Assembly (NCBI GenBank): GCA_030524545.1
Contig: JAUNGM010000018.1
Coordinates: 24,020 to 88,019, forward strand
From: Eubacteriales bacterium
GTDB taxonomy: Bacteria; Bacillota; Clostridia; Lachnospirales; Lachnospiraceae
Direction: 5' to 3'
DNA: 64,000 bases
Shown: positions 1 through 64,000 of the stretch, piece by piece
How the letters are laid out: each line of letters starts with the position of its first letter
Numbering within the stretch: position 1 is the stretch's first letter
Notes under the pieces: model-generated
Told to the model about the DNA's origin: nothing
Seen by the model: the letters and a program-made list of their open reading frames with translations, nothing else
The model's database searches: none
Made by a program: the position numbers and the translations under genes

Positions 1-642
1 GTGGACTCCACTTTGGAAAGCATCCGTTCAGCGTTCTCATCAAAGCTTGAGGCGGCAAGGTCAGCGGTGTCAGGAGCGATAAACCGTATCAAGTCATGCT
101 TCAATTTCTCATGGAGCTTGCCAAGCCTGAAGCTACCGCATATCAGTATATCAGGAGGCTTCAGCATCAATCCGCCGAGTGTGCCAAAATTCGGCATCTC
201 TTGGTACAAGGACGGAGGTATCCTGAACGGGGCAACCATCTTTGGGGCAATGGGCGGAAAGCTTTTGGGAGGAGGCGAAGCCGGGGCTGAAGCGGTGCTA
301 CCATTGTCAGAACTGTGGAAGCGGATGACGGAGATTGTCAAAGGTGTAGTCAAAGGAGAGAACGAAGAGAGTGGTGACAGCGTACAGCAGACAGGGGCGA
401 ACATCACAAGTGCCCTGACCTCAAAGGCTGCATCAGTACGGAAAGAGAAGGAGAGCAAGACAACAACCAAAGAAACATACACAACGGAGAAATGGGGCAG
501 GGAAGGCGGCACTACTATCCATCAGATCAGCTTCACGGTAGATATCAGCAAGATAAAAGACTTGCCGCTGCTCTACAAGCTGATAGATGAGCTAAAGGAT
601 GCACAGAACCGGACGGACAGCCCTGCTCCGGCAACAGCATAG
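1..642 (+). CDS. Phage tail tape-measure protein, C-terminal part
   Basis: The reading frame is open at the window edge, so this is only the last ~213 residues; the GTG at base 1 is probably internal. It shows the usual tape-measure C-terminus: a region rich in amphipathic helix, the motif YKDGGILNGATIFGAMGG, then GGGEAGAEAVLPL, close to the family's 'GEAGPEAVLPL' signature. A Ser/Thr/Lys-rich linker and a short helical tail follow. The protein sets tail length and passes through the tail tube during infection. The next tail gene starts 14 bases downstream after an AGGAGG site, which fits a tail operon. Confidence 0.85.
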   Translation: MDSTLESIRSAFSSKLEAARSAVSGAINRIKSCFNFSWSLPSLKLPHISISGGFSINPPSVPKFGISWYKDGGILNGATIFGAMGGKLLGGGEAGAEAVLPLSELWKRMTEIVKGVVKGENEESGDSVQQTGANITSALTSKAASVRKEKESKTTTKETYTTEKWGREGGTTIHQISFTVDISKIKDLPLLYKLIDELKDAQNRTDSPAPATA

Positions 643-655
643 GAGGTGAGGGAAG

Positions 656-1213
656 ATGCTGTATGTGCAGGAAAAGGTGGTAAAGCTTGGCGGTGTATAC
701 CTTGGCGGACAGGTCACAAGCGTGGAGATACAGGAGGCAGGAAGTGTCTATGTGGCACAGGATGAAAAAGGCAGATTTAAGAAGTCACAACCTGTAGGCT
801 ATGAAAATGGCAAGGTGATGGTTGATATATTGCTTGAAGCAACAAAGTCAGCTTCCACTTTGGAGCAGCTCACAGAGCTGCAGAGGCTCTTCAAACCATA
901 CGGGCAGAGCAAACCAAAGCTCTTGCCTATTGTCAATGAGGATTGTGCTGCCCGTGGCATTACAAAGGTATATTTCAAGAACCTCACCTCTAAGAAGGTC
1001 ATATCAGAAAGTAAACGGATAGTCTCCTTGGAGCTGTGGGCTCCCAATATAGCCGGAATAAAGGTAAAAAAGAAGGTCAGCAAAAAGAAGACCACAAAAA
1101 AGAAGAGCACCAAGAAGACCAAAAGCAAGAAATCAAAAAGCAAGAGCCCGGCAAAGGACAGCCGGAGCACGGCGAAAGGAAAAAAAGCCGCTAAGAAAGC
1201 GGTGAAGAAATAG
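656..1213 (+). CDS. Phage tail/baseplate protein with lysine-rich tail
   Basis: This 185-residue protein sits between tape measure and hub, the position of XkdP-type baseplate proteins in PBSX-like phages. Residues 1 to ~135 look like a compact beta-rich domain (LGGVYLGGQVTSVEI near the N-terminus; motif SLELWAPNIAGIKV at its end). No LysM motif is recognisable, unlike classical XkdP. Residues 136-185 are about half lysine, the rest mostly Ser, Thr and Ala, resembling a histone-H1-like basic tail. The ATG at 656 follows AGGAGGTGAG at 641-650. The family assignment rests on position; the basic tail is directly visible. Confidence 0.65.
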   Translation: MLYVQEKVVKLGGVYLGGQVTSVEIQEAGSVYVAQDEKGRFKKSQPVGYENGKVMVDILLEATKSASTLEQLTELQRLFKPYGQSKPKLLPIVNEDCAARGITKVYFKNLTSKKVISESKRIVSLELWAPNIAGIKVKKKVSKKKTTKKKSTKKTKSKKSKSKSPAKDSRSTAKGKKAAKKAVKK

Positions 1214-1225
1214 GGGGCGAGAGGT

Positions 1226-1996
1226 TTGGGAAACAAGAAACTAATATCCCCGGAGTTCCGGGTGACAGTAGGAGACTATGAGATAAGTGAAGGGATAGAG
1301 GTGGAGTGCTTCTCAAGCAAGGAGTCCCATATGGACTGGTGCAGGGTGGAGCTGTCCCCACAGCTTCAGGGGATTGTACAGTTCAAGGACATGGATGAGG
1401 CAACCGTGGAACTTGGGTATGATGATGACTTTGACAGCCTGATTGACGGATATGTCAGATGCGGTGATGGGGACTACTGGAAAGAGATAATGATAAAAGA
1501 TGACATGATGAAGCTTGACAGAGTGACCATCAAGGCATCCTTTGTGGACTGTGAGCCGCAGGATGTCATCCGGTATGTACTGGCATGTGCAGGGATTGAA
1601 GACTATATTCTGTCTGATGAAAACTATGGAAAGAAAGACCTGTTTGTCATAGACAAGAGGAACGGCATCAAGACGATAGCAGAAGTCAACAGCTCATGGG
1701 GCATCAGCAACCCATTCTTCTTTCAGAAAAAGGTGTTTTATTGGGGAACTAGGGAAGTCCAAAAGGAGATGTATGTCCTTGAGGAAGGAGAGACCATCCT
1801 TGCACTGAATAAGTATGGAGACCTTTGGGAAGCGGAGACAATAGCCATCCCGTGGATACACCATAGCCAAGAGGTGGAAGTGCAGCACAGCAAATACAGC
1901 GGCATTGTAACGGTTGAGAAGACCATAGTGAGAAGTGACGATACCGGAGCGGTACATATGTACATCTATTTTGCAGGAGGTGAGCAGGATGTCTAA
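1226..1996 (+). CDS. Phage baseplate hub protein (late control gpD-like / XkdQ position)
   Basis: This 256-residue protein opens with a TTG start at 1226 behind GGGGGCGAGAGG. The N-terminal half (FRVTVGDYEISEGIEVECFS, DWCRVELS) resembles the first hub domain of gp27/gpD-type proteins. A middle segment (IRYVLACAGIEDYILSDEN) and a C-terminal part (NKYGDLWEAETIAIPWIHHS, then VEVQHSKYSGIVTVEK) fit the later hub domains. Hub proteins form the trimeric centre of the baseplate between tail tube and spike. The end overlaps the next start by 8 bases, indicating translational coupling. Assignment is from position and general features. Confidence 0.65.
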   Translation: MGNKKLISPEFRVTVGDYEISEGIEVECFSSKESHMDWCRVELSPQLQGIVQFKDMDEATVELGYDDDFDSLIDGYVRCGDGDYWKEIMIKDDMMKLDRVTIKASFVDCEPQDVIRYVLACAGIEDYILSDENYGKKDLFVIDKRNGIKTIAEVNSSWGISNPFFFQKKVFYWGTREVQKEMYVLEEGETILALNKYGDLWEAETIAIPWIHHSQEVEVQHSKYSGIVTVEKTIVRSDDTGAVHMYIYFAGGEQDV

Positions 1997-2282
1997 TATG
2001 ATGCAGAAGTTTGTGGAACAGGAGCTTGAAAATCAGATAAAGCAGAATTATCCACACATGCAGTATCCGCCCGGCTTATATGCAAGGGTAGTGTCAGTAA
2101 AAAAGAAAGGGGAGCTGTATGAGGCAACTCTCAAAATACTTGACAAAAATAAGCAACCGGACAGCCGCTTCCCGGAAGTTCCGGGAGTGAAAACGGACAT
2201 CATTATCCTGAAAAATGACATTGTGGCGGTAGTCCTCATGTATGGGGAGTGCAGCCCGTATATCATAGGGAGGTGCTTCTGA
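1989..2282 (+). CDS. Small phage baseplate protein (DUF2577/spike-base position)
   Basis: This 97-residue protein (MSNMMQKFVEQELENQIKQ...) starts at the ATG at 1989, inside the end of the hub gene and behind GGAGGTGAGCAG. Its body (YARVVSVKKKGELYEATLKI, then VKTDIIILKNDIVAVVLMYG and a C-terminal YIIGRCF) looks like a small OB-fold of the kind found at the base of tail spikes. It occupies the slot of XkdR/DUF2577 proteins, between hub and gp25-like wedge. The last base overlaps the next start codon. The domain call is inferred from position and beta-strand pattern only. Confidence 0.55.
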   Translation: MSNMMQKFVEQELENQIKQNYPHMQYPPGLYARVVSVKKKGELYEATLKILDKNKQPDSRFPEVPGVKTDIIILKNDIVAVVLMYGECSPYIIGRCF

Positions 2283-2707
2283 TGCAGATAACAGGTGAGA
2301 ATGATGTTGACATCATGCTTGATGAGGACGGACAGCCCGTGTCAGATGGAAACGGTGACGCAGCTCTTGTATCGGATGATGATTGTTGGCTTCAGGATAT
2401 AAAGAATGAGGCATTGACAGAAGAGGGTGAGCTTTTCTATGAGGATGAGGAAGGGGATGAGAGCTATGGGTGGAGCCTGCTTGACTTCATGCAGGGAGAG
2501 TATGATGACTTCATACAGATGGAGATACAGCAGCGTATCCGCTCCAAGCTGTCCAAAAGAGAATATATAGATGCCGGAAGCATACAGACCGTAGTAGTGT
2601 TTGACGGGCATGTATACCATATCAGGGTGTCCTTCCGGAGGAATGACAGCGATAGACCATACAATATAGACATTGAGAGTGATGGAGTGGAGGTGATTGT
2701 GGAATGA
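2282..2707 (+). CDS. Phage baseplate wedge protein (GPW/gp25 or DUF2634-like)
   Basis: This 141-residue protein starts at the ATG at 2282, after GGGAGGTGC. The first ~50 residues are strongly acidic (LDEDGQPVSDGNGDAALVSD). The C-terminal half (IQMEIQQRIRSKLSKREYID followed by a beta hairpin and YNIDIESDGVEVIVE) fits the helix-then-sheet arrangement of gp25/W wedge proteins. Wedge proteins join the hub to baseplate J. It overlaps the baseplate J gene by 4 bases (ATGA at 2704-2707), as is common for the XkdS/XkdT pair. Confidence 0.65.
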   Translation: MQITGENDVDIMLDEDGQPVSDGNGDAALVSDDDCWLQDIKNEALTEEGELFYEDEEGDESYGWSLLDFMQGEYDDFIQMEIQQRIRSKLSKREYIDAGSIQTVVVFDGHVYHIRVSFRRNDSDRPYNIDIESDGVEVIVE

Positions 2708-3855
2708 TAGATGAGAGCATTATGGAGAAGATTATCCCTATCCCGGATGAGGATGAGGAAATGGAGAAGATACAGGGTGAGCTTGAGGATGAGGGCTTCC
2801 CTATAACGAACTTCAAAAAAGGTGGAATTTTTTACCATCTTAGCCGCCTGTTAGTGACCATCTACATAGAACTGAAGGAGCTTTCCCGGACTATCCTGAA
2901 CGCCTGCTTCATCAAACATGCTGAAGGGGACTGGCTGAAGATTAAGGCAGCCGATTATTCCAAACAGCAGAAAGAAGCCAAAGCAGCAAAGGGCTATGTG
3001 ACTATCTACAGGAATGACTATAACAATGCCCTTCAGGTCACAAAAGGTCATTGCTTTAAGACGGAGCCGGATGCCGGTGGTAAGGAGCTGAAGTTCTATT
3101 GCTTACAGGATACGGTCATAGAAGCCGGAGAACCCGTGGGACGGGTGCTTGTGGAGGCAGAAGCACCCGGAACCTTTTACAATATAGCACCGGGCAGAAT
3201 AACCATATCATTGATACATCTTGACGGCATGGACTATGTGACCAATGAGGAGGACTGGCTTTTTGAAGAAGGGGCTGAAGAGGAAGACCTTGAAGACCTC
3301 CGTGACAGGTGCATGAGTTCATGGGCGGAACTGGCTACAAGAACCATAGAAGAGAAGCTCCGGAACGCAGCCAAGGCAGTTCCCGGCGTGCTGGATGCCC
3401 GGATTGATGCACAGCATCCAAGGGGGCAGGGCACCGTGGATGTGATTATCACAGGAGCAGCCGGAGAAGCTTCCCCGGAGCTGATACGGAAGGTTGGAGA
3501 AGCCATTGAGCCCCTCAAAGGGAACTATGAGGACTACCTTGTGAAGTCCAGTGAGGTAGTGCGGCAGGACTTTGAGCTTGTGATATACCTTGCTGAAGAT
3601 GCAGCCACGGATGGAGTGGATGAACAGGCAGCGAAGCTCATTGAGGATATGATGGCTCTGACACGGGGAGAGATGAACACCCTTTACCAGGACAGCATCA
3701 TCCATGTGTTCAGTGACAAGATTGACAACTACCGGAAGACGGACATCCTGAAACCGTCAGAGGATATGCTTCTTGAACAGGATAAGGTCATCATGGCAGG
3801 GGACATCAATGTATCTGTCCGGAACGTGGTACAGAGTTCAAGGGGGAAGGAGTGA
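2704..3855 (+). CDS. Baseplate assembly protein J (XkdT-like)
   Basis: This 383-residue protein has the hallmarks of Baseplate_J: an N-terminal helical region, a central part with GYVTIYRNDYNNALQVTKG and AEAPGTFYNIAPGRI (the family's 'G..gNv..g.I' segment), then LEDLRDRCMSSWAELATRTI and the C-terminal domain (VPGVLDARIDAQHPRGQGTV, VDVIITGAAGEASPELIRKV). Baseplate J forms the rim of contractile-tail baseplates, so the tail is probably myovirus-like. It starts inside the wedge gene by a 4-base overlap and is followed 7 bases later by the tail protein at 3863. Confidence 0.88.
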   Translation: MIDESIMEKIIPIPDEDEEMEKIQGELEDEGFPITNFKKGGIFYHLSRLLVTIYIELKELSRTILNACFIKHAEGDWLKIKAADYSKQQKEAKAAKGYVTIYRNDYNNALQVTKGHCFKTEPDAGGKELKFYCLQDTVIEAGEPVGRVLVEAEAPGTFYNIAPGRITISLIHLDGMDYVTNEEDWLFEEGAEEEDLEDLRDRCMSSWAELATRTIEEKLRNAAKAVPGVLDARIDAQHPRGQGTVDVIITGAAGEASPELIRKVGEAIEPLKGNYEDYLVKSSEVVRQDFELVIYLAEDAATDGVDEQAAKLIEDMMALTRGEMNTLYQDSIIHVFSDKIDNYRKTDILKPSEDMLLEQDKVIMAGDINVSVRNVVQSSRGKE

Positions 3856-3862
3856 TACCACC

Positions 3863-5164
3863 ATGATAGAGAATTTTATTGAGTACATGTGGTATCTTCT
3901 AACCACTCCGCTGAAGAAGCTGAAGAGATCCCTGAATAAGTGGTACATCCTTTGCAAGGTATACGGCAGGAGGTTTGACGAAGTGAAGGAGGACATCCTC
4001 CGGGCAAGGGATGAGGGTATGGTTGCCACGTGCTGCCATGAGATGCTCCCAGTACATGGAGCGGACAGGAGGCTCACCCGGTATGATGGAGAACATCCGG
4101 AGAACTACCGCTCAAGGATAGCCATGTATGAGGAGATATGTAAGCTTGGAGGCACCAACGAAGGAGTGTTACTTGCCGTGAAGACTTTGGGGTATACCGC
4201 CCCGGAGCTTGTGAGGGCAAATGACATGACGGGCTTTGTACACTTCACGCTGGACGGGAGCTGGCTCCTTGATGGGAGCCGGATATTGGAGTCTGACACC
4301 ATTGAGAACAGGTGGGCGGAGTTTTATATTGTCATAGGCATGGATGCGGATGAAGAGCATCCTATCAGCTTTGACATTTTGAGGAAGACCGTCCGCAAGT
4401 GGAAGGAAGTAGGGGCGAAAGACAACTATTTCTTCCGGTATACATTAAGCATCCGGGAGATAAACAGCATGAGCTTCCTTTCCGTGCTTTATAAAAAATA
4501 TTTATATTACTTTGATTATCTGAAGCTTGATGGCATGTGGGAACTGGATGGGAGTCATGTACTTGATGCTGAAAGAAACCCATACACCACAAGGATAGGA
4601 TACCGATATGAGAGCGGATATGAGCTGCATGAAGCCGGGCTTCTTGCTGTAGCCTATTGTTATGCCTGCCGGGTGGTGGAAGAGGCTGTGCTAAAGGCAG
4701 CCTACAGCTTCAGGGCACAGTATTTTGAATATCTGAAGACAGATGGCACATGGCAGACAGATGGGAGCCATGTATTGGATGCGGAAGTGTCACCAAGGGA
4801 AATGAAATGGGGAACTATCTTTCGTCATCAGCATGAAGAGGAACTGCTTCTGAAGCAGGCGTATCAGTTACCGCCATGTGAAGAGGAGCACAGCATCAGG
4901 ATAGCATTGGAACAGTACCGCATGGTCATTGATTATTTCAGTTATCTGAAGCTCAATGGGCTTTGGATACTGAATGGTTCCCGGCTTATGGATGCACAAA
5001 GAACAGAATACACCACCAAGCAGGGATACCGCTTGGGTGTAGAACATACAAGGGAGTACAGGGTCATATGGCATGAGCAGCACAACCTCATCTTCCTTGA
5101 TGGAACATGGAGCCTTGATGGTTCCAAGACAATAGATGCTTGGCAAAAAACGGAGGTATTGTAG
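3863..5164 (+). CDS. Phage tail protein with five LDGxWxLDGS repeats
   Basis: The start chosen is the ATG at 3863 (MIENFIEYMWYLLTTPLKKL), just after baseplate J; the open frame extends 30 codons upstream into that gene. Residues 1 to ~125 occupy the XkdU/gpI position and would connect baseplate to fibres. The rest carries five copies of a short motif of the form LDGxWxLDGSxxLDA, near bases 4245, 4525, 4739, 4951 and 5095. The three middle copies are preceded by YF-YLK and the central spacing is about 71 residues. Such repeats suggest a modular, beta-rich fibre-like structure. I do not recognise a named family for the repeat part. Confidence 0.65.
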   Translation: MIENFIEYMWYLLTTPLKKLKRSLNKWYILCKVYGRRFDEVKEDILRARDEGMVATCCHEMLPVHGADRRLTRYDGEHPENYRSRIAMYEEICKLGGTNEGVLLAVKTLGYTAPELVRANDMTGFVHFTLDGSWLLDGSRILESDTIENRWAEFYIVIGMDADEEHPISFDILRKTVRKWKEVGAKDNYFFRYTLSIREINSMSFLSVLYKKYLYYFDYLKLDGMWELDGSHVLDAERNPYTTRIGYRYESGYELHEAGLLAVAYCYACRVVEEAVLKAAYSFRAQYFEYLKTDGTWQTDGSHVLDAEVSPREMKWGTIFRHQHEEELLLKQAYQLPPCEEEHSIRIALEQYRMVIDYFSYLKLNGLWILNGSRLMDAQRTEYTTKQGYRLGVEHTREYRVIWHEQHNLIFLDGTWSLDGSKTIDAWQKTEVL

Positions 5165-5165
5165 A

Positions 5166-5546
5166 ATGGCAACGAAAAGCGTTATAACCAAAATCAGAAG
5201 GAAAAAGATGGCAGAAGCAAGCCACACAACCGGGAAAATTGCAAAGATAACACATATTGCACTTGGTTCCGGTGGAGTGGATGGGAGTGGAAATGTTATT
5301 GTGCCGCTCCCGGAGAATGTGCAGTTGAAAAATGAAGTGGTAAGGAAGCCCTACACCACATCAAAAAAGACTTCAGACACATCCTATGAGTACACTATTA
5401 AGCTTGAAGAAAATGAGCTTGTAGGCACCTTCATCAGTGAGATGGCACTTATTGATGAGGACGGGGATGTGGTGGCGTTCTCTAACTTCCTTGCGAAAGG
5501 CAAGGATGAGACAGAAGTGACATTCACTATCGAAGATAACTATTAA
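5166..5546 (+). CDS. Phage tail-collar fibre / fibre adaptor protein
   Basis: The start is the ATG at 5166, two bases after the previous stop. This 126-residue protein contains ITHIALGSGGVDGSGNVIVP near residue 30 and a C-terminal part LVGTFISEMALIDEDGDVVA followed by FTIEDNY. This matches the N-terminal domain of phage tail-collar fibre proteins (DUF3751 type), which anchor the receptor-binding fibre to the baseplate. Here it is a separate short protein directly upstream of the fibre that carries the DGR variable region, so it probably serves as the fibre's attachment adaptor. Confidence 0.75.
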   Translation: MATKSVITKIRRKKMAEASHTTGKIAKITHIALGSGGVDGSGNVIVPLPENVQLKNEVVRKPYTTSKKTSDTSYEYTIKLEENELVGTFISEMALIDEDGDVVAFSNFLAKGKDETEVTFTIEDNY

Positions 5547-5560
5547 GGAGGCAGAGGGAA

Positions 5561-6484
5561 ATGGCGAATTTAACAGCAGCAACGAACCCGGAGCTTGTCT
5601 TGACAATGGAGGCAATGGAGAGGACAACCCCGGCACATTATGAAGAGTGGAACCGTAGGCATCAGCAGCTCCTTGACAATGACAAGTACCTGAATGATCA
5701 GTTCCTCAATGTCATGGCGGACAATGCGGCGTCTCACAATTCCATCTACAGGGGAAAGAACCTGACAAACGTGTACACGGTAGATGAGATATGCAAACGT
5801 ATCAGTGACGGAACCTTTAAAGACCTTTATATTGGAGATTATTTTGACAAGAGCATCACTACAAGCTTGGGAGGTACCGAGACTGTCAGATTGGTATTGG
5901 CAGGCTTTGATGTGATGTGGAACAACGGAGATACAGCTCTGACAAAACATCATGCCGTGGTAGTCCCAAAAGATTGCTTTAAGACAAAGGCGAAGATGAA
6001 TGAGACAAGCGTGACCACCGGAGGATATGCAGGCTCCGATATGCACACGAAGGTACTCCCGGTCTATGCCGCAGCCTTGCAAAACGTCCTGAATAATCAT
6101 ATAATTACCCATAGAGAGCTGCTGACAACGGCAGTATCAGCAACGGGCAATTCCAACGCAGGAGCAGGGTATACAGGCTATGCCAGTGCATGGGAGTGGC
6201 AGGACTGCCAACTTAGACTGATGAGTGAGATACAGATATATGGCTCCACGGTATTCAGTTCTTCCTTCTATGACACGGGAAATGCCAATATACAGTTCCC
6301 ATTGTTCCGGTTAGCCCCTAACCTGAAGGTAGCAGGGCTTGGTCATAACGGAAGTAGAATGTGGACTTGGTTGAGTGCCGTGGTGTCGGCGGCGGCGTTT
6401 GCTAATTGTAGCAATAATGGTAATAGTAGCAGTTACAACGCCGCCGGAGAGGGTGGAGTCCGCCCGTATTTCTGTATCGGGTAA
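5561..6484 (+). CDS. Tail fibre / receptor-binding protein, DGR target with variable C-terminus
   Basis: This 307-residue protein starts at the ATG at 5561 behind AAGGAGG. The N-terminal ~75 residues are helical (EEWNRRHQQLLDNDKYLNDQ). The C-terminus resembles DGR variable proteins with a C-type-lectin fold: SRMWTWLSAVVSAAAFANC, a run of Asn/Ser/Tyr residues, then AAGEGGVRPYFCIG. The DGR variable repeat covers residues ~271-302, ending five residues before the stop. The expected role is binding host receptors at the tail tip, with diversity at exposed Asn-derived positions. Compared with the template, four residues are changed (three Asn to Ser, one Asn to Tyr). The lectin fold is inferred from family knowledge. 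Confidence 0.85.
   Translation: MANLTAATNPELVLTMEAMERTTPAHYEEWNRRHQQLLDNDKYLNDQFLNVMADNAASHNSIYRGKNLTNVYTVDEICKRISDGTFKDLYIGDYFDKSITTSLGGTETVRLVLAGFDVMWNNGDTALTKHHAVVVPKDCFKTKAKMNETSVTTGGYAGSDMHTKVLPVYAAALQNVLNNHIITHRELLTTAVSATGNSNAGAGYTGYASAWEWQDCQLRLMSEIQIYGSTVFSSSFYDTGNANIQFPLFRLAPNLKVAGLGHNGSRMWTWLSAVVSAAAFANCSNNGNSSSYNAAGEGGVRPYFCIG
6370..6466 (+). repeat. DGR variable repeat (VR)
   Basis: These 97 bases match the template repeat at 7194-7290 at the same register (offset 824). They differ at exactly four positions: 6411 (G), 6429 (G), 6432 (G) and 6434 (T). In each case the template has A. All other bases, including every C, G and T of the template, are identical. This A-only substitution pattern is the signature of mutagenic retrohoming. 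The last ~20 bases (GAGAGGGTGGAGTCCGCCCG) are unchanged and GC-rich and probably belong to the initiation-of-mutagenic-homing (IMH) site. After 6466 the flanks diverge. Confidence 0.95.
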
Positions 6485-6488
6485 TCTT

Positions 6489-6517
6489 TAATCTGCCCCC
6501 TATATGGGGGCAGATTA
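6489..6517. other. Perfect hairpin just downstream of the DGR variable repeat
   Basis: A perfect 12-base inverted repeat (TAATCTGCCCCC, loop TATAT, then its complement) starts 22 bases after the end of the variable repeat, just past the fibre stop codon. In the Bordetella phage DGR a GC-rich hairpin or cruciform directly after VR is needed for efficient retrohoming. This element has the same position and character. There is no T-run after the stem, so it is not a typical terminator, and it lies between two genes that should be co-transcribed. Confidence 0.8.
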
Positions 6518-6535
6518 CCGGAGGGAGGAAAAAGG

Positions 6536-7153
6536 TTGAGCGTACTGAAGAATAAAAGAAGTGTTTCAAGCATGGAATTTTATCATAATGCCATAGTGCT
6601 CCGAAGGGAAATAACCATGCTGCTTCTCCGGGACTTTGGCATCAAGGACAAAGTGAGGAGCATCAAGGCACTGTACGGAGTACAGGGCATGGAGCCGGAG
6701 GATGAGAAAAAGTTCCGGGAAATAATTGAGAAGTATGAGCTCACGGCGAAGATTATAGAGGAATATCCGGCGTGGCTCATAGACAAGATGAGGAATAATA
6801 TCATGAATATCCTGCACAGTATGATAATGAACATCACGCAGGCGAACACCATCTATCCAGTATGCGAGAGTGAGTTCTATGACCGGAGAAACTTCCAAAA
6901 TCATGCCATAGGGAATTGTGAACAGCTCCTTCAGGAGATGCAGTACATAATTTCTATCATCCCGGTGGATGCACAGAAGTATATGAGATATGTGGACATG
7001 ATTGAGAAGGAGATAGCCCTCCTGAAGGGATGGAGGAAGAGTGACAACAAAATCCTGAAGAAGATTAAGGAGACCGAAGCCAAGAAAGCGGAAGAAACCA
7101 AGAAAAAGGCGGAAGAGAAAAGCACTTCCCAAACAGACGAAAAGCAAGTATAA
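6536..7153 (+). CDS. avd: DGR accessory protein, Avd-like
   Basis: This 205-residue protein starts at a TTG (6536) behind GGAGGGAGG. It lies between VR and TR, the place of avd in the Bordetella DGR. Residues ~1-170 are almost all helical, consistent with the four-helix-bundle Avd fold (MSVLKNKRSVSSMEFYHNAI near the start, YEL..KIIEEYPAW, NIMNILHSMIMNITQANTIY, and a last helix with MRYVDMIEKEIALLKGW). The C-terminal ~30 residues form a highly charged Lys/Glu tail (EAKKAEETKKKAEEK). Avd is a barrel-shaped pentamer that binds the reverse transcriptase and is essential for template-primed cDNA synthesis. It is longer than Bordetella Avd (~128 residues). The call rests on synteny and helical pattern. 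Confidence 0.8.
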   Translation: MSVLKNKRSVSSMEFYHNAIVLRREITMLLLRDFGIKDKVRSIKALYGVQGMEPEDEKKFREIIEKYELTAKIIEEYPAWLIDKMRNNIMNILHSMIMNITQANTIYPVCESEFYDRRNFQNHAIGNCEQLLQEMQYIISIIPVDAQKYMRYVDMIEKEIALLKGWRKSDNKILKKIKETEAKKAEETKKKAEEKSTSQTDEKQV

Positions 7154-7458
7154 TTATCCGGGGCAAGCTTTGTATCAAGAGACACATCCTCACGTTGAGT
7201 GCCGTGGTGTCGGCGGCGGCGTTTGCTAATTGTAACAATAATGGTAATAGTAACAATAACAACGCCGCCGGAGAGGGTGGAGTCCGCCCGATTTCGTGTA
7301 TATATGCTAAGTGTAGGCTAAGTGCCGACATATGATACAGGAAAGGAAAGCTTGTCCTTCCGAAAGGTAAAGAAGCTCACTTTCTAGTAGAGGGACTGTG
7401 AGCAGCATCTTGATGCCCCCTGATACGTCAGTTGGGGCTAGGAACGAGGTGAAACTCT
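7154..7458 (+). ncRNA. Predicted DGR template RNA region (TR plus structured spacer)
   Basis: These 305 bases between the Avd-like stop and the RT start contain no credible protein gene. They hold a short leader (7154-7193), the template repeat (7194-7290) and a 168-base spacer. The spacer can fold into consecutive hairpins: AGCTT/AAGCT at 7349-7377 enclosing CCTT/AAGG; CTCAC/GTGAG at 7376-7402; GCATC/GATGC at 7405-7416; and CCCC-CTGA/TCAG-GGGG at 7416-7437. In studied DGRs the RNA downstream of TR is needed for binding RT-Avd and for priming cDNA. The transcript ends are not determined. Confidence 0.7.
7194..7290 (+). repeat. DGR template repeat (TR)
   Basis: This 97-base copy lies in non-coding sequence upstream of the reverse transcriptase, on the same strand. 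It matches the variable repeat at 6370-6466 except at 7235, 7253, 7256 and 7258, which are A here and G or T there. About 23 adenines are present, clustered in AAC/AAT codons when read in the fibre frame (the block reads Asn-Cys-Asn-Asn-Asn-Gly-Asn-Ser-Asn-Asn-Asn-Asn). Adenine mutagenesis of AAY codons gives many amino acids but no stop codons, a known design feature of TRs. The 3' flank differs from that of VR, as expected for IMH* against IMH. Confidence 0.95.
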
Positions 7459-8643
7459 ATGAAAGATATGAGGTCTGTATATGATGCCAACTCCCTGATT
7501 GATGCGTTTAATAAGTCAAAGAAGGGGACAGCGTGGAAAGAGTCAGTACAGCGGTATGAAGCAAACCTTTTGAGAAATGTCAATAAGACACAAAAGGAGC
7601 TGAAGGATGGAACCTATGAGCAGATGGGCTTTTATGAATTTGACCTCAATGAAAGAGGTCATGTCCGTCATATCAAGTCCATGCACATCTCTGACAGGGT
7701 AGTACAGCGGTCAGTATGTGACAATGTGCTTGTCCCGGAGCTCTCCAAGTATCTCACCTATGATAATGGAGCATCAATGGAGGGCAAGGGCATCCATTTT
7801 GCAAGAAAGAGGTTGAGCACTCATCTCCATAAGTTCTACAGGAAGAACAAGAGCAATGAAGGTTATGTATTACTGATTGATTTTAGCAAATTCTTTGACA
7901 ATATCGTCCATGATGGGCTGATAGAGGAGATGCGGAAAAAGATTGGTGATAAGGAGACAATGAGCTTTGTTGAGAAGCTCATAGACACCTTCAGGGTGGA
8001 TGTTTCCTACATGACGGATGATGAGTATGCTAATTGCATGAATACACTGTATAATGCCTTGGAACACGCTAAAATGGATAAGGCAAAGCTGACAGGCGAG
8101 AAGTTCATGAAGAAGTCCGTAGGGATTGGAAGCCAAATATCACAAATATCCGGAGTATACTATCCGACAAGGATAGACAACTACTGTAAGATTGTGAGGA
8201 GCATGAAATACTATGGGCGGTATATGGATGACATTTATATCATCCACGAAGATAAGGAGTACCTGAAGGGGCTCCTGAATGACATTCATGGGATATGTGA
8301 TGAGCTTGGACTCTTTATTAATCCGAAGAAAACACAGATAGTAAAGCTGTCACACGGCTTCACATTCCTTAAAATCAAATATACTTTAACAGAAACAGGC
8401 AAGGTGATTGAGCGTATCAGTAAAGACTCCGTTTTAAGGGAACGGCGGAAGCTGAAGAAGCTCCGGAAGTTCCTTGATGAAGGGAAAGTGTCTTTTGAGG
8501 ATGTGAGAAACTCCTATGCCTCATGGAGAGGTGGCGTGAGCCATTATGACTCATATACCATACTCCAAAACATGGATAAGCTCTTTGATGAGCTTTTCAT
8601 TCATCCATTTATTGAAGGAGGAAAAAGCAATGAGCAGAAATGA
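7459..8643 (+). CDS. DGR reverse transcriptase
   Basis: This 394-residue RT is preceded by GAGGTGAAACTCT. Visible motifs: LLIDFSKFFDNIVHD (motif A, catalytic Asp), the DGR-typical SVGIGSQISQISG in place of the QGxxxSP of group II intron RTs, GRYMDDIYII (catalytic YMDD), then LFINPKKTQI and FLKIKYTLTETG. There is no maturase or endonuclease domain, as is normal for DGR RTs (~300-400 residues). The enzyme copies TR RNA into cDNA with frequent errors opposite adenines; that cDNA replaces the fibre gene's variable repeat. The end overlaps the next small gene by 14 bases. Confidence 0.95.
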   Translation: MKDMRSVYDANSLIDAFNKSKKGTAWKESVQRYEANLLRNVNKTQKELKDGTYEQMGFYEFDLNERGHVRHIKSMHISDRVVQRSVCDNVLVPELSKYLTYDNGASMEGKGIHFARKRLSTHLHKFYRKNKSNEGYVLLIDFSKFFDNIVHDGLIEEMRKKIGDKETMSFVEKLIDTFRVDVSYMTDDEYANCMNTLYNALEHAKMDKAKLTGEKFMKKSVGIGSQISQISGVYYPTRIDNYCKIVRSMKYYGRYMDDIYIIHEDKEYLKGLLNDIHGICDELGLFINPKKTQIVKLSHGFTFLKIKYTLTETGKVIERISKDSVLRERRKLKKLRKFLDEGKVSFEDVRNSYASWRGGVSHYDSYTILQNMDKLFDELFIHPFIEGGKSNEQK

Positions 8644-8866
8644 GATAGAGCAGAAGATAAGAGACCTAAAGACCCGGCTTTCCTGTCAGGAGTCGGATAT
8701 TGGAGATTGGAAGGTTGCAAAGTGCATGGAGTATTCCACCCTTGGATTGGAAGCACCCTATGACTTTCAGGAACTGCATGAGAAGCGTCAGGCTGTTCGG
8801 AATGAGATTGATGCTTTGGAAGCGGAGCTTAAAATAGCTCCAATTAGTGAAGAAGAGATCGCATAG
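8630..8866 (+). CDS. Small coiled-coil protein overlapping the DGR RT gene
   Basis: A 78-residue protein (MSRNEIEQKIRDLKTRLSCQ...) starts at the ATG at 8630, inside the last codons of the RT gene, behind GAAGGAGG at 8613-8620. Two helices with heptad-like patterning (residues 1-20 and ~50-72, HEKRQAVRNEIDALEAELK) suggest a helical hairpin or coiled coil. I do not recognise a family. The overlap and strong ribosome site imply co-translation with the RT, so a role as a DGR accessory or an ordinary small phage protein are both possible. Confidence 0.75.
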   Translation: MSRNEIEQKIRDLKTRLSCQESDIGDWKVAKCMEYSTLGLEAPYDFQELHEKRQAVRNEIDALEAELKIAPISEEEIA

Positions 8867-8943
8867 ACAGTACAATAGAACGGTTCATTATTAGTCCTTA
8901 TCGTAATGATGCCCCACATTATTATGAAAGAAGGAATGCAATT

Positions 8944-9702
8944 ATGGATAGTTTTATGAGTTGGATTGGCGGTAAAAAAGCACTTAGGAAGAAGATTGTG
9001 GAGCAATTCCCTGAACCGGGGACATATAACCGATATATAGAGGTTTTTGGCGGAGCCGGGTGGGTTCTCTTTTCTTCTGACAGTCATGCCAAGATGGAAG
9101 TCTACAATGATGTCAATGGGAACCTTGTTAATCTGTTCCGCTGTATTAAGTACCACCCGGATGCTGTTCAGGAAGAATTGCGGTACATTCTCATATCAAG
9201 GGAACAGTTTTTTGATGCAAGAGAACAGATTGAAACTAGGGGAATGACTGATATTCAAAGGGCAGCAAGGTTCTTTATTCTGATTAAAGAGAGCTTTGGT
9301 ACAGACCTCCGTTCATTCGGACTGCGTTCACGGGATATGGAAAAGGCAAAAGAGTATCTAAGTGAAGTGTCTAAGAGACTGAATAAAGTAGTCATTGAAA
9401 ACCTTGATTTTGAAAAAATTCTCAAAAATCATGACAGAACAGATGCGTTATTTTATCTTGACCCACCATATTATGAAACGGAGAAATATTATCCGGACAG
9501 GTTCATGCCAGAAGACCATGAGAGATTAAAAGCAGCATTAGATGGCATCAAGGGTAAGTTTGTTTTGTCATATAATGATTGTGGCTATATTAGGGAACTT
9601 TACGAAGGCTATACAATCATTGAAGTGGATAGGTTGCACAATCTTGTGCAGAAAGAAGTAAAGCCCCGATACAGGGAGCTTATTATTAAAAATTTTGTGT
9701 AA
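8944..9702 (+). CDS. D12-class DNA adenine N6-methyltransferase (Dam-like)
   Basis: This 252-residue protein has the D12 (Dam) layout. SAM-binding motif I is near the N-terminus (SWIGGKKALRKKIVEQF, then YIEVFGGAGWVLF). The catalytic motif IV DPPYYE is near residue 178 and a SYNDC segment follows. Between them lies a short target-recognition region (FGLRSRDMEKAKEYLSEVSK). It methylates adenine in a short DNA site that cannot be read from sequence. No restriction enzyme gene is adjacent, so it is probably a solitary phage methylase protecting phage DNA or altering regulation. An ATG 15 bases downstream (MSWIGG) is an alternative start. Confidence 0.9.
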   Translation: MDSFMSWIGGKKALRKKIVEQFPEPGTYNRYIEVFGGAGWVLFSSDSHAKMEVYNDVNGNLVNLFRCIKYHPDAVQEELRYILISREQFFDAREQIETRGMTDIQRAARFFILIKESFGTDLRSFGLRSRDMEKAKEYLSEVSKRLNKVVIENLDFEKILKNHDRTDALFYLDPPYYETEKYYPDRFMPEDHERLKAALDGIKGKFVLSYNDCGYIRELYEGYTIIEVDRLHNLVQKEVKPRYRELIIKNFV

Positions 9703-9710
9703 CGAAATTC

Positions 9711-9723
9711 GATATAAAATATC
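9711..9723. promoter_or_regulatory. Candidate operator (GATAT-AAA-ATATC)
   Basis: A 5-base inverted repeat with a 3-base centre lies in the AT-rich gap between the methylase stop and the HTH gene, about 50 bases before the HTH start. Its size and placement suit autoregulation by the downstream HTH protein, but this is inference. Confidence 0.35.
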
Positions 9724-9775
9724 AAAATAAATAATAATGCAACGGATTATGATAGTATCTATCAGGGGCATTATT

Positions 9776-10048
9776 ATGGTTAGGATTTATTTATCAAAGC
9801 TTCTAGGTGAAAGACGCATGTCTCAAAGAGAGCTGTCAGAGCTGACCGGAATACGACCCAATACAATCAATGAATGGTATCATGAGATTGTGGTTAGTTT
9901 AAGGGTGGAACATATTGACCGGATATGCGAAGTGCTAGGATGTTCTGTGGATGAGCTGATAGAAGTGATACCGAACAGAAACCCGAAGACGGGGAAACAC
10001 CTGATAGTTGAAGAGCATGGAAACCGGAAGACAGGACGGGGGCAGTGA
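9776..10048 (+). CDS. XRE/Cro-type HTH regulator (YozG-like)
   Basis: The best start is the ATG at 9776 (MVRIYLSKLLGERRMSQREL); the open frame extends 13 codons further up without a good ribosome site. Residues ~5-65 form a helix-turn-helix (RRMSQRELSELTGIRPNTIN with recognition helix around RPNTINEWY), followed by VEHIDRICEVLGCSVDELIE, the usual end of the XRE domain. The short basic tail ends in GNRKTGRGQ. Such proteins are common as phage or accessory repressors. It is the last gene of the phage-like block and its stop lies within a terminator hairpin. Confidence 0.85.
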   Translation: MVRIYLSKLLGERRMSQRELSELTGIRPNTINEWYHEIVVSLRVEHIDRICEVLGCSVDELIEVIPNRNPKTGKHLIVEEHGNRKTGRGQ

Positions 10049-10067
10049 CAAAAATCACGCCCCCTTT
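10037..10067 (+). terminator. Rho-independent terminator at the end of the HTH gene
   Basis: GGGGGC pairs with GCCCCC around an inner GTGA/TCAC pairing, followed by TTTT. The hairpin spans the HTH stop codon (10046-10048). It marks the likely end of the phage-like transcription unit. Confidence 0.75.
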
Positions 10068-10080
10068 TCTGTTGGGGAAA

Positions 10081-10141
10081 CGGGAAATATTTCCCGAAAG
10101 TTTTTGACAATTATTTTGAAAATCTTTGACAAAAATTTTGA
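10081..10141. promoter_or_regulatory. Palindrome and paired TTGACAA repeats upstream of the c-di-GMP operon
   Basis: A perfect 16-base palindrome (CGGGAAATATTTCCCG, 10081-10096) is followed by two near-identical 16-base repeats (TTGACAAWWATTTTGA) at 10104-10119 and 10126-10141, exactly 22 bases apart, two helical turns. Each repeat starts with a -35-like TTGACA. The block lies just before the gene at 10163, so it is a candidate promoter/operator for the c-di-GMP genes. Confidence 0.5.
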
Positions 10142-10162
10142 GCGGCTACAGCTGAGCATGGA

Positions 10163-12496
10163 ATGAAACAAAATAGAAGAATTATTGCAATGCTGTTCCT
10201 CTTATTTTTTTCCGCTATGGTGCTGCTGGTATCAGAAAGAAGTAATGATGCGGTAGAACGGGAACAGTGTTTTGAGCGTTTGACAGAGTATACGGAACAG
10301 ATCGGGAATGAAATCCGCCAGAATTATACCAGTGATAAGGCATATTTGGAAAAGGCGGCTGAAACGTTTGCAGAACATGATCTGACAGATTATCATACAC
10401 TGGGGAAGTTTCTGGAGATACTGGGAGGCAATGGAATGCTCTCAGAGGTGCGCCTTTTGCTGCCGGGAAACTGTCTTCTGACCGAAAATGGGGATATCAG
10501 GGATATTTCCGGTCAGATTTCCTTTCAGGAGGAAGAGAAGAAAGGAAACGGCCTCTCACAGCGTATGGAGGATTTTCTGAATCCCGGACAGATGATTCTG
10601 CAGCTTCAGGTACCTGTTATACAGGATGGGAAGACGGCTGCGCTGTTGTGGGGGATTATGGATCTGGCAGATTTTCCGAATTTGTTTACGGTACAGGGAT
10701 ATGGGGAGGAAATGCAGCTTTTTGTCATAGAAGGGGCTTCGGGGAATTTTCTTCTGGATACCTGGCATGAGGAACTGACGAATGTGGAACTGCTGGCATC
10801 AAGGAAACCTCAGAAGGGCTACAGCACTGAAAAGATGCATGAGGATATTAAAGAAGGAAATGCGGGGACTACCGTATTTCTTTCCCAGAAGGCCGGAGAA
10901 TATTTTTATACATATTATTGCCCGGTAGGTGTGGAAGACTGGATGATTATGGTAACTGTAAGGGAGAGTGTTGTATTTTCCCATGCACAGCAGATTCAGG
11001 ATTCTCAGATAAAAGTCATGGTGACACTTCTTGCTGTCTTTTTAATTTATCTCATCTGGCTTCTGTATGATGTGAAACGGGAAAAGCTCACCAATGAGAA
11101 ACAGCTTCGCAGGGTAAGCTATCTGCTGGATGTGGAAAAGGAGCTATTCAGTGCGTTTATAGAACCTCATCATTTTGTAAATGGCCTGCAGATCATCGCA
11201 GAGTATGCTGCTGCGGAAACGGCGTTTTTCTGGGTAAGCGGCAGATTGGAGAAGGGGGAGTGCAGGATGTGGACCAGCAAAGAAACCGGAATAATGAGAG
11301 ATGATAATTTCTCAGAGTTGTTTCCGGGTATTTCCGCAAAACTGCAGGAGAAGGAAAGCCTGCTGATTCATGATCCGGAATCGTGCAGAAAAGAATATCC
11401 GGCGGAAGCAGAACTGTTATCAAAGGCTGGCATACACAACATGATGCTGCTGCTGGTAAAACGCCTGAACGGGGATCATGCAGGAGTCCTGGGGGTTTAC
11501 AATATGAAGCATTCCTGGGAGGATGTGACGCTTTTGGAACAGGTTTCCCTGACGCTTTCGATGACCCTGGATTATTATAATAATTACCGGAATCTTATTA
11601 AAATGGGAAATGTAGACAGCCTGACAGGACTTTTGAACCGGAATTCCTATCATAAAGCGCTGGATCAGTTGAAAGAGGAAGAGGGAAGCTCGCTTGCATG
11701 TGTGTATATTGATGTTAATGGGCTTCATGAGATCAATAATTATTTAGGTCATCAGGCTGGTGATACAATGCTGAAAAGAGTGGCAGATATATTGCGCGAG
11801 TGTTTTCCTGAAGATGGGAAATACCGGATCGGCGGAGATGAATTTGTAGTTTTATGCAGGAACCTGACTGAGGAAGAGGTTGGTAAGTGTACGGATGCCG
11901 TACGGCAAAAGGTAAAGGAAAGCGGCTACGAAATCTCCGCAGGGATTAGCTGGAGAGAGAATACCGCGGACTTTACAGACCTTGTCAATGAGGCGGAGGC
12001 TGTTATGCAGCAGGATAAGAAAAAGTATTACAAAGAAAACGGCGGGGTGCGTCAGAAACGTGAGCTGAACAGGGCTTTTGAACAGATAATGTCCGAAAAA
12101 CAGGATATGGATACATTTCTGGGGGTACTGGCATCGAGGTTCAAGGGCGTATACTTTGTAAACCTTAATGAAGACAGAGTCCGTCATATTTTTATACCCG
12201 ATTATTTCGAGCAGATGCTGAAGGAGTCAGATAATAAATTCAGCAGGGCTATGATGCTTTACGTACAAGAAGCCGTGGAAGTGAAGTACGCTGCTTTGTT
12301 TGAAACTGTCTGTGACTATGAGAAGCTGAAGGAGCAGTTAAAAAGCAGTAAGTATCCGGATTTTATTTACCGGAAAAAAGACGGGGTATGGATGAAGCTG
12401 CAGATCCTGAGTTTCCAGGAAAATATGGAAAATGCCGAAGAGGTATTATGGATTTTTACAGAACTGAATCAGGAGGTTCAGGCTGAAGAGAGATGA
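10163..12496 (+). CDS. Membrane diguanylate cyclase (dCache-GAF-like-GGDEF-PAS-like)
   Basis: This 777-residue protein has a signal-anchor helix near residues 7-25, an extracytoplasmic sensor (~25-280, dCache-like), and a second membrane helix near 288-308 (VTLLAVFLIYLIWLLYDV). A GAF-like segment (~320-475) precedes a GGDEF domain (~485-640: DSLTGLLNRNSYHKAL, then YRIGGDEFVVLC). GGDEF is intact, so cyclic-di-GMP synthesis is expected. The upstream RxxD inhibitory site is not present (RECF at that place). The C-terminus (~650-777, GVYFVNLNEDRVRHIF) looks PAS-like. It overlaps the phosphodiesterase gene by 4 bases. Confidence 0.88.
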   Translation: MKQNRRIIAMLFLLFFSAMVLLVSERSNDAVEREQCFERLTEYTEQIGNEIRQNYTSDKAYLEKAAETFAEHDLTDYHTLGKFLEILGGNGMLSEVRLLLPGNCLLTENGDIRDISGQISFQEEEKKGNGLSQRMEDFLNPGQMILQLQVPVIQDGKTAALLWGIMDLADFPNLFTVQGYGEEMQLFVIEGASGNFLLDTWHEELTNVELLASRKPQKGYSTEKMHEDIKEGNAGTTVFLSQKAGEYFYTYYCPVGVEDWMIMVTVRESVVFSHAQQIQDSQIKVMVTLLAVFLIYLIWLLYDVKREKLTNEKQLRRVSYLLDVEKELFSAFIEPHHFVNGLQIIAEYAAAETAFFWVSGRLEKGECRMWTSKETGIMRDDNFSELFPGISAKLQEKESLLIHDPESCRKEYPAEAELLSKAGIHNMMLLLVKRLNGDHAGVLGVYNMKHSWEDVTLLEQVSLTLSMTLDYYNNYRNLIKMGNVDSLTGLLNRNSYHKALDQLKEEEGSSLACVYIDVNGLHEINNYLGHQAGDTMLKRVADILRECFPEDGKYRIGGDEFVVLCRNLTEEEVGKCTDAVRQKVKESGYEISAGISWRENTADFTDLVNEAEAVMQQDKKKYYKENGGVRQKRELNRAFEQIMSEKQDMDTFLGVLASRFKGVYFVNLNEDRVRHIFIPDYFEQMLKESDNKFSRAMMLYVQEAVEVKYAALFETVCDYEKLKEQLKSSKYPDFIYRKKDGVWMKLQILSFQENMENAEEVLWIFTELNQEVQAEER

Positions 12497-14823
12497 TACG
12501 TATGGAAAAAGAGGATATTATGTTAAAGTTCGGGAAAAAGGATCTGCAGTACCCCGGGACCATGATTCGCCAGGGCTTGCAGATTGGACTCCTGTCCGTA
12601 ATAGCGGTCATAGCATTGATTGCTTCTGTTTGGAATGCTGTGGGGCTGCAGGAAGCACTTGGTTCCAGTACGATGACTTACGCGGCTGATATCACCAGAG
12701 AGATGGCAGAGTCCATCAGTGATACCATTAGCCTGAAAAAGGCAGATTTGGTAAATGTTGCTGATTCCATGGGAAGAGAGAATGTTTTTTCCGATGAAAA
12801 AGAGACAGCCGATTTTATGTGCAGAAAAGCAGTGATCCTGGGATTTGATGCGATGCTTCTGATCGACCGGCAGGGCGATTATATCCTGTCTTCGAATGTG
12901 AGTGAAAAGCTGGAGGTAGAGCTGGAGACACTTTTTTCTCTGGAGGCTGTGCAGGATGCGTTCCGCGGCAGGATCACCACCAGCTATGTGGGCGATCAAA
13001 ATTTATACTATTCGACTCCTGTATGGAAACAGCATGAGGTCTCTGCTGTCCTTGTGGGTATCCGAAGTAAGGAAAATATGCAGTCTATGATTGCCGCAAA
13101 CAGCTTTAACGGAAAATGCCTGAACTGTGTTGTGGACAGTGCGGGTAATCTGGTTCTGGCCCCTACGGATATGAGGCCGTTTGAACAGCTGGAGGAAATC
13201 TTTGAAGAAGGCTCCGATGAAATACGGCAGGATATTGTCACAATGCAGGAAAAAATTGCAGAGGGAGAGGCGAGTGTCTTTAAGTTTACTTCTATAGACG
13301 GAAAGAAAAATTACCTGTCGTATAATTCTCTGGAAGTGAATGACTGGGTTCTTATGACGATTGTTCCTGCAAATCTGATTTCTTCAGGTTTGGATAACTA
13401 TATTCTGCGGTCTTTCCTATTGATCGGCGGTCTTTTGGTAACACTGGCTGCTTTTTGGCTGGTGATTTACAGGATATATAATTCCAACCGAAGGAAGCTG
13501 ATGGATATTGCATTTGTGGATCCGCTTACGAAGGGAATGAATAATAAGGCATTTCAGTTAAAATATCAGGAGGCAGCCAGGCAGCAGGATATGTCGGAAT
13601 ATGCCATTGCCATGGTAGATGTCCGGAATTTTAAGCTGGTGAATGAGAATTTCGGTATTACTGTGGGCAATCAGATGCTTCATTATATTCATCGGGTGAT
13701 AGAAAGGCATATGAGGGAAGCGGAATATGAGTTTGCAGCCAGAAGTGAAACGGATCATTTTTTCCTCTGTATCAGGGAGAATGAGCCAAAGGCGATACAG
13801 ACAAGGCTGAATGAGATCATAGAGGATATTAATGCATTTCGTGAGACGGATTGTCCTCATTACCAGATGTCTTTCCGCCAGGGGGTATGTCTTGTAAAGG
13901 AAACAAACAGGGATATTGCTGCTTTGCAGGACAAGGCGAGAATCGCGGCACAGAAGCAAAGCCATGGGGCAGATCAGGGCTGCGTGATCTATGATGAGAG
14001 TATCACAGAGAAGATTAAGAAGGAGCAGGAGCTGGATGCCCTGTTTGAAGAATCCCTGGAAAATCACGACTTTATGGTTTATCTTCAGCCAAAAGTAGGC
14101 TTGAAGGATGGAAGTTTGGACGGAGCGGAGGCACTGATCCGGTGGAAGCATCCGGAGAGGGGCATGATTTTTCCGTCGGATTTTATTCCGCTGTTTGAGA
14201 ACAATGGAAAGATCTGCAGACTGGACCTCTATGTATTTGAGGAAACCTGTAAAATGCTCAGCAGAAGAAAAGAAGAGGGGAAGAAGCTGATTCCCGTTTC
14301 TGTGAATCTTTCCAGACAGCATTTTTACCAGCAGGATTTTCTTAAGGAATTTGATGAGGTGTTCCGGAAGTATGATATTCCATACGATATGATTGAGTTT
14401 GAGCTTACGGAATCGATCTTTTTGGATGATGCCCAGATCATTGTTGTGAAAGAAAGTATTCAGGAAATGCACAGGATGGGATTCCGGTGTTCCCTGGATG
14501 ACTTTGGCTCCGGATACTCTTCTCTGGGACTTCTGAGAGAATTTGATGTGGATACTTTGAAGCTGGACAGAAGGTTTTTCCTGGATATTTCCAGCAGGAA
14601 GGCAAAGGATGTCATTCAGTGTGTCGTGGAGCTGGCAAACAAGCTTCAGGTGAAGACGGTGGCAGAGGGAATTGAGGTGCCGGAGCAGTTGGAATACCTG
14701 CAGTCGATTCATTGCGACGAAGTGCAGGGTTATATTTTTTCCAGACCGCTCCCTATTCCGGAGTTTGAAGCATGGGAGACACAGCCGGAATTGAGACAGG
14801 ATGTTTTGGGTCAAAAACCTTGA
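12493..14823 (+). CDS. Membrane c-di-GMP phosphodiesterase (dCache-degenerate GGDEF-EAL)
   Basis: This 776-residue protein starts inside the previous stop (ATGA, 12493-12496). Helices near residues 28-50 and ~300-325 flank an extracytoplasmic dCache-like sensor. The GGDEF domain (~340-490) has SETDHF in place of GGDEF and should not synthesise c-di-GMP. The EAL domain (~510-760) keeps its key motifs: EALIRW, a conserved Asn in VNLSRQ, ELTES, DDFGSGYSSL, DTLKLDRRF, VAEGIE and VQGYIFSRPLP. Hydrolysis of c-di-GMP is therefore expected. With the upstream cyclase it forms a coupled make/break pair under one promoter. Confidence 0.9.
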   Translation: MIRMEKEDIMLKFGKKDLQYPGTMIRQGLQIGLLSVIAVIALIASVWNAVGLQEALGSSTMTYAADITREMAESISDTISLKKADLVNVADSMGRENVFSDEKETADFMCRKAVILGFDAMLLIDRQGDYILSSNVSEKLEVELETLFSLEAVQDAFRGRITTSYVGDQNLYYSTPVWKQHEVSAVLVGIRSKENMQSMIAANSFNGKCLNCVVDSAGNLVLAPTDMRPFEQLEEIFEEGSDEIRQDIVTMQEKIAEGEASVFKFTSIDGKKNYLSYNSLEVNDWVLMTIVPANLISSGLDNYILRSFLLIGGLLVTLAAFWLVIYRIYNSNRRKLMDIAFVDPLTKGMNNKAFQLKYQEAARQQDMSEYAIAMVDVRNFKLVNENFGITVGNQMLHYIHRVIERHMREAEYEFAARSETDHFFLCIRENEPKAIQTRLNEIIEDINAFRETDCPHYQMSFRQGVCLVKETNRDIAALQDKARIAAQKQSHGADQGCVIYDESITEKIKKEQELDALFEESLENHDFMVYLQPKVGLKDGSLDGAEALIRWKHPERGMIFPSDFIPLFENNGKICRLDLYVFEETCKMLSRRKEEGKKLIPVSVNLSRQHFYQQDFLKEFDEVFRKYDIPYDMIEFELTESIFLDDAQIIVVKESIQEMHRMGFRCSLDDFGSGYSSLGLLREFDVDTLKLDRRFFLDISSRKAKDVIQCVVELANKLQVKTVAEGIEVPEQLEYLQSIHCDEVQGYIFSRPLPIPEFEAWETQPELRQDVLGQKP

Positions 14824-14851
14824 CAATTAGCTGAATATTCAGAACTGTACA

Positions 14852-14893
14852 CTGCCGCATTGCGTGAGTTTCTCACGCTGCGGCAGCTTTTTT
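14852..14893 (+). terminator. Terminator of the c-di-GMP operon
   Basis: CTGCCGCA pairs with TGCGGCAG and GCGTGAG with CTCACGC, with a two-base bulge and a short loop, followed by CTTTTTT. It closes the two-gene c-di-GMP unit just before the convergent histidine kinase gene ends at 14917. Confidence 0.85.
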
Positions 14894-14916
14894 CAGATGA
14901 AATGGGTGTCAGGCTG

Positions 14917-16272
14917 TTACAGAAGCCGGAAAAGAAGCTGTACGGTAAACGCATTTTTTTCTTTCTGGATCTGCATTTCTCCGCCGATCAGCGCCATCAT
15001 TTTTTCCGCATTTTTCAGGCCGATGTGGTTGCTCTCTGCATCGGAGTGTTCCTGTTTGATGGTATTGGATATGGTGATCTTCAGTGTTTTGTCATGGATG
15101 GATTCGGTTACGCAGACCGGATCTTTTTTGTCTCCGTATTTCAGGATATTGGAAAACAGATTGTTGAAAATGCGTTTCATCATGGTTTCATCACTGAGGA
15201 AATTGGCTGAGGAATCCGTAAGTGTAAGCCGGACGCTGAATCCGGTAAGGCGGATGTAGTCGCTGTTTTCCTGAAGGTATTTTTGAGTGAAATCCGTGGA
15301 AAGTTTTGTAAGTACCGGTTTTTCATTTTCTTCAAGAACCAGGGCATATTCAAACATCCGGTCTGTCATTTCTTTAATATCACTTGTTTTTTGCAGGCAG
15401 CGGTTCAGATATTCCTCCTGCATGGCCGGATTGCGCTTCAGCTTTAACACTTCAAGGTAGCCGTTCAGGATGGTCAGGGGAGTGCGGAGGTCGTGGGAAA
15501 GGGCAGTGATCAGATCCTGATTGGCCTTTCGGCTTTCTTTCTCCTGTTGGATGTTCTGGCTCAGAGCCAGGCGGAGCTGGTCAAGCTCCCGGGACAGGAT
15601 GCCGATTTCGTCCTCCCCGTAGGTTGGCACCGGATGGCTCAGATCTCCGGAGGCCATTAACAGGATTTCCTCCTCCAGGGATACCACATGCTTCATTTTG
15701 CGGTTTACGAAGAGCAGGATGATGCCGAGAAAGATGGAAATGCTGAAGATAAGGGAAATCAGGAACCAGGGGTAGGAAATACGGGAACGATGGTAATAGG
15801 TCATTATAATATTCCCATAACCATTTTTAAATTCCCAGCAGTCCTCCATATAATCCTCCCCATCTCCTGCAGTTGCCATATAGCCGGAATCAAAAAACAG
15901 GCGGAAGACTGAGTCGGACATAATCGGAGGTATTTTTCCGGCACGGTAAAGTCCTTCCGGAAAGCCATAAATGTAAATGCCTGTGTAGTCATCTGTGAGC
16001 GCAAAAAAAGGTTCTAATGCTTCTACTGCTTCCGTATCATCTTCTGATTCAGGGATATTGTATTTTTTGGCTTCCGTACGAAGTGTCTCCAGAAGCCTGG
16101 TCTGGTCACAGGTAAGCCGGGGAAAATACTTAATGCAGATTTCCCATACATCCCAACGAGCCAGCCAGAGTGAACGGAACAAAAAAATGCTGAAGATGGC
16201 GGATATTAGAATCAGAATGGATAGCTTTGTGCGGATTTTACACTTTCTTACCTTTTTCAGCGTCTTAATCAC
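14917..16272 (-). CDS. Sensor histidine kinase (VanS-like)
   Basis: This 451-residue kinase has a membrane helix near residues 17-38, an extracytoplasmic loop of ~130 residues, and a second helix near 170-190 (YPWFLISLIFSISIFLGIIL). A HAMP region follows (SGDLSHPVPTYGEDEIG), then HisKA with ALSHDLRTPLT (phosphorylated His) and a HATPase with NNLFSNILKYGD (N box) and HIGLKNAEKMM (G box). It overlaps the response regulator gene by 8 bases. The ligand is unknown; the pair lies back to back with the GtrB/YfhO genes at 17197, which may be its targets. Confidence 0.93.
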   Translation of the reverse strand: MIKTLKKVRKCKIRTKLSILILISAIFSIFLFRSLWLARWDVWEICIKYFPRLTCDQTRLLETLRTEAKKYNIPESEDDTEAVEALEPFFALTDDYTGIYIYGFPEGLYRAGKIPPIMSDSVFRLFFDSGYMATAGDGEDYMEDCWEFKNGYGNIIMTYYHRSRISYPWFLISLIFSISIFLGIILLFVNRKMKHVVSLEEEILLMASGDLSHPVPTYGEDEIGILSRELDQLRLALSQNIQQEKESRKANQDLITALSHDLRTPLTILNGYLEVLKLKRNPAMQEEYLNRCLQKTSDIKEMTDRMFEYALVLEENEKPVLTKLSTDFTQKYLQENSDYIRLTGFSVRLTLTDSSANFLSDETMMKRIFNNLFSNILKYGDKKDPVCVTESIHDKTLKITISNTIKQEHSDAESNHIGLKNAEKMMALIGGEMQIQKEKNAFTVQLLFRLL

Positions 16273-16972
16273 AGCGGTACCCCTTTCCCCAGACGGTTTT
16301 GATCAAAACGGGACTTTTCGGGTCTTCTTCAATTTTTTTCCGCAGATTTCGGATGTGAACCATAAGAGTATTGTTTGCACCATAATAATAGGGTTCATTC
16401 CAGATGGATTCATACAGGCGTTCCGCAGAAAAAATCCGGCCGCGGTTTTTGACAAGCAGTAGTAAAATAGCAAATTCCGTGTCGGTCAGTTCCAGCAGAG
16501 TGCCGTTGGATTTAACCTGCTGGTTTGCTTCGTCGATTTCCAGATGATGAAAATGGAGCGTATCGGGATGATTCCGGGAAGCAGGCGTTTCCTTTCCTTT
16601 ATATACCTGATAACGCCGGATCAGTGCTTTGGAGCGGCTGATCAGTTCGCTGTAGGAAAAAGGCTTTGCCAGATAATCGTCACCTCCGCTGGAGAACCCC
16701 AGAGTCTTGTCACTGTCTTTTGTTCGGGCACTTAAAAAGAGTATCGGTGCATTGCTGATCCTGCGGATTTCCAGACAGGTCTGATATCCGCTTAAGCCCG
16801 GCATCATAATATCCAGAATGATCAGGTCAAAGTCCTGTTCCTTCAGTTTGTTCAGGGCAGCATTGCCGTCCGGGGCCTCCTCTACCAGAAATCCCTCTCC
16901 TGATAATAAAATCTGTATGATTTCCCGGATTTCCGGGTTGTCGTCTACTGCTAAAATGCGTGAAGCTTCCAT
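16265..16972 (-). CDS. OmpR-family response regulator (VanR-like)
   Basis: This 235-residue regulator has a receiver domain (residues 1-~120; acidic pocket VDDN, phosphorylated Asp in LIILDIMMPG, switch residues around LSART and Lys in LAKPF) and a C-terminal winged helix (~135-235; LELTDTEFAILLLL, SAERLYESIW, HIRNLRKKIEEDP, TVWGKGYRCD). It starts at 16972 and overlaps its kinase. The 224-base gap to the divergent gene at 17197 would hold promoters for both directions. Confidence 0.95.
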   Translation of the reverse strand: MEASRILAVDDNPEIREIIQILLSGEGFLVEEAPDGNAALNKLKEQDFDLIILDIMMPGLSGYQTCLEIRRISNAPILFLSARTKDSDKTLGFSSGGDDYLAKPFSYSELISRSKALIRRYQVYKGKETPASRNHPDTLHFHHLEIDEANQQVKSNGTLLELTDTEFAILLLLVKNRGRIFSAERLYESIWNEPYYYGANNTLMVHIRNLRKKIEEDPKSPVLIKTVWGKGYRCD

Positions 16973-17196
16973 GATGTATTGATCTCCTGAATTCTTTTCG
17001 TAATTAACTCCGTTTTTATTATTATAGCGAATTCCCGGAGAAAAGGGAAATTCTTAAGAAATCTTTAGATTTTCTTTCGGCATAACTTAATAAATGAGGG
17101 GTAAAATCTGGAAGTAAGGTAAAGAATACGGAAAACGATTTTAAGAAAATGCCGGAGCTTCATACTCTGGAATTTATATGAAGGAGGCAGTGAGAA

Positions 17197-18162
17197 ATGA
17201 GTAAAATTACAGTGGTTGTACCTTGTTTTAATGAAGAAGATGCTCTGCTGATCTATTATTGGGAAATGGAGAAAATCATGGATCAGATGGCGGATACGGA
17301 GTTTGAGCTGCTGTTTGTGGATGATGGTTCTTCAGATAATACCCTGGAAATTATGAAGAAGCTGAATGAAAAGGACAGCAGATGCCAATATCTTTCCTTT
17401 TCGAGGAATTTTGGAAAGGAAGCGGCAATTTATGCGGGCTTAAGTAATGCGCAGGGGGATTATGTTGCGGTGATGGATGTGGATCTGCAGGATCCGCCGG
17501 AGCTTCTGCCCGGGATGTACCGGATTTTGCAGGAGGAAGATTACGACAGCGTGGCAACGAAGCGGTCTGACAGGAAAGGGGAGCCGAAGATCCGGTCATT
17601 TTTATCAGAGGAGTTCTATAAATTCATCAACAAAATTTCCGGGACGGAGATTGTGAACGGGGCTCGGGATTACAGGCTGATGAAACGGAACATGGTGGAT
17701 GCTGTGCTGGAGATGAGTGAATACAACCGCTTTTCCAAAGGAATTTTTGAATGGGTAGGATTTCGGACAAAATGGCTGGAGTTTGAAAATGTGGAAAGGT
17801 GTGCGGGAGAAACAAAGTGGTCAGTGGGAAAACTGTTCCGGTATTCTCTGGAGGGAATCACAGGGTTTTCCGTTGCGCCGCTTTCCCTTGCATCGGTTGT
17901 GGGAGTCGTATTCTGCCTGCTTTCATTTCTGATGATCTTATTCATTATTGTCAGGACAGCCATCTGGGGAGACCCGGTATCCGGCTGGCCGTCCCTGGTT
18001 TGTATTATCTTCATGGTGAGCGGAATCCAGTTGTTCTGTACGGGAATTGTAGGGCAGTATTTGTCAAAAACTTATCTGGAAACAAAACACAGGCCGATTT
18101 TTATCCTTAGGGAGAGCAGTGAGGAAAGAAAAAGAGATGAAACAGGCAAAGGGAATAAATGA
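17197..18162 (+). CDS. GtrB-like polyprenyl-phosphate glycosyltransferase
   Basis: This 321-residue GT2 enzyme has ITVVVPCFNEEDAL at the N-terminus, FVDDGSSDNT, the DVDLQDPPE motif binding nucleotide sugar and metal, and two C-terminal membrane helices (VAPLSLASVVGVVFCLLSF and a second near residue 275). This is the DPM1/GtrB/YkoT layout: transfer of a sugar to undecaprenyl phosphate at the membrane. The gene overlaps the downstream YfhO-like gene, which fits flipping and transfer of that sugar to a surface polymer. RBS is AGGAGG at 17182. Confidence 0.9.
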   Translation: MSKITVVVPCFNEEDALLIYYWEMEKIMDQMADTEFELLFVDDGSSDNTLEIMKKLNEKDSRCQYLSFSRNFGKEAAIYAGLSNAQGDYVAVMDVDLQDPPELLPGMYRILQEEDYDSVATKRSDRKGEPKIRSFLSEEFYKFINKISGTEIVNGARDYRLMKRNMVDAVLEMSEYNRFSKGIFEWVGFRTKWLEFENVERCAGETKWSVGKLFRYSLEGITGFSVAPLSLASVVGVVFCLLSFLMILFIIVRTAIWGDPVSGWPSLVCIIFMVSGIQLFCTGIVGQYLSKTYLETKHRPIFILRESSEERKRDETGKGNK

Positions 18163-20863
18163 GAGAATGAGAATTAAGAGAATAGAGGCTGACTGTGCTG
18201 TACTTGGGATTTTGGCCATTGTGATTTGTCTGGTACTTTGCGGAACCGGAAAAGTGTTCGGGGCGGACGGGGACTGGATGAGTCAGCATAGTGTGATCCC
18301 GGATTATTTCCGGCAGCAGTTTTATGAGACAGGGAGTCTGTTTCCGGAGTTTGCGGCAAATATCGGGGGCGGCCAGAATATCTATCATTTTTCGTACTAT
18401 GGGCTGTACAGTCCGGTAATCCTGGTATCCTATCTGCTTCCTTTTGTGAAGATGGGCGACTATCTGATGGGGGCTTCGGTTCTGGGTCTGGCGGCTGCGG
18501 TGATGTTGTTCTACTGCTGGCTGAGATCCAGGGGATTTTCCGGGGCAGTGAGCTTTGGGACGGCATTGATCTTTCTTCTGGCAGGGCCGATGATCTACCA
18601 TTCCTATAGCCAGGTGATGTTTGTCAATTATATGCCCTTTCTCTGCATGGGACTGTGGGGTGTGGACAGATATTTTGAGCGTGGAAAGACAATGTTGTTT
18701 ACGCTCAGTGTTTTTCTGATGATCATGACAAGCTATTATTTCAGTATCTGCGGAATGTTGGTTCTGGTATTATATGGGCTTCACCGTTATTTTCAGGTGA
18801 AATATGTGCAGGGAGAGAGCGTGACGGCAGGGGCATTTTTGACGGCAGGAATCGGATTCGGGGTGCGGCTGGCGGCTGCGGTGATGATGAGCGGGATTCT
18901 GCTGGTACCTACGGCACTGGCGTTATCCGGAAGAAGCGGCGTGACAAAAGAATTCAGCCTGACGGAGCTGTTATGGCCGGAGGTGAATGTGTTCCGGTTT
19001 GTATATACCCCTTATGGAATCGGGCTGACAACACTGGGCATCACGGTGCTGATCACAGGGCTGACGTACCGGAAGTTTTATGAGAAAGTGCTGACATATG
19101 GCTGTGCTCTGGTTTTGGCGGTTCCGGTCTTTTCGTGGCTTCTGAACGGCGGGCTGTATATCAGGGATAAGGCGCTGATTCCGTTTCTGCCGCTTTTGTG
19201 CTATTTGATAGCTGATTATCTGGAAAAGCTGAAGAAGAGGGAAGTGTCATTCCTGAATGGTTTTCTGCCTTATCTGGTGACATTGGGAATCTTGTATGCA
19301 GGGCGCGGCAGGGGAAGTTATGCAGAATATTGGAAACTGGTCATGCTGGATGGGATTGTAATGGCTGCCTGCTTCCTGATTCTTTACCGGAAAAAGAATA
19401 TTGCCGGACTGATTGTGGTGCCTGCGGTGTTTTTGGCGGTATTTACAGGCGTGTACCAAAGCAGTGCGGACGGAATGGCAGAGAAAGCATTTTATGATAA
19501 AGTGACAGACGGAGAAATAGGTGCTGCTATTGAGAAAGTGCTGGAAGAGGAGGATGGATTTTACCGGACGGAGCAGATGGGAACCGGGAAAGAGAATGAG
19601 GCAAATATGAACCGTATTTGGAATATGGGGCAGTATGTATCCTCTGTTTATTCGTCTTCTTATAATGAAGATTATCAGGAGTTCCGAAATTCCGTATTTG
19701 AAGCTGAGGAACCGTTCCGGAATTTTCTGATGCAGTCGGTTTCCCGGAATCCGCTGTTTCAAAGATTTATGGGAGTGAAATATCTTGTTTTGCACGGGGA
19801 GCAGGAGGATGCTTCGGCAGGAACCGGAGAAAACACGGGAACGGATACGGAGAGTGAGATTCCCGGATATGAGCTTTACGAAACTGCGGGGGATGTGAAG
19901 GTTTACCGCAATGAGGATGTTTCGCCTATAGCCTATGGAACAGACAGGGTGATGACGGAAGAAGAGTATGAGACTCTGGAATTTCCGTATGATCAGATTG
20001 CATTGGTGGAGTATGCTGTTGTGGAAAACGAGGACAACGGTGAGCCGGAAACGAGAATCATGAATGCCGGAAAGGCAGCGTTGGGAAATACAAAGGACGG
20101 AAATGCGGACAGAGAAAAGGAGATTCAGAAAGACTGGAAAGTAATTCCGGCAGAGCTGGCAATACCTCAGTTGGAAGAAAACGATTGCTCTTTGAAAAAA
20201 ACTGATAACGGATACATTGTGCAGACAAAAGAAAAGCAGATCATAAGTGCCCGTATAGAAGCCGGCGAAGAGATCAAACAGCCGATCTTGTTTCTTCAGT
20301 TCCGGGTCAGGAATCACAAAGCTTCAAAGGATGTTTCCGTTTGGGTGGAAGAGGAAAAGAATACATTATCTGCAAAGAACCATATTTATTATAATGGAAA
20401 CAAAACCTTTACCTATGGAATTGCCCTGCAGGAAGGGCAGAGGGATGTGGAGATCACATTCGGGAAGGGAGATTATGAGATTACGGATATAAGGTGCTGG
20501 TTGGGCTGTGAAGAACGAAAAAACAGGAGTCTTTATCAGTATGAATTTCTCCCCGATCAGGAGCAAACGGGAGGTAACCGGATTACAGGAAGTATTGAAG
20601 TTGAAAATGACGGATATTTTATCACGACTATTCTTTATGATACCGGATTTGAAGTATTGGTGGACGGGCAGAAAACGGATTACGAAAAAGTGAATACGGC
20701 ATTTCTTGGCTTTAAGATTCCCCAAGGCAGTCATCAGGTGGAAATTGTGTATCACGCACCGGGTGCAGCCGCGGGAAAGGGAATATCGATGATGGGAGCG
20801 GTAATTTTTTTCTGCTTTGCTCTTGTTGATAGGAAAAGGCCAGGAAAAAGTTCTGATTTTTAA
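18119..20863 (+). CDS. YfhO-like multi-pass membrane glycosyltransferase
   Basis: This 914-residue protein has at least ten hydrophobic helices in residues ~20-450 and a ~430-residue C-terminal extracytoplasmic part ending in one more helix (GISMMGAVIFFCFALV). This matches YfhO/GT-C-like proteins that transfer sugars from undecaprenyl carriers to lipoteichoic acid or other surface polymers; residues near DWMSQHSVIPDYFRQQF lie where the family has conserved acidic residues. The GTG at 18119 overlaps gtrB by 44 bases; the ATG at 18137 behind GAGGAAAG is an equally plausible start. Co-transcribed with the GtrB-like gene. Confidence 0.82.
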   Translation: MRKEKEMKQAKGINERMRIKRIEADCAVLGILAIVICLVLCGTGKVFGADGDWMSQHSVIPDYFRQQFYETGSLFPEFAANIGGGQNIYHFSYYGLYSPVILVSYLLPFVKMGDYLMGASVLGLAAAVMLFYCWLRSRGFSGAVSFGTALIFLLAGPMIYHSYSQVMFVNYMPFLCMGLWGVDRYFERGKTMLFTLSVFLMIMTSYYFSICGMLVLVLYGLHRYFQVKYVQGESVTAGAFLTAGIGFGVRLAAAVMMSGILLVPTALALSGRSGVTKEFSLTELLWPEVNVFRFVYTPYGIGLTTLGITVLITGLTYRKFYEKVLTYGCALVLAVPVFSWLLNGGLYIRDKALIPFLPLLCYLIADYLEKLKKREVSFLNGFLPYLVTLGILYAGRGRGSYAEYWKLVMLDGIVMAACFLILYRKKNIAGLIVVPAVFLAVFTGVYQSSADGMAEKAFYDKVTDGEIGAAIEKVLEEEDGFYRTEQMGTGKENEANMNRIWNMGQYVSSVYSSSYNEDYQEFRNSVFEAEEPFRNFLMQSVSRNPLFQRFMGVKYLVLHGEQEDASAGTGENTGTDTESEIPGYELYETAGDVKVYRNEDVSPIAYGTDRVMTEEEYETLEFPYDQIALVEYAVVENEDNGEPETRIMNAGKAALGNTKDGNADREKEIQKDWKVIPAELAIPQLEENDCSLKKTDNGYIVQTKEKQIISARIEAGEEIKQPILFLQFRVRNHKASKDVSVWVEEEKNTLSAKNHIYYNGNKTFTYGIALQEGQRDVEITFGKGDYEITDIRCWLGCEERKNRSLYQYEFLPDQEQTGGNRITGSIEVENDGYFITTILYDTGFEVLVDGQKTDYEKVNTAFLGFKIPQGSHQVEIVYHAPGAAAGKGISMMGAVIFFCFALVDRKRPGKSSDF

Positions 20864-20981
20864 CGCAAAATCTGGTAAAGTTTAAAGTGTCAAATGTTGG
20901 CGGTTCTTTCTTTACACCATAAAAAAAGAGGTGTATATTTTATATATAGTTAAAACTGTCGGTTCGTGTTATTGATATTAA

Positions 20982-21122
20982 TTCGCGAAGAAAGCGGATA
21001 GGAAATTCGTAGAATATGTAGAAAATATTGCAAAAAATTTACATTTATCCGTTGAGGATGCATGTAAAAACCTGGAAGAATCATATGAAAGATATTTAAG
21101 AATTAAGAAGAGTTTACAATAA
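20982..21122 (+). pseudogene. 5'-truncated remnant of a small gene
   Basis: In the 299-base gap between the YfhO and GH3 genes, 46 codons stay open and read FVEYVENIAKNLHLSVEDAC then KNLEESYERYL before a stop. A stop lies directly upstream (TAA at 20979) and there is no start codon at the 5' end. The protein-like composition suggests the tail of a small helical protein, perhaps of toxin-antitoxin type such as DUF3791, but I cannot confirm this. The gap also holds a weak hairpin (TACACC/GGTGTA, 20913-20935). Confidence 0.35.
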
Positions 21123-21162
21123 CAGCGGCAGAAAATTACAACCATTCCGGAGGAGAAACAAC

Positions 21163-23571
21163 ATGAAAAAATGGGCAAGAGCAAAATACCAGTTAAATCT
21201 ACCGTTAGGGGAGAAGCAGACGAAAGTGACGGCATCACCGGAGCATCTGGCTTTGGCAAGGGAGGCCGGCCGGGAGGGAATGGTTCTCCTGAAAAATGAA
21301 AATAAGGTTTTGCCTGTGAAGCAGGAGGCAGAAATTGCTTTGTTCGGCAAAGGCGTGTTTGATTATGTAAAGGGCGGCGGCGGAAGCGGTGACGTGACGG
21401 TTTCCCATATCCGCAATCTTTATGACGGGCTTACCATGCGGGAAAACCCGGCGAAGATTTTTGAACCGCTGGCAGAGTTTTACCGGGAAAATGTGGAGAA
21501 ACAATACCGGGAAGGCGCAGTACCGGGAATGGCTGTGGAACCGGAGATTCCGGCACAGCTTCTTTGTGAGGCAAAGAAGTCTGCAGATACGGCATTGATC
21601 GTGATCAGCCGTTTTTCCGGTGAAGGATGGGACAGGAAGAGTGTGCCCTATGAAGGACAGATTCCGTCAGAAACCAGGCAGGCGGAATTAAGCAGCCGGA
21701 TTTTTGAAAACAGTGATTATTATCTGACGGCCAGAGAGAAACAGATGGTGGATACGGTCTGCGAAAATTTTGAAAAGGTTGCTGTGGTTCTCAATGTGGG
21801 CGGCATGGTGGATACTACCTGGTTTGCGGAGAATGCGAAGATTTCCTCCGTGCTGATGGCATGGCAGGGCGGTATGGAAGGCGGACTTGCCATGGCAGAT
21901 GTGCTTCTTGGGGAAGTAAGTCCATCCGGCAAACTGGCGGATACTTTTGCGGGAAGCCTGGAAGACTATCCGTCAACGGAGAATTTCCACGAATCTGCGG
22001 ATTATGTGGATTATACGGAAGATATCTATGTGGGATACCGTTATTTTGAAACAATGGAGGGGGCAAAGAGCCGGGTAAATTATCCCTTTGGATTTGGCCT
22101 TTCGTATACGGATTTTCAGATTCAGACCCTTTGGGCAGGCGAAAAGGACGGGCTGATCTCCATTGGGGTTCAGGTAAAAAATGCCGGAGATTTTGCAGGC
22201 AAAGAGGTAGTGCAGGTATATTATTCCGCTCCACAGGGGCTTCTGGGAAAACCGGCGAAGGTACTCGGCGCATTTGAGAAAACAAAGGAATTAAAGCCGG
22301 GAGAGACGCAGGTAATGACGCTGACACTTCCTGTATCTTCCATGGCATCTTATGATGACCTGGGCAAAGTGGCAAAGTCCGCTTACATATTAGAAAAAGG
22401 CGTTTACCGCTTCTTTGTGGGAAATTCCGTGCGCGATACGGAAATGCTGGATTATGTCTGGGAGACGGAGGAAAATCTCGTGACAGAGCAGCTGCAGGAA
22501 AAGGCTGCTCCGGCCCGGCTGAAACAGCGCCTTCTTGCAGACGGAAGTTATGAGGAGCTTCCGCTTCGGACTCCTAACGATTATATGGAAAACGGCCTGG
22601 GATGGAGTGATGCTGAGACAGAGGGAATTACCCCTGCTGTAAGACATCAGGCGCGTTATGAACTTTGGCCTGTGGATCCTGTGGACAAGATCACTCTGGA
22701 AGATGTTGCAATGGGGAAAAGTTCCCTTGAAGAGTTTATGCAGCAGCTTTCGGATGAGGATCTGGCGGAGCTTCTGGGAGGACAGCCGAATACAGGTGTT
22801 GCAAACACTTTCGGTTTTGGTAATCTGCCGGAATACGGGGTTCCGAATCTGATGACTGCCGATGGTCCCGCCGGACTCCGGATTGCTTCGGAATGCGGCA
22901 TTTATACAACCGCATGGCCGTGCGCTACGCTGCTTGCGTCCACCTGGAACCGGGATATTGTGGAAGCAGTGGGACGTGCAGGTGCAGAAGAAGTAAAAGA
23001 AAATAATATTTCCGTCTGGCTGACTCCTGCGGTGAACATTCACAGAAGCCCGCTGTGCGGAAGGAATTTTGAGTATTATTCCGAAGATCCGTTCCTTACA
23101 GGGGAACTGGCAGCAGCTATGGTAAAGGGAATTCAGTCCCAGGGAATTGCAGCAACGGTGAAACATTTTGCCTGCAACAATAAAGAGACAAACAGAAAGA
23201 ACAGTGATTCCCGCGTATCAGAGAGAGCCCTTCGTGAAATTTACCTGAAGGCTTTTGAGATTATTGTAAAAAAATCCCAGCCATGGGCGCTGATGACTTC
23301 CTATAACCTGATCAATGGACATCGTGCTTCTGAGAATAAGGAGCTTTTGGAGGATATTCTCCGTGGTGAGTGGGGCTATCAGGGAGTGATCACTACAGAC
23401 TGGTGGACCAAGGGTGAGCATTACAAGGAATTAAAAGCCGGAAACGACATTAAGATGGGAACCGGCTATCCGGAACGTGTGATGATGGCTTTGGAAAAGG
23501 GCCTGATCACCAGAGAAGATCTGGAAAAATGTGCAAAACGGGTACTGGAAATGATTTTAAAAGTGGATTAA
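21163..23571 (+). CDS. Glycoside hydrolase family 3 with inverted domain order
   Basis: This 802-residue enzyme carries the usual GH3 C-terminal sandwich domain first (GMVLLKNENKVLPV at ~35, GGGGSGDVTV, ALIVISRFSGEG, VVLNVGGMVD) and a fibronectin-like domain next (~310-430). The TIM barrel comes last (~510-800: NLMTADGPAGLRIA, ATVKHFACNN, ALMTSYNLING, GVITTDWW). The nucleophile is probably Asp746 in TDWW. The same inverted order is known from Ruminococcus albus and Butyrivibrio beta-glucosidases. There is no signal peptide, so it is probably a cytoplasmic beta-glycosidase. RBS is GGAGGAG. Confidence 0.92.
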   Translation: MKKWARAKYQLNLPLGEKQTKVTASPEHLALAREAGREGMVLLKNENKVLPVKQEAEIALFGKGVFDYVKGGGGSGDVTVSHIRNLYDGLTMRENPAKIFEPLAEFYRENVEKQYREGAVPGMAVEPEIPAQLLCEAKKSADTALIVISRFSGEGWDRKSVPYEGQIPSETRQAELSSRIFENSDYYLTAREKQMVDTVCENFEKVAVVLNVGGMVDTTWFAENAKISSVLMAWQGGMEGGLAMADVLLGEVSPSGKLADTFAGSLEDYPSTENFHESADYVDYTEDIYVGYRYFETMEGAKSRVNYPFGFGLSYTDFQIQTLWAGEKDGLISIGVQVKNAGDFAGKEVVQVYYSAPQGLLGKPAKVLGAFEKTKELKPGETQVMTLTLPVSSMASYDDLGKVAKSAYILEKGVYRFFVGNSVRDTEMLDYVWETEENLVTEQLQEKAAPARLKQRLLADGSYEELPLRTPNDYMENGLGWSDAETEGITPAVRHQARYELWPVDPVDKITLEDVAMGKSSLEEFMQQLSDEDLAELLGGQPNTGVANTFGFGNLPEYGVPNLMTADGPAGLRIASECGIYTTAWPCATLLASTWNRDIVEAVGRAGAEEVKENNISVWLTPAVNIHRSPLCGRNFEYYSEDPFLTGELAAAMVKGIQSQGIAATVKHFACNNKETNRKNSDSRVSERALREIYLKAFEIIVKKSQPWALMTSYNLINGHRASENKELLEDILRGEWGYQGVITTDWWTKGEHYKELKAGNDIKMGTGYPERVMMALEKGLITREDLEKCAKRVLEMILKVD

Positions 23572-23590
23572 GATTCACGTAAAACAGATG

Positions 23591-23628
23591 CAGCCGGTTT
23601 TTCTGACGAGGAAAAGCTGGCTGTTTTT
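23591..23628 (+). terminator. Terminator after the GH3 gene
   Basis: CAGCCGGTTTTTC pairs (with two mismatched or wobble positions) with GAAAAGCTGGCTG, followed by TTTTT. It separates the GH3 gene from the DUF4143 ATPase gene. Confidence 0.65.
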
Positions 23629-23697
23629 CTGCACGTCCGGCAAACGCACGTTTCTAACTGGAAAATAAGTTCCCTAGCTGCGTATCTTTTGGAAAAA

Positions 23698-23790
23698 CGG
23701 ACAAAAGTGTTAAAATATATAATAGAAAAGCGGACAAAATAGGAATGAAAAGTATTGTATAAACGGACAAAATATGGCATACTATAGAAA
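23698..23790 (+). promoter_or_regulatory. Three phased CGGACAAAA direct repeats before the ATPase gene
   Basis: Identical 9-base repeats begin at 23698, 23731 and 23764, exactly 33 bases apart, about three helical turns. The third follows a -35-like TTGTAT and lies just before a TACTAT -10-like stretch, so a bound protein would cover the promoter of the gene at 23817. Exact phasing suggests cooperative binding to one DNA face. The binding protein is unknown. Confidence 0.55.
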
Positions 23791-23816
23791 AAGGAGGCAG
23801 CGAGAGGGGTGAAAAG

Positions 23817-25169
23817 TTGAAAAGAAAAATAGAAGATTCTATTATTAATTTTTGGAAAACAAAAAAAAATAAGGCATTGCTCCTTACCGGAGCCAGACAG
23901 GTTGGAAAAACTTTTATTATCAGACAATGTGCGAAAAAATATTTTCGTTCGTTTATTGAAATAAATTTTCTTGAAAATAAAGATGCGCAGGATTTATTTT
24001 TGGATTTCAGAAATTCAAAGGATATTTTGCTTAGAATATCAGCTCTGGCAAGTCAGCCTATGATAGAAGGAGAAACTCTGATCTTTTTTGATGAGGTGCA
24101 GGAGTGTAAGGAAATTGTAACGGCAATAAAGTTTCTTGTCGAAGAAGGAAGCTATCAATATATACTCAGCGGTTCGCTTCTGGGAGTTGAGCTGAAGGAT
24201 ATACGTTCCATGCCTGTAGGATATATGGACGTGCTGGAAATGTATCCGATGGATTTCGCGGAATTTTGTCAGGCAAACGGAGTGTCGGATAAGGTTTTGA
24301 ATACTTTGAAGGACTGTTACGAAAAAGTGCAGCCTGTAGATACGCTTGTTCACGAAAAAATGATGGAATTGTTCCGATTATATCTTATTGTGGGGGGAAT
24401 GCCGGATGCGGTCCGTATATATTTGGAGACGAATAACCTTCAGGAGGTTGTAAATATACAGAAAAATATCAATATCCTTTACAGAAAGGATATTGCCAAA
24501 TATGACCCTGATAATAAGCTATATCTGGAAGATATCTTTGAATTGATACCAAGTGAATTGAATAGTAAAAACAAGCGGTTTATCTTGAAAAATCTGAATG
24601 AAAACTTCAAATTTTCCAGATATGAGCATAGTTTCTTATGGTTAAGGGATGCTGGTGTGGCATTACCTGTTTTTTGTGCATCCGAACCCAGGGTGCCGCT
24701 TCTGCTTTCAAAAGCAACAAATTTGTTTAAACTGTTTCTGGCGGATGTCGGGTTATTGGCTGCAATGTATATGAATGGACTGCAGATAAAGATTTTAAAG
24801 AGGGAAAAAGATATTAATTTTGGAGCAATTTATGAAAATGCAGTGGCTCAGGAGCTAAAATGCCATGGCTTTGACCTTTACTATTTTAGTAGCAAAAAGC
24901 AGGGGGAATTGGATTTTCTGATTGAATATGAGGGAAATGTTTTGCCCATTGAAGTAAAATCGGGCAAAGATTATACAAGGCATAACGCATTGAATCATAT
25001 CCTGAACCAGGAAATCTATGAAATAGATCAGGCAATTGTTTTCTGCAATGAGAATGTGCGGAAGGAAGGAAAGGTTTTTTACTATCCTGTTTATATGGTG
25101 GGATTTTTGAAAAAAGAAGAGTTAGAGGAAGAATTGATTTATAAACCGGATCTTAGCATTCTTATGTGA
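23817..25169 (+). CDS. AAA-type ATPase with DUF4143 / nuclease-like C-terminus
   Basis: This 450-residue protein starts at a TTG (23817) behind GAGAGGGG. The N-terminal ATPase has Walker A GARQVGKT and Walker B LIFFDEVQE, with a sensor-like YILSGSLLG. The C-terminal part is DUF4143, with ELDFLIEYEGNVLPIEVKSG, a PD-(D/E)xK-like metal/nuclease pattern. These ATPases are common in Bacteroidetes and Firmicutes, often repeated in a genome and of unclear function. Composition is more AT-rich than its neighbours, a hint of transfer. Confidence 0.88.
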   Translation: MKRKIEDSIINFWKTKKNKALLLTGARQVGKTFIIRQCAKKYFRSFIEINFLENKDAQDLFLDFRNSKDILLRISALASQPMIEGETLIFFDEVQECKEIVTAIKFLVEEGSYQYILSGSLLGVELKDIRSMPVGYMDVLEMYPMDFAEFCQANGVSDKVLNTLKDCYEKVQPVDTLVHEKMMELFRLYLIVGGMPDAVRIYLETNNLQEVVNIQKNINILYRKDIAKYDPDNKLYLEDIFELIPSELNSKNKRFILKNLNENFKFSRYEHSFLWLRDAGVALPVFCASEPRVPLLLSKATNLFKLFLADVGLLAAMYMNGLQIKILKREKDINFGAIYENAVAQELKCHGFDLYYFSSKKQGELDFLIEYEGNVLPIEVKSGKDYTRHNALNHILNQEIYEIDQAIVFCNENVRKEGKVFYYPVYMVGFLKKEELEEELIYKPDLSILM

Positions 25170-25231
25170 CTTTTGAGTGGTTAAATGTTATACTGATAAT
25201 CTACAGCATATCAGGAAGGGCATAAGGGCAC

Positions 25232-26146
25232 ATGAGTAAGAAACCACAAAAAAGACGAAAAAGTACAAAAGCAGCGAAAAGCTCCAAAGCAGCAGACCGG
25301 CTAAATGCTTTTTGCAGAGTTTTCCTGTTATTACTGACGGCAATTGCCGGATTCTCCGGGTATGATTATTACCAGACGGGAAATTTCACAAATACCATAA
25401 AAACGGCAGGAAGGATCGCGGATTATATCGGGGAGCTGCCGGAGCAGGCGTCATGGCTTGGAGAGCAGGCGGGAAATCTTCCGGAGCGGGCAGAAAGGCT
25501 TGGAGAGCAGGCCGGAAATTTTCTGGAGCAGATTCTCGGCGGCTCGGAGAAGGTTGGCAATGTCAGCAGCCTGAAAGAAATCCCGGAATATACCGGAGAT
25601 CCATATGTTACGGTGAATGGCAATGTTCCGTCCTTTACAGAGGAGGAAAAAGCCGCGGAGCCGTATGAATTTTACAGTGAGCTGGACAGCCTTGGGCGGT
25701 GCGGCTATGCGGAAGCGAAAATCAGCAGGTCGCTGATGCCCACGGAAGAACGGGGCGCTATCGGAATGGTGAAGCCTTCCGGCTGGCATACGGTGAAGTA
25801 TGACACCATAGACGGAAAGTATCTGTACAACCGCTGCCATCTCATCGGTTATCAGCTTACTGCAGAAAATGCAAATGAGAGAAACCTGATCACAGGTACC
25901 AGATATCTGAATGTCACAGGAATGCTTCCATGGGAAAACATGGTGGCCGATTATATCCGGGAAACCGGGAATCAGGTGATGTACCGTGTCACCCCCATTT
26001 ATGAAGGAAATGACCTGGTAGCCAGGGGGGTTCAGATGGAAGCGGAATCCCTGGGCAGCGATGAAATATACTTTCATATCTTCGTATTTAATATACAGCC
26101 GGGGATAGGGATCGATTATGCGGACGGCAGCAGTTGGATGGAGTAA
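25232..26146 (+). CDS. Membrane-anchored DNA/RNA non-specific endonuclease (EndA-like)
   Basis: This 304-residue protein has a very basic N-terminus (KKPQKRRKSTKAAKSSKAA), a membrane helix near residues 29-47, then a linker with two 14-residue near-repeats (LPEQASWLGEQAGN and LPERAERLGEQAGN). The nuclease domain follows (~residues 110-300): YNRCHLIGYQL carries the presumed catalytic His (DRGH in classical EndA/NucA), and ERNLITGTRYLNVTGM matches the family's metal-site helix. The protein would be anchored outside the membrane and degrade extracellular or incoming DNA. Confidence 0.85.
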   Translation: MSKKPQKRRKSTKAAKSSKAADRLNAFCRVFLLLLTAIAGFSGYDYYQTGNFTNTIKTAGRIADYIGELPEQASWLGEQAGNLPERAERLGEQAGNFLEQILGGSEKVGNVSSLKEIPEYTGDPYVTVNGNVPSFTEEEKAAEPYEFYSELDSLGRCGYAEAKISRSLMPTEERGAIGMVKPSGWHTVKYDTIDGKYLYNRCHLIGYQLTAENANERNLITGTRYLNVTGMLPWENMVADYIRETGNQVMYRVTPIYEGNDLVARGVQMEAESLGSDEIYFHIFVFNIQPGIGIDYADGSSWME

Positions 26147-26255
26147 ACCAGAGCTTTTGGGGAATTTGGGTTGTATTGCAGGGAGAAGAAGGATAAAATG
26201 TAACTGGATAACGTGGTGACAGCAAACGAAAAAATAAAAAGGAAAGAGGATACAT

Positions 26256-27074
26256 ATGGTACATGAAAAATTGAAAATTCAGTTGCCGGGATCTTTCTGG
26301 CAGGCAGATTTATATACTTATTTTTTGGATAATTCGATCGAACTTCATCCAAACAGAACACGTCCGGTCATTATCATCTGTCCGGGAGGCGGATATCATA
26401 TGACCTCTGACAGAGAGGCAGAAGGAATTGCCATACAGTTCCTTGCCGCAGGTTTTCATGCGGCGGTTCTGCGTTATAGTGTGGAACCGGCACGCTATCC
26501 GGAGGCTCTTGGGCAGCTTGCCAAAACCATTCTGTTTTTAAGGGAAAATGCGGAAAAATATCATATTGATAAAGATAAGATCATTGTTCAGGGTTCCTCA
26601 GCGGGAGGACATCTGGCTGCCAGTATGGGAGTTTTTTGGAATAAACCGTTCCTGGCAGAACGTCTTGGAACAGATTCAGAAATGTTAAGACCTAACGGGC
26701 TTATTTTGAGCTATCCGGTGATTTCGTCGGGGAAAATGGCACATGTGGGTTCTTTTGAGAATCTTCTTGGAGAGGATTATCGTGATGAAGAAAAGCGAAG
26801 GAGCATGTCACTGGAACTGTGCGTGACAAAGGATACGCCGAAGACCTTTTTGTGGCATACGGCTCCGGACGATACAGTTCCGGTAGAAAATTCCCTGCTG
26901 TTTTTCCAGGCCCTTCATAAACTGGGCATTCCGACAGAAATGCATATCTATCCTGTAGGCGGCCATGGACTTGGCCTTGCCAATGAGGAGACAAGCAGTG
27001 ACGATGGCTATGGTGTACAGGAAGAGTGTCAGTCATGGATAGAGCTGGCGTGTGACTGGATCAGACACTTATAA
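26256..27074 (+). CDS. Alpha/beta hydrolase, carbohydrate esterase-like
   Basis: This 272-residue alpha/beta hydrolase has the oxyanion-hole motif CPGGGYHMTSDRE, the nucleophile elbow GSSAGGHLA, an acid region with WHTAPDDTVPVENS, and a catalytic His in VGGHGLGLANEE. The arrangement fits BD-FAE/axe-type acetyl or feruloyl esterases acting on glycans. It has no signal peptide and is probably cytoplasmic, removing acyl groups from imported sugars. RBS AAAGAGG lies before the ATG. Confidence 0.85.
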   Translation: MVHEKLKIQLPGSFWQADLYTYFLDNSIELHPNRTRPVIIICPGGGYHMTSDREAEGIAIQFLAAGFHAAVLRYSVEPARYPEALGQLAKTILFLRENAEKYHIDKDKIIVQGSSAGGHLAASMGVFWNKPFLAERLGTDSEMLRPNGLILSYPVISSGKMAHVGSFENLLGEDYRDEEKRRSMSLELCVTKDTPKTFLWHTAPDDTVPVENSLLFFQALHKLGIPTEMHIYPVGGHGLGLANEETSSDDGYGVQEECQSWIELACDWIRHL

Positions 27075-27080
27075 GACGCA

Positions 27081-27119
27081 AAAAGCTCCCTCATTCCTAA
27101 AAAGGAACAGGGAGCTTTT
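27081..27119. terminator. Bidirectional terminator between the esterase and purC
   Basis: A perfect 11-base stem (AAAAGCTCCCT/AGGGAGCTTTT), flanked by A-runs and T-runs, lies between two converging genes and can stop transcription from both sides. Confidence 0.85.
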
Positions 27120-27128
27120 ATTAAGTGA

Positions 27129-28004
27129 TTAAAGAGCCTTGCCTGTCAGCATTTCATATGCCTGCAGATACTTAGCGATTGTTTTATCAACGATATCCTG
27201 CGGCAGTGTCCAGTCATTGCCCGGGTTTGCTTTCAGCCAGTCGCGGGCAAACTGTTTGTCAAAGGACGGCTGTCCGTGACCTGGTTCATAGCCGTCTGCC
27301 GGCCAGAAACGGGAGCTGTCAGGTGTCAGCATCTCATCGCCGATTACGATATTTCCATTTTCGTCAAGACCGAACTCGAACTTGGTATCAGCAATGATGA
27401 TACCGCGGCTGAGAGCGTAGTCCGCGCATTTCTTATACAGGGCGATGGTACAGTCGCGCAGCTTTGCTGCATATTCTTCGCCTTTGCCCGGGAAATATTT
27501 TTCCAGATGGGCGATGCTCTGCTCGTAGGAGATGTTTTCGTCATGGTCACCGATCTCGGCCTTGGTGGATGGTGTGTAGATCGGCTCAGGCAGCTTGTCA
27601 GATTCTTTCAGGCCTTCCGGCAGTTTGATTCCGCATACGGTTCCTGTTTTCTGATAGCTTGCCCATCCGCTTCCGGTGATATAGCCGCGGACAATACATT
27701 CGATCGGAAGCATTTCCAGTTTCCGGCACATCATGCTGTTGCCGTCAAACTGCGGCTGCCGGAAAAATTCCGGCATGTCTTTTACATCTACGGAAATCAT
27801 ATGGTTGGGAAGAATATCTTCTGTCAGGTCAAACCAGAATTTTGACATCTGAGTAAGTACGGTTCCCTTCTTCGTTACATTGTTGTTCAGGATGACATCA
27901 AAGCAGCTTATGCGGTCAGTGGCAACCATGATCAGGCTGTCTCCATTGTCATAAATCTCCCTGACTTTACCTTCTTTAATAGGTTTCATTACTTCAGTAC
28001 TCAT
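27129..28004 (-). CDS. purC: SAICAR synthetase
   Basis: This 291-residue enzyme has the PurC signatures: an N-terminal KEGKVREIYD, ATDRISCFDVILNN, PIECIVRGYITGSGW and a C-terminal IIADTKFEFG followed by DEMLTPDSSRFW. It joins CAIR and aspartate using ATP to make SAICAR in purine synthesis. Length is that of the longer (about 290-300 residue) subfamily. The gene stands alone; the start at 28004 follows a GGAG-type site on the minus strand. No purine riboswitch was recognised upstream. Confidence 0.96.
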   Translation of the reverse strand: MSTEVMKPIKEGKVREIYDNGDSLIMVATDRISCFDVILNNNVTKKGTVLTQMSKFWFDLTEDILPNHMISVDVKDMPEFFRQPQFDGNSMMCRKLEMLPIECIVRGYITGSGWASYQKTGTVCGIKLPEGLKESDKLPEPIYTPSTKAEIGDHDENISYEQSIAHLEKYFPGKGEEYAAKLRDCTIALYKKCADYALSRGIIIADTKFEFGLDENGNIVIGDEMLTPDSSRFWPADGYEPGHGQPSFDKQFARDWLKANPGNDWTLPQDIVDKTIAKYLQAYEMLTGKAL

Positions 28005-28036
28005 ATGGCCACTCCAGTCTTTTTATAAAATATTTT

Positions 28037-28460
28037 CGTAACTATTCAGTAGCCACTATCTGTGAGGGTACTGAACAGATACATATTTTCTTTTACCATA
28101 ATTAGTTAAACAGATTTCTCCCCAAAAATCAATAGTATTTTACAAGGCATCGCGGAAAAATTTAGAATCTCTGTTGTAATGATGCCGGACTATTTGCTGA
28201 GACTTATTGAACTTCTGCGATATAATATATTTATGGCAAAAATGCTGGTAAGATGTGATTCAGAGGGGAGACTGTATTTATATGATTTTGTAAGAACAAA
28301 AAAAGAAACGAGCAGCCCGCCTGAGTAATAAAACTGTACGGTTCGCCGTAGGAGACAAAGAAGATTTACTGAAACTCAGCGAAATGGAAGAAGTATATGT
28401 GATCGATGCGGAAGAATACCGATAGGAACAATTAGAAAAACGTAACTATTCAGTATCCAC
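28037..28460. repeat. Direct repeat pair flanking a decayed region
   Basis: CGTAACTATTCAGTA occurs at 28037-28051 and 28441-28455; both continue with one variable base then CCAC. The left copy can also pair with a nearby TACTGAAC (28070s) as a small inverted repeat. The ~490-base gap between purC and the RpiR gene holds these repeats, the frameshifted small gene and a terminator, and nothing else recognisable. It may be a trace of a small inserted or excised element. Confidence 0.5.
28233..28425 (+). pseudogene. Small gene split by a frameshift at a poly-A run
   Basis: The ATG at 28233 opens MAKMLVRCDSEGRLYLYDFV and then hits a stop at 28326. Another frame continues as LSNKTVRFAVGDKEDLLKLS, then EMEEVYVIDAEEYR to a stop at 28423. 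The frames join cleanly if one base is removed in the run of seven A near 28300, giving a 63-residue protein. It resembles a short antitoxin- or SpoVT/AbrB-like protein, though I do not recognise it firmly. It may be a true pseudogene, a homopolymer sequencing error or programmed frameshifting. Confidence 0.45.
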
Positions 28461-28470
28461 ACAGATACGA

Positions 28471-28511
28471 AAAAGCTGCTGTAAACCCAAAGGGCTTACA
28501 GCAGCTTTTTT
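28471..28511. terminator. Terminator at the 3' end of the RpiR regulator gene
   Basis: AAAGCTGCTGTAAACCC pairs with GGGCTTACAGCAGCTTT with one mismatch, flanked by A- and T-runs. The regulator's stop codon (28496-28498, minus strand) lies inside the stem, a compact arrangement seen again at 52186-52220. Confidence 0.8.
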
Positions 28512-29353
28512 GCGATCGCTTCGGCAGTGGAAGAACGTGCCGCAGCGCAGATCTCAGGATTTTTTTTGCAGAAGCAGTAGAACAGGCAGTCAATCAGGAA
28601 CATCTGCCCGACCTTGGCGGCGATGGAGCCGGACTGGAGCGGGCTTTCGTTGTAGCCGCATACAAGCACGACCTCGGCAAACTCCGCTGCACGGGAGGTA
28701 GGGAAATGTGTGATCAGAATGACAGGAATCTTTCTGCTTTTGGCAATCTGCATGACATCCTCCATATCCTTGGTGGAACCGGAATAGGAGAAGAATAAAA
28801 TGGAATCCTCAGGAGTGGCAAGTGATGCAGCCATGGCCTGCATATGGGAATCCGAAATATGGATAAAACGGGAGTCAGCGGTGGAAAAACGTGCCCACGC
28901 TTCCATGGCCATGACCATACTTCCGCCGTGCCCGAAACAGTAGACACGGTTGGATGCGGAAAGGATATCCACGGCCTTTCGGATGGACTTTTCATCCAGC
29001 ATTTCCAGAGTTTCATTAATGGAGACAATATTGGCAGCATGTATTTTATGGAAAATGCTGTCGATACTGTCTTCGGAGGTGATGGGTGATGCGGAATCAA
29101 TAGGTTCTCCAAGGTCTGTAACCTGGTCAACCTTGGCAAGCGCCAGTTTAAAATCGTTGTATCCGGAGAGTCCGAGTCCGCGGCAGAAACGGGTGATGGT
29201 TGCTTCGGAAACTCCGCTGTTCTCCGCCAGAGCGGAAATAGACAGGTATTGCGTCTCGGATGAGTGTTTAAAAAGATAGTCTGCCAGCTTTTTGCCTAAA
29301 GGGGTAAGAGAATGGTAGTGATTCGTAATCGCTTCCATGATATTTTCTGCCAA
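28496..29353 (-). CDS. MurR/RpiR-family regulator of the sialic-acid genes
   Basis: The start is taken as the TTG at 29353, eight bases after AAGGAGG on the minus strand; the open frame extends to 29398 without a better site. The ~285-residue protein has an N-terminal HTH_6 domain (LTPLGKKLADYLF, then ISALAENSGVSEATITRFCR) and a C-terminal SIS domain (VYCFGHGGSMVMAMEAWARF, DSILFFSYSGSTKD) that binds a phosphosugar. RpiR proteins in nan clusters sense ManNAc-6-P or a related aminosugar phosphate. It follows the ROK kinase by 19 bases in one operon. Confidence 0.92.
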   Translation of the reverse strand: MAENIMEAITNHYHSLTPLGKKLADYLFKHSSETQYLSISALAENSGVSEATITRFCRGLGLSGYNDFKLALAKVDQVTDLGEPIDSASPITSEDSIDSIFHKIHAANIVSINETLEMLDEKSIRKAVDILSASNRVYCFGHGGSMVMAMEAWARFSTADSRFIHISDSHMQAMAASLATPEDSILFFSYSGSTKDMEDVMQIAKSRKIPVILITHFPTSRAAEFAEVVLVCGYNESPLQSGSIAAKVGQMFLIDCLFYCFCKKNPEICAAARSSTAEAIAKKLL

Positions 29354-29372
29354 AAGAAAACCCTCCTTTCTT

Positions 29373-30254
29373 TCAGTGGGAATCCAGGACTGCTGCACCC
29401 AGCATTCCCGCCTGATTGCCGAGCTTTGCCTTCTCGATCTTTACATGGCGGAAGCTTGGCATGATATTTTCGTACAGTTTTTCGCGGATATGGTTAAGAA
29501 CATACGGCTGTTCCATCACGCCGCCTCCAAGGATGATACAGGAGGGATTCAGCATGTGTGTAATAATGATCAGGCCGTTTACGATTTCCATGATCCAGTT
29601 GTCTATGATGTTTTTGACTGCAGGCTCATCCATGCGGGCAAAAATAAGGCGGCCGTTGGAAAGTGTACTGTCAGCTTCCATGGCACGTTTCACCAGGGCA
29701 GTGGTGGAAGCATACCGTTCATAACAGCCGGAAAACATGTCCTTATGCGGGTCGCGTTCCTCAGGATGTACCACAATAGCACCGAATTCGCCTGCGGAGA
29801 AGCTGCATCCGGAATAGAGCTGCCCTTTGATAAAGATCGCGCCGCCTACGCCTGTCCCGTATGTCAGGCAGGCAAAATTGTCATGTCCTTTCCCTGCGCC
29901 GAAAACAGCCTCTCCAATAGCTGCGGCATTGACGTCATTCTGGACGGAAACAGGTACCCGGAAGGCTTCTTCCATAATATCCTTCAGCCGCGTACCCGTA
30001 TAGCCGGGGATATTTTCGTTTGCATAAATAATGCTTCCGTCTGTGGGATTCACCTGCCCTGCTGTGCTGATTCCGATTCTGTCAAAGGTATGGGTTCTCC
30101 TGTAGTCTGCGATAATGGCCTTGGCCCGCTCTACAACATGTGAGCCGCCCTGCAGGGCTTCTGTGGGAGTTTCTCTGATATCGGATAAAGTGCCGTTTTC
30201 ATAGATAGCGGACTTCATTGCCGTACCTCCGATATCAAGAACCATGATTCCCAT
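29373..30254 (-). CDS. nanK: ROK-family kinase, probable N-acetylmannosamine kinase
   Basis: The start is the ATG at 30254 behind AAGGAGG (minus strand). This 293-residue protein has the phosphate loop VLDIGGTAMKSA, the catalytic Asp in SVQNDVNAAAIGEA, the ROK segment CLTYGTGVGGAIF and IILGGGVMEQ. The CxCGxxGCxE zinc motif of many ROK kinases is missing; the matching stretch reads FSGCYERYAST, as in zinc-free ROK kinases. In this context it most likely phosphorylates ManNAc to ManNAc-6-P, the substrate of NanE. Substrate is inferred from neighbours. Confidence 0.85.
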   Translation of the reverse strand: MGIMVLDIGGTAMKSAIYENGTLSDIRETPTEALQGGSHVVERAKAIIADYRRTHTFDRIGISTAGQVNPTDGSIIYANENIPGYTGTRLKDIMEEAFRVPVSVQNDVNAAAIGEAVFGAGKGHDNFACLTYGTGVGGAIFIKGQLYSGCSFSAGEFGAIVVHPEERDPHKDMFSGCYERYASTTALVKRAMEADSTLSNGRLIFARMDEPAVKNIIDNWIMEIVNGLIIITHMLNPSCIILGGGVMEQPYVLNHIREKLYENIMPSFRHVKIEKAKLGNQAGMLGAAVLDSH

Positions 30255-30374
30255 AAAAATTCCTCCTTTCCGTATCCTATGTGAAATTTTCTTAAAAAAA
30301 GCAGCTTTTAAGTAATAGTCTTTGTGAATACTATACCATAACAGCAATGTAATTTCAATAAAACTGCAAAAAAT

Positions 30375-30386
30375 TTTCAATTGAAA
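30375..30386. promoter_or_regulatory. Candidate operator in the divergent nan intergenic region
   Basis: TTTCAATTGAAA is a perfect 12-base palindrome about 30 bases upstream of the -35 box of the transport operon, in the 336-base gap between the divergent kinase and binding-protein genes. Similar TGAAA/TTTCA half-sites nearby (GAAATTTTC at 30282-30290) fit RpiR-type operators. The rest of this gap is AT-rich leader and promoter sequence. Confidence 0.5.
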
Positions 30387-30416
30387 TAAAAAATGAAAAT
30401 TATTTTTAAAAACATA

Positions 30417-30445
30417 TTGACAAATGGTGCAGTTGACGTTAGAAT
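30417..30445 (+). promoter_or_regulatory. Promoter of the sialic-acid transport operon
   Basis: A consensus -35 box TTGACA (30417-30422), a 17-base spacer and TAGAAT (30440-30445) form a strong sigma-A-type promoter about 145 bases before the binding-protein start. This leaves a ~140-base leader. Confidence 0.7.
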
Positions 30446-30590
30446 CTAGGCATAAGGTTAAAAAATGATTGCTATGTCCGGACATTAAGATCACAAGCAG
30501 GAATGCAGTTCCTTCATCCCGGTGTCATGAACCGCAGGACGGAGGAGAAACAAATCAGTTCATAATTAAAAGGAAAGAGAGGGTATATTT

Positions 30591-31859
30591 ATGAAATATC
30601 GTAAAATTATTGCGTTGGCAGTAGCAGCCAGCATGGTAGTACCGACCACTGTTTTCGCCGCAGAAGGTGAAGCAGCCGCCGCTGATATCACTCTTTGGAC
30701 TTACCCGATTGGAAGTTGGGGAGACTCCGCTACAGTTGATGGCCTGATTGCCAGCTTTAATGAGAAATATCCGGACATTCACGTAACAGTAGAATACCTG
30801 GATTACACCAACGGCGACGACCAGATCAATACCGCGATCGAAGGCGGACAGGCACCGGATATTGTTCTTGAAGGACCGGAGCGTCTGGTAGCTAACTGGG
30901 GAGCGAAAGGCCTGATGGTTGACCTTGCTGACCTTTGGACAGATGAAGCCAAAGAAGCGATCTACGATTCCGTAGAAAATGCATGCCAGAACAATGATGG
31001 TGTATTTTATGAATATCCTCTGTGTATGACCGCACACACAATGGCGATCAACAGAGATATCTTTGAAGCAGCAGACGCACTTCAGTATCTTGATGAAGAG
31101 ACACGTACATGGACAACTGAGAACTTCCAGAAGGCAGTTCAGGCAGTTTATGATTCCGGACAGCAGAACGTAGGCGCTGTATACTGCAGCGGCCAGGGCG
31201 GCGACCAGGGAACCCGTGCTCTGATCAACAACCTGTACGGCGGTACCTTCACTAATGCAGAACATACCGAGTACACAGCGAACAGCGAAGAAAACATTAA
31301 AGCTCTTGAGCTTCTGAAATCCATGGATGGTATTAACTTTGACGCTTCCATCGCAGGCGGCGACGAAATTAACCTGTTCTGCAACGGCACTCTGGCAATG
31401 GCATTCTGCTGGAACGTAGCTCAGGAAAACAATAACAAAGACAACATTACTTTCGACGCTCTGCCAATGGCATTCCCGACTGATTCCGGCGAACCGCAGC
31501 TTTGCGGCGGTATCTGGGGCTTCGGTATCTTCAATAACGGAGATGACGCTAAGATCGCAGCAGCTAAGACATTTATCGATTTCATGGCTAACGATGAAAC
31601 ACAGGTAGTAGACAGCGTTAAAGCATCCAGCTACTGGCCGGTAAAAGATCTTGGAAACATCTATGAAGGCGATGAACTTATGACCGAATATTCTACCTTT
31701 ATCCAGTACATGGGCGACTACTATCAGGTAGTTGGCGGATGGGCAGAAGCTCGTACAGCATGGTGGAATATGCTTCAGCAGGTTGGCTCCGGCACAGACG
31801 TTTCTGCAGCAGTTGAAGAATTCGTAACTACTGCAAATGCAGCTGCATCTGCACAGTAA
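30591..31859 (+). CDS. Sugar ABC transporter binding protein, probable sialic-acid type
   Basis: This 422-residue SBP_bac_1-type protein has an N-terminal signal (KYRKIIALAVAASMVV then PTTVFAAEG). A cleavage site after VFA is likely, with no lipobox cysteine. The mature part has ITLWTYPIGSWGDSATVDGL, the family's NEKYPDIHVTVEYLDYT and GQAPDIVLEGPERL, and later FMANDETQVVDSVKASS. It resembles the binding proteins of SAT2-type sialic-acid importers in gut Lachnospiraceae, such as that of Ruminococcus gnavus. Ligand is inferred from the nan genes around it. RBS AAAGAGAGG. Confidence 0.88.
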   Translation: MKYRKIIALAVAASMVVPTTVFAAEGEAAAADITLWTYPIGSWGDSATVDGLIASFNEKYPDIHVTVEYLDYTNGDDQINTAIEGGQAPDIVLEGPERLVANWGAKGLMVDLADLWTDEAKEAIYDSVENACQNNDGVFYEYPLCMTAHTMAINRDIFEAADALQYLDEETRTWTTENFQKAVQAVYDSGQQNVGAVYCSGQGGDQGTRALINNLYGGTFTNAEHTEYTANSEENIKALELLKSMDGINFDASIAGGDEINLFCNGTLAMAFCWNVAQENNNKDNITFDALPMAFPTDSGEPQLCGGIWGFGIFNNGDDAKIAAAKTFIDFMANDETQVVDSVKASSYWPVKDLGNIYEGDELMTEYSTFIQYMGDYYQVVGGWAEARTAWWNMLQQVGSGTDVSAAVEEFVTTANAAASAQ

Positions 31860-31956
31860 TTGGAACACAGAAATAGCAAGTAATATGTAATTTCAGTATG
31901 AGTGGATTTTGTTTCTAGGGCGGATGTGCCGTAACAGTCCCTTAATGTGAAATCGC

Positions 31957-31995
31957 GCACCCTTCCTGTATATTCGTGCGGGAAGGGTGCTTTTT
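31957..31995 (+). terminator. Internal terminator/attenuator between binding protein and permease
   Basis: A perfect 10-base stem (GCACCCTTCC/GGAAGGGTGC) with a 14-base loop is followed by TTTTT, about 65 bases before the first permease gene. Partial termination here would give more binding-protein mRNA than permease mRNA, a common arrangement in ABC operons. Confidence 0.8.
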
Positions 31996-32059
31996 GTCTA
32001 TAATCAGGTATCTTTTAGGGGGGATTCTGATTATATCGTCTGGAAAGGAGGAGTATGTT

Positions 32060-32956
32060 ATGTCCAGTAATAACCGCATGAGCAAAGCACTGGTGCGCAG
32101 AGAGACGATCGCTGGCTATGCATTTATGATTCCCAGTCTGATTTTCTTTATCGGATTTGTAATTTATCCGATGGTTCAGTGTGTGCTCACAAGCTTTTTT
32201 GATTCCACGATGAACCGTGATGATATCTTCGTCGGACTCGGCAACTATACGGAGCTTTTCGGAGATTCCGTATTTATGGGCGCTTTGTGGAATACTGTTA
32301 TCATTGTAATCGTATCTGTTCCGGTAACATGTATTTTCTCTCTTTGGGTCAGCTCTGTGATCTATGACCTGAAAGGGCCTTTATGTTCCATATTCCGCTG
32401 TATTTTCTATCTTCCCGTAGTAACCGGTTCCGTTGCCGTTACCGTTGTGTGGAAGTGGATGTTTAACAATTATTACGGTATTTTTAACTATATCGGAAAG
32501 ACAACGGGCCTGATCGACCAGAATATCAACTGGCTGGGAGATGAAAGATTTGCTCTCGGCTGTATCATTTTGATCCTGATCACCACATCCGTAGGCCAGC
32601 CGATCGTTCTGTATGTATCTGCCCTGAATAACGTGGATCAGTCTCTTGTAGAAGCGGCAGAGGTTGACGGTGCAACCAAGATCCAGTGCTTCTGGAAGAT
32701 CAAATGGCCGCAGATCATGCCGACCACCTTGTACATACTGGTTATCACCACCATCAATAGTTTCCAGTGTTTCGCACTGATTCAGCTTTTAACAAGCGGC
32801 GGCCCGAACCACAGTACAGATACTATCATGTACTATATCTATTATAATGCATTTAAGCTGTATCGTTATGGTTACGGTAATGCTATGGGTGTTGTTCTGG
32901 CAGTAATCATTGCAGTTCTGTCCGGTATTCAGTTTAAACTGGCTAAGACAGATTAA
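32060..32956 (+). CDS. Sugar ABC transporter permease 1
   Basis: The start is the ATG at 32060 behind AAAGGAGGAG. This 298-residue MalF-type permease has six predicted helices (first near residues 17-38, AGYAFMIPSLIFFIGFVIYP) and the EAA loop EAAEVDGATKIQCFWKIKWP, which contacts the ATPase. The ending GNAMGVVLAVIIAVLSGIQF is typical. It pairs with the permease 16 bases downstream. No ATPase gene is in the operon, so a shared MsmK-type ATPase elsewhere is likely. Confidence 0.92.
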   Translation: MSSNNRMSKALVRRETIAGYAFMIPSLIFFIGFVIYPMVQCVLTSFFDSTMNRDDIFVGLGNYTELFGDSVFMGALWNTVIIVIVSVPVTCIFSLWVSSVIYDLKGPLCSIFRCIFYLPVVTGSVAVTVVWKWMFNNYYGIFNYIGKTTGLIDQNINWLGDERFALGCIILILITTSVGQPIVLYVSALNNVDQSLVEAAEVDGATKIQCFWKIKWPQIMPTTLYILVITTINSFQCFALIQLLTSGGPNHSTDTIMYYIYYNAFKLYRYGYGNAMGVVLAVIIAVLSGIQFKLAKTD

Positions 32957-32972
32957 GGAAGGGGGAGAGCAT

Positions 32973-33860
32973 ATGAAAAAATCAAATCCCGTAGGGGCTA
33001 AATGTTATAAAGTGTTTTCTCTTATTGTGATCACGCTTCTGGCGATTGCATTTGCATTTCCTCTTTACTGGATCATTACAGGTTCCTTTAAAACACAGCA
33101 GGCTATCAATGCGACCGTACCTCAGTGGATTCCGCAGGAACTGGTGTCTATGAATTACGAGAAGCTGTTCAGCAGACAGACAGCACCGCTTTGGGAAATC
33201 GGCATTTTTAAAGGCCCGGTTGTCCCGGCTGCTTTACGCTGGCTGGTAAATACCGTGTTTATGGCAGTGGCAGCCATGGCCCTTACCTGCTTCACCGCAG
33301 CTATGGCAGGCTACGCACTGGCTAAGAAGCGTTTTATCGGACGTTCTGTTGTATTTACTCTGATCGTTTGTGCTATGGCACTTCCGAAACAGGTTATTCT
33401 GATCCCGCTGCTTCGTGAAATGTCAGACCTGAACCTGTACAATACCATCTGGGCAGTTATCCTGCCGATCGTAGGCTGGCCGTTCGGTGTATTCCTGATC
33501 AAACAGTTTGCGGAGGGCATCCCCGGTGAAATGATGGAAGCTGCCAAGATCGACGGCGCAAGTGAGTGGAAGACCTTTTCCACTATTGCACTTCCGATGA
33601 TCAAGCCCGGTATCGGTGCGTTGGCAATCTTTACATTCATCAACTCCTGGAACGATTACTTCATGCAGTTGATCATGCTGACAAGTACCAGCAACCTGAC
33701 CATCTCTCTTGGTATTGCCAAGCTGCAGGCAGAAAATGCTACGGACTTCGGTCTGATCATGGCAGGTGCTTCCCTGGCAGCGATTCCGATCATTGTTGTA
33801 TTCCTGATGTTCCAGAAATACTTCACCAAGGGTATTACGATGGGTGCCGTAAAGGGTTAA
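32973..33860 (+). CDS. Sugar ABC transporter permease 2
   Basis: The ATG at 32973 follows GGGGGAG. This 295-residue MalG-type permease opens with a helix (VFSLIVITLLAIAFAFPLYW) and the conserved ITGSFKTQQAI, and has the EAA loop MEAAKIDGASEWKTFSTIAL. It ends with MFQKYFTKGITMGAVKG, the usual MalG end. With the upstream permease and binding protein it forms the importer for sialic acid or a related sugar. Confidence 0.92.
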   Translation: MKKSNPVGAKCYKVFSLIVITLLAIAFAFPLYWIITGSFKTQQAINATVPQWIPQELVSMNYEKLFSRQTAPLWEIGIFKGPVVPAALRWLVNTVFMAVAAMALTCFTAAMAGYALAKKRFIGRSVVFTLIVCAMALPKQVILIPLLREMSDLNLYNTIWAVILPIVGWPFGVFLIKQFAEGIPGEMMEAAKIDGASEWKTFSTIALPMIKPGIGALAIFTFINSWNDYFMQLIMLTSTSNLTISLGIAKLQAENATDFGLIMAGASLAAIPIIVVFLMFQKYFTKGITMGAVKG

Positions 33861-33912
33861 TACTTCTGGCAATATGGCCGGCAGGCTGAGGATTGAAAAG
33901 GAGGACAATTTC

Positions 33913-34611
33913 ATGAGAAAAGAAGAGATTTTTGAGAAGATTAAGGGGAAAGTGATTGTGTCCTGTCAGGCGGTTCCGGGAGAACCGCTGTATGTGGAAG
34001 AAAAATCTATCATGTATCTGATGGCAAGGGCTGCCAAACAGGCAGGAACCCCGGCAATCCGTACCAGTAGCATCCGTGACGTCATTGCAATTAAAGAAGA
34101 GACAGGGCTTCCTGTCATCGGACTTGTAAAAGTAAAATATGAAGGTTTTGAAAGCTATATCACCCCGACCATGAAGGAAGTGGACGATCTGATCGCTGCA
34201 GGCTCTGATATCATTGCTTTTGACTGTACCAATCAGAAACGCGGGGACGGCAAGACCATCAGTGAATATATTACAGAAGTACGCGAGAAATATCCGGATG
34301 CCATCCTGATGGCGGATATTTCCACCTATGAAGAGGGCGTAAATGCATGGAAGCTGGGAATGGATATCGTGGGAACTACCATGAGCGGCTATACCAGCTA
34401 TTCCCCGAAGCTTCCGGGACCGGACTATGAGCTTGTGAAAAAGCTTGTGGCAACCGTGGATGTTCCGGTAATCGGTGAGGGAAGGATTCATTCCCCGGAA
34501 CAGGCAGTAGAGATGCTGAATGCAGGTGCATTTGCAGTCGTTGTCGGCGGTGCGATTACAAGACCGCTGGAAATTGCAACCAGATTTATTCAGGCAGTTG
34601 AGAATCGTTAA
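33913..34611 (+). CDS. nanE: N-acylglucosamine-6-phosphate 2-epimerase
   Basis: The ATG at 33913 behind AAAGGAGG is the better start; the frame extends 13 codons upstream. This 232-residue TIM-barrel enzyme has the NanE signature KGKVIVSCQAVPGEPLY, VIGLVKVKYEGFESYITPT (catalytic Lys region), DIIAFDCTNQKR, ILMADISTYEEG and PVIGEGRIHSPEQA, with phosphate-binding FAVVVGGAITRP. It converts ManNAc-6-P to GlcNAc-6-P after the kinase, linking sialic acid to aminosugar catabolism. Only 14 bases separate it from nanA. Confidence 0.95.
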   Translation: MRKEEIFEKIKGKVIVSCQAVPGEPLYVEEKSIMYLMARAAKQAGTPAIRTSSIRDVIAIKEETGLPVIGLVKVKYEGFESYITPTMKEVDDLIAAGSDIIAFDCTNQKRGDGKTISEYITEVREKYPDAILMADISTYEEGVNAWKLGMDIVGTTMSGYTSYSPKLPGPDYELVKKLVATVDVPVIGEGRIHSPEQAVEMLNAGAFAVVVGGAITRPLEIATRFIQAVENR

Positions 34612-34625
34612 GGAGAGGTGAGAGT

Positions 34626-35543
34626 ATGTCCAAGTTTGATATTAATAAATTTAAACATGTAACCGTTGCGCTGAACACTCCTTTCAAAGAGGACGGCAGC
34701 GTGGATACAGAAGCAGTAAAGGCAGTTTCCAGATATTTCCGTGACAAGGGAATCAAGCAGATGTATGTGTGCGGAAGCACAGGAGAAGGTTTCCTTCTGG
34801 ATACGGAGGAGCGTAAGCTGGTAGCAGAGACGGTTGTGAATGAGGTTGGACAGGACATGAATATCATCGTTCATGTAGGATGCCCGGATACAAGACATTC
34901 CTGCATCCTGGCTGAACATGCGGAAAAGATCGGCGCTGCCGCTACCTCCGCAGTTCCCTGTGTATACTACCGCCCGAGTGAGGAAAGTGTTTACAGACAC
35001 TGGACAGAGATTACCAAGGCGGCTGATCTTCCGTTTTTTATTTATAATATCCCGCAGCTCACAGGCTTTAATCTATCTATGAACCTGTTTCGCCGGATGC
35101 TGGAGAATGAACGTGTGGCAGGCGTGAAGTGTTCTTCTGATCCGGCACAGGATATCCTGCGCTTTAAGCTTGCAGGCGGCAAAGACTTTATCGTATTTAA
35201 CGGACCGGATGAGCAGTTTGTGGCAGGACGCCTTCTTGGTGCGGATGCCGGAATCGGCGGTACATACGGAGCTATGCCGGAACTGTATATGAAGATGGAT
35301 GAGCTGATTAACCGCGGAGAATGGGACAAGGCTGCACAGGTACAGAATCTTGTGACTCCTTTGATCTACCGCCTCTGCTCTTTTGCATCCATGCATGGTG
35401 CGGTGAAGGGAATCATCACTCTGGACGGCTGCCCGATGGGCGATCCGAGACTTCCATTCCTTCCGGTATCCGTGGATGATCCGGACCTGGTACAGCTTTA
35501 TAAAGACATTAAGCAGGCCATTGCGGATACGAAGGATTTATAA
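34626..35543 (+). CDS. nanA: N-acetylneuraminate lyase
   Basis: This 305-residue DHDPS-family aldolase has CGSTGEGFLL (carboxylate-binding GSTGE), a Tyr in FFIYNIPQLTG, the Schiff-base Lys in VAGVKCSSDP and GGTYGAMPELYM. The NIP motif and overall length fit sialic acid lyase rather than dihydrodipicolinate synthase, and its neighbours (NanE, NanK, importer) support this. It cleaves Neu5Ac to ManNAc and pyruvate. RBS AGGAGAGG lies just upstream. Confidence 0.93.
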   Translation: MSKFDINKFKHVTVALNTPFKEDGSVDTEAVKAVSRYFRDKGIKQMYVCGSTGEGFLLDTEERKLVAETVVNEVGQDMNIIVHVGCPDTRHSCILAEHAEKIGAAATSAVPCVYYRPSEESVYRHWTEITKAADLPFFIYNIPQLTGFNLSMNLFRRMLENERVAGVKCSSDPAQDILRFKLAGGKDFIVFNGPDEQFVAGRLLGADAGIGGTYGAMPELYMKMDELINRGEWDKAAQVQNLVTPLIYRLCSFASMHGAVKGIITLDGCPMGDPRLPFLPVSVDDPDLVQLYKDIKQAIADTKDL

Positions 35544-35564
35544 TTAGTCATAAGAGGAATTGGA

Positions 35565-36209
35565 ATGAAAAAACATATTGTTTGTTTCGGGGATTCGAAT
35601 ACCCATGGATATTGTGCGGCAAATAACGGACGTTTTGATGAGGAGCAGAGGTGGACCTGCCTTTTGCAGAAGATGCTGGGAGAGGGCTACCTGATTCTGG
35701 AAGAGGGATTAAGCGGCCGGACGACTTCTTTTGACGATTCGCTGTTTGAAGGGCTTTCCGGGCTGGATTATATTTATCCGTGTCTGATGAGCCACGAGCC
35801 TGTAGATCTTCTGGTGATCATGCTGGGGACGAATGATACGAAAGAACGTTTTGGTGCTTCTCCGGCCTGCATTGCACTGGGCTTGAGAAGACTGGTGAGC
35901 AAGGCGATCGCTACAACGGACTGCTGGCGTGACGGGAAGCCGAATATCCTGGTGGTGACACCGCAGAATATCGGGAAAGAATATGCGGATTCCGATGTAG
36001 GTGCGACGATGGGCAGGGGCTGTGCGGAGAAATCCGAGGGACTTGCTGCGGTGTATGCAGAGATTGCAGAGCTTATGGGATGCCATTATCTGGATGCCAA
36101 TGAGGTGGTAAGCGCCGGGCCGAACGATGTGGATTTTATGCACCTGACGGAAGAAGGGCACAGGCAGCTTGCAGAAGCGCTGGCAGAGAGGATTCCCGGG
36201 ATTATCTGA
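35565..36209 (+). CDS. SGNH/GDSL hydrolase, possible sialic acid O-acetylesterase
   Basis: This 214-residue protein has the SGNH blocks: CFGDSNTHGY (nucleophile Ser), a Gly in SGRTT, MLGTNDTKE (Asn) and a C-terminal DVDFMHLTEEGH (Asp and His). It lacks a signal peptide. It is the last gene of the nan operon, 22 bases after nanA, so removal of O-acetyl groups from imported sialic acids is a reasonable role. The family also holds lysophospholipase- and arylesterase-like enzymes. Confidence 0.88.
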   Translation: MKKHIVCFGDSNTHGYCAANNGRFDEEQRWTCLLQKMLGEGYLILEEGLSGRTTSFDDSLFEGLSGLDYIYPCLMSHEPVDLLVIMLGTNDTKERFGASPACIALGLRRLVSKAIATTDCWRDGKPNILVVTPQNIGKEYADSDVGATMGRGCAEKSEGLAAVYAEIAELMGCHYLDANEVVSAGPNDVDFMHLTEEGHRQLAEALAERIPGII

Positions 36210-36255
36210 CGTGGCTGAAATATCTTTAGCTTAAAAAGAATAGAACGTGTGAGAG

Positions 36256-36295
36256 GCGGAGTACCTGTGGGCGTGTGCAGGTACTTCGCTTTTTT
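36256..36295 (+). terminator. Terminator of the nan operon
   Basis: GCGGAGTACCTG pairs with CAGGTACTTCGC (one G-T pair) around a 10-base loop, followed by six T. It ends the transport and catabolic operon ahead of the FeoAB promoter region. Confidence 0.88.
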
Positions 36296-36432
36296 GTATC
36301 ATAGTAAAGCTGCAAAGCAGGATTCTTTTTTTCTATGCCGCATCTTGACAGACTATGTGAGTGTGCATATACTAACTTTAATGAGAATTTTTTTCAATTA
36401 ATTCACATAGGATAAGTGAGGGGATAGATGTT

Positions 36433-38796
36433 ATGACTCTAAAAGATCTTGAAATAGGAAAGACGGCCGTTGTTACTGCGGTTGGCGGGGAAGGCGCGCT
36501 GCGCCAGCACTTTCTGGATATGGGGGTGATTCCCGGAGCAGAAGTGACTCTTGTGAAATATGCTCCCATGGGAGATCCCATGGAGCTTCGACTTCATGGA
36601 TATGAGCTGACTCTGCGTCTTGCAGATGCGGAAAAGATTGAGATCAAGCAGGTATCTGCGGCCAGGGAAAGAGCATGGGGAGCTCCGGAAGGCAAAAGCC
36701 ATCTGCAGAAGGCAGAGCACCCGGGCCTTGGTGAAGGCGGAAAGTATCATGTGAAGGCGGATGAGCATCCTCTGCCGGAGGGAGAGACGCTGACATTTGC
36801 CCTTGCAGGGAATCAGAACTGCGGGAAGACGACGTTGTTTAACCAGCTTACCGGATCGAACCAGCATGTGGGAAATTTTCCGGGTGTGACTGTAGACCGG
36901 AAGAGCGGTGCCATTAAAGGACATGCCAATACGGAAATCACGGACCTGCCGGGCATATATTCCATGTCCCCGTACAGCAGCGAGGAGATCGTGACCCGCC
37001 GGTTTATCATTGATGAAAAACCAAAGGGAATTATTAATATCGTGGATGCCACGAATATTGAAAGAAATCTGTATCTGACCATGCAGTTGATGGAACTGGA
37101 TGTTCCCATGGTTCTTGCCCTGAACATGATGGATGAGGTTCGCGGGAACGGAGGGGCTGTCCGCATCAATGAAATGGAAGAGATGCTGGGGATTCCGGTA
37201 GTGCCGATCGTTGCTGCGAAGAATGAGGGAGTTGACGAGCTTGTCCGTCATGCGCTTCATGTGGCAAAATATCAGGAGCGTCCCGGAAGAACGGATTTTT
37301 GTGATAAGGACGAGCATGACGGCTCCGTACATAGATGCCTCCATGGAATCATGCATCTGATCGAGGATCATGCCCAGGCTGCCGGGATTCCTGTGCGGTT
37401 TGCCGCAACCAAGCTGGTAGAAGGAGATGCGGTGATTCTGGAACGCCTGAAGCTGTCTCAGAATGAGAAAGAGATGATGGAGCATATTATCTGCCAGATG
37501 GAGGAAGAGCGCGGAATTGACAGGGCGGCGGCCATTGCGGATATGAGATTTGACTTTATCCAGAAGCTGGTGGATCAGACCGTGGTGAAGCCCAGAGAGA
37601 GCAAAGAACATGCAAGAAGCCGCAGAATCGATAAATTCCTTACCGGAAAATATACGGCGATTCCGTTGTTTATCGGCATTATGGCTCTTGTGTTCTGGCT
37701 GACCTTTAATGTCATCGGAGCATGGCTGCAGGGTGTTCTGGAAATGGGAATCGGCGCCCTGACAGATTTGGTGGATGCTGCCATGACGGCGTGGAATGTG
37801 AACAGTGCCATTCATTCTCTTGTCATTGACGGAATCTTCAACGGAGTCGGCAGTGTGTTAAGCTTCCTGCCCATCATCGTAACGCTGTTTTTCTTCCTGT
37901 CTCTGCTTGAGGATACGGGATATATGGCGCGGGTGGCCTTTGTGATGGATAAGCTTCTCCGTAAGATCGGTCTGTCCGGAAGAAGCATCGTACCCATGCT
38001 TATTGGATTCGGATGTACGGTTCCGGGGGTTATGGCAAGCAGGACGCTGCCTTCAGAGCGTGACCGTAAGATGACCATTATGCTGACACCGTTTATGAGC
38101 TGTTCCGCAAAGCTGCCGATCTATGCATTTTTTACCGCTGCATTTTTCCCGGAAAACGGCGGGCTGGTGATGATCGGTCTGTATGTGGTTGGTATTATCG
38201 TGGGGATTCTGGTGGCAATGGTGTTTAAGAACAGTATTTTTAAAGGGGAAGCCGTACCTTTTGTGATGGAGCTGCCAAATTACCGTATGCCGGGTGCCAA
38301 GAATGTAGCGCAGTTACTGTGGGAAAAGGCCAAGGACTTTCTTCAGAGAGCATTTACCGTAATCTTTATTGCTACGATCGTGATCTGGTTTTTACAGACC
38401 TTCAGTCCGAAGCTGAGTATGGTCAGTGATTCTAAGGACAGCATTCTGGCAGTTGTGGCAGGTTTTCTTGCCCCGGTATTCAACCCCCTGGGATTTGGCG
38501 ACTGGAGAGTTTCTACGGCGCTGATATCGGGATTCATGGCAAAGGAGAGTGTCGTATCCACTTTGACGATTTTGTTTGGAAGTATAGAAGGGCTTCAGGC
38601 AGCACTGACGCCTCTGGCTGCGATGGCACTTCTGGTATTTTGCCTGTTGTATACCCCGTGCGTTGCGGCAGTGGCTTCTGTTAAGCGTGAGTTGGGCGGC
38701 AAATGGGCATTAGGCGTTGTGATCGGACAGTGTGTGATTGCCTGGTTGTGTGCCTGGATCGTACATTTGATGGGAATGCTCATGGGAGCGATATAA
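36433..38796 (+). CDS. feoB: Fused FeoA-FeoB ferrous iron transporter
   Basis: This 787-residue protein joins an FeoA SH3-like domain (residues 1-~75: MTLKDLEIGKTAVVTAV, FLDMGVIPGAEVTLV) through a charged linker to FeoB. The G domain has G1 GNQNCGKTTLFNQL, switch I VGNFPGVTVDRKSG, G3 DLPGIYSMSPYSSEE and G4 NMMDE. The membrane part has two gate modules (e.g. PMLIGFGCTVPGVMASRTL and SGFMAKESVVSTL), carrying the conserved Cys residues. It imports Fe(II), valuable in the anoxic gut. TGAGAAT at 36382-36388 could be half of a Fur-type site. Confidence 0.95.
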   Translation: MTLKDLEIGKTAVVTAVGGEGALRQHFLDMGVIPGAEVTLVKYAPMGDPMELRLHGYELTLRLADAEKIEIKQVSAARERAWGAPEGKSHLQKAEHPGLGEGGKYHVKADEHPLPEGETLTFALAGNQNCGKTTLFNQLTGSNQHVGNFPGVTVDRKSGAIKGHANTEITDLPGIYSMSPYSSEEIVTRRFIIDEKPKGIINIVDATNIERNLYLTMQLMELDVPMVLALNMMDEVRGNGGAVRINEMEEMLGIPVVPIVAAKNEGVDELVRHALHVAKYQERPGRTDFCDKDEHDGSVHRCLHGIMHLIEDHAQAAGIPVRFAATKLVEGDAVILERLKLSQNEKEMMEHIICQMEEERGIDRAAAIADMRFDFIQKLVDQTVVKPRESKEHARSRRIDKFLTGKYTAIPLFIGIMALVFWLTFNVIGAWLQGVLEMGIGALTDLVDAAMTAWNVNSAIHSLVIDGIFNGVGSVLSFLPIIVTLFFFLSLLEDTGYMARVAFVMDKLLRKIGLSGRSIVPMLIGFGCTVPGVMASRTLPSERDRKMTIMLTPFMSCSAKLPIYAFFTAAFFPENGGLVMIGLYVVGIIVGILVAMVFKNSIFKGEAVPFVMELPNYRMPGAKNVAQLLWEKAKDFLQRAFTVIFIATIVIWFLQTFSPKLSMVSDSKDSILAVVAGFLAPVFNPLGFGDWRVSTALISGFMAKESVVSTLTILFGSIEGLQAALTPLAAMALLVFCLLYTPCVAAVASVKRELGGKWALGVVIGQCVIAWLCAWIVHLMGMLMGAI

Positions 38797-38831
38797 ACAG
38801 AATACGTATAGTAAAAGACTGGTAAAGAAAT

Positions 38832-38880
38832 AAGAGAGTATCGGAAATGACCGGGAATGGTCATGCAGCGATACTCTCTT
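38832..38880. terminator. Bidirectional terminator between feoAB and the FAD dehydrogenase
   Basis: A perfect 12-base stem (AAGAGAGTATCG/CGATACTCTCTT) encloses a second small hairpin (ATGACC/GGTCAT). It lies between converging genes and can work in both directions. Confidence 0.8.
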
Positions 38881-38895
38881 TTGATGTGGGCAGGT

Positions 38896-40266
38896 CTACA
38901 GAACCTCTGCTATTTTGCGGGCGACATAGACTCCGCTGGCGGAGGCGTGGGAGAGGGAATGGGTGACACCGCTTCCATCGCCGATGATGTAGAGACCTTT
39001 GTATTTGGTTTCCAGGTTTTCGTCGATATCTACTTCCATGTTGTAGAATTTGACTTCTACGCCGTACAGGAGGGTATCGTCGTTGGCTGTGCCCGGGGCA
39101 ATCTTGTCCAGGGCATAGATCATTTCAATAATGCCGTCCAGAATCCGTTTAGGCAGGACAAGGCTCAGGTCACCGGGAGTTGCGGCCAGGGTAGGACGGA
39201 CAAGGCCCTCCTCGATGCGGTTGACAGTGCTTCTTCTTCCTCGGATCAGGTCGCCGAAGCGCTGGACAATGACACCGCCGCCGAGCATGTTGGAAAGTCT
39301 TGCAATGCTCTCGCCGTAGCCGTTGCTGTCTTTAAACGGCTCGGAAAAATGCTTGGCAACCAGAAGGGCGAAGTTTGTGTTTTCTGTCTGCTTTTCCTGG
39401 TCTTCGTAGCTGTGGCCGTTGACGGTCACGATTCCGTTGGTATTTTCGTTTACGACAATGCCGTAGGGATTCATGCAGAAGGTACGCACGTTGTCTTCGA
39501 ATTTTTCGGTGCGGTAGACAATTTTGCTTTCATAAAGTTCATCTGTCAGATGGGAGAAAATTACAGCCGGAAGCTCTACCCGGACTCCCAGGTCTACACG
39601 GTTGGATTTAGTCGGGATCTGAAGTTCTCTGCAGACAGACTCCATCCATTTGCTTCCGCTGCGTCCTACGGAGACGATACATTTGGTACACTCCGAGGTA
39701 TGTGCGCCAGCGACAACCCGGTATCCGTCTTCCAGAATCTCCAGATGCTCCACAGGGGTATTAAAATAGAAATCCACATGCTCTTTTAATCTGGCATAGA
39801 TATTTTCCAAAACCACATAGTTGATGTCTGTTCCCAGATGGCGGACAGAAGCATCCAGAAGCTTCAGCTTATTCTGGATACAGAGCTTTTTGATATCGGT
39901 TCCTGCTGTGGAATACATTTTGGTGCCTTCGCCGCCGTAGGCTACATTGATGTCGTCTACATATTTCATGAGGTCGATGGCTGCCTTCTTGCCGATATGT
40001 TCATAAAGGGTGCCGCCGAAATCATTGGTGATATTGTATTTTCCATCGGAAAAGGCTCCGGCGCCGCCAAAACCGCTCATAATTGCACAGGTTTTGCATT
40101 TGATACAGGATTTTACTTTTTCGCCGTCAATAGGACAGCGCCTTTTTTCCAGGGGATTGCCTGATTCAAAGACAGCGACCTTCAGCTCCGGTGTCCGTTC
40201 CATTAATTCATAGGCAGAAAAAATACCTCCGGGGCCTGCGCCGACAATAATAATATCATATTTCAT
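38896..40266 (-). CDS. FAD-dependent dehydrogenase (COG2509 family)
   Basis: This 456-residue flavoprotein starts with the dinucleotide motif DIIIVGAGPGGIFSAYEL, followed by VAVFESGNPLEKRRCP and a Cys-rich stretch (SCIKCKTCAIMSGFGGAGAF). A C-terminal FAD motif reads GLYIIGDGSGVTHSLSHAS. This is the pattern of COG2509 FAD dehydrogenases, common in anaerobes but of unproven substrate. The Cys cluster may bind metal or take part in redox. The divergent MarR gene starts 178 bases away. Confidence 0.88.
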   Translation of the reverse strand: MKYDIIIVGAGPGGIFSAYELMERTPELKVAVFESGNPLEKRRCPIDGEKVKSCIKCKTCAIMSGFGGAGAFSDGKYNITNDFGGTLYEHIGKKAAIDLMKYVDDINVAYGGEGTKMYSTAGTDIKKLCIQNKLKLLDASVRHLGTDINYVVLENIYARLKEHVDFYFNTPVEHLEILEDGYRVVAGAHTSECTKCIVSVGRSGSKWMESVCRELQIPTKSNRVDLGVRVELPAVIFSHLTDELYESKIVYRTEKFEDNVRTFCMNPYGIVVNENTNGIVTVNGHSYEDQEKQTENTNFALLVAKHFSEPFKDSNGYGESIARLSNMLGGGVIVQRFGDLIRGRRSTVNRIEEGLVRPTLAATPGDLSLVLPKRILDGIIEMIYALDKIAPGTANDDTLLYGVEVKFYNMEVDIDENLETKYKGLYIIGDGSGVTHSLSHASASGVYVARKIAEVL

Positions 40267-40444
40267 AGTAGCAGCTCCTTAATTACGCTTGCATCTTCGA
40301 TTTGCTCAACTTTTTTTATTATACCGTTTCAGAAATTTTTCTGTCAAGGCTTCTCTGAAAAATCTACCGAAAGTTGTTGCAAAATAAAAAATCCGGTGGT
40401 ATATTTGTTTAAAAGTGAACATCTGTTGGAGAGACGGGGGTCGT

Positions 40445-40894
40445 ATGGAAAAGCAAATAGATAATTTATTGCATGGAGCGCAGTTTAAGCAGCTTATTGA
40501 AAACCGGATCGCGGAAATCAGGGAAAAGTATGGCCTGCGTAAGGTAGATATTGAGGTAATGTATTATCTGTCCAGATGCGGTGACAGAAATACGTCCAAG
40601 GATATTAAGAGCGATACAAAGATAACCAAAGGACATATTTCCCAGTCCATAGACCGTTTGCAGAAGATGGGACTTCTTACATTTATCCCGGACGAGAATG
40701 ACCGCAGATGCGTCCATCTGAAGTTGACTGCTCAGGCAGAATCGGTTGCCGGGGATATCGCGGCAGTCTGGAACGATCTGAACCGGATTGTTTTTGAAGG
40801 AGTCACAGACGAGGAGAAAAAGGTTCTTTCTTCAGTTGCGGGCAAAATATCCCGCAATATCGACCGTGCACTGGAAGAACAGAGCAAACAGTGA
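40445..40894 (+). CDS. MarR-family transcriptional regulator
   Basis: The start is the ATG at 40445. This 149-residue protein has the MarR winged helix: VDIEVMYYLSRC, then SDTKITKGHISQSIDRLQKM (recognition helix), then the wing FIPDENDRRCVHLKLTAQ with the conserved D-R-R. The terminal helices allow dimerisation. It lies divergent to the FAD dehydrogenase gene, a possible target along with itself. Confidence 0.9.
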   Translation: MEKQIDNLLHGAQFKQLIENRIAEIREKYGLRKVDIEVMYYLSRCGDRNTSKDIKSDTKITKGHISQSIDRLQKMGLLTFIPDENDRRCVHLKLTAQAESVAGDIAAVWNDLNRIVFEGVTDEEKKVLSSVAGKISRNIDRALEEQSKQ

Positions 40895-41009
40895 GAAATG
40901 AATATCGTACAATAAAAACAGCCCGGCATCTCATACCGTGTTATTTTCGAATGGGACTTGTTCAGGTTTCATACAATAGATTTAAGAAAACACAGTTGTA
41001 GGGAAACGG

Positions 41010-41492
41010 ATGTATCAGTCAGATTGTATAGGAAGGATCATTAGCTGCAGGAATCCCAATGCTGTGGCAAATATCAGAGGAAGCGCCGAATATCCATGCA
41101 TTGGCGGACAGGTGCGGCTTTATTCTCTTGGAAATGAGGTGCTGCTGGTGACATCTTTGTATGGACTGCCCCAGGGGGAGGGGTGCTGCAACAGAACTGT
41201 ACTGGGAATGCATATTCATGAGGGAGGCCGCTGCAGCGGCGATCAGAAGGATCCCTTTGCAGATGCCGGCGCACATTACGACACGGCCGGATGCCCTCAC
41301 CCTTATCATCAGGGGGATCTGCCGCCAGTTTTTGTCAACAATGGGATGGCTTGGGGAGCAGTAGTTACAGACAAATTTACAATAGAAGAGATTCGTGGAA
41401 AAACAGTGATCATCCATCGGATGTCAGATGACTTTATGACACAGCCTTCCGGCAATTCCGGGGCAAAAATCGCCTGCGGAGTCATATATTAA
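41010..41492 (+). CDS. Cu/Zn superoxide dismutase-like protein
   Basis: This 160-residue protein has the SOD-Cu order of metal ligands: GMHIHEGGRCS (two copper His), AHYDTAGCPHPYHQGDLP (bridging His, zinc His residues and Asp), and KTVIIHRMSDDF (last copper His). The end reads GNSGAKIACGVIY, where typical enzymes have GNAGSRLACGVI; the active-site Arg is thus replaced by Lys. There is no signal peptide. It could be an atypical SOD or a copper- or metal-binding relative. Confidence 0.85.
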   Translation: MYQSDCIGRIISCRNPNAVANIRGSAEYPCIGGQVRLYSLGNEVLLVTSLYGLPQGEGCCNRTVLGMHIHEGGRCSGDQKDPFADAGAHYDTAGCPHPYHQGDLPPVFVNNGMAWGAVVTDKFTIEEIRGKTVIIHRMSDDFMTQPSGNSGAKIACGVIY

Positions 41493-41581
41493 AGGAAGAT
41501 ATCATCTGACTGGCTATTTGTTCATGGGGGGATTGCAAATGTCCGCCGGATTCGAAATCAACGAGAGAGAAAGAGGTCATA

Positions 41582-41806
41582 ATGAATCCATTAAATATGA
41601 TGAAAATGAATGAATTAACAGGAAAGTTCCGTAAGAATCATCCCAAGCTTCTCCGCTTTTTTGATGCAGCCCAAAACCGAATTGATGCCGGAAGCATTAT
41701 TGAAATAAAGATCACCATGAGCAGCGGAGAATCCATGACTGCCACTGCAAAAGTGACAACGGATGATATGGAACTGCTGAAATACCTCAGAAACCAGAAG
41801 CTATGA
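41582..41806 (+). CDS. Small conserved hypothetical protein
   Basis: A 74-residue protein starts at the ATG at 41582 after GAGAGAAAGAGG. It has a helical N-terminus (MMKMNELTGKFRKNHPKLLR) and a beta-hairpin-like middle (IIEIKITMSSGESMTATAKV) followed by a short helix (MELLKYLRNQ). I do not recognise a named family. It is preceded by the SOD-like gene and followed by a ~217-base gap with only a GGGC/GCCC hairpin near 41861. Confidence 0.65.
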   Translation: MNPLNMMKMNELTGKFRKNHPKLLRFFDAAQNRIDAGSIIEIKITMSSGESMTATAKVTTDDMELLKYLRNQKL

Positions 41807-42023
41807 GTGAGAATAGCGTAAAAAAGTCATACTCCCCTAATACCCCTGGGGCTTAAGCCCGCCCCTCGCATCTCTTTCCATAACTGTCCCCTCCAATTTC
41901 TTTGAATCTGGATATTTTCAAAAAGACACTTCTGCTATAAGATAATAAAAACCACAAAATCCATAAGATTCAAAAAACTTCACCCGGCCGCAATTGAAGA
42001 ATCCAAAAAGAGGAGATTGTATT

Positions 42024-42551
42024 ATGAAAGAGAACAGAGTAAAATTTACAACAGTCAACGCTTTGCTTATTGCACTTGTCTGCGTATCCACCATGGTGAT
42101 TCAGATTCCGATTCCTCTGGGGTATATGCATCTTGGAAATACCTGTATTTTGCTTGCGGGTGCTATGTTCGGCCCTGTATCCGGGCTTCTCGCGGGAGGC
42201 ATCGGTTCCGCACTTGCGGATCTGCTGACCGGTTATACCCAGTGGGTTCTGCCTACCCTGATCATTAAGGGAATCATGGGATTCGCTATCGGCCGGATCA
42301 TATGGGGGAAAGGCAAAACCCCGCAGATGAAGTCTGTCCGCACATTCCTTGGAAGCCTGGCAGGAATCATCATCATGGTTCTTGGCTACTTTGTAGGAGG
42401 CTCCATCCTGTACGGAAGCATCTATACCGGAGCTGCCCAGATTCCGGGACTGACCTTTGAAGGCATCCTTGGTATGATTATTTTCTACGCAATCGGTTTT
42501 GCACTGGAAAAAGCAAAGGTGACCACTATTTTAAGAGAGAGGATCTTATAA
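42024..42551 (+). CDS. ECF transporter S component, probable vitamin B6 type
   Basis: The start is the ATG at 42024 behind AGAGGAG. This 175-residue protein has five to six helices, the N-terminal TTVNALLIALVCVSTMVIQI and the family segment GYMHLGNTCILLAGAMFGPV followed by SGLLAGGIGSALADLLTGY. Such small S components bind the vitamin and use a shared ECF energising module encoded elsewhere. It ends directly before the pyridoxamine kinase gene, so pyridoxine or a related B6 vitamer is the likely substrate (PdxU-like). Confidence 0.85.
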   Translation: MKENRVKFTTVNALLIALVCVSTMVIQIPIPLGYMHLGNTCILLAGAMFGPVSGLLAGGIGSALADLLTGYTQWVLPTLIIKGIMGFAIGRIIWGKGKTPQMKSVRTFLGSLAGIIIMVLGYFVGGSILYGSIYTGAAQIPGLTFEGILGMIIFYAIGFALEKAKVTTILRERIL

Positions 42552-43409
42552 ATGACATCCAATCAGACAAATCAGACCCCTGATCACAATCACCAGAAAA
42601 AAATCGCAGTTATCAATGATATGTCAGGATTTGGCCGCTGTTCTCTTGCAGTGGCTATTCCTATTATTTCCGTGATGAAGATCCAGTGCTGCCCGGTGCC
42701 GACCTCCATCTTTTCCAACCATACGGGATTTGAGAGCTTTTTCTTTGAAGATTATACGGATCGGATGCAGCCATACATTGACGAATGGAAAAAGCTGGGC
42801 CTGGCATTTAACGGGATCAGCACCGGCTTTCTCGGTTCCAAAGAGCAGATCCAGATCGTACTTCGTTTCCTGAAGGATTTCGGAACAAAGGACAATACGA
42901 TCATTATTGACCCCGTTATGGGAGACTATGGAAAAACCTATTCAACCTATACACCGGAAATGTGCAGCGAAATGAAGAAGCTGGTAACCAATGCGGATAT
43001 TCTCACTCCGAATCTGACAGAGGCCTGTATTCTGACAGATACGCCCTATCACCCGGACAAATGGCACAAGGCAGAAATTATCGAACTTGCCCGGAAACTG
43101 GGCGAAATGGGACCGGATAAAATCGTGATTACCGGAATTCCCCAGGGAGAATTTATCGCAAACCTCTGCTACGAAAAGGGTAAAGACCCGAAGTTCCTCC
43201 GCACTCACAAAGTAGGAACCCAGCGTTCCGGCACAGGTGACGTGTTCGCAGCTATCATTGCAGCAGATGCCGTAAACGGCGTGGATTTCCAGACCTCTGT
43301 GCGCAAGGCATCCATGTTTGTAAAAAAATGTATCATGCGGTCCATCGAAATGGATCTGCCCCTGACAGACGGAGTGTGTTTTGAGGAACTGCTGGGAACA
43401 TTAAAATAA
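42552..43409 (+). CDS. pdxY: Pyridoxamine/pyridoxal kinase
   Basis: This 285-residue ribokinase-superfamily protein follows the ECF gene with no gap. It has IAVINDMSGFGRCSLAVAIP at the N-terminus, DPVMGDYGKTYS in the middle, NLTEACILT, and RSGTGDVFAAIIAAD with the catalytic GTGD. This is the pattern of PdxK/PdxY-type B6 kinases. It traps the imported vitamer by phosphorylation on the way to pyridoxal phosphate. Confidence 0.92.
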   Translation: MTSNQTNQTPDHNHQKKIAVINDMSGFGRCSLAVAIPIISVMKIQCCPVPTSIFSNHTGFESFFFEDYTDRMQPYIDEWKKLGLAFNGISTGFLGSKEQIQIVLRFLKDFGTKDNTIIIDPVMGDYGKTYSTYTPEMCSEMKKLVTNADILTPNLTEACILTDTPYHPDKWHKAEIIELARKLGEMGPDKIVITGIPQGEFIANLCYEKGKDPKFLRTHKVGTQRSGTGDVFAAIIAADAVNGVDFQTSVRKASMFVKKCIMRSIEMDLPLTDGVCFEELLGTLK

Positions 43410-43446
43410 AAGTGATGTAAAAAACCGAAAGGATAGGAATATCATT

Positions 43447-44052
43447 ATGAATACGATTTTATATGAAGTTCATCATAATCTGTATGTAAATTTAACAAAT
43501 AAATGTCCATGTGCCTGTACCTTCTGCCTGCGTCAGACCCGTGACCACATGGAAAATTCCGGTTCCCTCTGGCTGGAGCATGCGCCGTCCATTGCGGAGG
43601 TGCTGGCGGAATTTGACAAATTTGATATGAGTAAATATGAAGAAGTGGTATTCTGCGGTTTTGGAGAACCAATGGAAGCACTGGATGTTTTGCTGGAAAC
43701 GGCCCGCTTCATAAAAGAAAAATATCAGAAGCCCATCAGAATCAATACCAACGGTCTTGGAGATTTTATCAACAAAAAAGAGACAGCACCTCTTCTGAAA
43801 GGACTTGTTGATACGGTTTCCATCAGTCTGAATACTCCGGATGCGGAAGAATATCTGAAGCTGGTCCGCCCGAAGTTCGGCGCAGGTTCCTATCAGGCGA
43901 TGCTGGATTTTGCAGGAAAATGTACGAAGTATGTGCCAAATGTTGTGATGACAACAGTAGCCACTACTCTGAACGAAGAGGAAGAAGCCAGATGTGCCGA
44001 AATTTGTAAAAATGTGGGAGCATCTTACCGTATCCGTCCGTGGGAGGACTAA
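43447..44052 (+). CDS. TatD-linked radical SAM protein (TIGR04038-like)
   Basis: This 201-residue protein has the iron-sulfur motif CPCACTFC (CxxxCxxC), SAM-binding FCGFGEPMEALD (the GGE-type motif), then INTNGLGDF and a C-terminal YRIRPWED. Its short length and opening MNTILYEVHHNLYVNLTNKC fit the TatD-linked radical SAM family. In many genomes these are fused or next to a TatD nuclease; no TatD gene is adjacent here. Substrate unknown. Confidence 0.88.
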   Translation: MNTILYEVHHNLYVNLTNKCPCACTFCLRQTRDHMENSGSLWLEHAPSIAEVLAEFDKFDMSKYEEVVFCGFGEPMEALDVLLETARFIKEKYQKPIRINTNGLGDFINKKETAPLLKGLVDTVSISLNTPDAEEYLKLVRPKFGAGSYQAMLDFAGKCTKYVPNVVMTTVATTLNEEEEARCAEICKNVGASYRIRPWED

Positions 44053-44079
44053 TGAAATCTTTCATAAAAATGAAAAACA

Positions 44080-44119
44080 CCCCTGCCGAAAGAGAACTTC
44101 TTTCAGCAGGGGATTTTTT
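44080..44119. terminator. Bidirectional terminator between the radical SAM gene and glgD
   Basis: CCCCTGC pairs with GCAGGGG and GAAAG with CTTTC around a small loop, with ATTTTTTT on one side and an A-rich run on the other. It lies between converging genes. Confidence 0.8.
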
Positions 44120-44152
44120 TAGGATTATGTGCCTGAGCGCACATTCTGTTTT

Positions 44153-45268
44153 TTAAACAATATCGTCACGTTTTACATATCCCGGATTCTCAGAATCAGC
44201 AATGATTTCTTTTGCGTGAATTACCTGAGCCCATTTATCAATTACCTGATTTTCGATATGAACGTCTTTTCCGATGATGGAGTTAGCCAGAACAATACTG
44301 TTCTTAACAACTGCACCCTTCTTAATCTGGCAGCCGCGGCCGACTACGGAATTTTCGATGGTACCTTCGATCAGACATCCGTTGGAAACTACGGAATTCT
44401 TAACTTCTGCGCCGTCGAAATACTGGGTCGGGCAGGAGTCTGTGGTTCTTGTGTAGATCGGCCACTTCGGATCGAAGAGGTCTGTTGCCTGGCTGAAGTC
44501 GATCAGGGCAAGGTTTGCTTCATAATAGCTCTTGAAGTCTGTAATTGCTGCAAAGTAGCCGCGATGTGCAACGCCGCGGATGTCAAGCTCAGCAGCTTCA
44601 ATATTTACGATCTGCGGCAGAGTGTACATGGAGGATAATTTCTTAGCTTTTCTGATCAGTTCCACAAACAGGTCTTTCTTCATTACATAGGTGTCCATGA
44701 AAATGTTGCGTTCTTTTTTATTTCCGCGGTTCCTTTCGATGGAGTCAACACCTTTTTGTTTATTCAGGTTCAGGATGTCACAGTTTAAGTATGCTTCTCT
44801 TGCGTTATCTACCTTGTGGTATAACAGGGTGATGTCAGCGCCGGACTCAATGTGAGTCTCAAGAAGTGCATCAAAATTCTGGGTGTAAACCATGTAGTTC
44901 GGAGCAATGACTACATACGGCTGATGCATTCTTTCGATGATCTCGATGTTCTCATAGAAGCCTGCAATATCCGTATTGTAGAAATTGTTTGCGGAGCTTG
45001 TCTCAGAGAAGAGAAGCTGCAGCTTGCCGCGTTTGGAGTTGATGTTGTAATGACGGCCTGTTCCAAGATGCTCTGCCAGGGAACGAGGTTTTCTTCTGGT
45101 GTATACCTGAATACGGTCGATGCCGCTGTTGCTCATATTGGAGATCGGGAAGTCGATAACGCGGTATCTGCCAAGGAAGGAAAAAGCACCGATCGGACGG
45201 TAGTCCTGCATTCCCTCTACATTAATATGGTTTGCGGATGAAGTTACGATTCCGAATGCTTTTGCCAT
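44153..45268 (-). CDS. glgD: Glucose-1-phosphate adenylyltransferase, GlgD subunit
   Basis: This 371-residue protein has the nucleotidyltransferase fold with GRYRVIDFPISNMSNSGIDR near residue 35 and C-terminal left-handed beta-helix repeats (SVVSNGCLIEGTIENSVVGR). The classical G-G-x-G loop at the N-terminus is missing (AKAFGIVTSSAN), as in GlgD subunits, which modulate rather than catalyse. It is encoded 1 base after glgC on the minus strand. The pair forms the heteromeric ADP-glucose pyrophosphorylase of Firmicutes glycogen synthesis. Confidence 0.95.
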   Translation of the reverse strand: MAKAFGIVTSSANHINVEGMQDYRPIGAFSFLGRYRVIDFPISNMSNSGIDRIQVYTRRKPRSLAEHLGTGRHYNINSKRGKLQLLFSETSSANNFYNTDIAGFYENIEIIERMHQPYVVIAPNYMVYTQNFDALLETHIESGADITLLYHKVDNAREAYLNCDILNLNKQKGVDSIERNRGNKKERNIFMDTYVMKKDLFVELIRKAKKLSSMYTLPQIVNIEAAELDIRGVAHRGYFAAITDFKSYYEANLALIDFSQATDLFDPKWPIYTRTTDSCPTQYFDGAEVKNSVVSNGCLIEGTIENSVVGRGCQIKKGAVVKNSIVLANSIIGKDVHIENQVIDKWAQVIHAKEIIADSENPGYVKRDDIV

Positions 45269-45269
45269 G

Positions 45270-46409
45270 TTATTCTACCCCCTTAACATTTTTTGCAACC
45301 AGCTCGATGTTTTCGCTGTCTGCGCTTCCTACAACAGCACCTTTGCCGATCTTCACTCCGTCAGCAACCAGTGCGCGTGTAACAACGGCGCCGTCTTCTA
45401 CAACAGCACCCGGCATAAGAACGGTGTCAATAACCTTAGCGCCCGCACCTATGGTAGCGCCTGTGAACAGAACAGAGTTCTTTACTTCGCCTTCGATGCG
45501 GCAGCCCTGGGTGATGAATGCACGGTTGATAGAAGCGTCAGGTCCGATGTACTGCGGAAGAGCAGTTACATCTTCCGTATAGATCTTCCATGTATTGTCG
45601 TGAAGATCCAGTTCGCATTTCTCATCCAGAAGATCCATGTTAGCTTCCCACAAGGAGTCGATGGTTCCTACATCTTTCCAGTATCCTTCGAATTCGTAGG
45701 CGATCAGGGTCTTTCCGTCATTTAACAGGGTCGGGATGATATCCTTACCAAAGTCATGGTGGGAATCCGGATTCTTCATATCTGATACCAGGAGCTTGCG
45801 CAGAGTCTTCCAGTTAAAGATATAGATACCCATGGATGCAAGGTTGCTCTTCGGCTGTGCAGGTTTTTCTTCAAATTCCACGATGCGTCCGTTTCCGTCT
45901 GTGTTCATGATACCGAAACGGCTGGCTTCTTTCATAGGAACGCCGATAACTGCGATGGTTGCATCTGCATTATGCTCTTTATGGCATGCCAGCATCTTGG
46001 CATAGTTCATCTTATAAATGTGGTCACCAGAAAGGATCAGAAGATATTCCGGATCATAGCTGTCGATGAAATCGATGTTCTGGGAAATGGCATCTGCTGT
46101 TCCACGGTAAACGTCCAGATTCGCATCTGCTTTTTCACGGGGCGGGAGTACGTATACTCCGCTGTCCTTGGTGTCAAGACCCCAGCGGCGTCCTGCAGCT
46201 ACATAGCTGTTCAGAAGAACGGACTCATACTGGGTAAGTACACCTACCACATCAATTCCGCTGTTGGCACAGTTGCTGAGAGGGAAATCGACGATACGGT
46301 ATTTGCCGCCGTATGAAACTGCAGGTTTTGCCACTTTGTTGGTAAGATCATGCAGACGACTTCCCCGGCCACCGGCCAAAATCATTGCTAACATATTGTT
46401 TTGTTTCAT
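45270..46409 (-). CDS. glgC: Glucose-1-phosphate adenylyltransferase, catalytic subunit
   Basis: This 379-residue enzyme has the catalytic loop [44 protein letters not shown] (metal-binding Asp), FEEKPAQP (substrate-binding Lys) and C-terminal beta-helix repeats ([20 protein letters not shown]). It makes ADP-glucose from ATP and glucose-1-phosphate, the committed step of glycogen synthesis. The start at 46409 follows a GGGTTCAC-adjacent site on the minus strand. It is first in the glgCD pair. Confidence 0.97.
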
Positions 46410-46664
46410 AGTGAACCCTCACTTTCCTTTTATATGCATACATTATACAATTATTTTGTAAATCTTTCCACATTTTTGTGCAAAAAAATGAGATTTTCTT
46501 TTGGAAAAATCGAAAGTTTTTGTTAAAAATGAAAAATCCCAATCCTTTTAATGAGATGAAAAGTATGGTATGATAAATAGAACTGTATGAAAGCGCAGGC
46601 CGGTCATGATCCGTTCGGCAGTGACCTGTAAAACAGTAATGAATTAGAAGCGATATAAGGGGAA

Positions 46665-47630
46665 ATGAATATGGATAATACTATGCTTAAAATGGTTTCC
46701 GAATTAATTATTCAGTTTTTTATGTACTCATTTGCAGGATGGTGTATGGAGGTTATCTTGAAATACCGCCAATATCACCGATTTATCAACAGAGGCTTTC
46801 TGATCGGGCCGTACTGTCCTATTTATGGCAGCGGTGCGGTGGTAATCACTGTTTTCATTGGAGGAAGTATCGGATCCTTTGCGGGTTTCGGTGAGACATT
46901 CCTGGCATCGTTTATTATCTGCGGTGTATTGGAGTATTTTGTGAGCTGGTATATGGAGAAGCTGTTCCATGCAAGATGGTGGGATTACAGCCAGAAGCCT
47001 ATGAACCTTCATGGCCGTATTTGGATCGGTAATCTGATCCTTTTTGGTCTGGGAGGAATTATAATTGTAAAATTGCTGAATCCGCCGTTTTTTACATGGA
47101 TAAATAAATGGCCCCGATGGCTTGTGTACAGCGCTGCAATCCTGGTCGTGCTCATAATGGTTTCTGATTATGTAGCATCCCATATCCTGTTCAACATGGT
47201 CAGGAAAGAGATTGACGGTGTGGACGCAGATAATTCCGAGGAAGTCAGTACCAAGATCCGTGCGCTGCTGCGCAGCAAACCTGCATTGCTCCGCCGTATC
47301 GGTGATTCTTACCCGACTCTGACGGTAAGCCCGGAGGTAGTGCTTGCAATCCTGAAGAAACACCAGGAAAAACTCGCAGAAAACGTGAGGATTGCCCAGG
47401 AACAGCTTGCAGAGACCGTAAAGAACAGCAAAGAACAGATTACAGAAAGTATGAAGAACAGCAAAGAACAGCTTACGGAAACCGTGAAAAACAGCACAGA
47501 ACAGCTTACGGAAAGTGTCAAAAACACGCAGGAACAGCTTACGGAATCCTTCAGAAGCATGAAGGAACAGATTCAGGATACGGTGGAAGACAAAAAAGAA
47601 GACTTTGGGAAGAAGCAGAAGCATTTTTAA
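46665..47630 (+). CDS. CmpB-type membrane protein with 11-residue repeats
   Basis: This 321-residue protein has four to five N-terminal helices in residues 1-~175 and the PF06541 (putative ABC transporter type IV/CmpB) signature SFAGWCMEVILKYRQYHRFI and NRGFLIGPYCPIYGSG. The C-terminal third has seven consecutive 11-residue units from 47367 to 47597, each starting E(Q/K)L/I and following the form EQLTESVKNSK. This should be a long straight amphipathic helix or hendecad coiled coil in the cytoplasm. Function of the family is unproven. An ATG two codons in (46671) is an alternative start. Confidence 0.85.
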   Translation: MNMDNTMLKMVSELIIQFFMYSFAGWCMEVILKYRQYHRFINRGFLIGPYCPIYGSGAVVITVFIGGSIGSFAGFGETFLASFIICGVLEYFVSWYMEKLFHARWWDYSQKPMNLHGRIWIGNLILFGLGGIIIVKLLNPPFFTWINKWPRWLVYSAAILVVLIMVSDYVASHILFNMVRKEIDGVDADNSEEVSTKIRALLRSKPALLRRIGDSYPTLTVSPEVVLAILKKHQEKLAENVRIAQEQLAETVKNSKEQITESMKNSKEQLTETVKNSTEQLTESVKNTQEQLTESFRSMKEQIQDTVEDKKEDFGKKQKHF

Positions 47631-47748
47631 TAGAAATACTGGACGCAGAGCCGGTGAATAGGATATAATGAGAAAAAATTAAAAATATATTAAAGATATA
47701 TTACAAAAAATGCAATAGAAGGAATCAGATGGCAGAAAAGGAGGTCCT

Positions 47749-50151
47749 ATGCAGGTTATCACGAAAATAAAAAATAAATTAGGGCATGGGACATGGTATC
47801 CGTTTTATAACAGCTTTTACGAAAAGGTACCGTTGAGCTCCCGTATGATTCTTCTGGAGTCCAGATCCGGAACGTCTCTGGAAAGTAATATTCTGGCTGT
47901 TATAAAAGAACTGTCCACAGAGCCTTACAGATCCTTTCGGCTTATCCTGTCTGTGCGAAGAGGGATGACAGAGCGTATTAAGAAGAAATTACAGTATCAC
48001 GGCCTTCGTGCAGACAAAATCGTGCAGACAGGATCTGTTGCTTACTATTACTATTTGAGCCGAGCAGGGTATCTGGTAAATGACACCACTTTTCCGGGGC
48101 GTTTTATTAAAAAGGACGGACAGATTTATCTGAACACCTGGCATGGAACGCCGTTGAAGAAGATGGGGCGGGACAACAAGGCAGAGATCGTTGTAATGGG
48201 AAATGTCATGCGTAATCTGCTGTGTGCGGATTATCTGGTCTTTCCGAACCAATATATGGAAGAGAAAATGTCGGATGCTTATATGCTCCGGGAATTGTTC
48301 AGGGGAACGGTCATCCATGAGGGATATCCCAGAAACGATGTTTTCCGTAATCCCGAAAAAGGCCGGAGCCTCAAGACAGCACAGGGTTTTGCGGAAAAAC
48401 GTGTCATTGCATATCTGCCTACTTTCCGCGGAAAATATGATCAGGTAGAAGAAACCGGCTTCATACGTTCTGTGAAGGAATGTCTCCGGATCTGGGAGAA
48501 AGGGCTGGATGAGCAGGAGCTTCTTCTGGTAAAGCTTCATCCTTTTGTTTGTGCGCAGATTGATTTTGGATGTTATTCCCGTGTCCGTGCTTTTCCGGAG
48601 GAATGGGATACCAATGAAGGGCTGAATGCCTGCGATGCACTGATTACGGATTATTCCAGCGTTATGTATGATTATGTGAACAGCGGGAGGCAGGTCATTG
48701 TGTATGCGTATGATCTGGAGAAATATTCGGCCGGCAGAGGGCTCTATGAGGATGTGACAGAGTATCCTTTCCGGTTTGCCAGGACTCCGAAACAGGTACT
48801 GGATGCTCTCCATCAGCCGTGGAAGGAAGTACCCGGAGAATTTCTGGAAAAATATGCAACCTGGGAAGATGGAAAGGCAGCTTCCAGGATCTGCCGGCAG
48901 GTGTTTCTTGGGAAAGCATGCTGCAGACTGGAACATTTCACCGGAGATGGCAGAGAAAATATATTGATTTATGGCGGGAATCTGGCGCAGAATGGAATCA
49001 CAACGGCTCTGTGCGCAATGCTCAGGGAACTTGATCTGACGAAGTATCATTACTTTCTGTCATTTCGTTCTGATTACCTGAGAGAATTTCCGGAGCGTTT
49101 GGAATGTATTCCGGATCAGGTGGGAGTTTTTCCGCTTGCAAGTGAGTTAAATGCAGATATTCTGACAGTTGCGGCGTGCTTTGTCTGGCTGAAATTCGGA
49201 AAGGAGAACCGCTGGATCAGAAACAGGATCGAGAAAGCATACCGGCGGGAATGGAAAAAACATTTCGGCAACTGCCGGTTCCGGAGTGTGATCCATTACA
49301 ATGGATATGAAACATATGTGACTTCTCTCCTGAAAGAGGCAGATTGTCCGCGGACAATCTGGGTTCATAATGATATGGAACAGGAAATCAGGACAAAGCA
49401 GAACCAGAATCCATATCTTCTTCGGGAAGCATACCGGTCGTATGACCATGTGGTTGCGGTCAGTGAGGATATTCTGGACTCCATATATGAAATCAGCGGA
49501 AGGAAGGATAACGTACAGGTGATCAGCAATCTGCTGGAGTATCAGAAGATTCTGATGCGTGCAGAGCAGAAGGTGGCTTTTGACAGCGACACGGTTTCGA
49601 ATGTGACTCTTAAGGAGCTGGACCGGATTCTCGGAAGCAGCGGAGAAAAATTTATCAATATAGGCAGATTTTCGCCGGAGAAAGGGCATCGCCGTTTGAT
49701 CACGGCTTTTGACAGATACTGGAAAAAACATAAAGATTCTTATCTGATCATTATTGGCGGATATGGGCCGCTGTATAAGGACATTGTAAAGTATGCCAAG
49801 TCAAAAAATGCCTGTTCCCATATTTTTCTGCTGATGAGAGTCAGCAACCCTATGCCCATATTAAAAAAATGCGATTTATTTCTGTTGTCTTCGTATTATG
49901 AAGGACTGGGCCTGGTTCTATTGGAAGCCGATACCCTTGGGATTCCTGTGGCTGCATGTGATGTGCCGGGCCCCAGAAGTTTCCTGAAGAAGCATGGCGG
50001 CATGCTTGTTGAGAATTCTGTGGAAGGTCTTGTACAGGCAATGGAACAATATCACTGCGGAAACAGGAAGGTCATGCATGCAGACTATGAGGCGCTGAAC
50101 AGAGAGTCTCTGAAAAAATGTGAAATGCTTTTGGATGGAACCGGTGTCTGA
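47749..50151 (+). CDS. CDP-glycerol glycerophosphotransferase fused to a GT4 glycosyltransferase
   Basis: This 800-residue protein is a fusion. Residues ~80-390 are a Glyphos_transf (TagB/TagF) domain: NTWHGTPLKKMGRDN, HEGYPRNDVF, AYLPTFRGKYD, LVKLHPF and ALITDYSSVMYDYV. Residues ~405-795 are a GT-B glycosyltransferase (GGNLAQNGITTAL, INIGRFSPEKGHRRLI, LLSSYYEGLGLVLLEADT with the E-x7-E motif). It may add a polyol-phosphate and a sugar to the same surface polymer. RBS AAAGGAGG lies before the ATG. It opens the surface-polymer locus. Confidence 0.92.
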   Translation: MQVITKIKNKLGHGTWYPFYNSFYEKVPLSSRMILLESRSGTSLESNILAVIKELSTEPYRSFRLILSVRRGMTERIKKKLQYHGLRADKIVQTGSVAYYYYLSRAGYLVNDTTFPGRFIKKDGQIYLNTWHGTPLKKMGRDNKAEIVVMGNVMRNLLCADYLVFPNQYMEEKMSDAYMLRELFRGTVIHEGYPRNDVFRNPEKGRSLKTAQGFAEKRVIAYLPTFRGKYDQVEETGFIRSVKECLRIWEKGLDEQELLLVKLHPFVCAQIDFGCYSRVRAFPEEWDTNEGLNACDALITDYSSVMYDYVNSGRQVIVYAYDLEKYSAGRGLYEDVTEYPFRFARTPKQVLDALHQPWKEVPGEFLEKYATWEDGKAASRICRQVFLGKACCRLEHFTGDGRENILIYGGNLAQNGITTALCAMLRELDLTKYHYFLSFRSDYLREFPERLECIPDQVGVFPLASELNADILTVAACFVWLKFGKENRWIRNRIEKAYRREWKKHFGNCRFRSVIHYNGYETYVTSLLKEADCPRTIWVHNDMEQEIRTKQNQNPYLLREAYRSYDHVVAVSEDILDSIYEISGRKDNVQVISNLLEYQKILMRAEQKVAFDSDTVSNVTLKELDRILGSSGEKFINIGRFSPEKGHRRLITAFDRYWKKHKDSYLIIIGGYGPLYKDIVKYAKSKNACSHIFLLMRVSNPMPILKKCDLFLLSSYYEGLGLVLLEADTLGIPVAACDVPGPRSFLKKHGGMLVENSVEGLVQAMEQYHCGNRKVMHADYEALNRESLKKCEMLLDGTGV

Positions 50152-50231
50152 CCGGTACATCCGGTGAAAATTCGGTGAACAGCTGGACGGTATGCATTGC
50201 ATTGCGTTATAATACAGAAAGTAAAGGAAAA

Positions 50232-50978
50232 ATGATGAAACAGCCGATAATATCTGTAGTCATGCCTGTTTATAACGGTGCGGACTATATCAGAAAAGCC
50301 GTGGATTCCGTATTCATCCAGGATGTCCCTCTGGAACTTCTTGTGATTGATGATGGGTCTTCGGACAGGACAGACGAAGTTCTGGCTGTCTATCAGGATA
50401 GGGAGAACTTCCGCTATTTCAGAAATAAAAAGAATGCAGGCGCAGCAGCCTCGCGCAACAGGGGAATTCAGGAGGCGCGCGGGAAGTATGTGGCTTTTCT
50501 GGATGCTGACGACTGGTGGGGAGAGGGAAAACTGAAGCATCAGCTTGAGGTACTTCAGAAAACGGGATATGTGATGTGCTCCACAGGCAGAGAACTTATG
50601 AATCCTGACGGAAGTTCCACAGGAAAATATATTCCTGTCCGGGAAACGATTACGTACAGGGAACTGTTGAAACACAATAGTATCAATTGCTCCTCTGTGC
50701 TCATAGAAAGGGAGGCAGCGCTTCTGTATCCTATGGAACATGATGACAGCCATGAGGATTATCTTACATGGCTGAGAGTGCTCAAAACATATGGATATGC
50801 TGCAGGAATTAATCAGCCGTATCTGAAGTACCGGCTGAGCAGAGGCAGCAAATCCGGGAACAAATGGAAATCAGCTGTCATGACTTATAAGGTCTATCGT
50901 TATATGGGATATGGAACATGGAAAAGCATGCTGTTTTTTGGCTCTTACGCAGTTCATGGAGTATGGAAATACCACTGA
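50232..50978 (+). CDS. Family 2 glycosyltransferase
   Basis: The start is set at the ATG at 50232 (MMKQPIISVVMPVYNGADYI), with AAAGGA upstream; the frame extends 19 codons further. The ~248-residue protein is a GT-A enzyme with VIDDGSSDRT, NAGAAASRNRGIQEARGKYV and the metal-binding FLDADDWWGEG. No membrane helices. It probably adds a sugar to the surface phosphopolymer together with the flanking CDP-glycerol-type transferases. Confidence 0.92.
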   Translation: MMKQPIISVVMPVYNGADYIRKAVDSVFIQDVPLELLVIDDGSSDRTDEVLAVYQDRENFRYFRNKKNAGAAASRNRGIQEARGKYVAFLDADDWWGEGKLKHQLEVLQKTGYVMCSTGRELMNPDGSSTGKYIPVRETITYRELLKHNSINCSSVLIEREAALLYPMEHDDSHEDYLTWLRVLKTYGYAAGINQPYLKYRLSRGSKSGNKWKSAVMTYKVYRYMGYGTWKSMLFFGSYAVHGVWKYH

Positions 50979-51020
50979 TCACAGGATGACGTAAGCCGCC
51001 GGAGAAACTTTGGAGGTTTT

Positions 51021-52187
51021 ATGGGGAAGTTGAAGTGCATGTTGATTACGCAGATACTGAAGCATCTGGAATGTGGAAAAGCAGACCCGTATATATGGGT
51101 GTTTTCTTCTGCGGATAATCGTCACTATAATTATAACTCCAGATATTTATTTGAATACGTCAGAGAAAATCTGCCGGAGATCACGCCTTATTTTGTGATA
51201 AATGACCCGGAGCTTCGGGCCAAGCTTTCCGGAGAGTATGGAGAGCGGTATTTTATTGATACGGAGAGTGTTCAGGGGATACGCAGGGTTCTTGGGGCAG
51301 GAGTCTGGTTTACTTCCGCAGGTTTGCCTGTGTATGGAACCGGTCTGAAGAAAGACAGGCTGATCATAAATCTCTGGCATGGTGTTCCTCTGAAAAAAAT
51401 TGCACTTCTTGACCCGAATATGAAATGGTGGACAAGGCTTTATTTCCGTAAGATCTTTACGGAGAATTATTCCTGTGTTGTTACTACATGTAAAGCCTTA
51501 GTACCGCTTATGGCAAAAAGCTTCGGAGTGCCGGAACGCATGGTGAAAATCTGGGGACAGCCCAGGAATGACGGGCTTTTCCGTAAAGTGGACAGGGATG
51601 CATGGCTGAAAGAGGTTTATGGAGAACTGCCGGAATATAAAAAGGTTGTTTTGTATGCGCCTACTTTTCGGGATTATGGGAATGTGCATTTGTTTCCGTT
51701 CGAAGATTTTAAGAAAGAGCGGCTTGAGGAATTTCTGGAAAAAGAGAAGATTCTTCTGCTCCTTCGGACACACATTGCAGAAAGGGAGTCTGCCAGCTTC
51801 TATCTCAGCAGCCGTGTGAGATATTTGGGAAATGAGGAGGCGGAGGATGTAACCGGATATCTGACCGCGTTTGACTGTCTGATAACGGATTATTCCAGTA
51901 TTTATGTGGACTATCTTATAACAGACCGCCCTGTGATATTTTTACCGTATGATAAAGCACTCTATCTGGATGAGCGGGGAATGAACTTTAATTATGATGA
52001 AGTGACACCCGGCCCTATGCCGGATACGCTGGCGGAGTTTTTGAAGTGTCTGGAACAGTGTATAAAGGAAGCAGATCCCTGGAGAGAAGAACGGCATAGA
52101 GTAAACGGACTTTTGAACGAAGTGATGGAGCCGTGTTCCGGAAAAATCTGCGAACGCGTCTTAAAAGAAATAAAAAGAAAATGTTAA
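51021..52187 (+). CDS. CDP-glycerol:poly(glycerophosphate) glycerophosphotransferase
   Basis: This 388-residue protein is a stand-alone Glyphos_transf domain: LIINLWHGVPLKKIALLD (catalytic His), WGQPRNDGLF, VLYAPTFRDYG, LLRTHIAERES and CLITDYSSIYVDYLIT. This is the TagB/TagF layout: transfer of glycerol-phosphate (or another CDP-polyol) to a membrane-linked acceptor at the inner leaflet. RBS GGAGG. It ends at the shared terminator facing the exporter genes. Confidence 0.92.
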   Translation: MGKLKCMLITQILKHLECGKADPYIWVFSSADNRHYNYNSRYLFEYVRENLPEITPYFVINDPELRAKLSGEYGERYFIDTESVQGIRRVLGAGVWFTSAGLPVYGTGLKKDRLIINLWHGVPLKKIALLDPNMKWWTRLYFRKIFTENYSCVVTTCKALVPLMAKSFGVPERMVKIWGQPRNDGLFRKVDRDAWLKEVYGELPEYKKVVLYAPTFRDYGNVHLFPFEDFKKERLEEFLEKEKILLLLRTHIAERESASFYLSSRVRYLGNEEAEDVTGYLTAFDCLITDYSSIYVDYLITDRPVIFLPYDKALYLDERGMNFNYDEVTPGPMPDTLAEFLKCLEQCIKEADPWREERHRVNGLLNEVMEPCSGKICERVLKEIKRKC

Positions 52188-52220
52188 AAAAATTAGCCGG
52201 GAGTTCCGGCTAATTTTTTT
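52186..52220. terminator. Perfect 15-base bidirectional terminator
   Basis: AAAAAAATTAGCCGG and its exact complement flank a 5-base loop (GAGTT). The stop codons of the CDP-glycerol transferase (52185-52187) and the exporter ATPase (52210-52212, minus strand) both touch the hairpin, so one compact element ends both converging operons. Confidence 0.92.
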
Positions 52221-52947
52221 CCATGAATTCGACATATTCATTCAGAACCTCTTCCGGTTCGCCGATTTTTCTGATTTCGCCATCATGCATCCACATGACT
52301 GTATCACACAGCTCCTGCAACGTGCTGATATTGTGTGAAACAATGACAACGGTCCGGTCTTTGTTGGAAATCAGGTTTTTCATTTTCTGATAGCTTTTTT
52401 TCTTAAATTTCTGGTCGCCTACACTTAAGACCTCATCGATGAGCATGATGTTTGTCTCCAGGATTGCAGTGATCGAGAATGCAAGCTTGGAATACATACC
52501 GCTTGAATAAGTACGCACCGGCATATCAATGAACTTGCCAAGCTCGGCGAACTCTATAATCTCCTCCTCTTTCTCCCGTACCTGCTGTTCTGTAAAGCCC
52601 AGGAGCATTCCGGAAAGAATGATATTTTCACGTCCGGTCATTTCCCGCTGGAAACCTACGCCAATGGACAGAAGGGAAATGCTGTTGCCCTTGAGGTCAA
52701 TAACTCCGGAGTCGGGGGAAAAGATACCTGCCAGGGCATTTAAGGTAGTTGACTTACCGCTGCCGTTTTTGCCGATAATGCCAAGAATCTCTCCCTGTCT
52801 CACATAGAAGGAAATTCCTTTCACAGCCACAAAATTTTCCGGCTTTTTCCGATTGAATTGAAAGAGTGTTTGTTTTATTGAAGTTTTTTTCAGGTTACGG
52901 TAGCTGATGACCAGATCCTTAACCTCGATCGCGTATTTTTCTTCCAT
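52210..52947 (-). CDS. Surface-polymer ABC exporter ATPase (TagH-like)
   Basis: This 245-residue ATPase has Walker A IGKNGSGKSTTLNALAG, signature YSSGMYSKLAFS, Walker B IMLIDEVLSVGDQ and switch His in VIVSHNIST. The YSSGM signature is typical of TagH/RfbE/KpsT-type exporters of teichoic acid, O antigen or capsule. It lacks the long C-terminal domain of B. subtilis TagH. It follows the permease by 1 base. Export of the polymer made by the neighbouring transferases is the likely job. Confidence 0.94.
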   Translation of the reverse strand: MEEKYAIEVKDLVISYRNLKKTSIKQTLFQFNRKKPENFVAVKGISFYVRQGEILGIIGKNGSGKSTTLNALAGIFSPDSGVIDLKGNSISLLSIGVGFQREMTGRENIILSGMLLGFTEQQVREKEEEIIEFAELGKFIDMPVRTYSSGMYSKLAFSITAILETNIMLIDEVLSVGDQKFKKKSYQKMKNLISNKDRTVVIVSHNISTLQELCDTVMWMHDGEIRKIGEPEEVLNEYVEFMEKN

Positions 52948-52948
52948 A

Positions 52949-53734
52949 TCAGATCACCTTTACATAACTGTTTTCATTTTTGTATATTTTGCGGATACCT
53001 AAAATACTGATGATAATGCCGATAACAAACCATAGAAGCAGCAGCTTCCGATGCGGTGTCTGGCCATAAATAACACAGTCACGCATAGAGGAGATCAGGA
53101 AAGCTACCGGATTGATGCGGCAGACATAAGTATTATAAGGCGGAGCCAGTCTCTTCATGATATCCCAGAAAATACCGGTCATATAAAAGAGAAGGCGCAG
53201 GGCAATATTGACTACATTCTGAAGATCCTCGATGTAGACTCCGTAATGCAGCAGAAAACAACTGACTCCGAATGTAATTACGATCAGGGTCATCAGCAAC
53301 GGAATACAGTAAAGGACGTTCCAGGTCATTGGAACGTGATAATATACAAGCATTCCGATGACGATCAAAATACAAATGCCCATTTTAAATGCATTTACCA
53401 GTATTTTTGTAATAAGAAGAATATATTTTGGCAAATATACTTTGGAAACGGTGGACTTATTTTGCTTCACGAGCTTTACGCTCTGGCTCAGGGTTTTCTG
53501 GAAGAATACCCACATCGTATTGCCGACAAAGATGAATATAGGAAAATACGGCTCACTGCCGCCAAATACGACTCCGAAAATAAAGGCATAGATCAGCATG
53601 TAGCAAAATGGCTCCAGAATCCACCATAGCCAGTTCAGATAAGAATTGGCAACTTCGGATTTCAACTGTGCTTTAGCGGAATAAACAGCATATTTACGGT
53701 ATTTGTTTATGTCCGTCTTGAATTTTTGAAACAT
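52949..53734 (-). CDS. Surface-polymer ABC exporter permease (TagG-like)
   Basis: This 261-residue ABC-2 permease has six predicted helices, an N-terminal amphipathic stretch (KYRKYAVYSAKAQLKSEVAN) and the family segments LWWILEPFCYMLIYAFIFGV and LPKYILLITKILVNAFKMGI. It is first in the two-gene exporter unit. The TagG/RfbA family moves undecaprenyl-linked polymer across the membrane. The 237-base gap to the divergent acyltransferase holds promoters only. Confidence 0.93.
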   Translation of the reverse strand: MFQKFKTDINKYRKYAVYSAKAQLKSEVANSYLNWLWWILEPFCYMLIYAFIFGVVFGGSEPYFPIFIFVGNTMWVFFQKTLSQSVKLVKQNKSTVSKVYLPKYILLITKILVNAFKMGICILIVIGMLVYYHVPMTWNVLYCIPLLMTLIVITFGVSCFLLHYGVYIEDLQNVVNIALRLLFYMTGIFWDIMKRLAPPYNTYVCRINPVAFLISSMRDCVIYGQTPHRKLLLLWFVIGIIISILGIRKIYKNENSYVKVI

Positions 53735-53971
53735 ATCCTCATCTCCTGTTTAGCAGTCAGAAATTGTCTGGCATAGTACTTTTAAATAATCCTTATCATC
53801 ATACACTAAGTGCTTTCGGTTGGCAAGGGGAAACTTAGACTTAAAAACCCACAGAGGTCATTTTAATAGGAAGTAAAAACGAAGTATGACGTTTGTTTTA
53901 CACTTATTTTTAATTTTTTGTTCCAAAAACGCAAAAAGTATGTTATCATTTATTCATAAATTTATTACAGG

Positions 53972-55180
53972 ATGGACAAGATGAGAGAAAAAGAGAAAGG
54001 ATTGGCTCTGCCGTATTCCTATTTAGTAGATAATATCAAAGTATTGTTGATATTTTTGGTGGTTTTTAACCATATTATTGCGTTTCAGCTTGTAAGGGAT
54101 GATCTGGTCGTCCGGCATGTATGGTATGCGATTACTATTTTCCATATGCCGGCGTTTGTGTTTGTTTCGGGATATCTCTGCAAGAAACCGCAGAGTGTGA
54201 TGAAAAATGTGAAGAATCTGCTGATTCCATATATTCTTGGCTATAGCCTTACCTGGTATGCCTATATCTGGTGCGGCAATTCTATGGACTATGAGATTCT
54301 CAGGCCGTCAGGCTCTGCCATGTGGTACCTGCTGGCATTGTTTATTTTCCGTCTGACGATCGAAGCGTTGGGGAAGATTCGGCTTGTAGTGCCCTTAAGT
54401 ATTGTTTTTGCGCTTTGGGCAGGGACAAGGCCGGAGTTTACGACCTATTTGTCAACGTCCAGAATCGTGGTGTTCTTTCCGTTTTTTGCAGCCGGTTATC
54501 TGTGGGACAGCAAATATACTGAGGCTGTACGGCGGTTTAAGGGCAAATGGGTGCTGATTCCGATATCCGGGATACTTCTGTTTGCGGTACCGCATTTTAT
54601 GATTTCCAGCGGCATGCCCGTAGATATTTTCCGGGGAAACCACAGCTATGTTTTGTGCGGACTGACGGATGAGCTGGGAATTATCCTGAGACTTTTGATG
54701 TACCTTATTTCTTTTGTGCTGATTCTGACATTTTTTGCAGTGCTTCCGGACCGGAAACTTCCGTGGACTTTTATCGGAAGAAATACGATGGGTATTTACT
54801 TCTTCCACTATCCGATCATGATCGTCATGAGCGGGCTTTTGATTCTTAAAATTCCGGCGCTTGTAAATGTCTGGGCATTACTTGGCGTTTCACTGGTATT
54901 TGTACTGGTGCTGGGCAGTCCTCCGGTTGACTTCCTTTACAATGGAGTTTTGAAGCTTCTCTCTTTGATACTCTTTAAGCGGGAGAAGAAGGTGAAGGAC
55001 GAAGGGCTGGAAGATGAATATGACGGTGATGATGAAGTGCAGTATGAGCTGATACTGAAACAGCGCCGTAAAGCAATCGAGGAACTGGCTGCTACTCTGG
55101 AGACGGAGGGGCAGACGATAGAGAAAGCTGCACAGCAGACGGGACAGCCGGATTCATCCGGGGAACAGAAGGAGCATTAA
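53972..55180 (+). CDS. Acyltransferase family 3 membrane protein
   Basis: This 402-residue protein has ten or so helices and the acyltransferase_3 motifs: YLVDNIKVLLIFLVVFNHII with the family's conserved His, FHMPAFVFVSGYLC, GSAMWYLLALFIFRL and NTMGIYFFHYPIMI. The C-terminal ~65 residues are a charged, Gln/Glu-rich cytoplasmic tail. Members O-acetylate surface sugars using cytoplasmic acyl-CoA. Its place next to the exporter suggests modification of the same polymer. ATG 53981 is an alternative start. Confidence 0.88.
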   Translation: MDKMREKEKGLALPYSYLVDNIKVLLIFLVVFNHIIAFQLVRDDLVVRHVWYAITIFHMPAFVFVSGYLCKKPQSVMKNVKNLLIPYILGYSLTWYAYIWCGNSMDYEILRPSGSAMWYLLALFIFRLTIEALGKIRLVVPLSIVFALWAGTRPEFTTYLSTSRIVVFFPFFAAGYLWDSKYTEAVRRFKGKWVLIPISGILLFAVPHFMISSGMPVDIFRGNHSYVLCGLTDELGIILRLLMYLISFVLILTFFAVLPDRKLPWTFIGRNTMGIYFFHYPIMIVMSGLLILKIPALVNVWALLGVSLVFVLVLGSPPVDFLYNGVLKLLSLILFKREKKVKDEGLEDEYDGDDEVQYELILKQRRKAIEELAATLETEGQTIEKAAQQTGQPDSSGEQKEH

Positions 55181-55217
55181 GGAAGCGGCTTTTGAACCAC
55201 AGAAGCCGATGAAACAT

Positions 55218-55266
55218 CCCCTTGCAATGGAAGGATGGTATCTTCCGTTGTAAGGGGAATTTTTTT
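55218..55266 (+). terminator. Terminator after the acyltransferase gene
   Basis: A 16-base stem with two G-T pairs (CCCCTTGCAATGGAAG against CTTCCGTTGTAAGGGG) has an 8-base loop and ends in ATTTTTT. It separates the acyltransferase from the cytidylyltransferase operon. Confidence 0.85.
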
Positions 55267-55319
55267 GAGGGGAGCAACAGTATCATTTAAGAGGTTTGTA
55301 CAAAGAACAGGTGAATATT

Positions 55320-56621
55320 ATGAAAAAAGTCATTACGTATGGAACCTTTGATCTTTTTCACCGGGGCCATTATAACATTATCAAAAAAGCCAGGGAACTG
55401 GGGGATTACCTGATCGTCGGTGTCACCAGCGAAAGCTATGACATTGAACGGGGGAAGCTGAATGTGCAGGACAGCCTTCTGAAAAGGATTGAGAATGTCC
55501 GAAGGACCGGACTGGCGGATGAGATCATCATTGAAGAATACCAGGGACAGAAAGTCAATGATATTATCAAATATGATATTGATATTCTTGTAATAGGCTC
55601 TGACTGGAGAGGAAAGTTTGATTATCTGAATAACTATTGCGAAGTAAAGTATCTTCCCAGAACGAAGGACATTTCCAGCACCAAGCTGCGCAGCGAGGGA
55701 AAAATCTATACGATAGGCGTGGTTACGGAAGAGGCCTTTGACAACGGGATCGTGGCAGAATCCCTGTATGTCAGCGGTATCCATGTAAAAAGCGTTTTTT
55801 CAGAAGCGGAGGAAACTGCCCGGGAGTTTTGTGAGAAATATGAGCTGCACTCCTATATGACAGATTACCAGGAGTTCCTTTCTTCCGTGGATATCGTATA
55901 TGTAAAATGCCCGCGGAAGAACCGTGTAAAGTATATCGAACAGGCCATAGAGAACGGCAAATATGTGATCAGCGATTCCCCCATAACTCTGGAACCGGAT
56001 GTTCTGAAAAGGCTCTTCCAAAAAGCGCAGAAGCATCGGGTGGTTCTGGTGGAAAAGCTCATGCTGGTCTATCTCCGGGCATTTAACCAGCTTGTATGGC
56101 TTACCCATGGCGATATGGTGGGCAAAGTCATCAGTGTGAAATGCTCGATTTCCCAGGATGTGTTTGGCGGAGGAAAGAGCTTTAACGAGACTGTTTCCCA
56201 TGCCATTTGTGCAGTGATGAAAATTCTCGGCGGAGAATGCCTGGAGGTTGCCAGCAATGCGGTGAAGGATGAAGAGGGACGGTTTGTTTATGATATGATC
56301 ACTATGAAGTATCCCCATGCCCTTGGAACCATAGAAATCGGCTCCACGCTGGATGTGGAAAACGGCCTTGCAGTCATTGGCACAAGAGGAAGAATCAATG
56401 TCCCCAATGACTGGTGGAATACAGGATATTTTGAAGCAAAGATTGAAGGAAATGAATTCCTGAAGCGTTTCAGCTTTAACTTTGAAGGCAACGGCTTCCG
56501 CTATCTCCTTCAGGAACTGCTCATCATGATCAGTGATAACCGTACGGAATGTACCAGGCTTTTTTATGAGGAATCCGAGGCTCTGGTGAATATTCTTCAG
56601 GTGATTAATCAGAAAGGATAA
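55320..56621 (+). CDS. Cytidylyltransferase fused to a Gfo/Idh/MocA-like domain
   Basis: The start is the ATG at 55320 (MKKVITYGTFDLFHRGHYNI) behind ACAGGTG. Residues 1-~130 are a TagD-type cytidylyltransferase: GTFDLFHRGH (HxGH), then RTKDISSTKLR. Residues ~135-433 resemble Gfo/Idh/MocA oxidoreductases, with the lysine motif VVLVEKLMLVYLRAFNQ and the C-terminal sheet region (GLAVIGTRGRINVPNDWW). The usual GxGxxG nucleotide loop is not seen at the start of that part (IYTIGVVTEEAFDNG). It may activate a polyol- or amino-alcohol phosphate with CTP and oxidise or reduce a linked substrate. Confidence 0.88.
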   Translation: MKKVITYGTFDLFHRGHYNIIKKARELGDYLIVGVTSESYDIERGKLNVQDSLLKRIENVRRTGLADEIIIEEYQGQKVNDIIKYDIDILVIGSDWRGKFDYLNNYCEVKYLPRTKDISSTKLRSEGKIYTIGVVTEEAFDNGIVAESLYVSGIHVKSVFSEAEETAREFCEKYELHSYMTDYQEFLSSVDIVYVKCPRKNRVKYIEQAIENGKYVISDSPITLEPDVLKRLFQKAQKHRVVLVEKLMLVYLRAFNQLVWLTHGDMVGKVISVKCSISQDVFGGGKSFNETVSHAICAVMKILGGECLEVASNAVKDEEGRFVYDMITMKYPHALGTIEIGSTLDVENGLAVIGTRGRINVPNDWWNTGYFEAKIEGNEFLKRFSFNFEGNGFRYLLQELLIMISDNRTECTRLFYEESEALVNILQVINQKG

Positions 56622-56633
56622 TTTGGGAAATCT

Positions 56634-58916
56634 ATGACAGAAAAACAGGAACACCTCCTGATGCTTTTGCGGGAGATCGATGAAATCTGCAAAAAACATC
56701 ACCTGCGTTATGTGATGGCCGGCGGCAGTCTGATCGGTGTTGTCCGTAATGAAGGATTTATTCCGTGGGATGATGATGTGGACATTTATATGCCGAGAGA
56801 TGACTGGGACAAGTTCGTGGAGCTTTCCCGTACGGAATTTCCTCCGAACAGGGCGGTACAGTGCGTAGACGTGGACAGAGAGTTTACCAATACATTTCCG
56901 AGGTATGCAGATACGGCAAGCTGTGCGATTCATAAGCACCAGCTGATCGGCAATGATAAGGCAGGGGAGATCATTGATGTACTGACCCTGGATCCGATTC
57001 CTCCGGACGATAAAGAATATGAGAAATACAGGACACATATGATGATCTATTCGGAGCTGGTGAATGTAGCTTTTGTCTATGGCAACCGCTGGGAGATTCC
57101 GGTCACCATGTATCTGAAATATCTTTTATCCTACCATATTTTGGGCAAAGACAGGACGCTGAAGAAGCTGGAAAAGATCATGTTTTCGTATAAAGAAGAG
57201 GAATGCAGCCGTTATGCCATGCGTTGGGGCGGATGCCCGTTTCTTTTTGACAAGGATATGATGTTTCCGGTGAAATATATGGAATTTGAGGGGATACAGG
57301 TCATGGTTCCCCAGAGGGTCAGCGATTATCTCATCTGGCATTATGGGGATGAATGGAGCTATATTCCGCCGCATGATGAGCGTTCCTCCCATGCTGCCAT
57401 TACGGTGGAAGGCATTACCTATGAGGAACTGCGAAGCGATTACATGAAAAAGGTGGACGCAGGAAAAATCCGGAGAAATTCCGTGCTCCGCAAAATTTAT
57501 TATCTGGCATCAGCGAAACGCAGGAACCGTCTGCACCGTCAGAGGAATCTGCTTCAGGCAAAATGTGTGGAAATGGAGCTGGAAGCGCGCATAAAGGAAA
57601 GTCCGGTTTCTTTGCAGGAAATGGTGGAGAAGCATCAGTTTTCTGCTTTAAATGAACTTTTTGAGAAATATTTTCAATTACAGCTGAGCGCGGAATTTAT
57701 CGGAAGAGAAGATTTTAGAAATATTTATGCGTTTTACCATCCGATACTTCTGAAAGCTGCGGATGACGTATTTTTTGCTGCCATGATGACCCTGCTTTAT
57801 ACGGAAAGAGCTGCGAAAGCGTATCGGATGCTTCAGGTGAAGGAAAATCTGGACCGGCTTACCCCGGAAATGAAGCAGATGATGGACGATATTGTACTTT
57901 TCCGCAAAGCTGCAGGATGTTATGAAAAGAACGAAAAAGAAGAGACGGAGAGAATCTGTCTGGAGCTGCTGGGGAGATATCCGGATGCCCCGGGATTTTT
58001 GAAGCTGTACTGCCGTCTTGTTATGGAACGAGGACTGGATGGGGAGGATACCTCTGAGATGGAAGCGTTTCTGGAACATGCGCTTGCGGTATTCCCGGAT
58101 GACGGATACTTTTTGAAATATAAGGCGGATCTTCTTCTGAAAAAAGGGGAGGACGACAGGGCGCTGAACCTTTATGCAGAAGCACGAAAAAAGACGAACA
58201 ACGGAATTACCCATCTGGAAATCGAGAAATATCTGAAATCAAGAAAACTCGGCGCTTTGGAGCATTGCCGCAGCCTTCTGGAAAGCGGAGCGAGGAAAGA
58301 ATCTATTGCGTGGGCGGAGCTTTGGAAAGAGCTGCTTCCTGAAGATGAGATTGTTCAGTGCTGTACCTGGCTTGTAAGGGCTTCTTTTGCCGATACGGCA
58401 GAGGAGCAGGAAAGGCTGAAGAAAGAGCTGGGACAAAAATTGCAGGATTACAGGAGCAGACAGGGAGAGCCATACGCAGAAGGAAGAGAAATCCTATGCG
58501 AAGCTCTGACCGTGCTATTGGAAAAAATGGGGTATTCCCGTGAACAGGCAGGACTGGCGGTCGATATGGAACTTGCTGCGGAACAGGCCGGGCTGGAAAC
58601 GATTGCCGATAAGCTCTGCCGGCTGAATGAAAACGGTGAAGCTTCCGCTGCTGTATGGAAGCTTACGGGAGATGTCATGAGCAGAATGGGCCGTACGGAA
58701 CGTGCTTTTCAGGCATACTGCAGGGCAATGGAGCAGGAGCTTCCATGCAGTATCCGGGAAGAAATCAGGACGATCATTCTGGAGGACCTGTATCAGGGAG
58801 GCAGGAAGGTGTCTGACATAGCCCAAAGAACAGATGTCTCGGATTATATAGACAGATGGCTTGGCAAATATGGAGACAGTCAGGCGGTTCAGAGGCTTAT
58901 CAAAGAAATCGGATGA
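56634..58916 (+). CDS. LicD-family transferase with TPR-like C-terminus
   Basis: This 760-residue protein has an N-terminal LicD domain (residues 1-~270): LREIDEICKKHHLRYVMAGG, SLIGVVRNEGFIPWDDDVDI with the catalytic aspartates, and FTNTFPRYADTASCAIH. The rest (~300-760) is helical with repeat-like pairs (AYRMLQVKENLDRLTPEM, FPDDGYFLKYKADLLLKKGE), probably TPR-like. LicD proteins transfer phosphocholine or related phospho-groups from CDP donors to surface glycans. It lies 12 bases after the cytidylyltransferase fusion, which may supply the CDP donor. Confidence 0.9.
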   Translation: MTEKQEHLLMLLREIDEICKKHHLRYVMAGGSLIGVVRNEGFIPWDDDVDIYMPRDDWDKFVELSRTEFPPNRAVQCVDVDREFTNTFPRYADTASCAIHKHQLIGNDKAGEIIDVLTLDPIPPDDKEYEKYRTHMMIYSELVNVAFVYGNRWEIPVTMYLKYLLSYHILGKDRTLKKLEKIMFSYKEEECSRYAMRWGGCPFLFDKDMMFPVKYMEFEGIQVMVPQRVSDYLIWHYGDEWSYIPPHDERSSHAAITVEGITYEELRSDYMKKVDAGKIRRNSVLRKIYYLASAKRRNRLHRQRNLLQAKCVEMELEARIKESPVSLQEMVEKHQFSALNELFEKYFQLQLSAEFIGREDFRNIYAFYHPILLKAADDVFFAAMMTLLYTERAAKAYRMLQVKENLDRLTPEMKQMMDDIVLFRKAAGCYEKNEKEETERICLELLGRYPDAPGFLKLYCRLVMERGLDGEDTSEMEAFLEHALAVFPDDGYFLKYKADLLLKKGEDDRALNLYAEARKKTNNGITHLEIEKYLKSRKLGALEHCRSLLESGARKESIAWAELWKELLPEDEIVQCCTWLVRASFADTAEEQERLKKELGQKLQDYRSRQGEPYAEGREILCEALTVLLEKMGYSREQAGLAVDMELAAEQAGLETIADKLCRLNENGEASAAVWKLTGDVMSRMGRTERAFQAYCRAMEQELPCSIREEIRTIILEDLYQGGRKVSDIAQRTDVSDYIDRWLGKYGDSQAVQRLIKEIG

Positions 58917-60097
58917 AAGAGGAGCAGATGCCATTGAATAAAGAACAGCAGGAAGTATTAAAGCTTTTGAAAGAAATCGATACAATTTGCAGAAAATATC
59001 AAATAGAGTATTATCTTTCTCCAAAACTGACTCTGCATGCAGTGACCGGGAATCCTATGCCGGGAAGTCCGCTGGCCGGTGCGGTGGTTATGAAGCTGCC
59101 GGATATGGAGCGGTTTCGGAAAGTGATGGAAACGGAACTGCCGGATAGAAGGGTTCTGGAGTCCATGAAGGATAACAAACGTTTTCCGGGCCTGTTTCTC
59201 CGCTATGAAAATACGGATACGCTTTGTCTGCGTTTGAACGAGGGACGGAATTTTCAGCATCCGGGCATCGGTGTGGATATTATTCCCCTGAGGGCGGGAA
59301 GGGCTCCTGCAAAAGTGAGGTCATGGGACCGCCGCCTGGAGACGGGCTGGGTACAGACATGTGACCGCGGCCGCTCGGAAACGAATTTTTACAGATTTGT
59401 CTGCGGGTGCTGGGTTCGCATTGCGGGCATTTTTGGAAGGGAGAAGCTTGGCGGAAGGATTTATGACAGGCTCTGCAAAAACCAGGATACGGACGGTGCA
59501 AAGAGATACAGGCTCCAATGGAACCGGGACACGGAATATGTATATCCGGCAGATGTTTTTGAAGAGACGAAAGAGATTGTTATGGAAGGGGAGAAATTTC
59601 TGATTCCCGGACGAGAGGATGTTTATCTTAGCAAGACCTTCGGCGCAGATTATGAATCGCGGATTTCTGACAAAAATAAGATGAGTCTGTCCCTGATCGT
59701 CAGCACGCAGGTAAGCTGTGACGACTTTCTCAGGGAGAACGGATCTTTAAAAAAATTAGTAAAGGCACGCAGACGGCAGTTCCTTGCAGACAATTATGTG
59801 AAGCGTTATAAAGATTATTTTGACTGGTGCTGGAACTATGCGAAATATTGTGCAGCCCGGCGAGAACTGGTTCCGTTTTACGAAGACAAGAAGGAATATA
59901 TCCGCCATCTTTGGGAAGAAAAGGACTATGCACGGCTGGGAGAAGAGCTGAAGCCTTTTGGAAAAATGATGATGCGCAGCCTGAACAGAGATGAAATCTG
60001 CGATGTTGATGAGGAAATTCTGGAAATTTTCCTGGAGTATCTCGGTGCAGTAGGCAAGGTCCGGCTTCGGGCACGGATAGAGGGGTATCGGAACTAG
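58913..60097 (+). CDS. LicD-like protein lacking the catalytic aspartates
   Basis: The start is taken at the ATG at 58913, overlapping the LicD stop by 4 bases (ATGA); the ATG at 58928 behind AGAGGAG is an alternative. The N-terminus matches its neighbour (LLKEIDTICRKYQIEYYLSP), but where that protein has PWDDDVDIYM this one has GSPLAGAVVMKLP. The catalytic Asp cluster is absent. The rest (~394 residues) keeps the length of short LicD proteins. It is probably a non-catalytic partner or a protein with changed chemistry. Not a pseudogene: the frame is intact. Confidence 0.8.
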   Translation: MKEEQMPLNKEQQEVLKLLKEIDTICRKYQIEYYLSPKLTLHAVTGNPMPGSPLAGAVVMKLPDMERFRKVMETELPDRRVLESMKDNKRFPGLFLRYENTDTLCLRLNEGRNFQHPGIGVDIIPLRAGRAPAKVRSWDRRLETGWVQTCDRGRSETNFYRFVCGCWVRIAGIFGREKLGGRIYDRLCKNQDTDGAKRYRLQWNRDTEYVYPADVFEETKEIVMEGEKFLIPGREDVYLSKTFGADYESRISDKNKMSLSLIVSTQVSCDDFLRENGSLKKLVKARRRQFLADNYVKRYKDYFDWCWNYAKYCAARRELVPFYEDKKEYIRHLWEEKDYARLGEELKPFGKMMMRSLNRDEICDVDEEILEIFLEYLGAVGKVRLRARIEGYRN

Positions 60098-60121
60098 CGG
60101 AGTAATGAGCAGGAGGAGTAT

Positions 60122-61903
60122 ATGAAGCTTACGGATTATATTATAAAATTTTTGACAGGAAAAGGAATCCATGACTTTTTCGGATACCAGGGAACCATGA
60201 TCGCCCATCTCGTAGATTCCGTGGAGAAAAATCCGGATGCAGTCAATCATTCCTGTTATAACGAACAGGGTGCATCCTTTGCAGCCTGCGGCTATGCACT
60301 GGCCGGGGACAGATGTGCCTGCGCCTACGCTACGAGCGGGCCGGGTGCGGTAAACCTGCTCTCCGGTGTAGCAAACGCATATTTTGACTCTCTGCCTGTG
60401 GTTTTCCTTACAGGGCAGTTGAATACGTATGAATATGAAGGGATTCCGGGATTGAGGCAGCAGGGCTTTCAGGAAATTGACATTATTTCCATGGCAAAGC
60501 CGATCACAAAATACTGCGTCCAGATACGGGAACCGGAGAAAATCGTGGAAGAGCTGAACAAGGCATACCGCATTGCCACAACAGGCAGGAAAGGTCCGGT
60601 TTTGATCGATCTGCCTATGAATATTCAGAGAAGTGAGGTTGAGCATCCGGTATATGAGATGGATGCGGAGGATGCCGACGGCATGAACAGGGAGACTGCG
60701 GACAGAGCTGCCGCTGCTGTTCTGGAGGCGCTTGGAAAGGCCGGCCGCCCGGTAATTCTTATGGGACACGGTGTGGACAGCAGGGAAAGCAGGGAAGGGC
60801 TTTTGAAATTTGCAGAACAATTTCAGATACCGGTGATCACCAGCGTGCTTGCAAAAGCTGTGATGCCATATGACCATCCGCTGAATTTTGGCTGCATCGG
60901 CGGTGCATACGGACATCGGTATGCCAATATGATTGCCAATGCCAAGAGCGATCTGCTTCTGTGCTTCGGCATTTCACTGTGTACCCGCCAAATTGGTGTA
61001 AAGGTGCATGAATTTGCAAAAAATGCGGAAATTATCCGCATGGATATAGACCCCTGTAATCTGCAGAGAAATATCCATGAAGGCGGTGAGAGGGAGCAGA
61101 AGTTTCATGTGAATACGGCGGATGTGATCGGACTTTTGAGAAACAGCAGCCTCGTGAAAGACAGTGAGACAGAGGGAACGGGTACCGTATCCAGAGCCGG
61201 GCAGGCTGAAGAATGGCTGGCTGTCTGCCGGACGATCAGAGAAAACCTTCAGGCTGTAGATGACAGTACGCCGGAACGATATCCCAACCGGGCAGTCGCC
61301 GCTTTGAGCGAATGTCTTGCAGATACTTCTGCCGTAGCAGCAGATGTCGGGCAGCATATGGTCTGGTGCTATCAGTCGTTCAGGAACAGGCGGGGGCAGA
61401 AGCTGCTGTTTTCCGGAGGGCACGGTGCTATGGGATTTGCCCTTCCGGCAGCCATTGGCGCCCATTACGCTACAGGGAAGCCGGTGGCCTGTATCTGCGG
61501 GGACGGTGCATTTCAGATGAATATTCAGGAACTGCAGTGGGTAAAAAGGGAAAACCTTCCTATCAAAATGGTCGTGATGAATAACGGTGCACTGGGCATG
61601 ATCCGTCATTTACAGAAAGATTATTTTGACAGCCTTTTTGCTGGGACAACCGACGGATGCGGGTTCTCTTCCTGTGATTTCAGCAGGGTGGCAGCAGGCT
61701 ATGGAATTGTCTCGAAGCGTATTCTGTGCGGGGAAGTACAGGAAGAAGCAGGAGAATTCCTGGAACAGGACGGTCCGATACTTCTGGAGATCATGATGGA
61801 ACACGGCACTTTTGCGTACCCTAAGACCTGCCTTGGAGAACCTGTCCACAACCAGCAGCCTTATGCGCCGAAGGAAATCTATGAGCGTCTGCTGGCTTTG
61901 TAA
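60122..61903 (+). CDS. Thiamine-diphosphate enzyme (acetolactate synthase-like)
   Basis: This 593-residue enzyme has the three ThDP domains: an N-terminal Pyr domain with catalytic Glu in CYNEQGASFAACGYALAGD, a central domain (~200-340, FGCIGGAYGHRYANMI), and a PP domain with GGHGAMGFALPAAIGAHY and the GDG-x-NN motif (ICGDGAFQMNIQELQW...MVVMNN). It resembles large acetolactate synthase subunits. The absence of ilvN/ilvC and the place between LicD-like and SDR genes suggest a specialised carboligase or decarboxylase, as with YerE-type enzymes in polysaccharide loci. RBS AGGAGG. Confidence 0.88.
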   Translation: MKLTDYIIKFLTGKGIHDFFGYQGTMIAHLVDSVEKNPDAVNHSCYNEQGASFAACGYALAGDRCACAYATSGPGAVNLLSGVANAYFDSLPVVFLTGQLNTYEYEGIPGLRQQGFQEIDIISMAKPITKYCVQIREPEKIVEELNKAYRIATTGRKGPVLIDLPMNIQRSEVEHPVYEMDAEDADGMNRETADRAAAAVLEALGKAGRPVILMGHGVDSRESREGLLKFAEQFQIPVITSVLAKAVMPYDHPLNFGCIGGAYGHRYANMIANAKSDLLLCFGISLCTRQIGVKVHEFAKNAEIIRMDIDPCNLQRNIHEGGEREQKFHVNTADVIGLLRNSSLVKDSETEGTGTVSRAGQAEEWLAVCRTIRENLQAVDDSTPERYPNRAVAALSECLADTSAVAADVGQHMVWCYQSFRNRRGQKLLFSGGHGAMGFALPAAIGAHYATGKPVACICGDGAFQMNIQELQWVKRENLPIKMVVMNNGALGMIRHLQKDYFDSLFAGTTDGCGFSSCDFSRVAAGYGIVSKRILCGEVQEEAGEFLEQDGPILLEIMMEHGTFAYPKTCLGEPVHNQQPYAPKEIYERLLAL

Positions 61904-61924
61904 AAACCGGGGAAAGGAGCGAAT

Positions 61925-62677
61925 ATGGAGCACACGCACAGAAACAGAGTTACGGCAGTGACGGGAGGAACCTCGGGAATCGGCAGAGGAATTGTAGAAA
62001 AGCTTCTTGCGCATTCCGAAGAGGGAGACCGGATATTTGTAAATTATGCCCACAATGAGCAGCGTGCGCAGGCGTTTATAGAAAGCCTGCCGCCAAAGCA
62101 CAGGGAGAAGATTCTGCTGGTAAAGGCGGACATGTCTTCTTATGAAGCCATGCTTTCCTTTGTAAAAGAAATCAAAGCCCGGACAGGGTATGTAGACTGG
62201 CTGGTGTGCAACGCAGGAATCAGCACATACGCCAGGTATGAAGACTATACATTTGAAGAATGGACAAAAATCGTAAATACGAATCTGTCCGTTCCCGTAT
62301 TTCTGGTGAAGGAGCTTCGTCCGATCATGAATGAAGGGGGAAGAATTCTTTTTATGGGTTCCTATGCGGGACGGCAGGCATATTCATCATCTCTTGTCTA
62401 TGGCGTGACCAAGGCGGCTATTCATTTCCTTACCAAGTCCCTGGTAAAAGAATTTGAGCCAAAGGGGATTACCGTCAATGCTATTGCCCCTGGCTTTATT
62501 CAGACCCCCTGGCACGAAAACCGCAGCCGGGAAAGCTATGACCGTATTAATAAAAAGATTGCCCTTCACCGGTTCGGAGAGATCGGGGATGTGGCGGATC
62601 TGGCATACTGTATTCTCACGAATGGATATATGAATGGAAGTATTGTGGATATCCATGGAGGATATGATTATTTTTAA
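61925..62677 (+). CDS. Short-chain dehydrogenase/reductase
   Basis: This 250-residue classical SDR has the cofactor loop VTGGTSGIGRGI, ADMSS, the NAG motif VCNAGISTYAR, a catalytic Ser in FMGSYAGRQAY, YGVTKAAIHF (catalytic Tyr and Lys) and NAIAPGFIQTPW. Loop residues after the Gly motif do not settle NAD or NADP preference. It is 21 bases after the thiamine-diphosphate enzyme and may reduce its keto product. A ribosome site GGAAAGGAG lies before the ATG. No LicD or transport gene follows. Confidence 0.92.
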   Translation: MEHTHRNRVTAVTGGTSGIGRGIVEKLLAHSEEGDRIFVNYAHNEQRAQAFIESLPPKHREKILLVKADMSSYEAMLSFVKEIKARTGYVDWLVCNAGISTYARYEDYTFEEWTKIVNTNLSVPVFLVKELRPIMNEGGRILFMGSYAGRQAYSSSLVYGVTKAAIHFLTKSLVKEFEPKGITVNAIAPGFIQTPWHENRSRESYDRINKKIALHRFGEIGDVADLAYCILTNGYMNGSIVDIHGGYDYF

Positions 62678-62705
62678 ATGAGCAGAAAAAAATACAATCA
62701 TTTAC

Positions 62706-62734
62706 TTGATTAAAGCACAAAAGCGTGGTATAAT
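62706..62734 (+). promoter_or_regulatory. Promoter of the branched-chain-type binding protein
   Basis: TTGATT (62706-62711), a 17-base spacer and a perfect TATAAT (62729-62734) precede the gene by about 60 bases. It looks like a strong sigma-A-type promoter. Confidence 0.75.
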
Positions 62735-62796
62735 CTGTAACATGTTTTGGAAGTGAAAACAAATGTCTTTGTGGCAAAAACAAGGAGGAGAAAGAG

Positions 62797-63960
62797 ATGA
62801 AGAAAAAATTAATGTCTGTTTTGATGGCAGCAGCTATGGTGGCAGCAACAGCCGTTCCAACGTTTGCAGCAGATACTGTGAAGATCGGTGTTTATGAGCC
62901 GGCATCCGGTGACAACGGCGCAGGCGGCAAGCAGGAAACACTGGGTATCCAGTATGCAAACAGCCTGACCCCTACCGTAGAGATTGACGGAACAGAATAT
63001 AATGTAGAACTGGACATCGTAGACAACGAGTCCTCCAATGACAAGGGACCATCCGCTGCATCACAGCTTGTCAGTGACGGCGTATCCATCGTACTTGGTT
63101 CCTATGGTTCCGGTGTATCCATCGCAGCATCCGACATCTTTAAAGACGGCGGTGTTCCTGCAATGGGCGTTACATGTACCAACCCGCAGGTAACACAGGG
63201 AAATACCCATTATTTCCGTATCTGCTTCCTTGACCCGTTCCAGGGTACCGTACTTGCAAACTTTGCAAACGAAAAATTCGAAGCAAAGAAAGCATACGTT
63301 CTGACCAAGCTTGGCGATGACTATTCCGCAGGTCTTGGACATTACTTCTCCAAAGCGTTTGAAGAACTCGGCGGCGAAGTGATCGCGGAAACTTTCCCGG
63401 AAGGAAACAGCGATTTTGCATCCTATATCACATCTGCTAAGAATGCAGAGGCAGACGTATTCTTTGCACCTGTATCCACAGAAGCAGCAGCCCTGATCAT
63501 TGAGCAGGCAGCTTCCCAGGGAATGGAAATTCCGATGATGGCCGGCGATACCTGGGATTCCAACGTTATCTTAAATGCAGCAAAAGGCAAAGACGTTCAG
63601 ATTTATGTAACAACCTTCTATCAGGAAGGCGGAAACGCTGAATTTGACGAAGGAATGAAAGGATACATCAACTCTGATTCCACTGCAAAAGCAAACAACG
63701 GCGGCGACGATACGATCGCAGCAGTATCCGCAATGGGATTTGATGCTTACTATGTAGCTCTGGAAGCAATCAAAGCAGCAGGTTCCGCAGATCCGGCAGC
63801 AGTAAACGAAGCACTCTGGAACGTAGAGTATGACGGCGTTTGCGGTAAAGTCGTATTTGATTCCGAAAACGGTGATGCCCAGAGAGATACCGCTTATGTA
63901 AAAACTGCCAACACCGAATCCGGTGCGTGGGAATTTGTCGGAGAGCAGGGTATCAACTAA
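62797..63960 (+). CDS. Branched-chain amino-acid-type ABC binding protein
   Basis: This 387-residue Peripla_BP_6 protein has a Sec signal (KKKLMSVLMAAAMVAATAV, cleavage likely after TFA) with no lipobox cysteine. The mature part has VKIGVYEPASGDNGAGGKQE, NESSNDKGPSAASQLVSDGV, a binding segment LGSYGSGVSIAASDIFKDGG and TYVKTANTESGAW-like C-terminus. It is the LivJ/LivK layout; the ligand could be a branched-chain amino acid or another small molecule. Codon use looks like that of highly expressed genes. Permease and ATPase genes would be expected just beyond the window end; the last 40 bases hold nothing recognisable. Confidence 0.9.
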   Translation: MKKKLMSVLMAAAMVAATAVPTFAADTVKIGVYEPASGDNGAGGKQETLGIQYANSLTPTVEIDGTEYNVELDIVDNESSNDKGPSAASQLVSDGVSIVLGSYGSGVSIAASDIFKDGGVPAMGVTCTNPQVTQGNTHYFRICFLDPFQGTVLANFANEKFEAKKAYVLTKLGDDYSAGLGHYFSKAFEELGGEVIAETFPEGNSDFASYITSAKNAEADVFFAPVSTEAAALIIEQAASQGMEIPMMAGDTWDSNVILNAAKGKDVQIYVTTFYQEGGNAEFDEGMKGYINSDSTAKANNGGDDTIAAVSAMGFDAYYVALEAIKAAGSADPAAVNEALWNVEYDGVCGKVVFDSENGDAQRDTAYVKTANTESGAWEFVGEQGIN

Positions 63961-64000
63961 TTTCAGCTTTTATTATTAGCTATACCTTATCAGGTATACC

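Follow-up and report, generated by a model that had tools for sequence, protein, structure and literature searches.

Evidence for a Diversity-Generating Retroelement in a Mu-like Prophage, Probably from a Gut Lachnospiraceae Bacterium, with a Five-Nucleotide Hairpin Tip behind Its Variable Repeat

Results

The window, meaning the whole stretch of 64,000 nucleotides analyzed here, contains the following parts of a diversity-generating retroelement (DGR) and of the prophage that carries it.

5561..6484, + strand: gene for the 307-aa DGR target, a DUF6273-like protein modeled with a C-type-lectin-like fold; the variable repeat lies at the 3' end of the gene
6370..6466, + strand: variable repeat (VR), 97 nt, four changes relative to the template repeat, each at a template adenine
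6467..6483, + strand: IMH-like end of VR, TATTTCTGTAT...; its differences from the TR version resemble those of aligned close relatives
6489..6517, + strand: target-site hairpin, stem 12 bp (6489-6500/6506-6517), loop TATAT, 5 nt (6501-6505)
6536..7153, + strand: Avd-like accessory gene, 205 aa, TTG start
7194..7290, + strand: template repeat (TR), 97 nt including 23 adenines
7291..7308, + strand: IMH*-like end of TR, ATTTCGTGTATATATGC; the conserved spacer fold begins here
7292..7344, + strand: spacer RNA hairpin 1 (7292-7306 with 7329-7344; inner 7316-7318 with 7324-7326), covarying
7375..7403, + strand: spacer RNA hairpin 2, in the clade of the window, with a compensatory C-G/U-A change
7406..7451, + strand: spacer RNA hairpin 3 (7406-7412 with 7445-7451; 7415-7423 with 7428-7438), covarying, in distant DGRs too
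7459..8643, + strand: DGR reverse transcriptase (RT), 394 aa, SQ motif and YMDD
8630..8866, + strand: small gene of unknown function (phrog_17180 match)
8944..9702, + strand: Dam-type DNA adenine methyltransferase gene, within the right end of the phage
10117..10150, + strand: last stretch of the Mu-like prophage on its right side, ...GAGCGGCTACA, bordered by host DNA from 10151

The target gene with VR, the Avd-like gene, the TR, and the RT follow each other on the plus strand in the order of BPP-1 (mtd-avd-TR-brt). The TR/VR logic, the adenine-specific changes, and a hairpin behind the VR are further points of likeness to that phage. A sequence-only reading had proposed a complete DGR in a phage tail module, and every part was recovered at its place. 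The same genome holds two further DGRs.

The RT contains the SQ motif (in VGIGSQISQ) and the YMDD that reading had noted, and matches RVT_1 (E 4.3e-18) and phrog_1423 'Reverse transcriptase' (E 3.6e-75). In a profile search of the PDB the best chain was 8ub7, a 328-aa RT (E 2.6e-48), followed by a group II intron RT (1.4e-23). From its length, which equals that of the BPP-1 record, we take 8ub7 to be the RT of BPP-1. In direct comparison the RTs of the window and of BPP-1 are related (25% identity, E 2e-22); that of the window has an insert ahead of the SQ motif that the BPP-1 enzyme lacks. A group II intron RT was rejected since the NCBIfam match falls far under its cut-off and the PDB profile search favors 8ub7. 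A defense RT (DRT, retron) was likewise discarded: the best PADLOC hit is a generic RT model, and NCBIfam Drt/retron matches lie far under their cut-offs. The assignment of the accessory gene as Avd-like was borne out by a match to phrog_3206 'Avd protein of DGR' (E 2.7e-8). This protein has no Pfam match at 0.001 and no detectable similarity to BPP-1 Avd (hhalign probability 0.1).

The target had been described as a fiber gene with a C-type-lectin-like end. The second half of this description agrees with our structural model, which predicts a C-type-lectin-like fold with the VR at the 3' end of the gene, an arrangement typical of DGR targets. The first half does not: family and profile searches gave no tail-fiber match for a protein that is instead short and DUF6273-like (E 0.036, with a score too low for the Pfam cut-off), and it is a separate neighboring gene (5169-5546) that carries a tail-collar fiber domain. 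Sequence similarity to Mtd of BPP-1 was not detectable, and a PDB sequence search with the target and Avd profiles returned unrelated names (best E 0.17 and 0.55). According to published descriptions, target2 of nd4/nd12 and the Faecalibacterium phages Roos, Pioen, and Lelie likewise have DUF6273 targets with the VR in the C-terminal part, and nd4/nd12 target2 has been modeled as a C-type lectin with the VR in a surface beta-hairpin. The nd4 and nd12 RTs stand apart from that of the window in the tip order of our tree; a single VR was called in each, and no hairpin was found there in our scan. We infer that the target of the window forms the receptor-binding tip of the phage tail.

The carrier encodes a MuA-type transposase together with Mu-type head proteins (DDE_2, Mu-transpos_C, Gp27, Portal_Mu, Mu F, Mu-like_Pro, gpT). 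Of the proposed 'phage or tailocin', the phage therefore stands, as a Mu-like one, and the tailocin is ruled out by the portal, head, and protease genes. The right flanks of the element differ among three genomes, and in one relative (L018) an element with TG...CA ends is surrounded by a 5-bp duplication, GATAT, as read by eye. The one pattern tried for the left prophage end in the genome of the window had no exact match and one match with two mismatches on another contig. A DNA search of phage records with the DGR of the window found no match. The host is probably a gut Lachnospiraceae bacterium. Mu-like phages in Firmicutes were reportedly described by Toussaint in 2013. Mu-like transposition combined with a DGR is also found in Faecalibacterium phage Mushu and in the Bacteroides hankyphage, and DGR activity is reported for both. 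The Mushu target is reported as Hoc-like with Ig domains, in contrast to the short C-type-lectin-like protein of the window. The top-ranked named phage match to the RT is Roseburia phage Shimadzu (41% identity), which shares the order tail fiber/Avd/RT and has the 5-nt loop CTCGT behind its VR. In a 19-kb stretch, and unlike in the window, its annotation lists an integrase (as a pseudogene) but lacks Mu-type genes.

The 97-base repeat was confirmed as well. VR and TR agree at 93 of 97 positions, and all four mismatches fall on adenines of the TR (three A>G, one A>T). The repeat finder reported a 108-nt pair of 93% identity, whose final 11 nt hold differences of the IMH/IMH* type that recur nearly unchanged in aligned close relatives. 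In the clade of the window (11 loci), 105 of 106 TR-to-VR changes are at adenines, the remaining one being T>C. This clade-wide bias, the A-only changes in the window, and the near identity of two repeats 824 nt apart exclude chance. When the TR was searched against its own assembly, only TR and VR were found; other matches had E values of 1.4 or worse, and no further VR appeared.

Comparison of VRs between strains had been set beforehand as a test that could refute the idea of a diversifying element. The idea withstood this test: the VRs do differ, and almost only at template adenines. A near-twin contig, 97.8% identical to the window across 6737 nt, has the same TR and a VR that differs at 13 sites, all of them TR adenines (P 2.5e-10). 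In seven near-clonal pairs, from a hand-picked set of 20 loci, the TR is unchanged in every pair and 95 of 99 VR differences are at TR adenines; the other four are spread over three pairs. These pairs contain 11-19 VR differences each, yet their 600-nt flanks are 98.3-100% identical. Phages recombine often, and the VR differences could in principle result from recombination among diverged alleles followed by selection rather than from mutagenic copying. Flanks and templates this uniform, next to differences this confined to TR adenines, make such an origin very hard to credit. The wider set of 95 distinct TR/VR pairs shows 1389 of 1421 differences at A, a bias that is partly built in as the pair-calling rule favored A; the seven pairs and the 11-locus clade give fairer estimates. 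Judged from these sequences, the DGR of the window has been active in nature. The earlier wording 'continuously diversify' holds in so far as activity is seen between strains, and goes too far in 'continuously', which would refer to activity within a culture.

The family could have been active in the past while the copy in the window has begun to decay. The VR of the window has changes at only 4 of 23 adenines, as compared to 8-12 in ten relatives, and the prophage on the near-twin contig appears internally deleted. On the other hand, a recent homing event would also leave few changes. The RT, Avd-like, and target frames are all open, TR and hairpin are retained, and the RT shares 99% identity with its counterpart in the near-twin, the very copy whose VR differs at 13 sites. 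We consider decay quite unlikely. Taken together, the locus is very probably a working-type DGR carried by a transposable Mu-like prophage, with a gut Lachnospiraceae bacterium as the probable host.

In BPP-1, the spacer RNA recruits RT and Avd. The spacer behind the TR of the window has a predicted fold in which 22 of 28 pairs covary (11 sequences, alignment A8, which unlike alignment A7 was not fitted to the model). In an earlier alignment five pairs had changed on both sides, a count that was reached by 22 of 500 shuffles, and the covariation score was reached by none of 500. Hairpin 2 is absent from the aligned distant loci, and of 33 other loci the model fails to detect 18, including BPP-1. 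A search of the window against Rfam at gathering scores gave no match. The covarying fold provides a sequence handle on the RNA that corresponds to the recruiting RNA of BPP-1.

Discussion

The published phage DGR hairpin, as described in PMC3240598, is a GC-rich inverted repeat 4-34 bp behind the VR with a 7-10 bp stem and a 4-nt GRNA loop; our scan also recovered GAAA, the loop named there for BPP-1. The hairpin of the window begins 23 nt behind the 97-nt VR, and thus occupies the published position with a GC-rich inverted repeat. It departs from the published form in its 12-bp stem and in its TATAT loop, which has 5 nt and the pattern YNNRY. According to the same paper, enlarging the BPP-1 loop by just 2 nt reduces homing to near background. 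A plasmid-based system in E. coli has been described for BPP-1 (PMC12875486).

Hairpins were collected with a scan for perfect Watson-Crick arms of at least 5 bp, at least 4 G/C, and loops of 3-8 nt, of which the top score was kept. Of 122 input loci, 103 had a TR/VR call, and 19 were dropped (including L022, L023, L028, L035, and L043); an earlier scan had found the 5-nt loops CTAGT and TTCAT in L023 and L028. Loci L031/L054/L093 share one contig, as do L034/L055, and counts refer to 84 distinct downstream segments or to 48 distinct combinations of loop and stem. Loci L093-L168 are the best 80 of 576 matches, all near the RT branch of the window. With these matches included, a 5-nt YNNRY loop follows the VR in 60 of 84 distinct segments; behind the TR it occurs in 0 of 83. 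Ten of the remaining segments have no hairpin and 14 have another tip: nine of 4 nt (three GRNA, one GCGA, five others), one of 5 nt outside the YNNRY pattern, and one each of 3, 6, 7, and 8 nt. Among 48 distinct hairpins, 47 have C..G or T..A at the first and fourth loop positions; these sequences are related, which the accompanying shuffle test does not take into account. Parsimony on an RT tree of 87 of the 94 RTs (BPP-1, Fontainebleau, and Taranis are among the seven missing, and phages recombine) requires at least 11 changes between C..G and T..A (shuffled mean 17.5, minimum 13). Between 5-nt and G..A-closed loops (six G..A tips) there are four changes, no fewer than the minimum over 500 shuffles (4, mean 5.8).

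A GC-rich stem directly behind a gene, here between target and avd, could also terminate transcription of the target gene rather than serve as a homing mark. Only the VR ends a gene; since the TR does not, the absence of a hairpin behind the TR fits a terminator too. We regard this explanation as unlikely, since no T-run follows the hairpin in the window, one loop length is preferred, loop bases 1 and 4 covary, and the position matches that of the BPP-1 hairpin, for which PMC3240598 reports experimental evidence of a role in homing.

More serious, though still doubtful, is the possibility that the hairpin acts as RNA, for example in avd translation or mRNA stability. CUUG loops, in which a C-G pair closes over two bases, form a stable RNA loop. 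The tip of the window's family could be such a tetraloop with one extra base, and the pairing of bases 1 and 4 would then reflect RNA recognition. A purine-rich stretch before the avd start lies directly behind the hairpin. Against a role as RNA, the BPP-1 hairpin was seen in DNA form by nuclease cleavage of supercoiled DNA, and homing depends on its structure (PMC3240598); roles as DNA and as RNA could also coexist.

For the homing mark, a mechanism can be drawn up by analogy to BPP-1. RT and Avd would bind the folded spacer, and an adenine-mutagenized cDNA of the TR would be made from near IMH*. This cDNA would replace the VR, which the IMH end and the hairpin would mark as recipient. The changed protein at the tail tip may then bind the host surface, such that progeny would carry varied receptor binders. 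The sequences support three elements of this scheme: the TR stays fixed while the VR varies between strains almost only at TR adenines, a GC-rich hairpin stands behind the VR and none behind the TR, and the spacer behind the TR has a conserved fold with covarying pairs. The hairpin tip in the DGR family of the window would consist of five loop nucleotides: a potential C-G or T-A pair between positions 1 and 4, the two bases that it spans, and a single pyrimidine outside it.

DGRs and Mu-like phages that carry them are already known; the hairpin tip and the covarying spacer fold go further. The differences from BPP-1 lie in the loop (5-nt YNNRY instead of 4-nt GRNA), the 12-bp stem, the Mu-like carrier, and an Avd-like protein and a target without detectable similarity in sequence. 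We lean toward the reading, based on sequence comparison, that DGRs use at least two interchangeable target-site hairpin tips: the published GRNA loop and, in most DGRs sampled from the RT branch of the window, a 5-nt YNNRY loop whose bases 1 and 4 pair across a turn of two bases, leaving the final pyrimidine out. Tips appear to have switched at least 11 times between C-G and T-A and about four times between 5-nt and G..A-closed forms. As part of this reading, such switches on the RT tree suggest that what identifies a recipient VR is tip shape and not tip sequence, in combination with the conserved folded RNA of the template spacer.

A rule for the recipient mark is needed to find and to understand the targets of DGRs. 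If the proposed rule is true for many DGRs of gut Firmicutes phages, searches for GRNA loops overlook paired 5-nt tips. Comparing both types of tip in a laboratory system would then offer a way to ask which factor recognizes the hairpin.

Organization of the Locus

Everything that the sequence-only reading claimed for a diversity-generating retroelement (DGR), the repeat pair as well as its four components, is present at the positions assigned. The order claimed there, with target, Avd-like gene, template repeat (TR) and reverse transcriptase (RT) on one strand, matches that of the Bordetella phage BPP-1 (record NC_005357).

6370-6466, + strand: variable repeat (VR) in the target gene
6489-6517, + strand: hairpin with a 12-bp stem and the loop TATAT
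7194-7290, + strand: TR
7291-7458, + strand: folded spacer behind TR

VR and TR align over 97 nt with four mismatches, and at each of these the TR base is A. The two copies part after position 97. Close relatives show nearly the same divergence, with the consensus (T/C)ATT(T/C)CTGTAT at the VR end (11 aligned sequences) and ATTTCGTGTA at the TR end (13 aligned sequences). These diverging ends, kept nearly alike among the relatives aligned, fit the IMH/IMH* pair of BPP-1. A TR search of the 4.34-Mb assembly returned TR, VR and no other match of note.

The genome contains three DGRs. The second (L010, G000:C54:138000-152000, positions 4810-7902) and the third (L011, G000:C2:87000-101000, positions 6180-9232, - strand) are each located near a Baseplate_J gene. 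Both Avds fit Pfam bAvd, and VR/TR changes fall at A in 16/16 and 16/17 cases, respectively. The L010 target gives a weak FGE match below the cut-off; the L011 target gives none. Additional RVT_1 matches occur at G000:C10:84188-85009 and C70:625-1252, one of the C70 matches containing an internal stop.

A Mu-like Carrier

Upstream of the window, the same contig encodes a MuA-type transposase, Gp27, a Mu-type portal, F, a protease and the gpT head protein, together with an amidase and a DUF2586 protein that we read as the sheath. The 16-nt right-end sequence occurs exactly once in the window's genome, and the host DNA beyond it is unlike between the window and the related loci L017 and L018. 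L018 has both ends on one contig (...GATAT/TGTAAC...CTACA/GATAT...), which by eye gives TG...CA ends and a 5-bp duplication. A search for the left prophage end in the window's genome did not find it. By its title, Toussaint 2013 reportedly counts among prior reports of Mu-like DGR phages. Known examples are Mushu (PMC5883640, PMC11792537) and the hankyphage (PMC12135933).

Within the tail gene at 3773-5164, three 66-nt repeats are spaced 213 nt apart (4508-4999), the second 76% and the third 64% like the first. A Dam-type methyltransferase gene (8944-9702) follows the DGR, ahead of the phage's right end.

Diversification in Nature

A twin contig of the window (IMGVR_UViG_2806310962_000004, L031/L054) shows 97.8% identity over 6737 nt. 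The TRs are identical, and the VRs differ at 13 positions, all at TR adenines. With A at 23/97 TR bases, the chance of this outcome is 2.5e-10. Judging by coordinates, the MuA match of the twin seems to break off at residue 565, with the baseplate region immediately next to it. The DGR is retained, and either a misassembly or a large deletion inside the prophage would account for this.

Comparison of 20 hand-picked loci gave 20 pairs with equal-length TRs and at most three TR differences. In the seven pairs with flanks at least 98.3% identical, 95 of 99 VR differences are at TR adenines, and the TRs show 0 differences.

VR differences at TR adenines in the seven pairs
Window/L054: 13/13
L017/L018: 10/11
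L021/L036: 11/11
L019/L033: 15/15
L041/L042: 13/15
L044/L045: 19/19
L026/L038: 14/15

In the window's clade, represented by 11 loci, VR departs from TR at 105 of 228 adenines versus 1 of 836 positions where TR has another base. The substitutions are A>G in 52 cases, A>T in 35, A>C in 18 and T>C in one. The window VR carries the fewest changes of these (4/23 adenines). The window locus is a good member, of the active type, of an already known kind.

Several relatives are irregular. In L022, an N stands in place of most of VR (4984-5091), an outcome to be expected if assembly is disrupted by VR diversity; its genome (G358) carries the transposase gene of this phage three times. The TR of L023 is adenine-poor and unlike VR at only 2 sites (4900-4994 and 5707-5801), and may have been overwritten by VR-like sequence. 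In L035 the target continues directly into TR near 3442 and Avd is missing, through either VR-TR recombination or assembly repeat collapse. The avd frame of L047 (5327-5881) extends through TR, so that TR is also read as protein.

A Folded Spacer behind TR

The fold of the spacer is kept in eight clade sequences with five pairs altered on both sides, and its hairpin 2 forms in 13/13 sequences checked, with 6 to 11 pairs. Of 33 further loci, 15 gave a match to a covariance model built from the eight sequences, with E values from 3e-18 to 0.017; L047 (partial), L027 and L050 are the three weakest. Matches begin at the TR 3' end wherever TR was called, except for the partial L047; L016 and L043 matched without a TR call. 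The window's VR side also gives a match, at E 0.42. The model finds nothing in BPP-1, in Shimadzu or in the genome's two other DGRs. On a model-free alignment, RNAalifold recovered hairpins 1 and 3, and for 22/28 pairs at least one sequence has both partners altered; the corresponding count in the model-fitted alignment is 30/44. According to PMC12875486, the spacer of BPP-1 is folded and recruits RT-Avd; by analogy, the window spacer may play the same role.

A Second Class of Hairpin Tip behind VR

As single-stranded DNA, the hairpin region folds 4.2 sd below shuffles, and among 11 aligned clade sequences the stem is invariant except for its outermost pairs. Phage DGRs described by Guo et al. 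2011 (PMC3240598) have GC-rich stems of 7-10 bp and 4-nt GRNA loops, whereas the window combines a 12-bp stem with a 5-nt loop. According to the same source, loop size and sequence are critical in BPP-1.

We scanned 122 loci, in which L093-L168 represent the best 80 of 576 matches, all near the window's RT branch. TR/VR calls in 103 loci gave 84 distinct segments downstream of VR: 61 with 5-nt loops, nine with 4-nt loops, four with loops of other lengths and ten without a hairpin. Of 2060 random 90-nt pieces from the same loci, 36 contain a 5-nt loop. The loop YNNRY occurs behind VR in 60/84 distinct segments versus 0/83 behind TR, where any 5-nt loop occurs once in 83. Among ten named phages, the loop behind VR is GAAA in BPP-1, GGTA in Vibrio phages VP58.5 and 1F273_PE002, GGAA in Taranis, CTCGT in Shimadzu and CTTGC in Fontainebleau; the scan detected no hairpin in Brigit, Toutatis, nd4 and nd12.

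In 48 distinct loop-plus-stem combinations with 5-nt loops, bases 1 and 4 are C..G in 33, T..A in 14 and G..G in one. Shuffling base 4 yields 27.5 pairs on average and reached 47 in 0 of 10000 trials. On a tree of 87 RT proteins, the C..G/T..A state changed at least 11 times over 58 tips. These patterns suggest a pair between loop bases 1 and 4 that spans a two-base turn and leaves out base 5. We did not find this paired 5-nt class described in the open-licence literature searched.

Single members amid 5-nt-loop neighbours in the RT tree (L029, L044/L045 and L116) carry G..A-closed 4-nt loops behind VR (GAAA, GAGA and GCGA), which suggests that the two tip types may interchange. The G..A-closed state, present at six tips, is separated from the 5-nt state by four changes, a number as low as that of the lowest shuffle. 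In shape, the paired 5-nt tip may be able to replace the G..A-closed GRNA tip. It is two patterns from the sequence comparison, this second hairpin-tip class with pairing evidence and the covarying spacer fold, that would raise the locus above a plain DGR.
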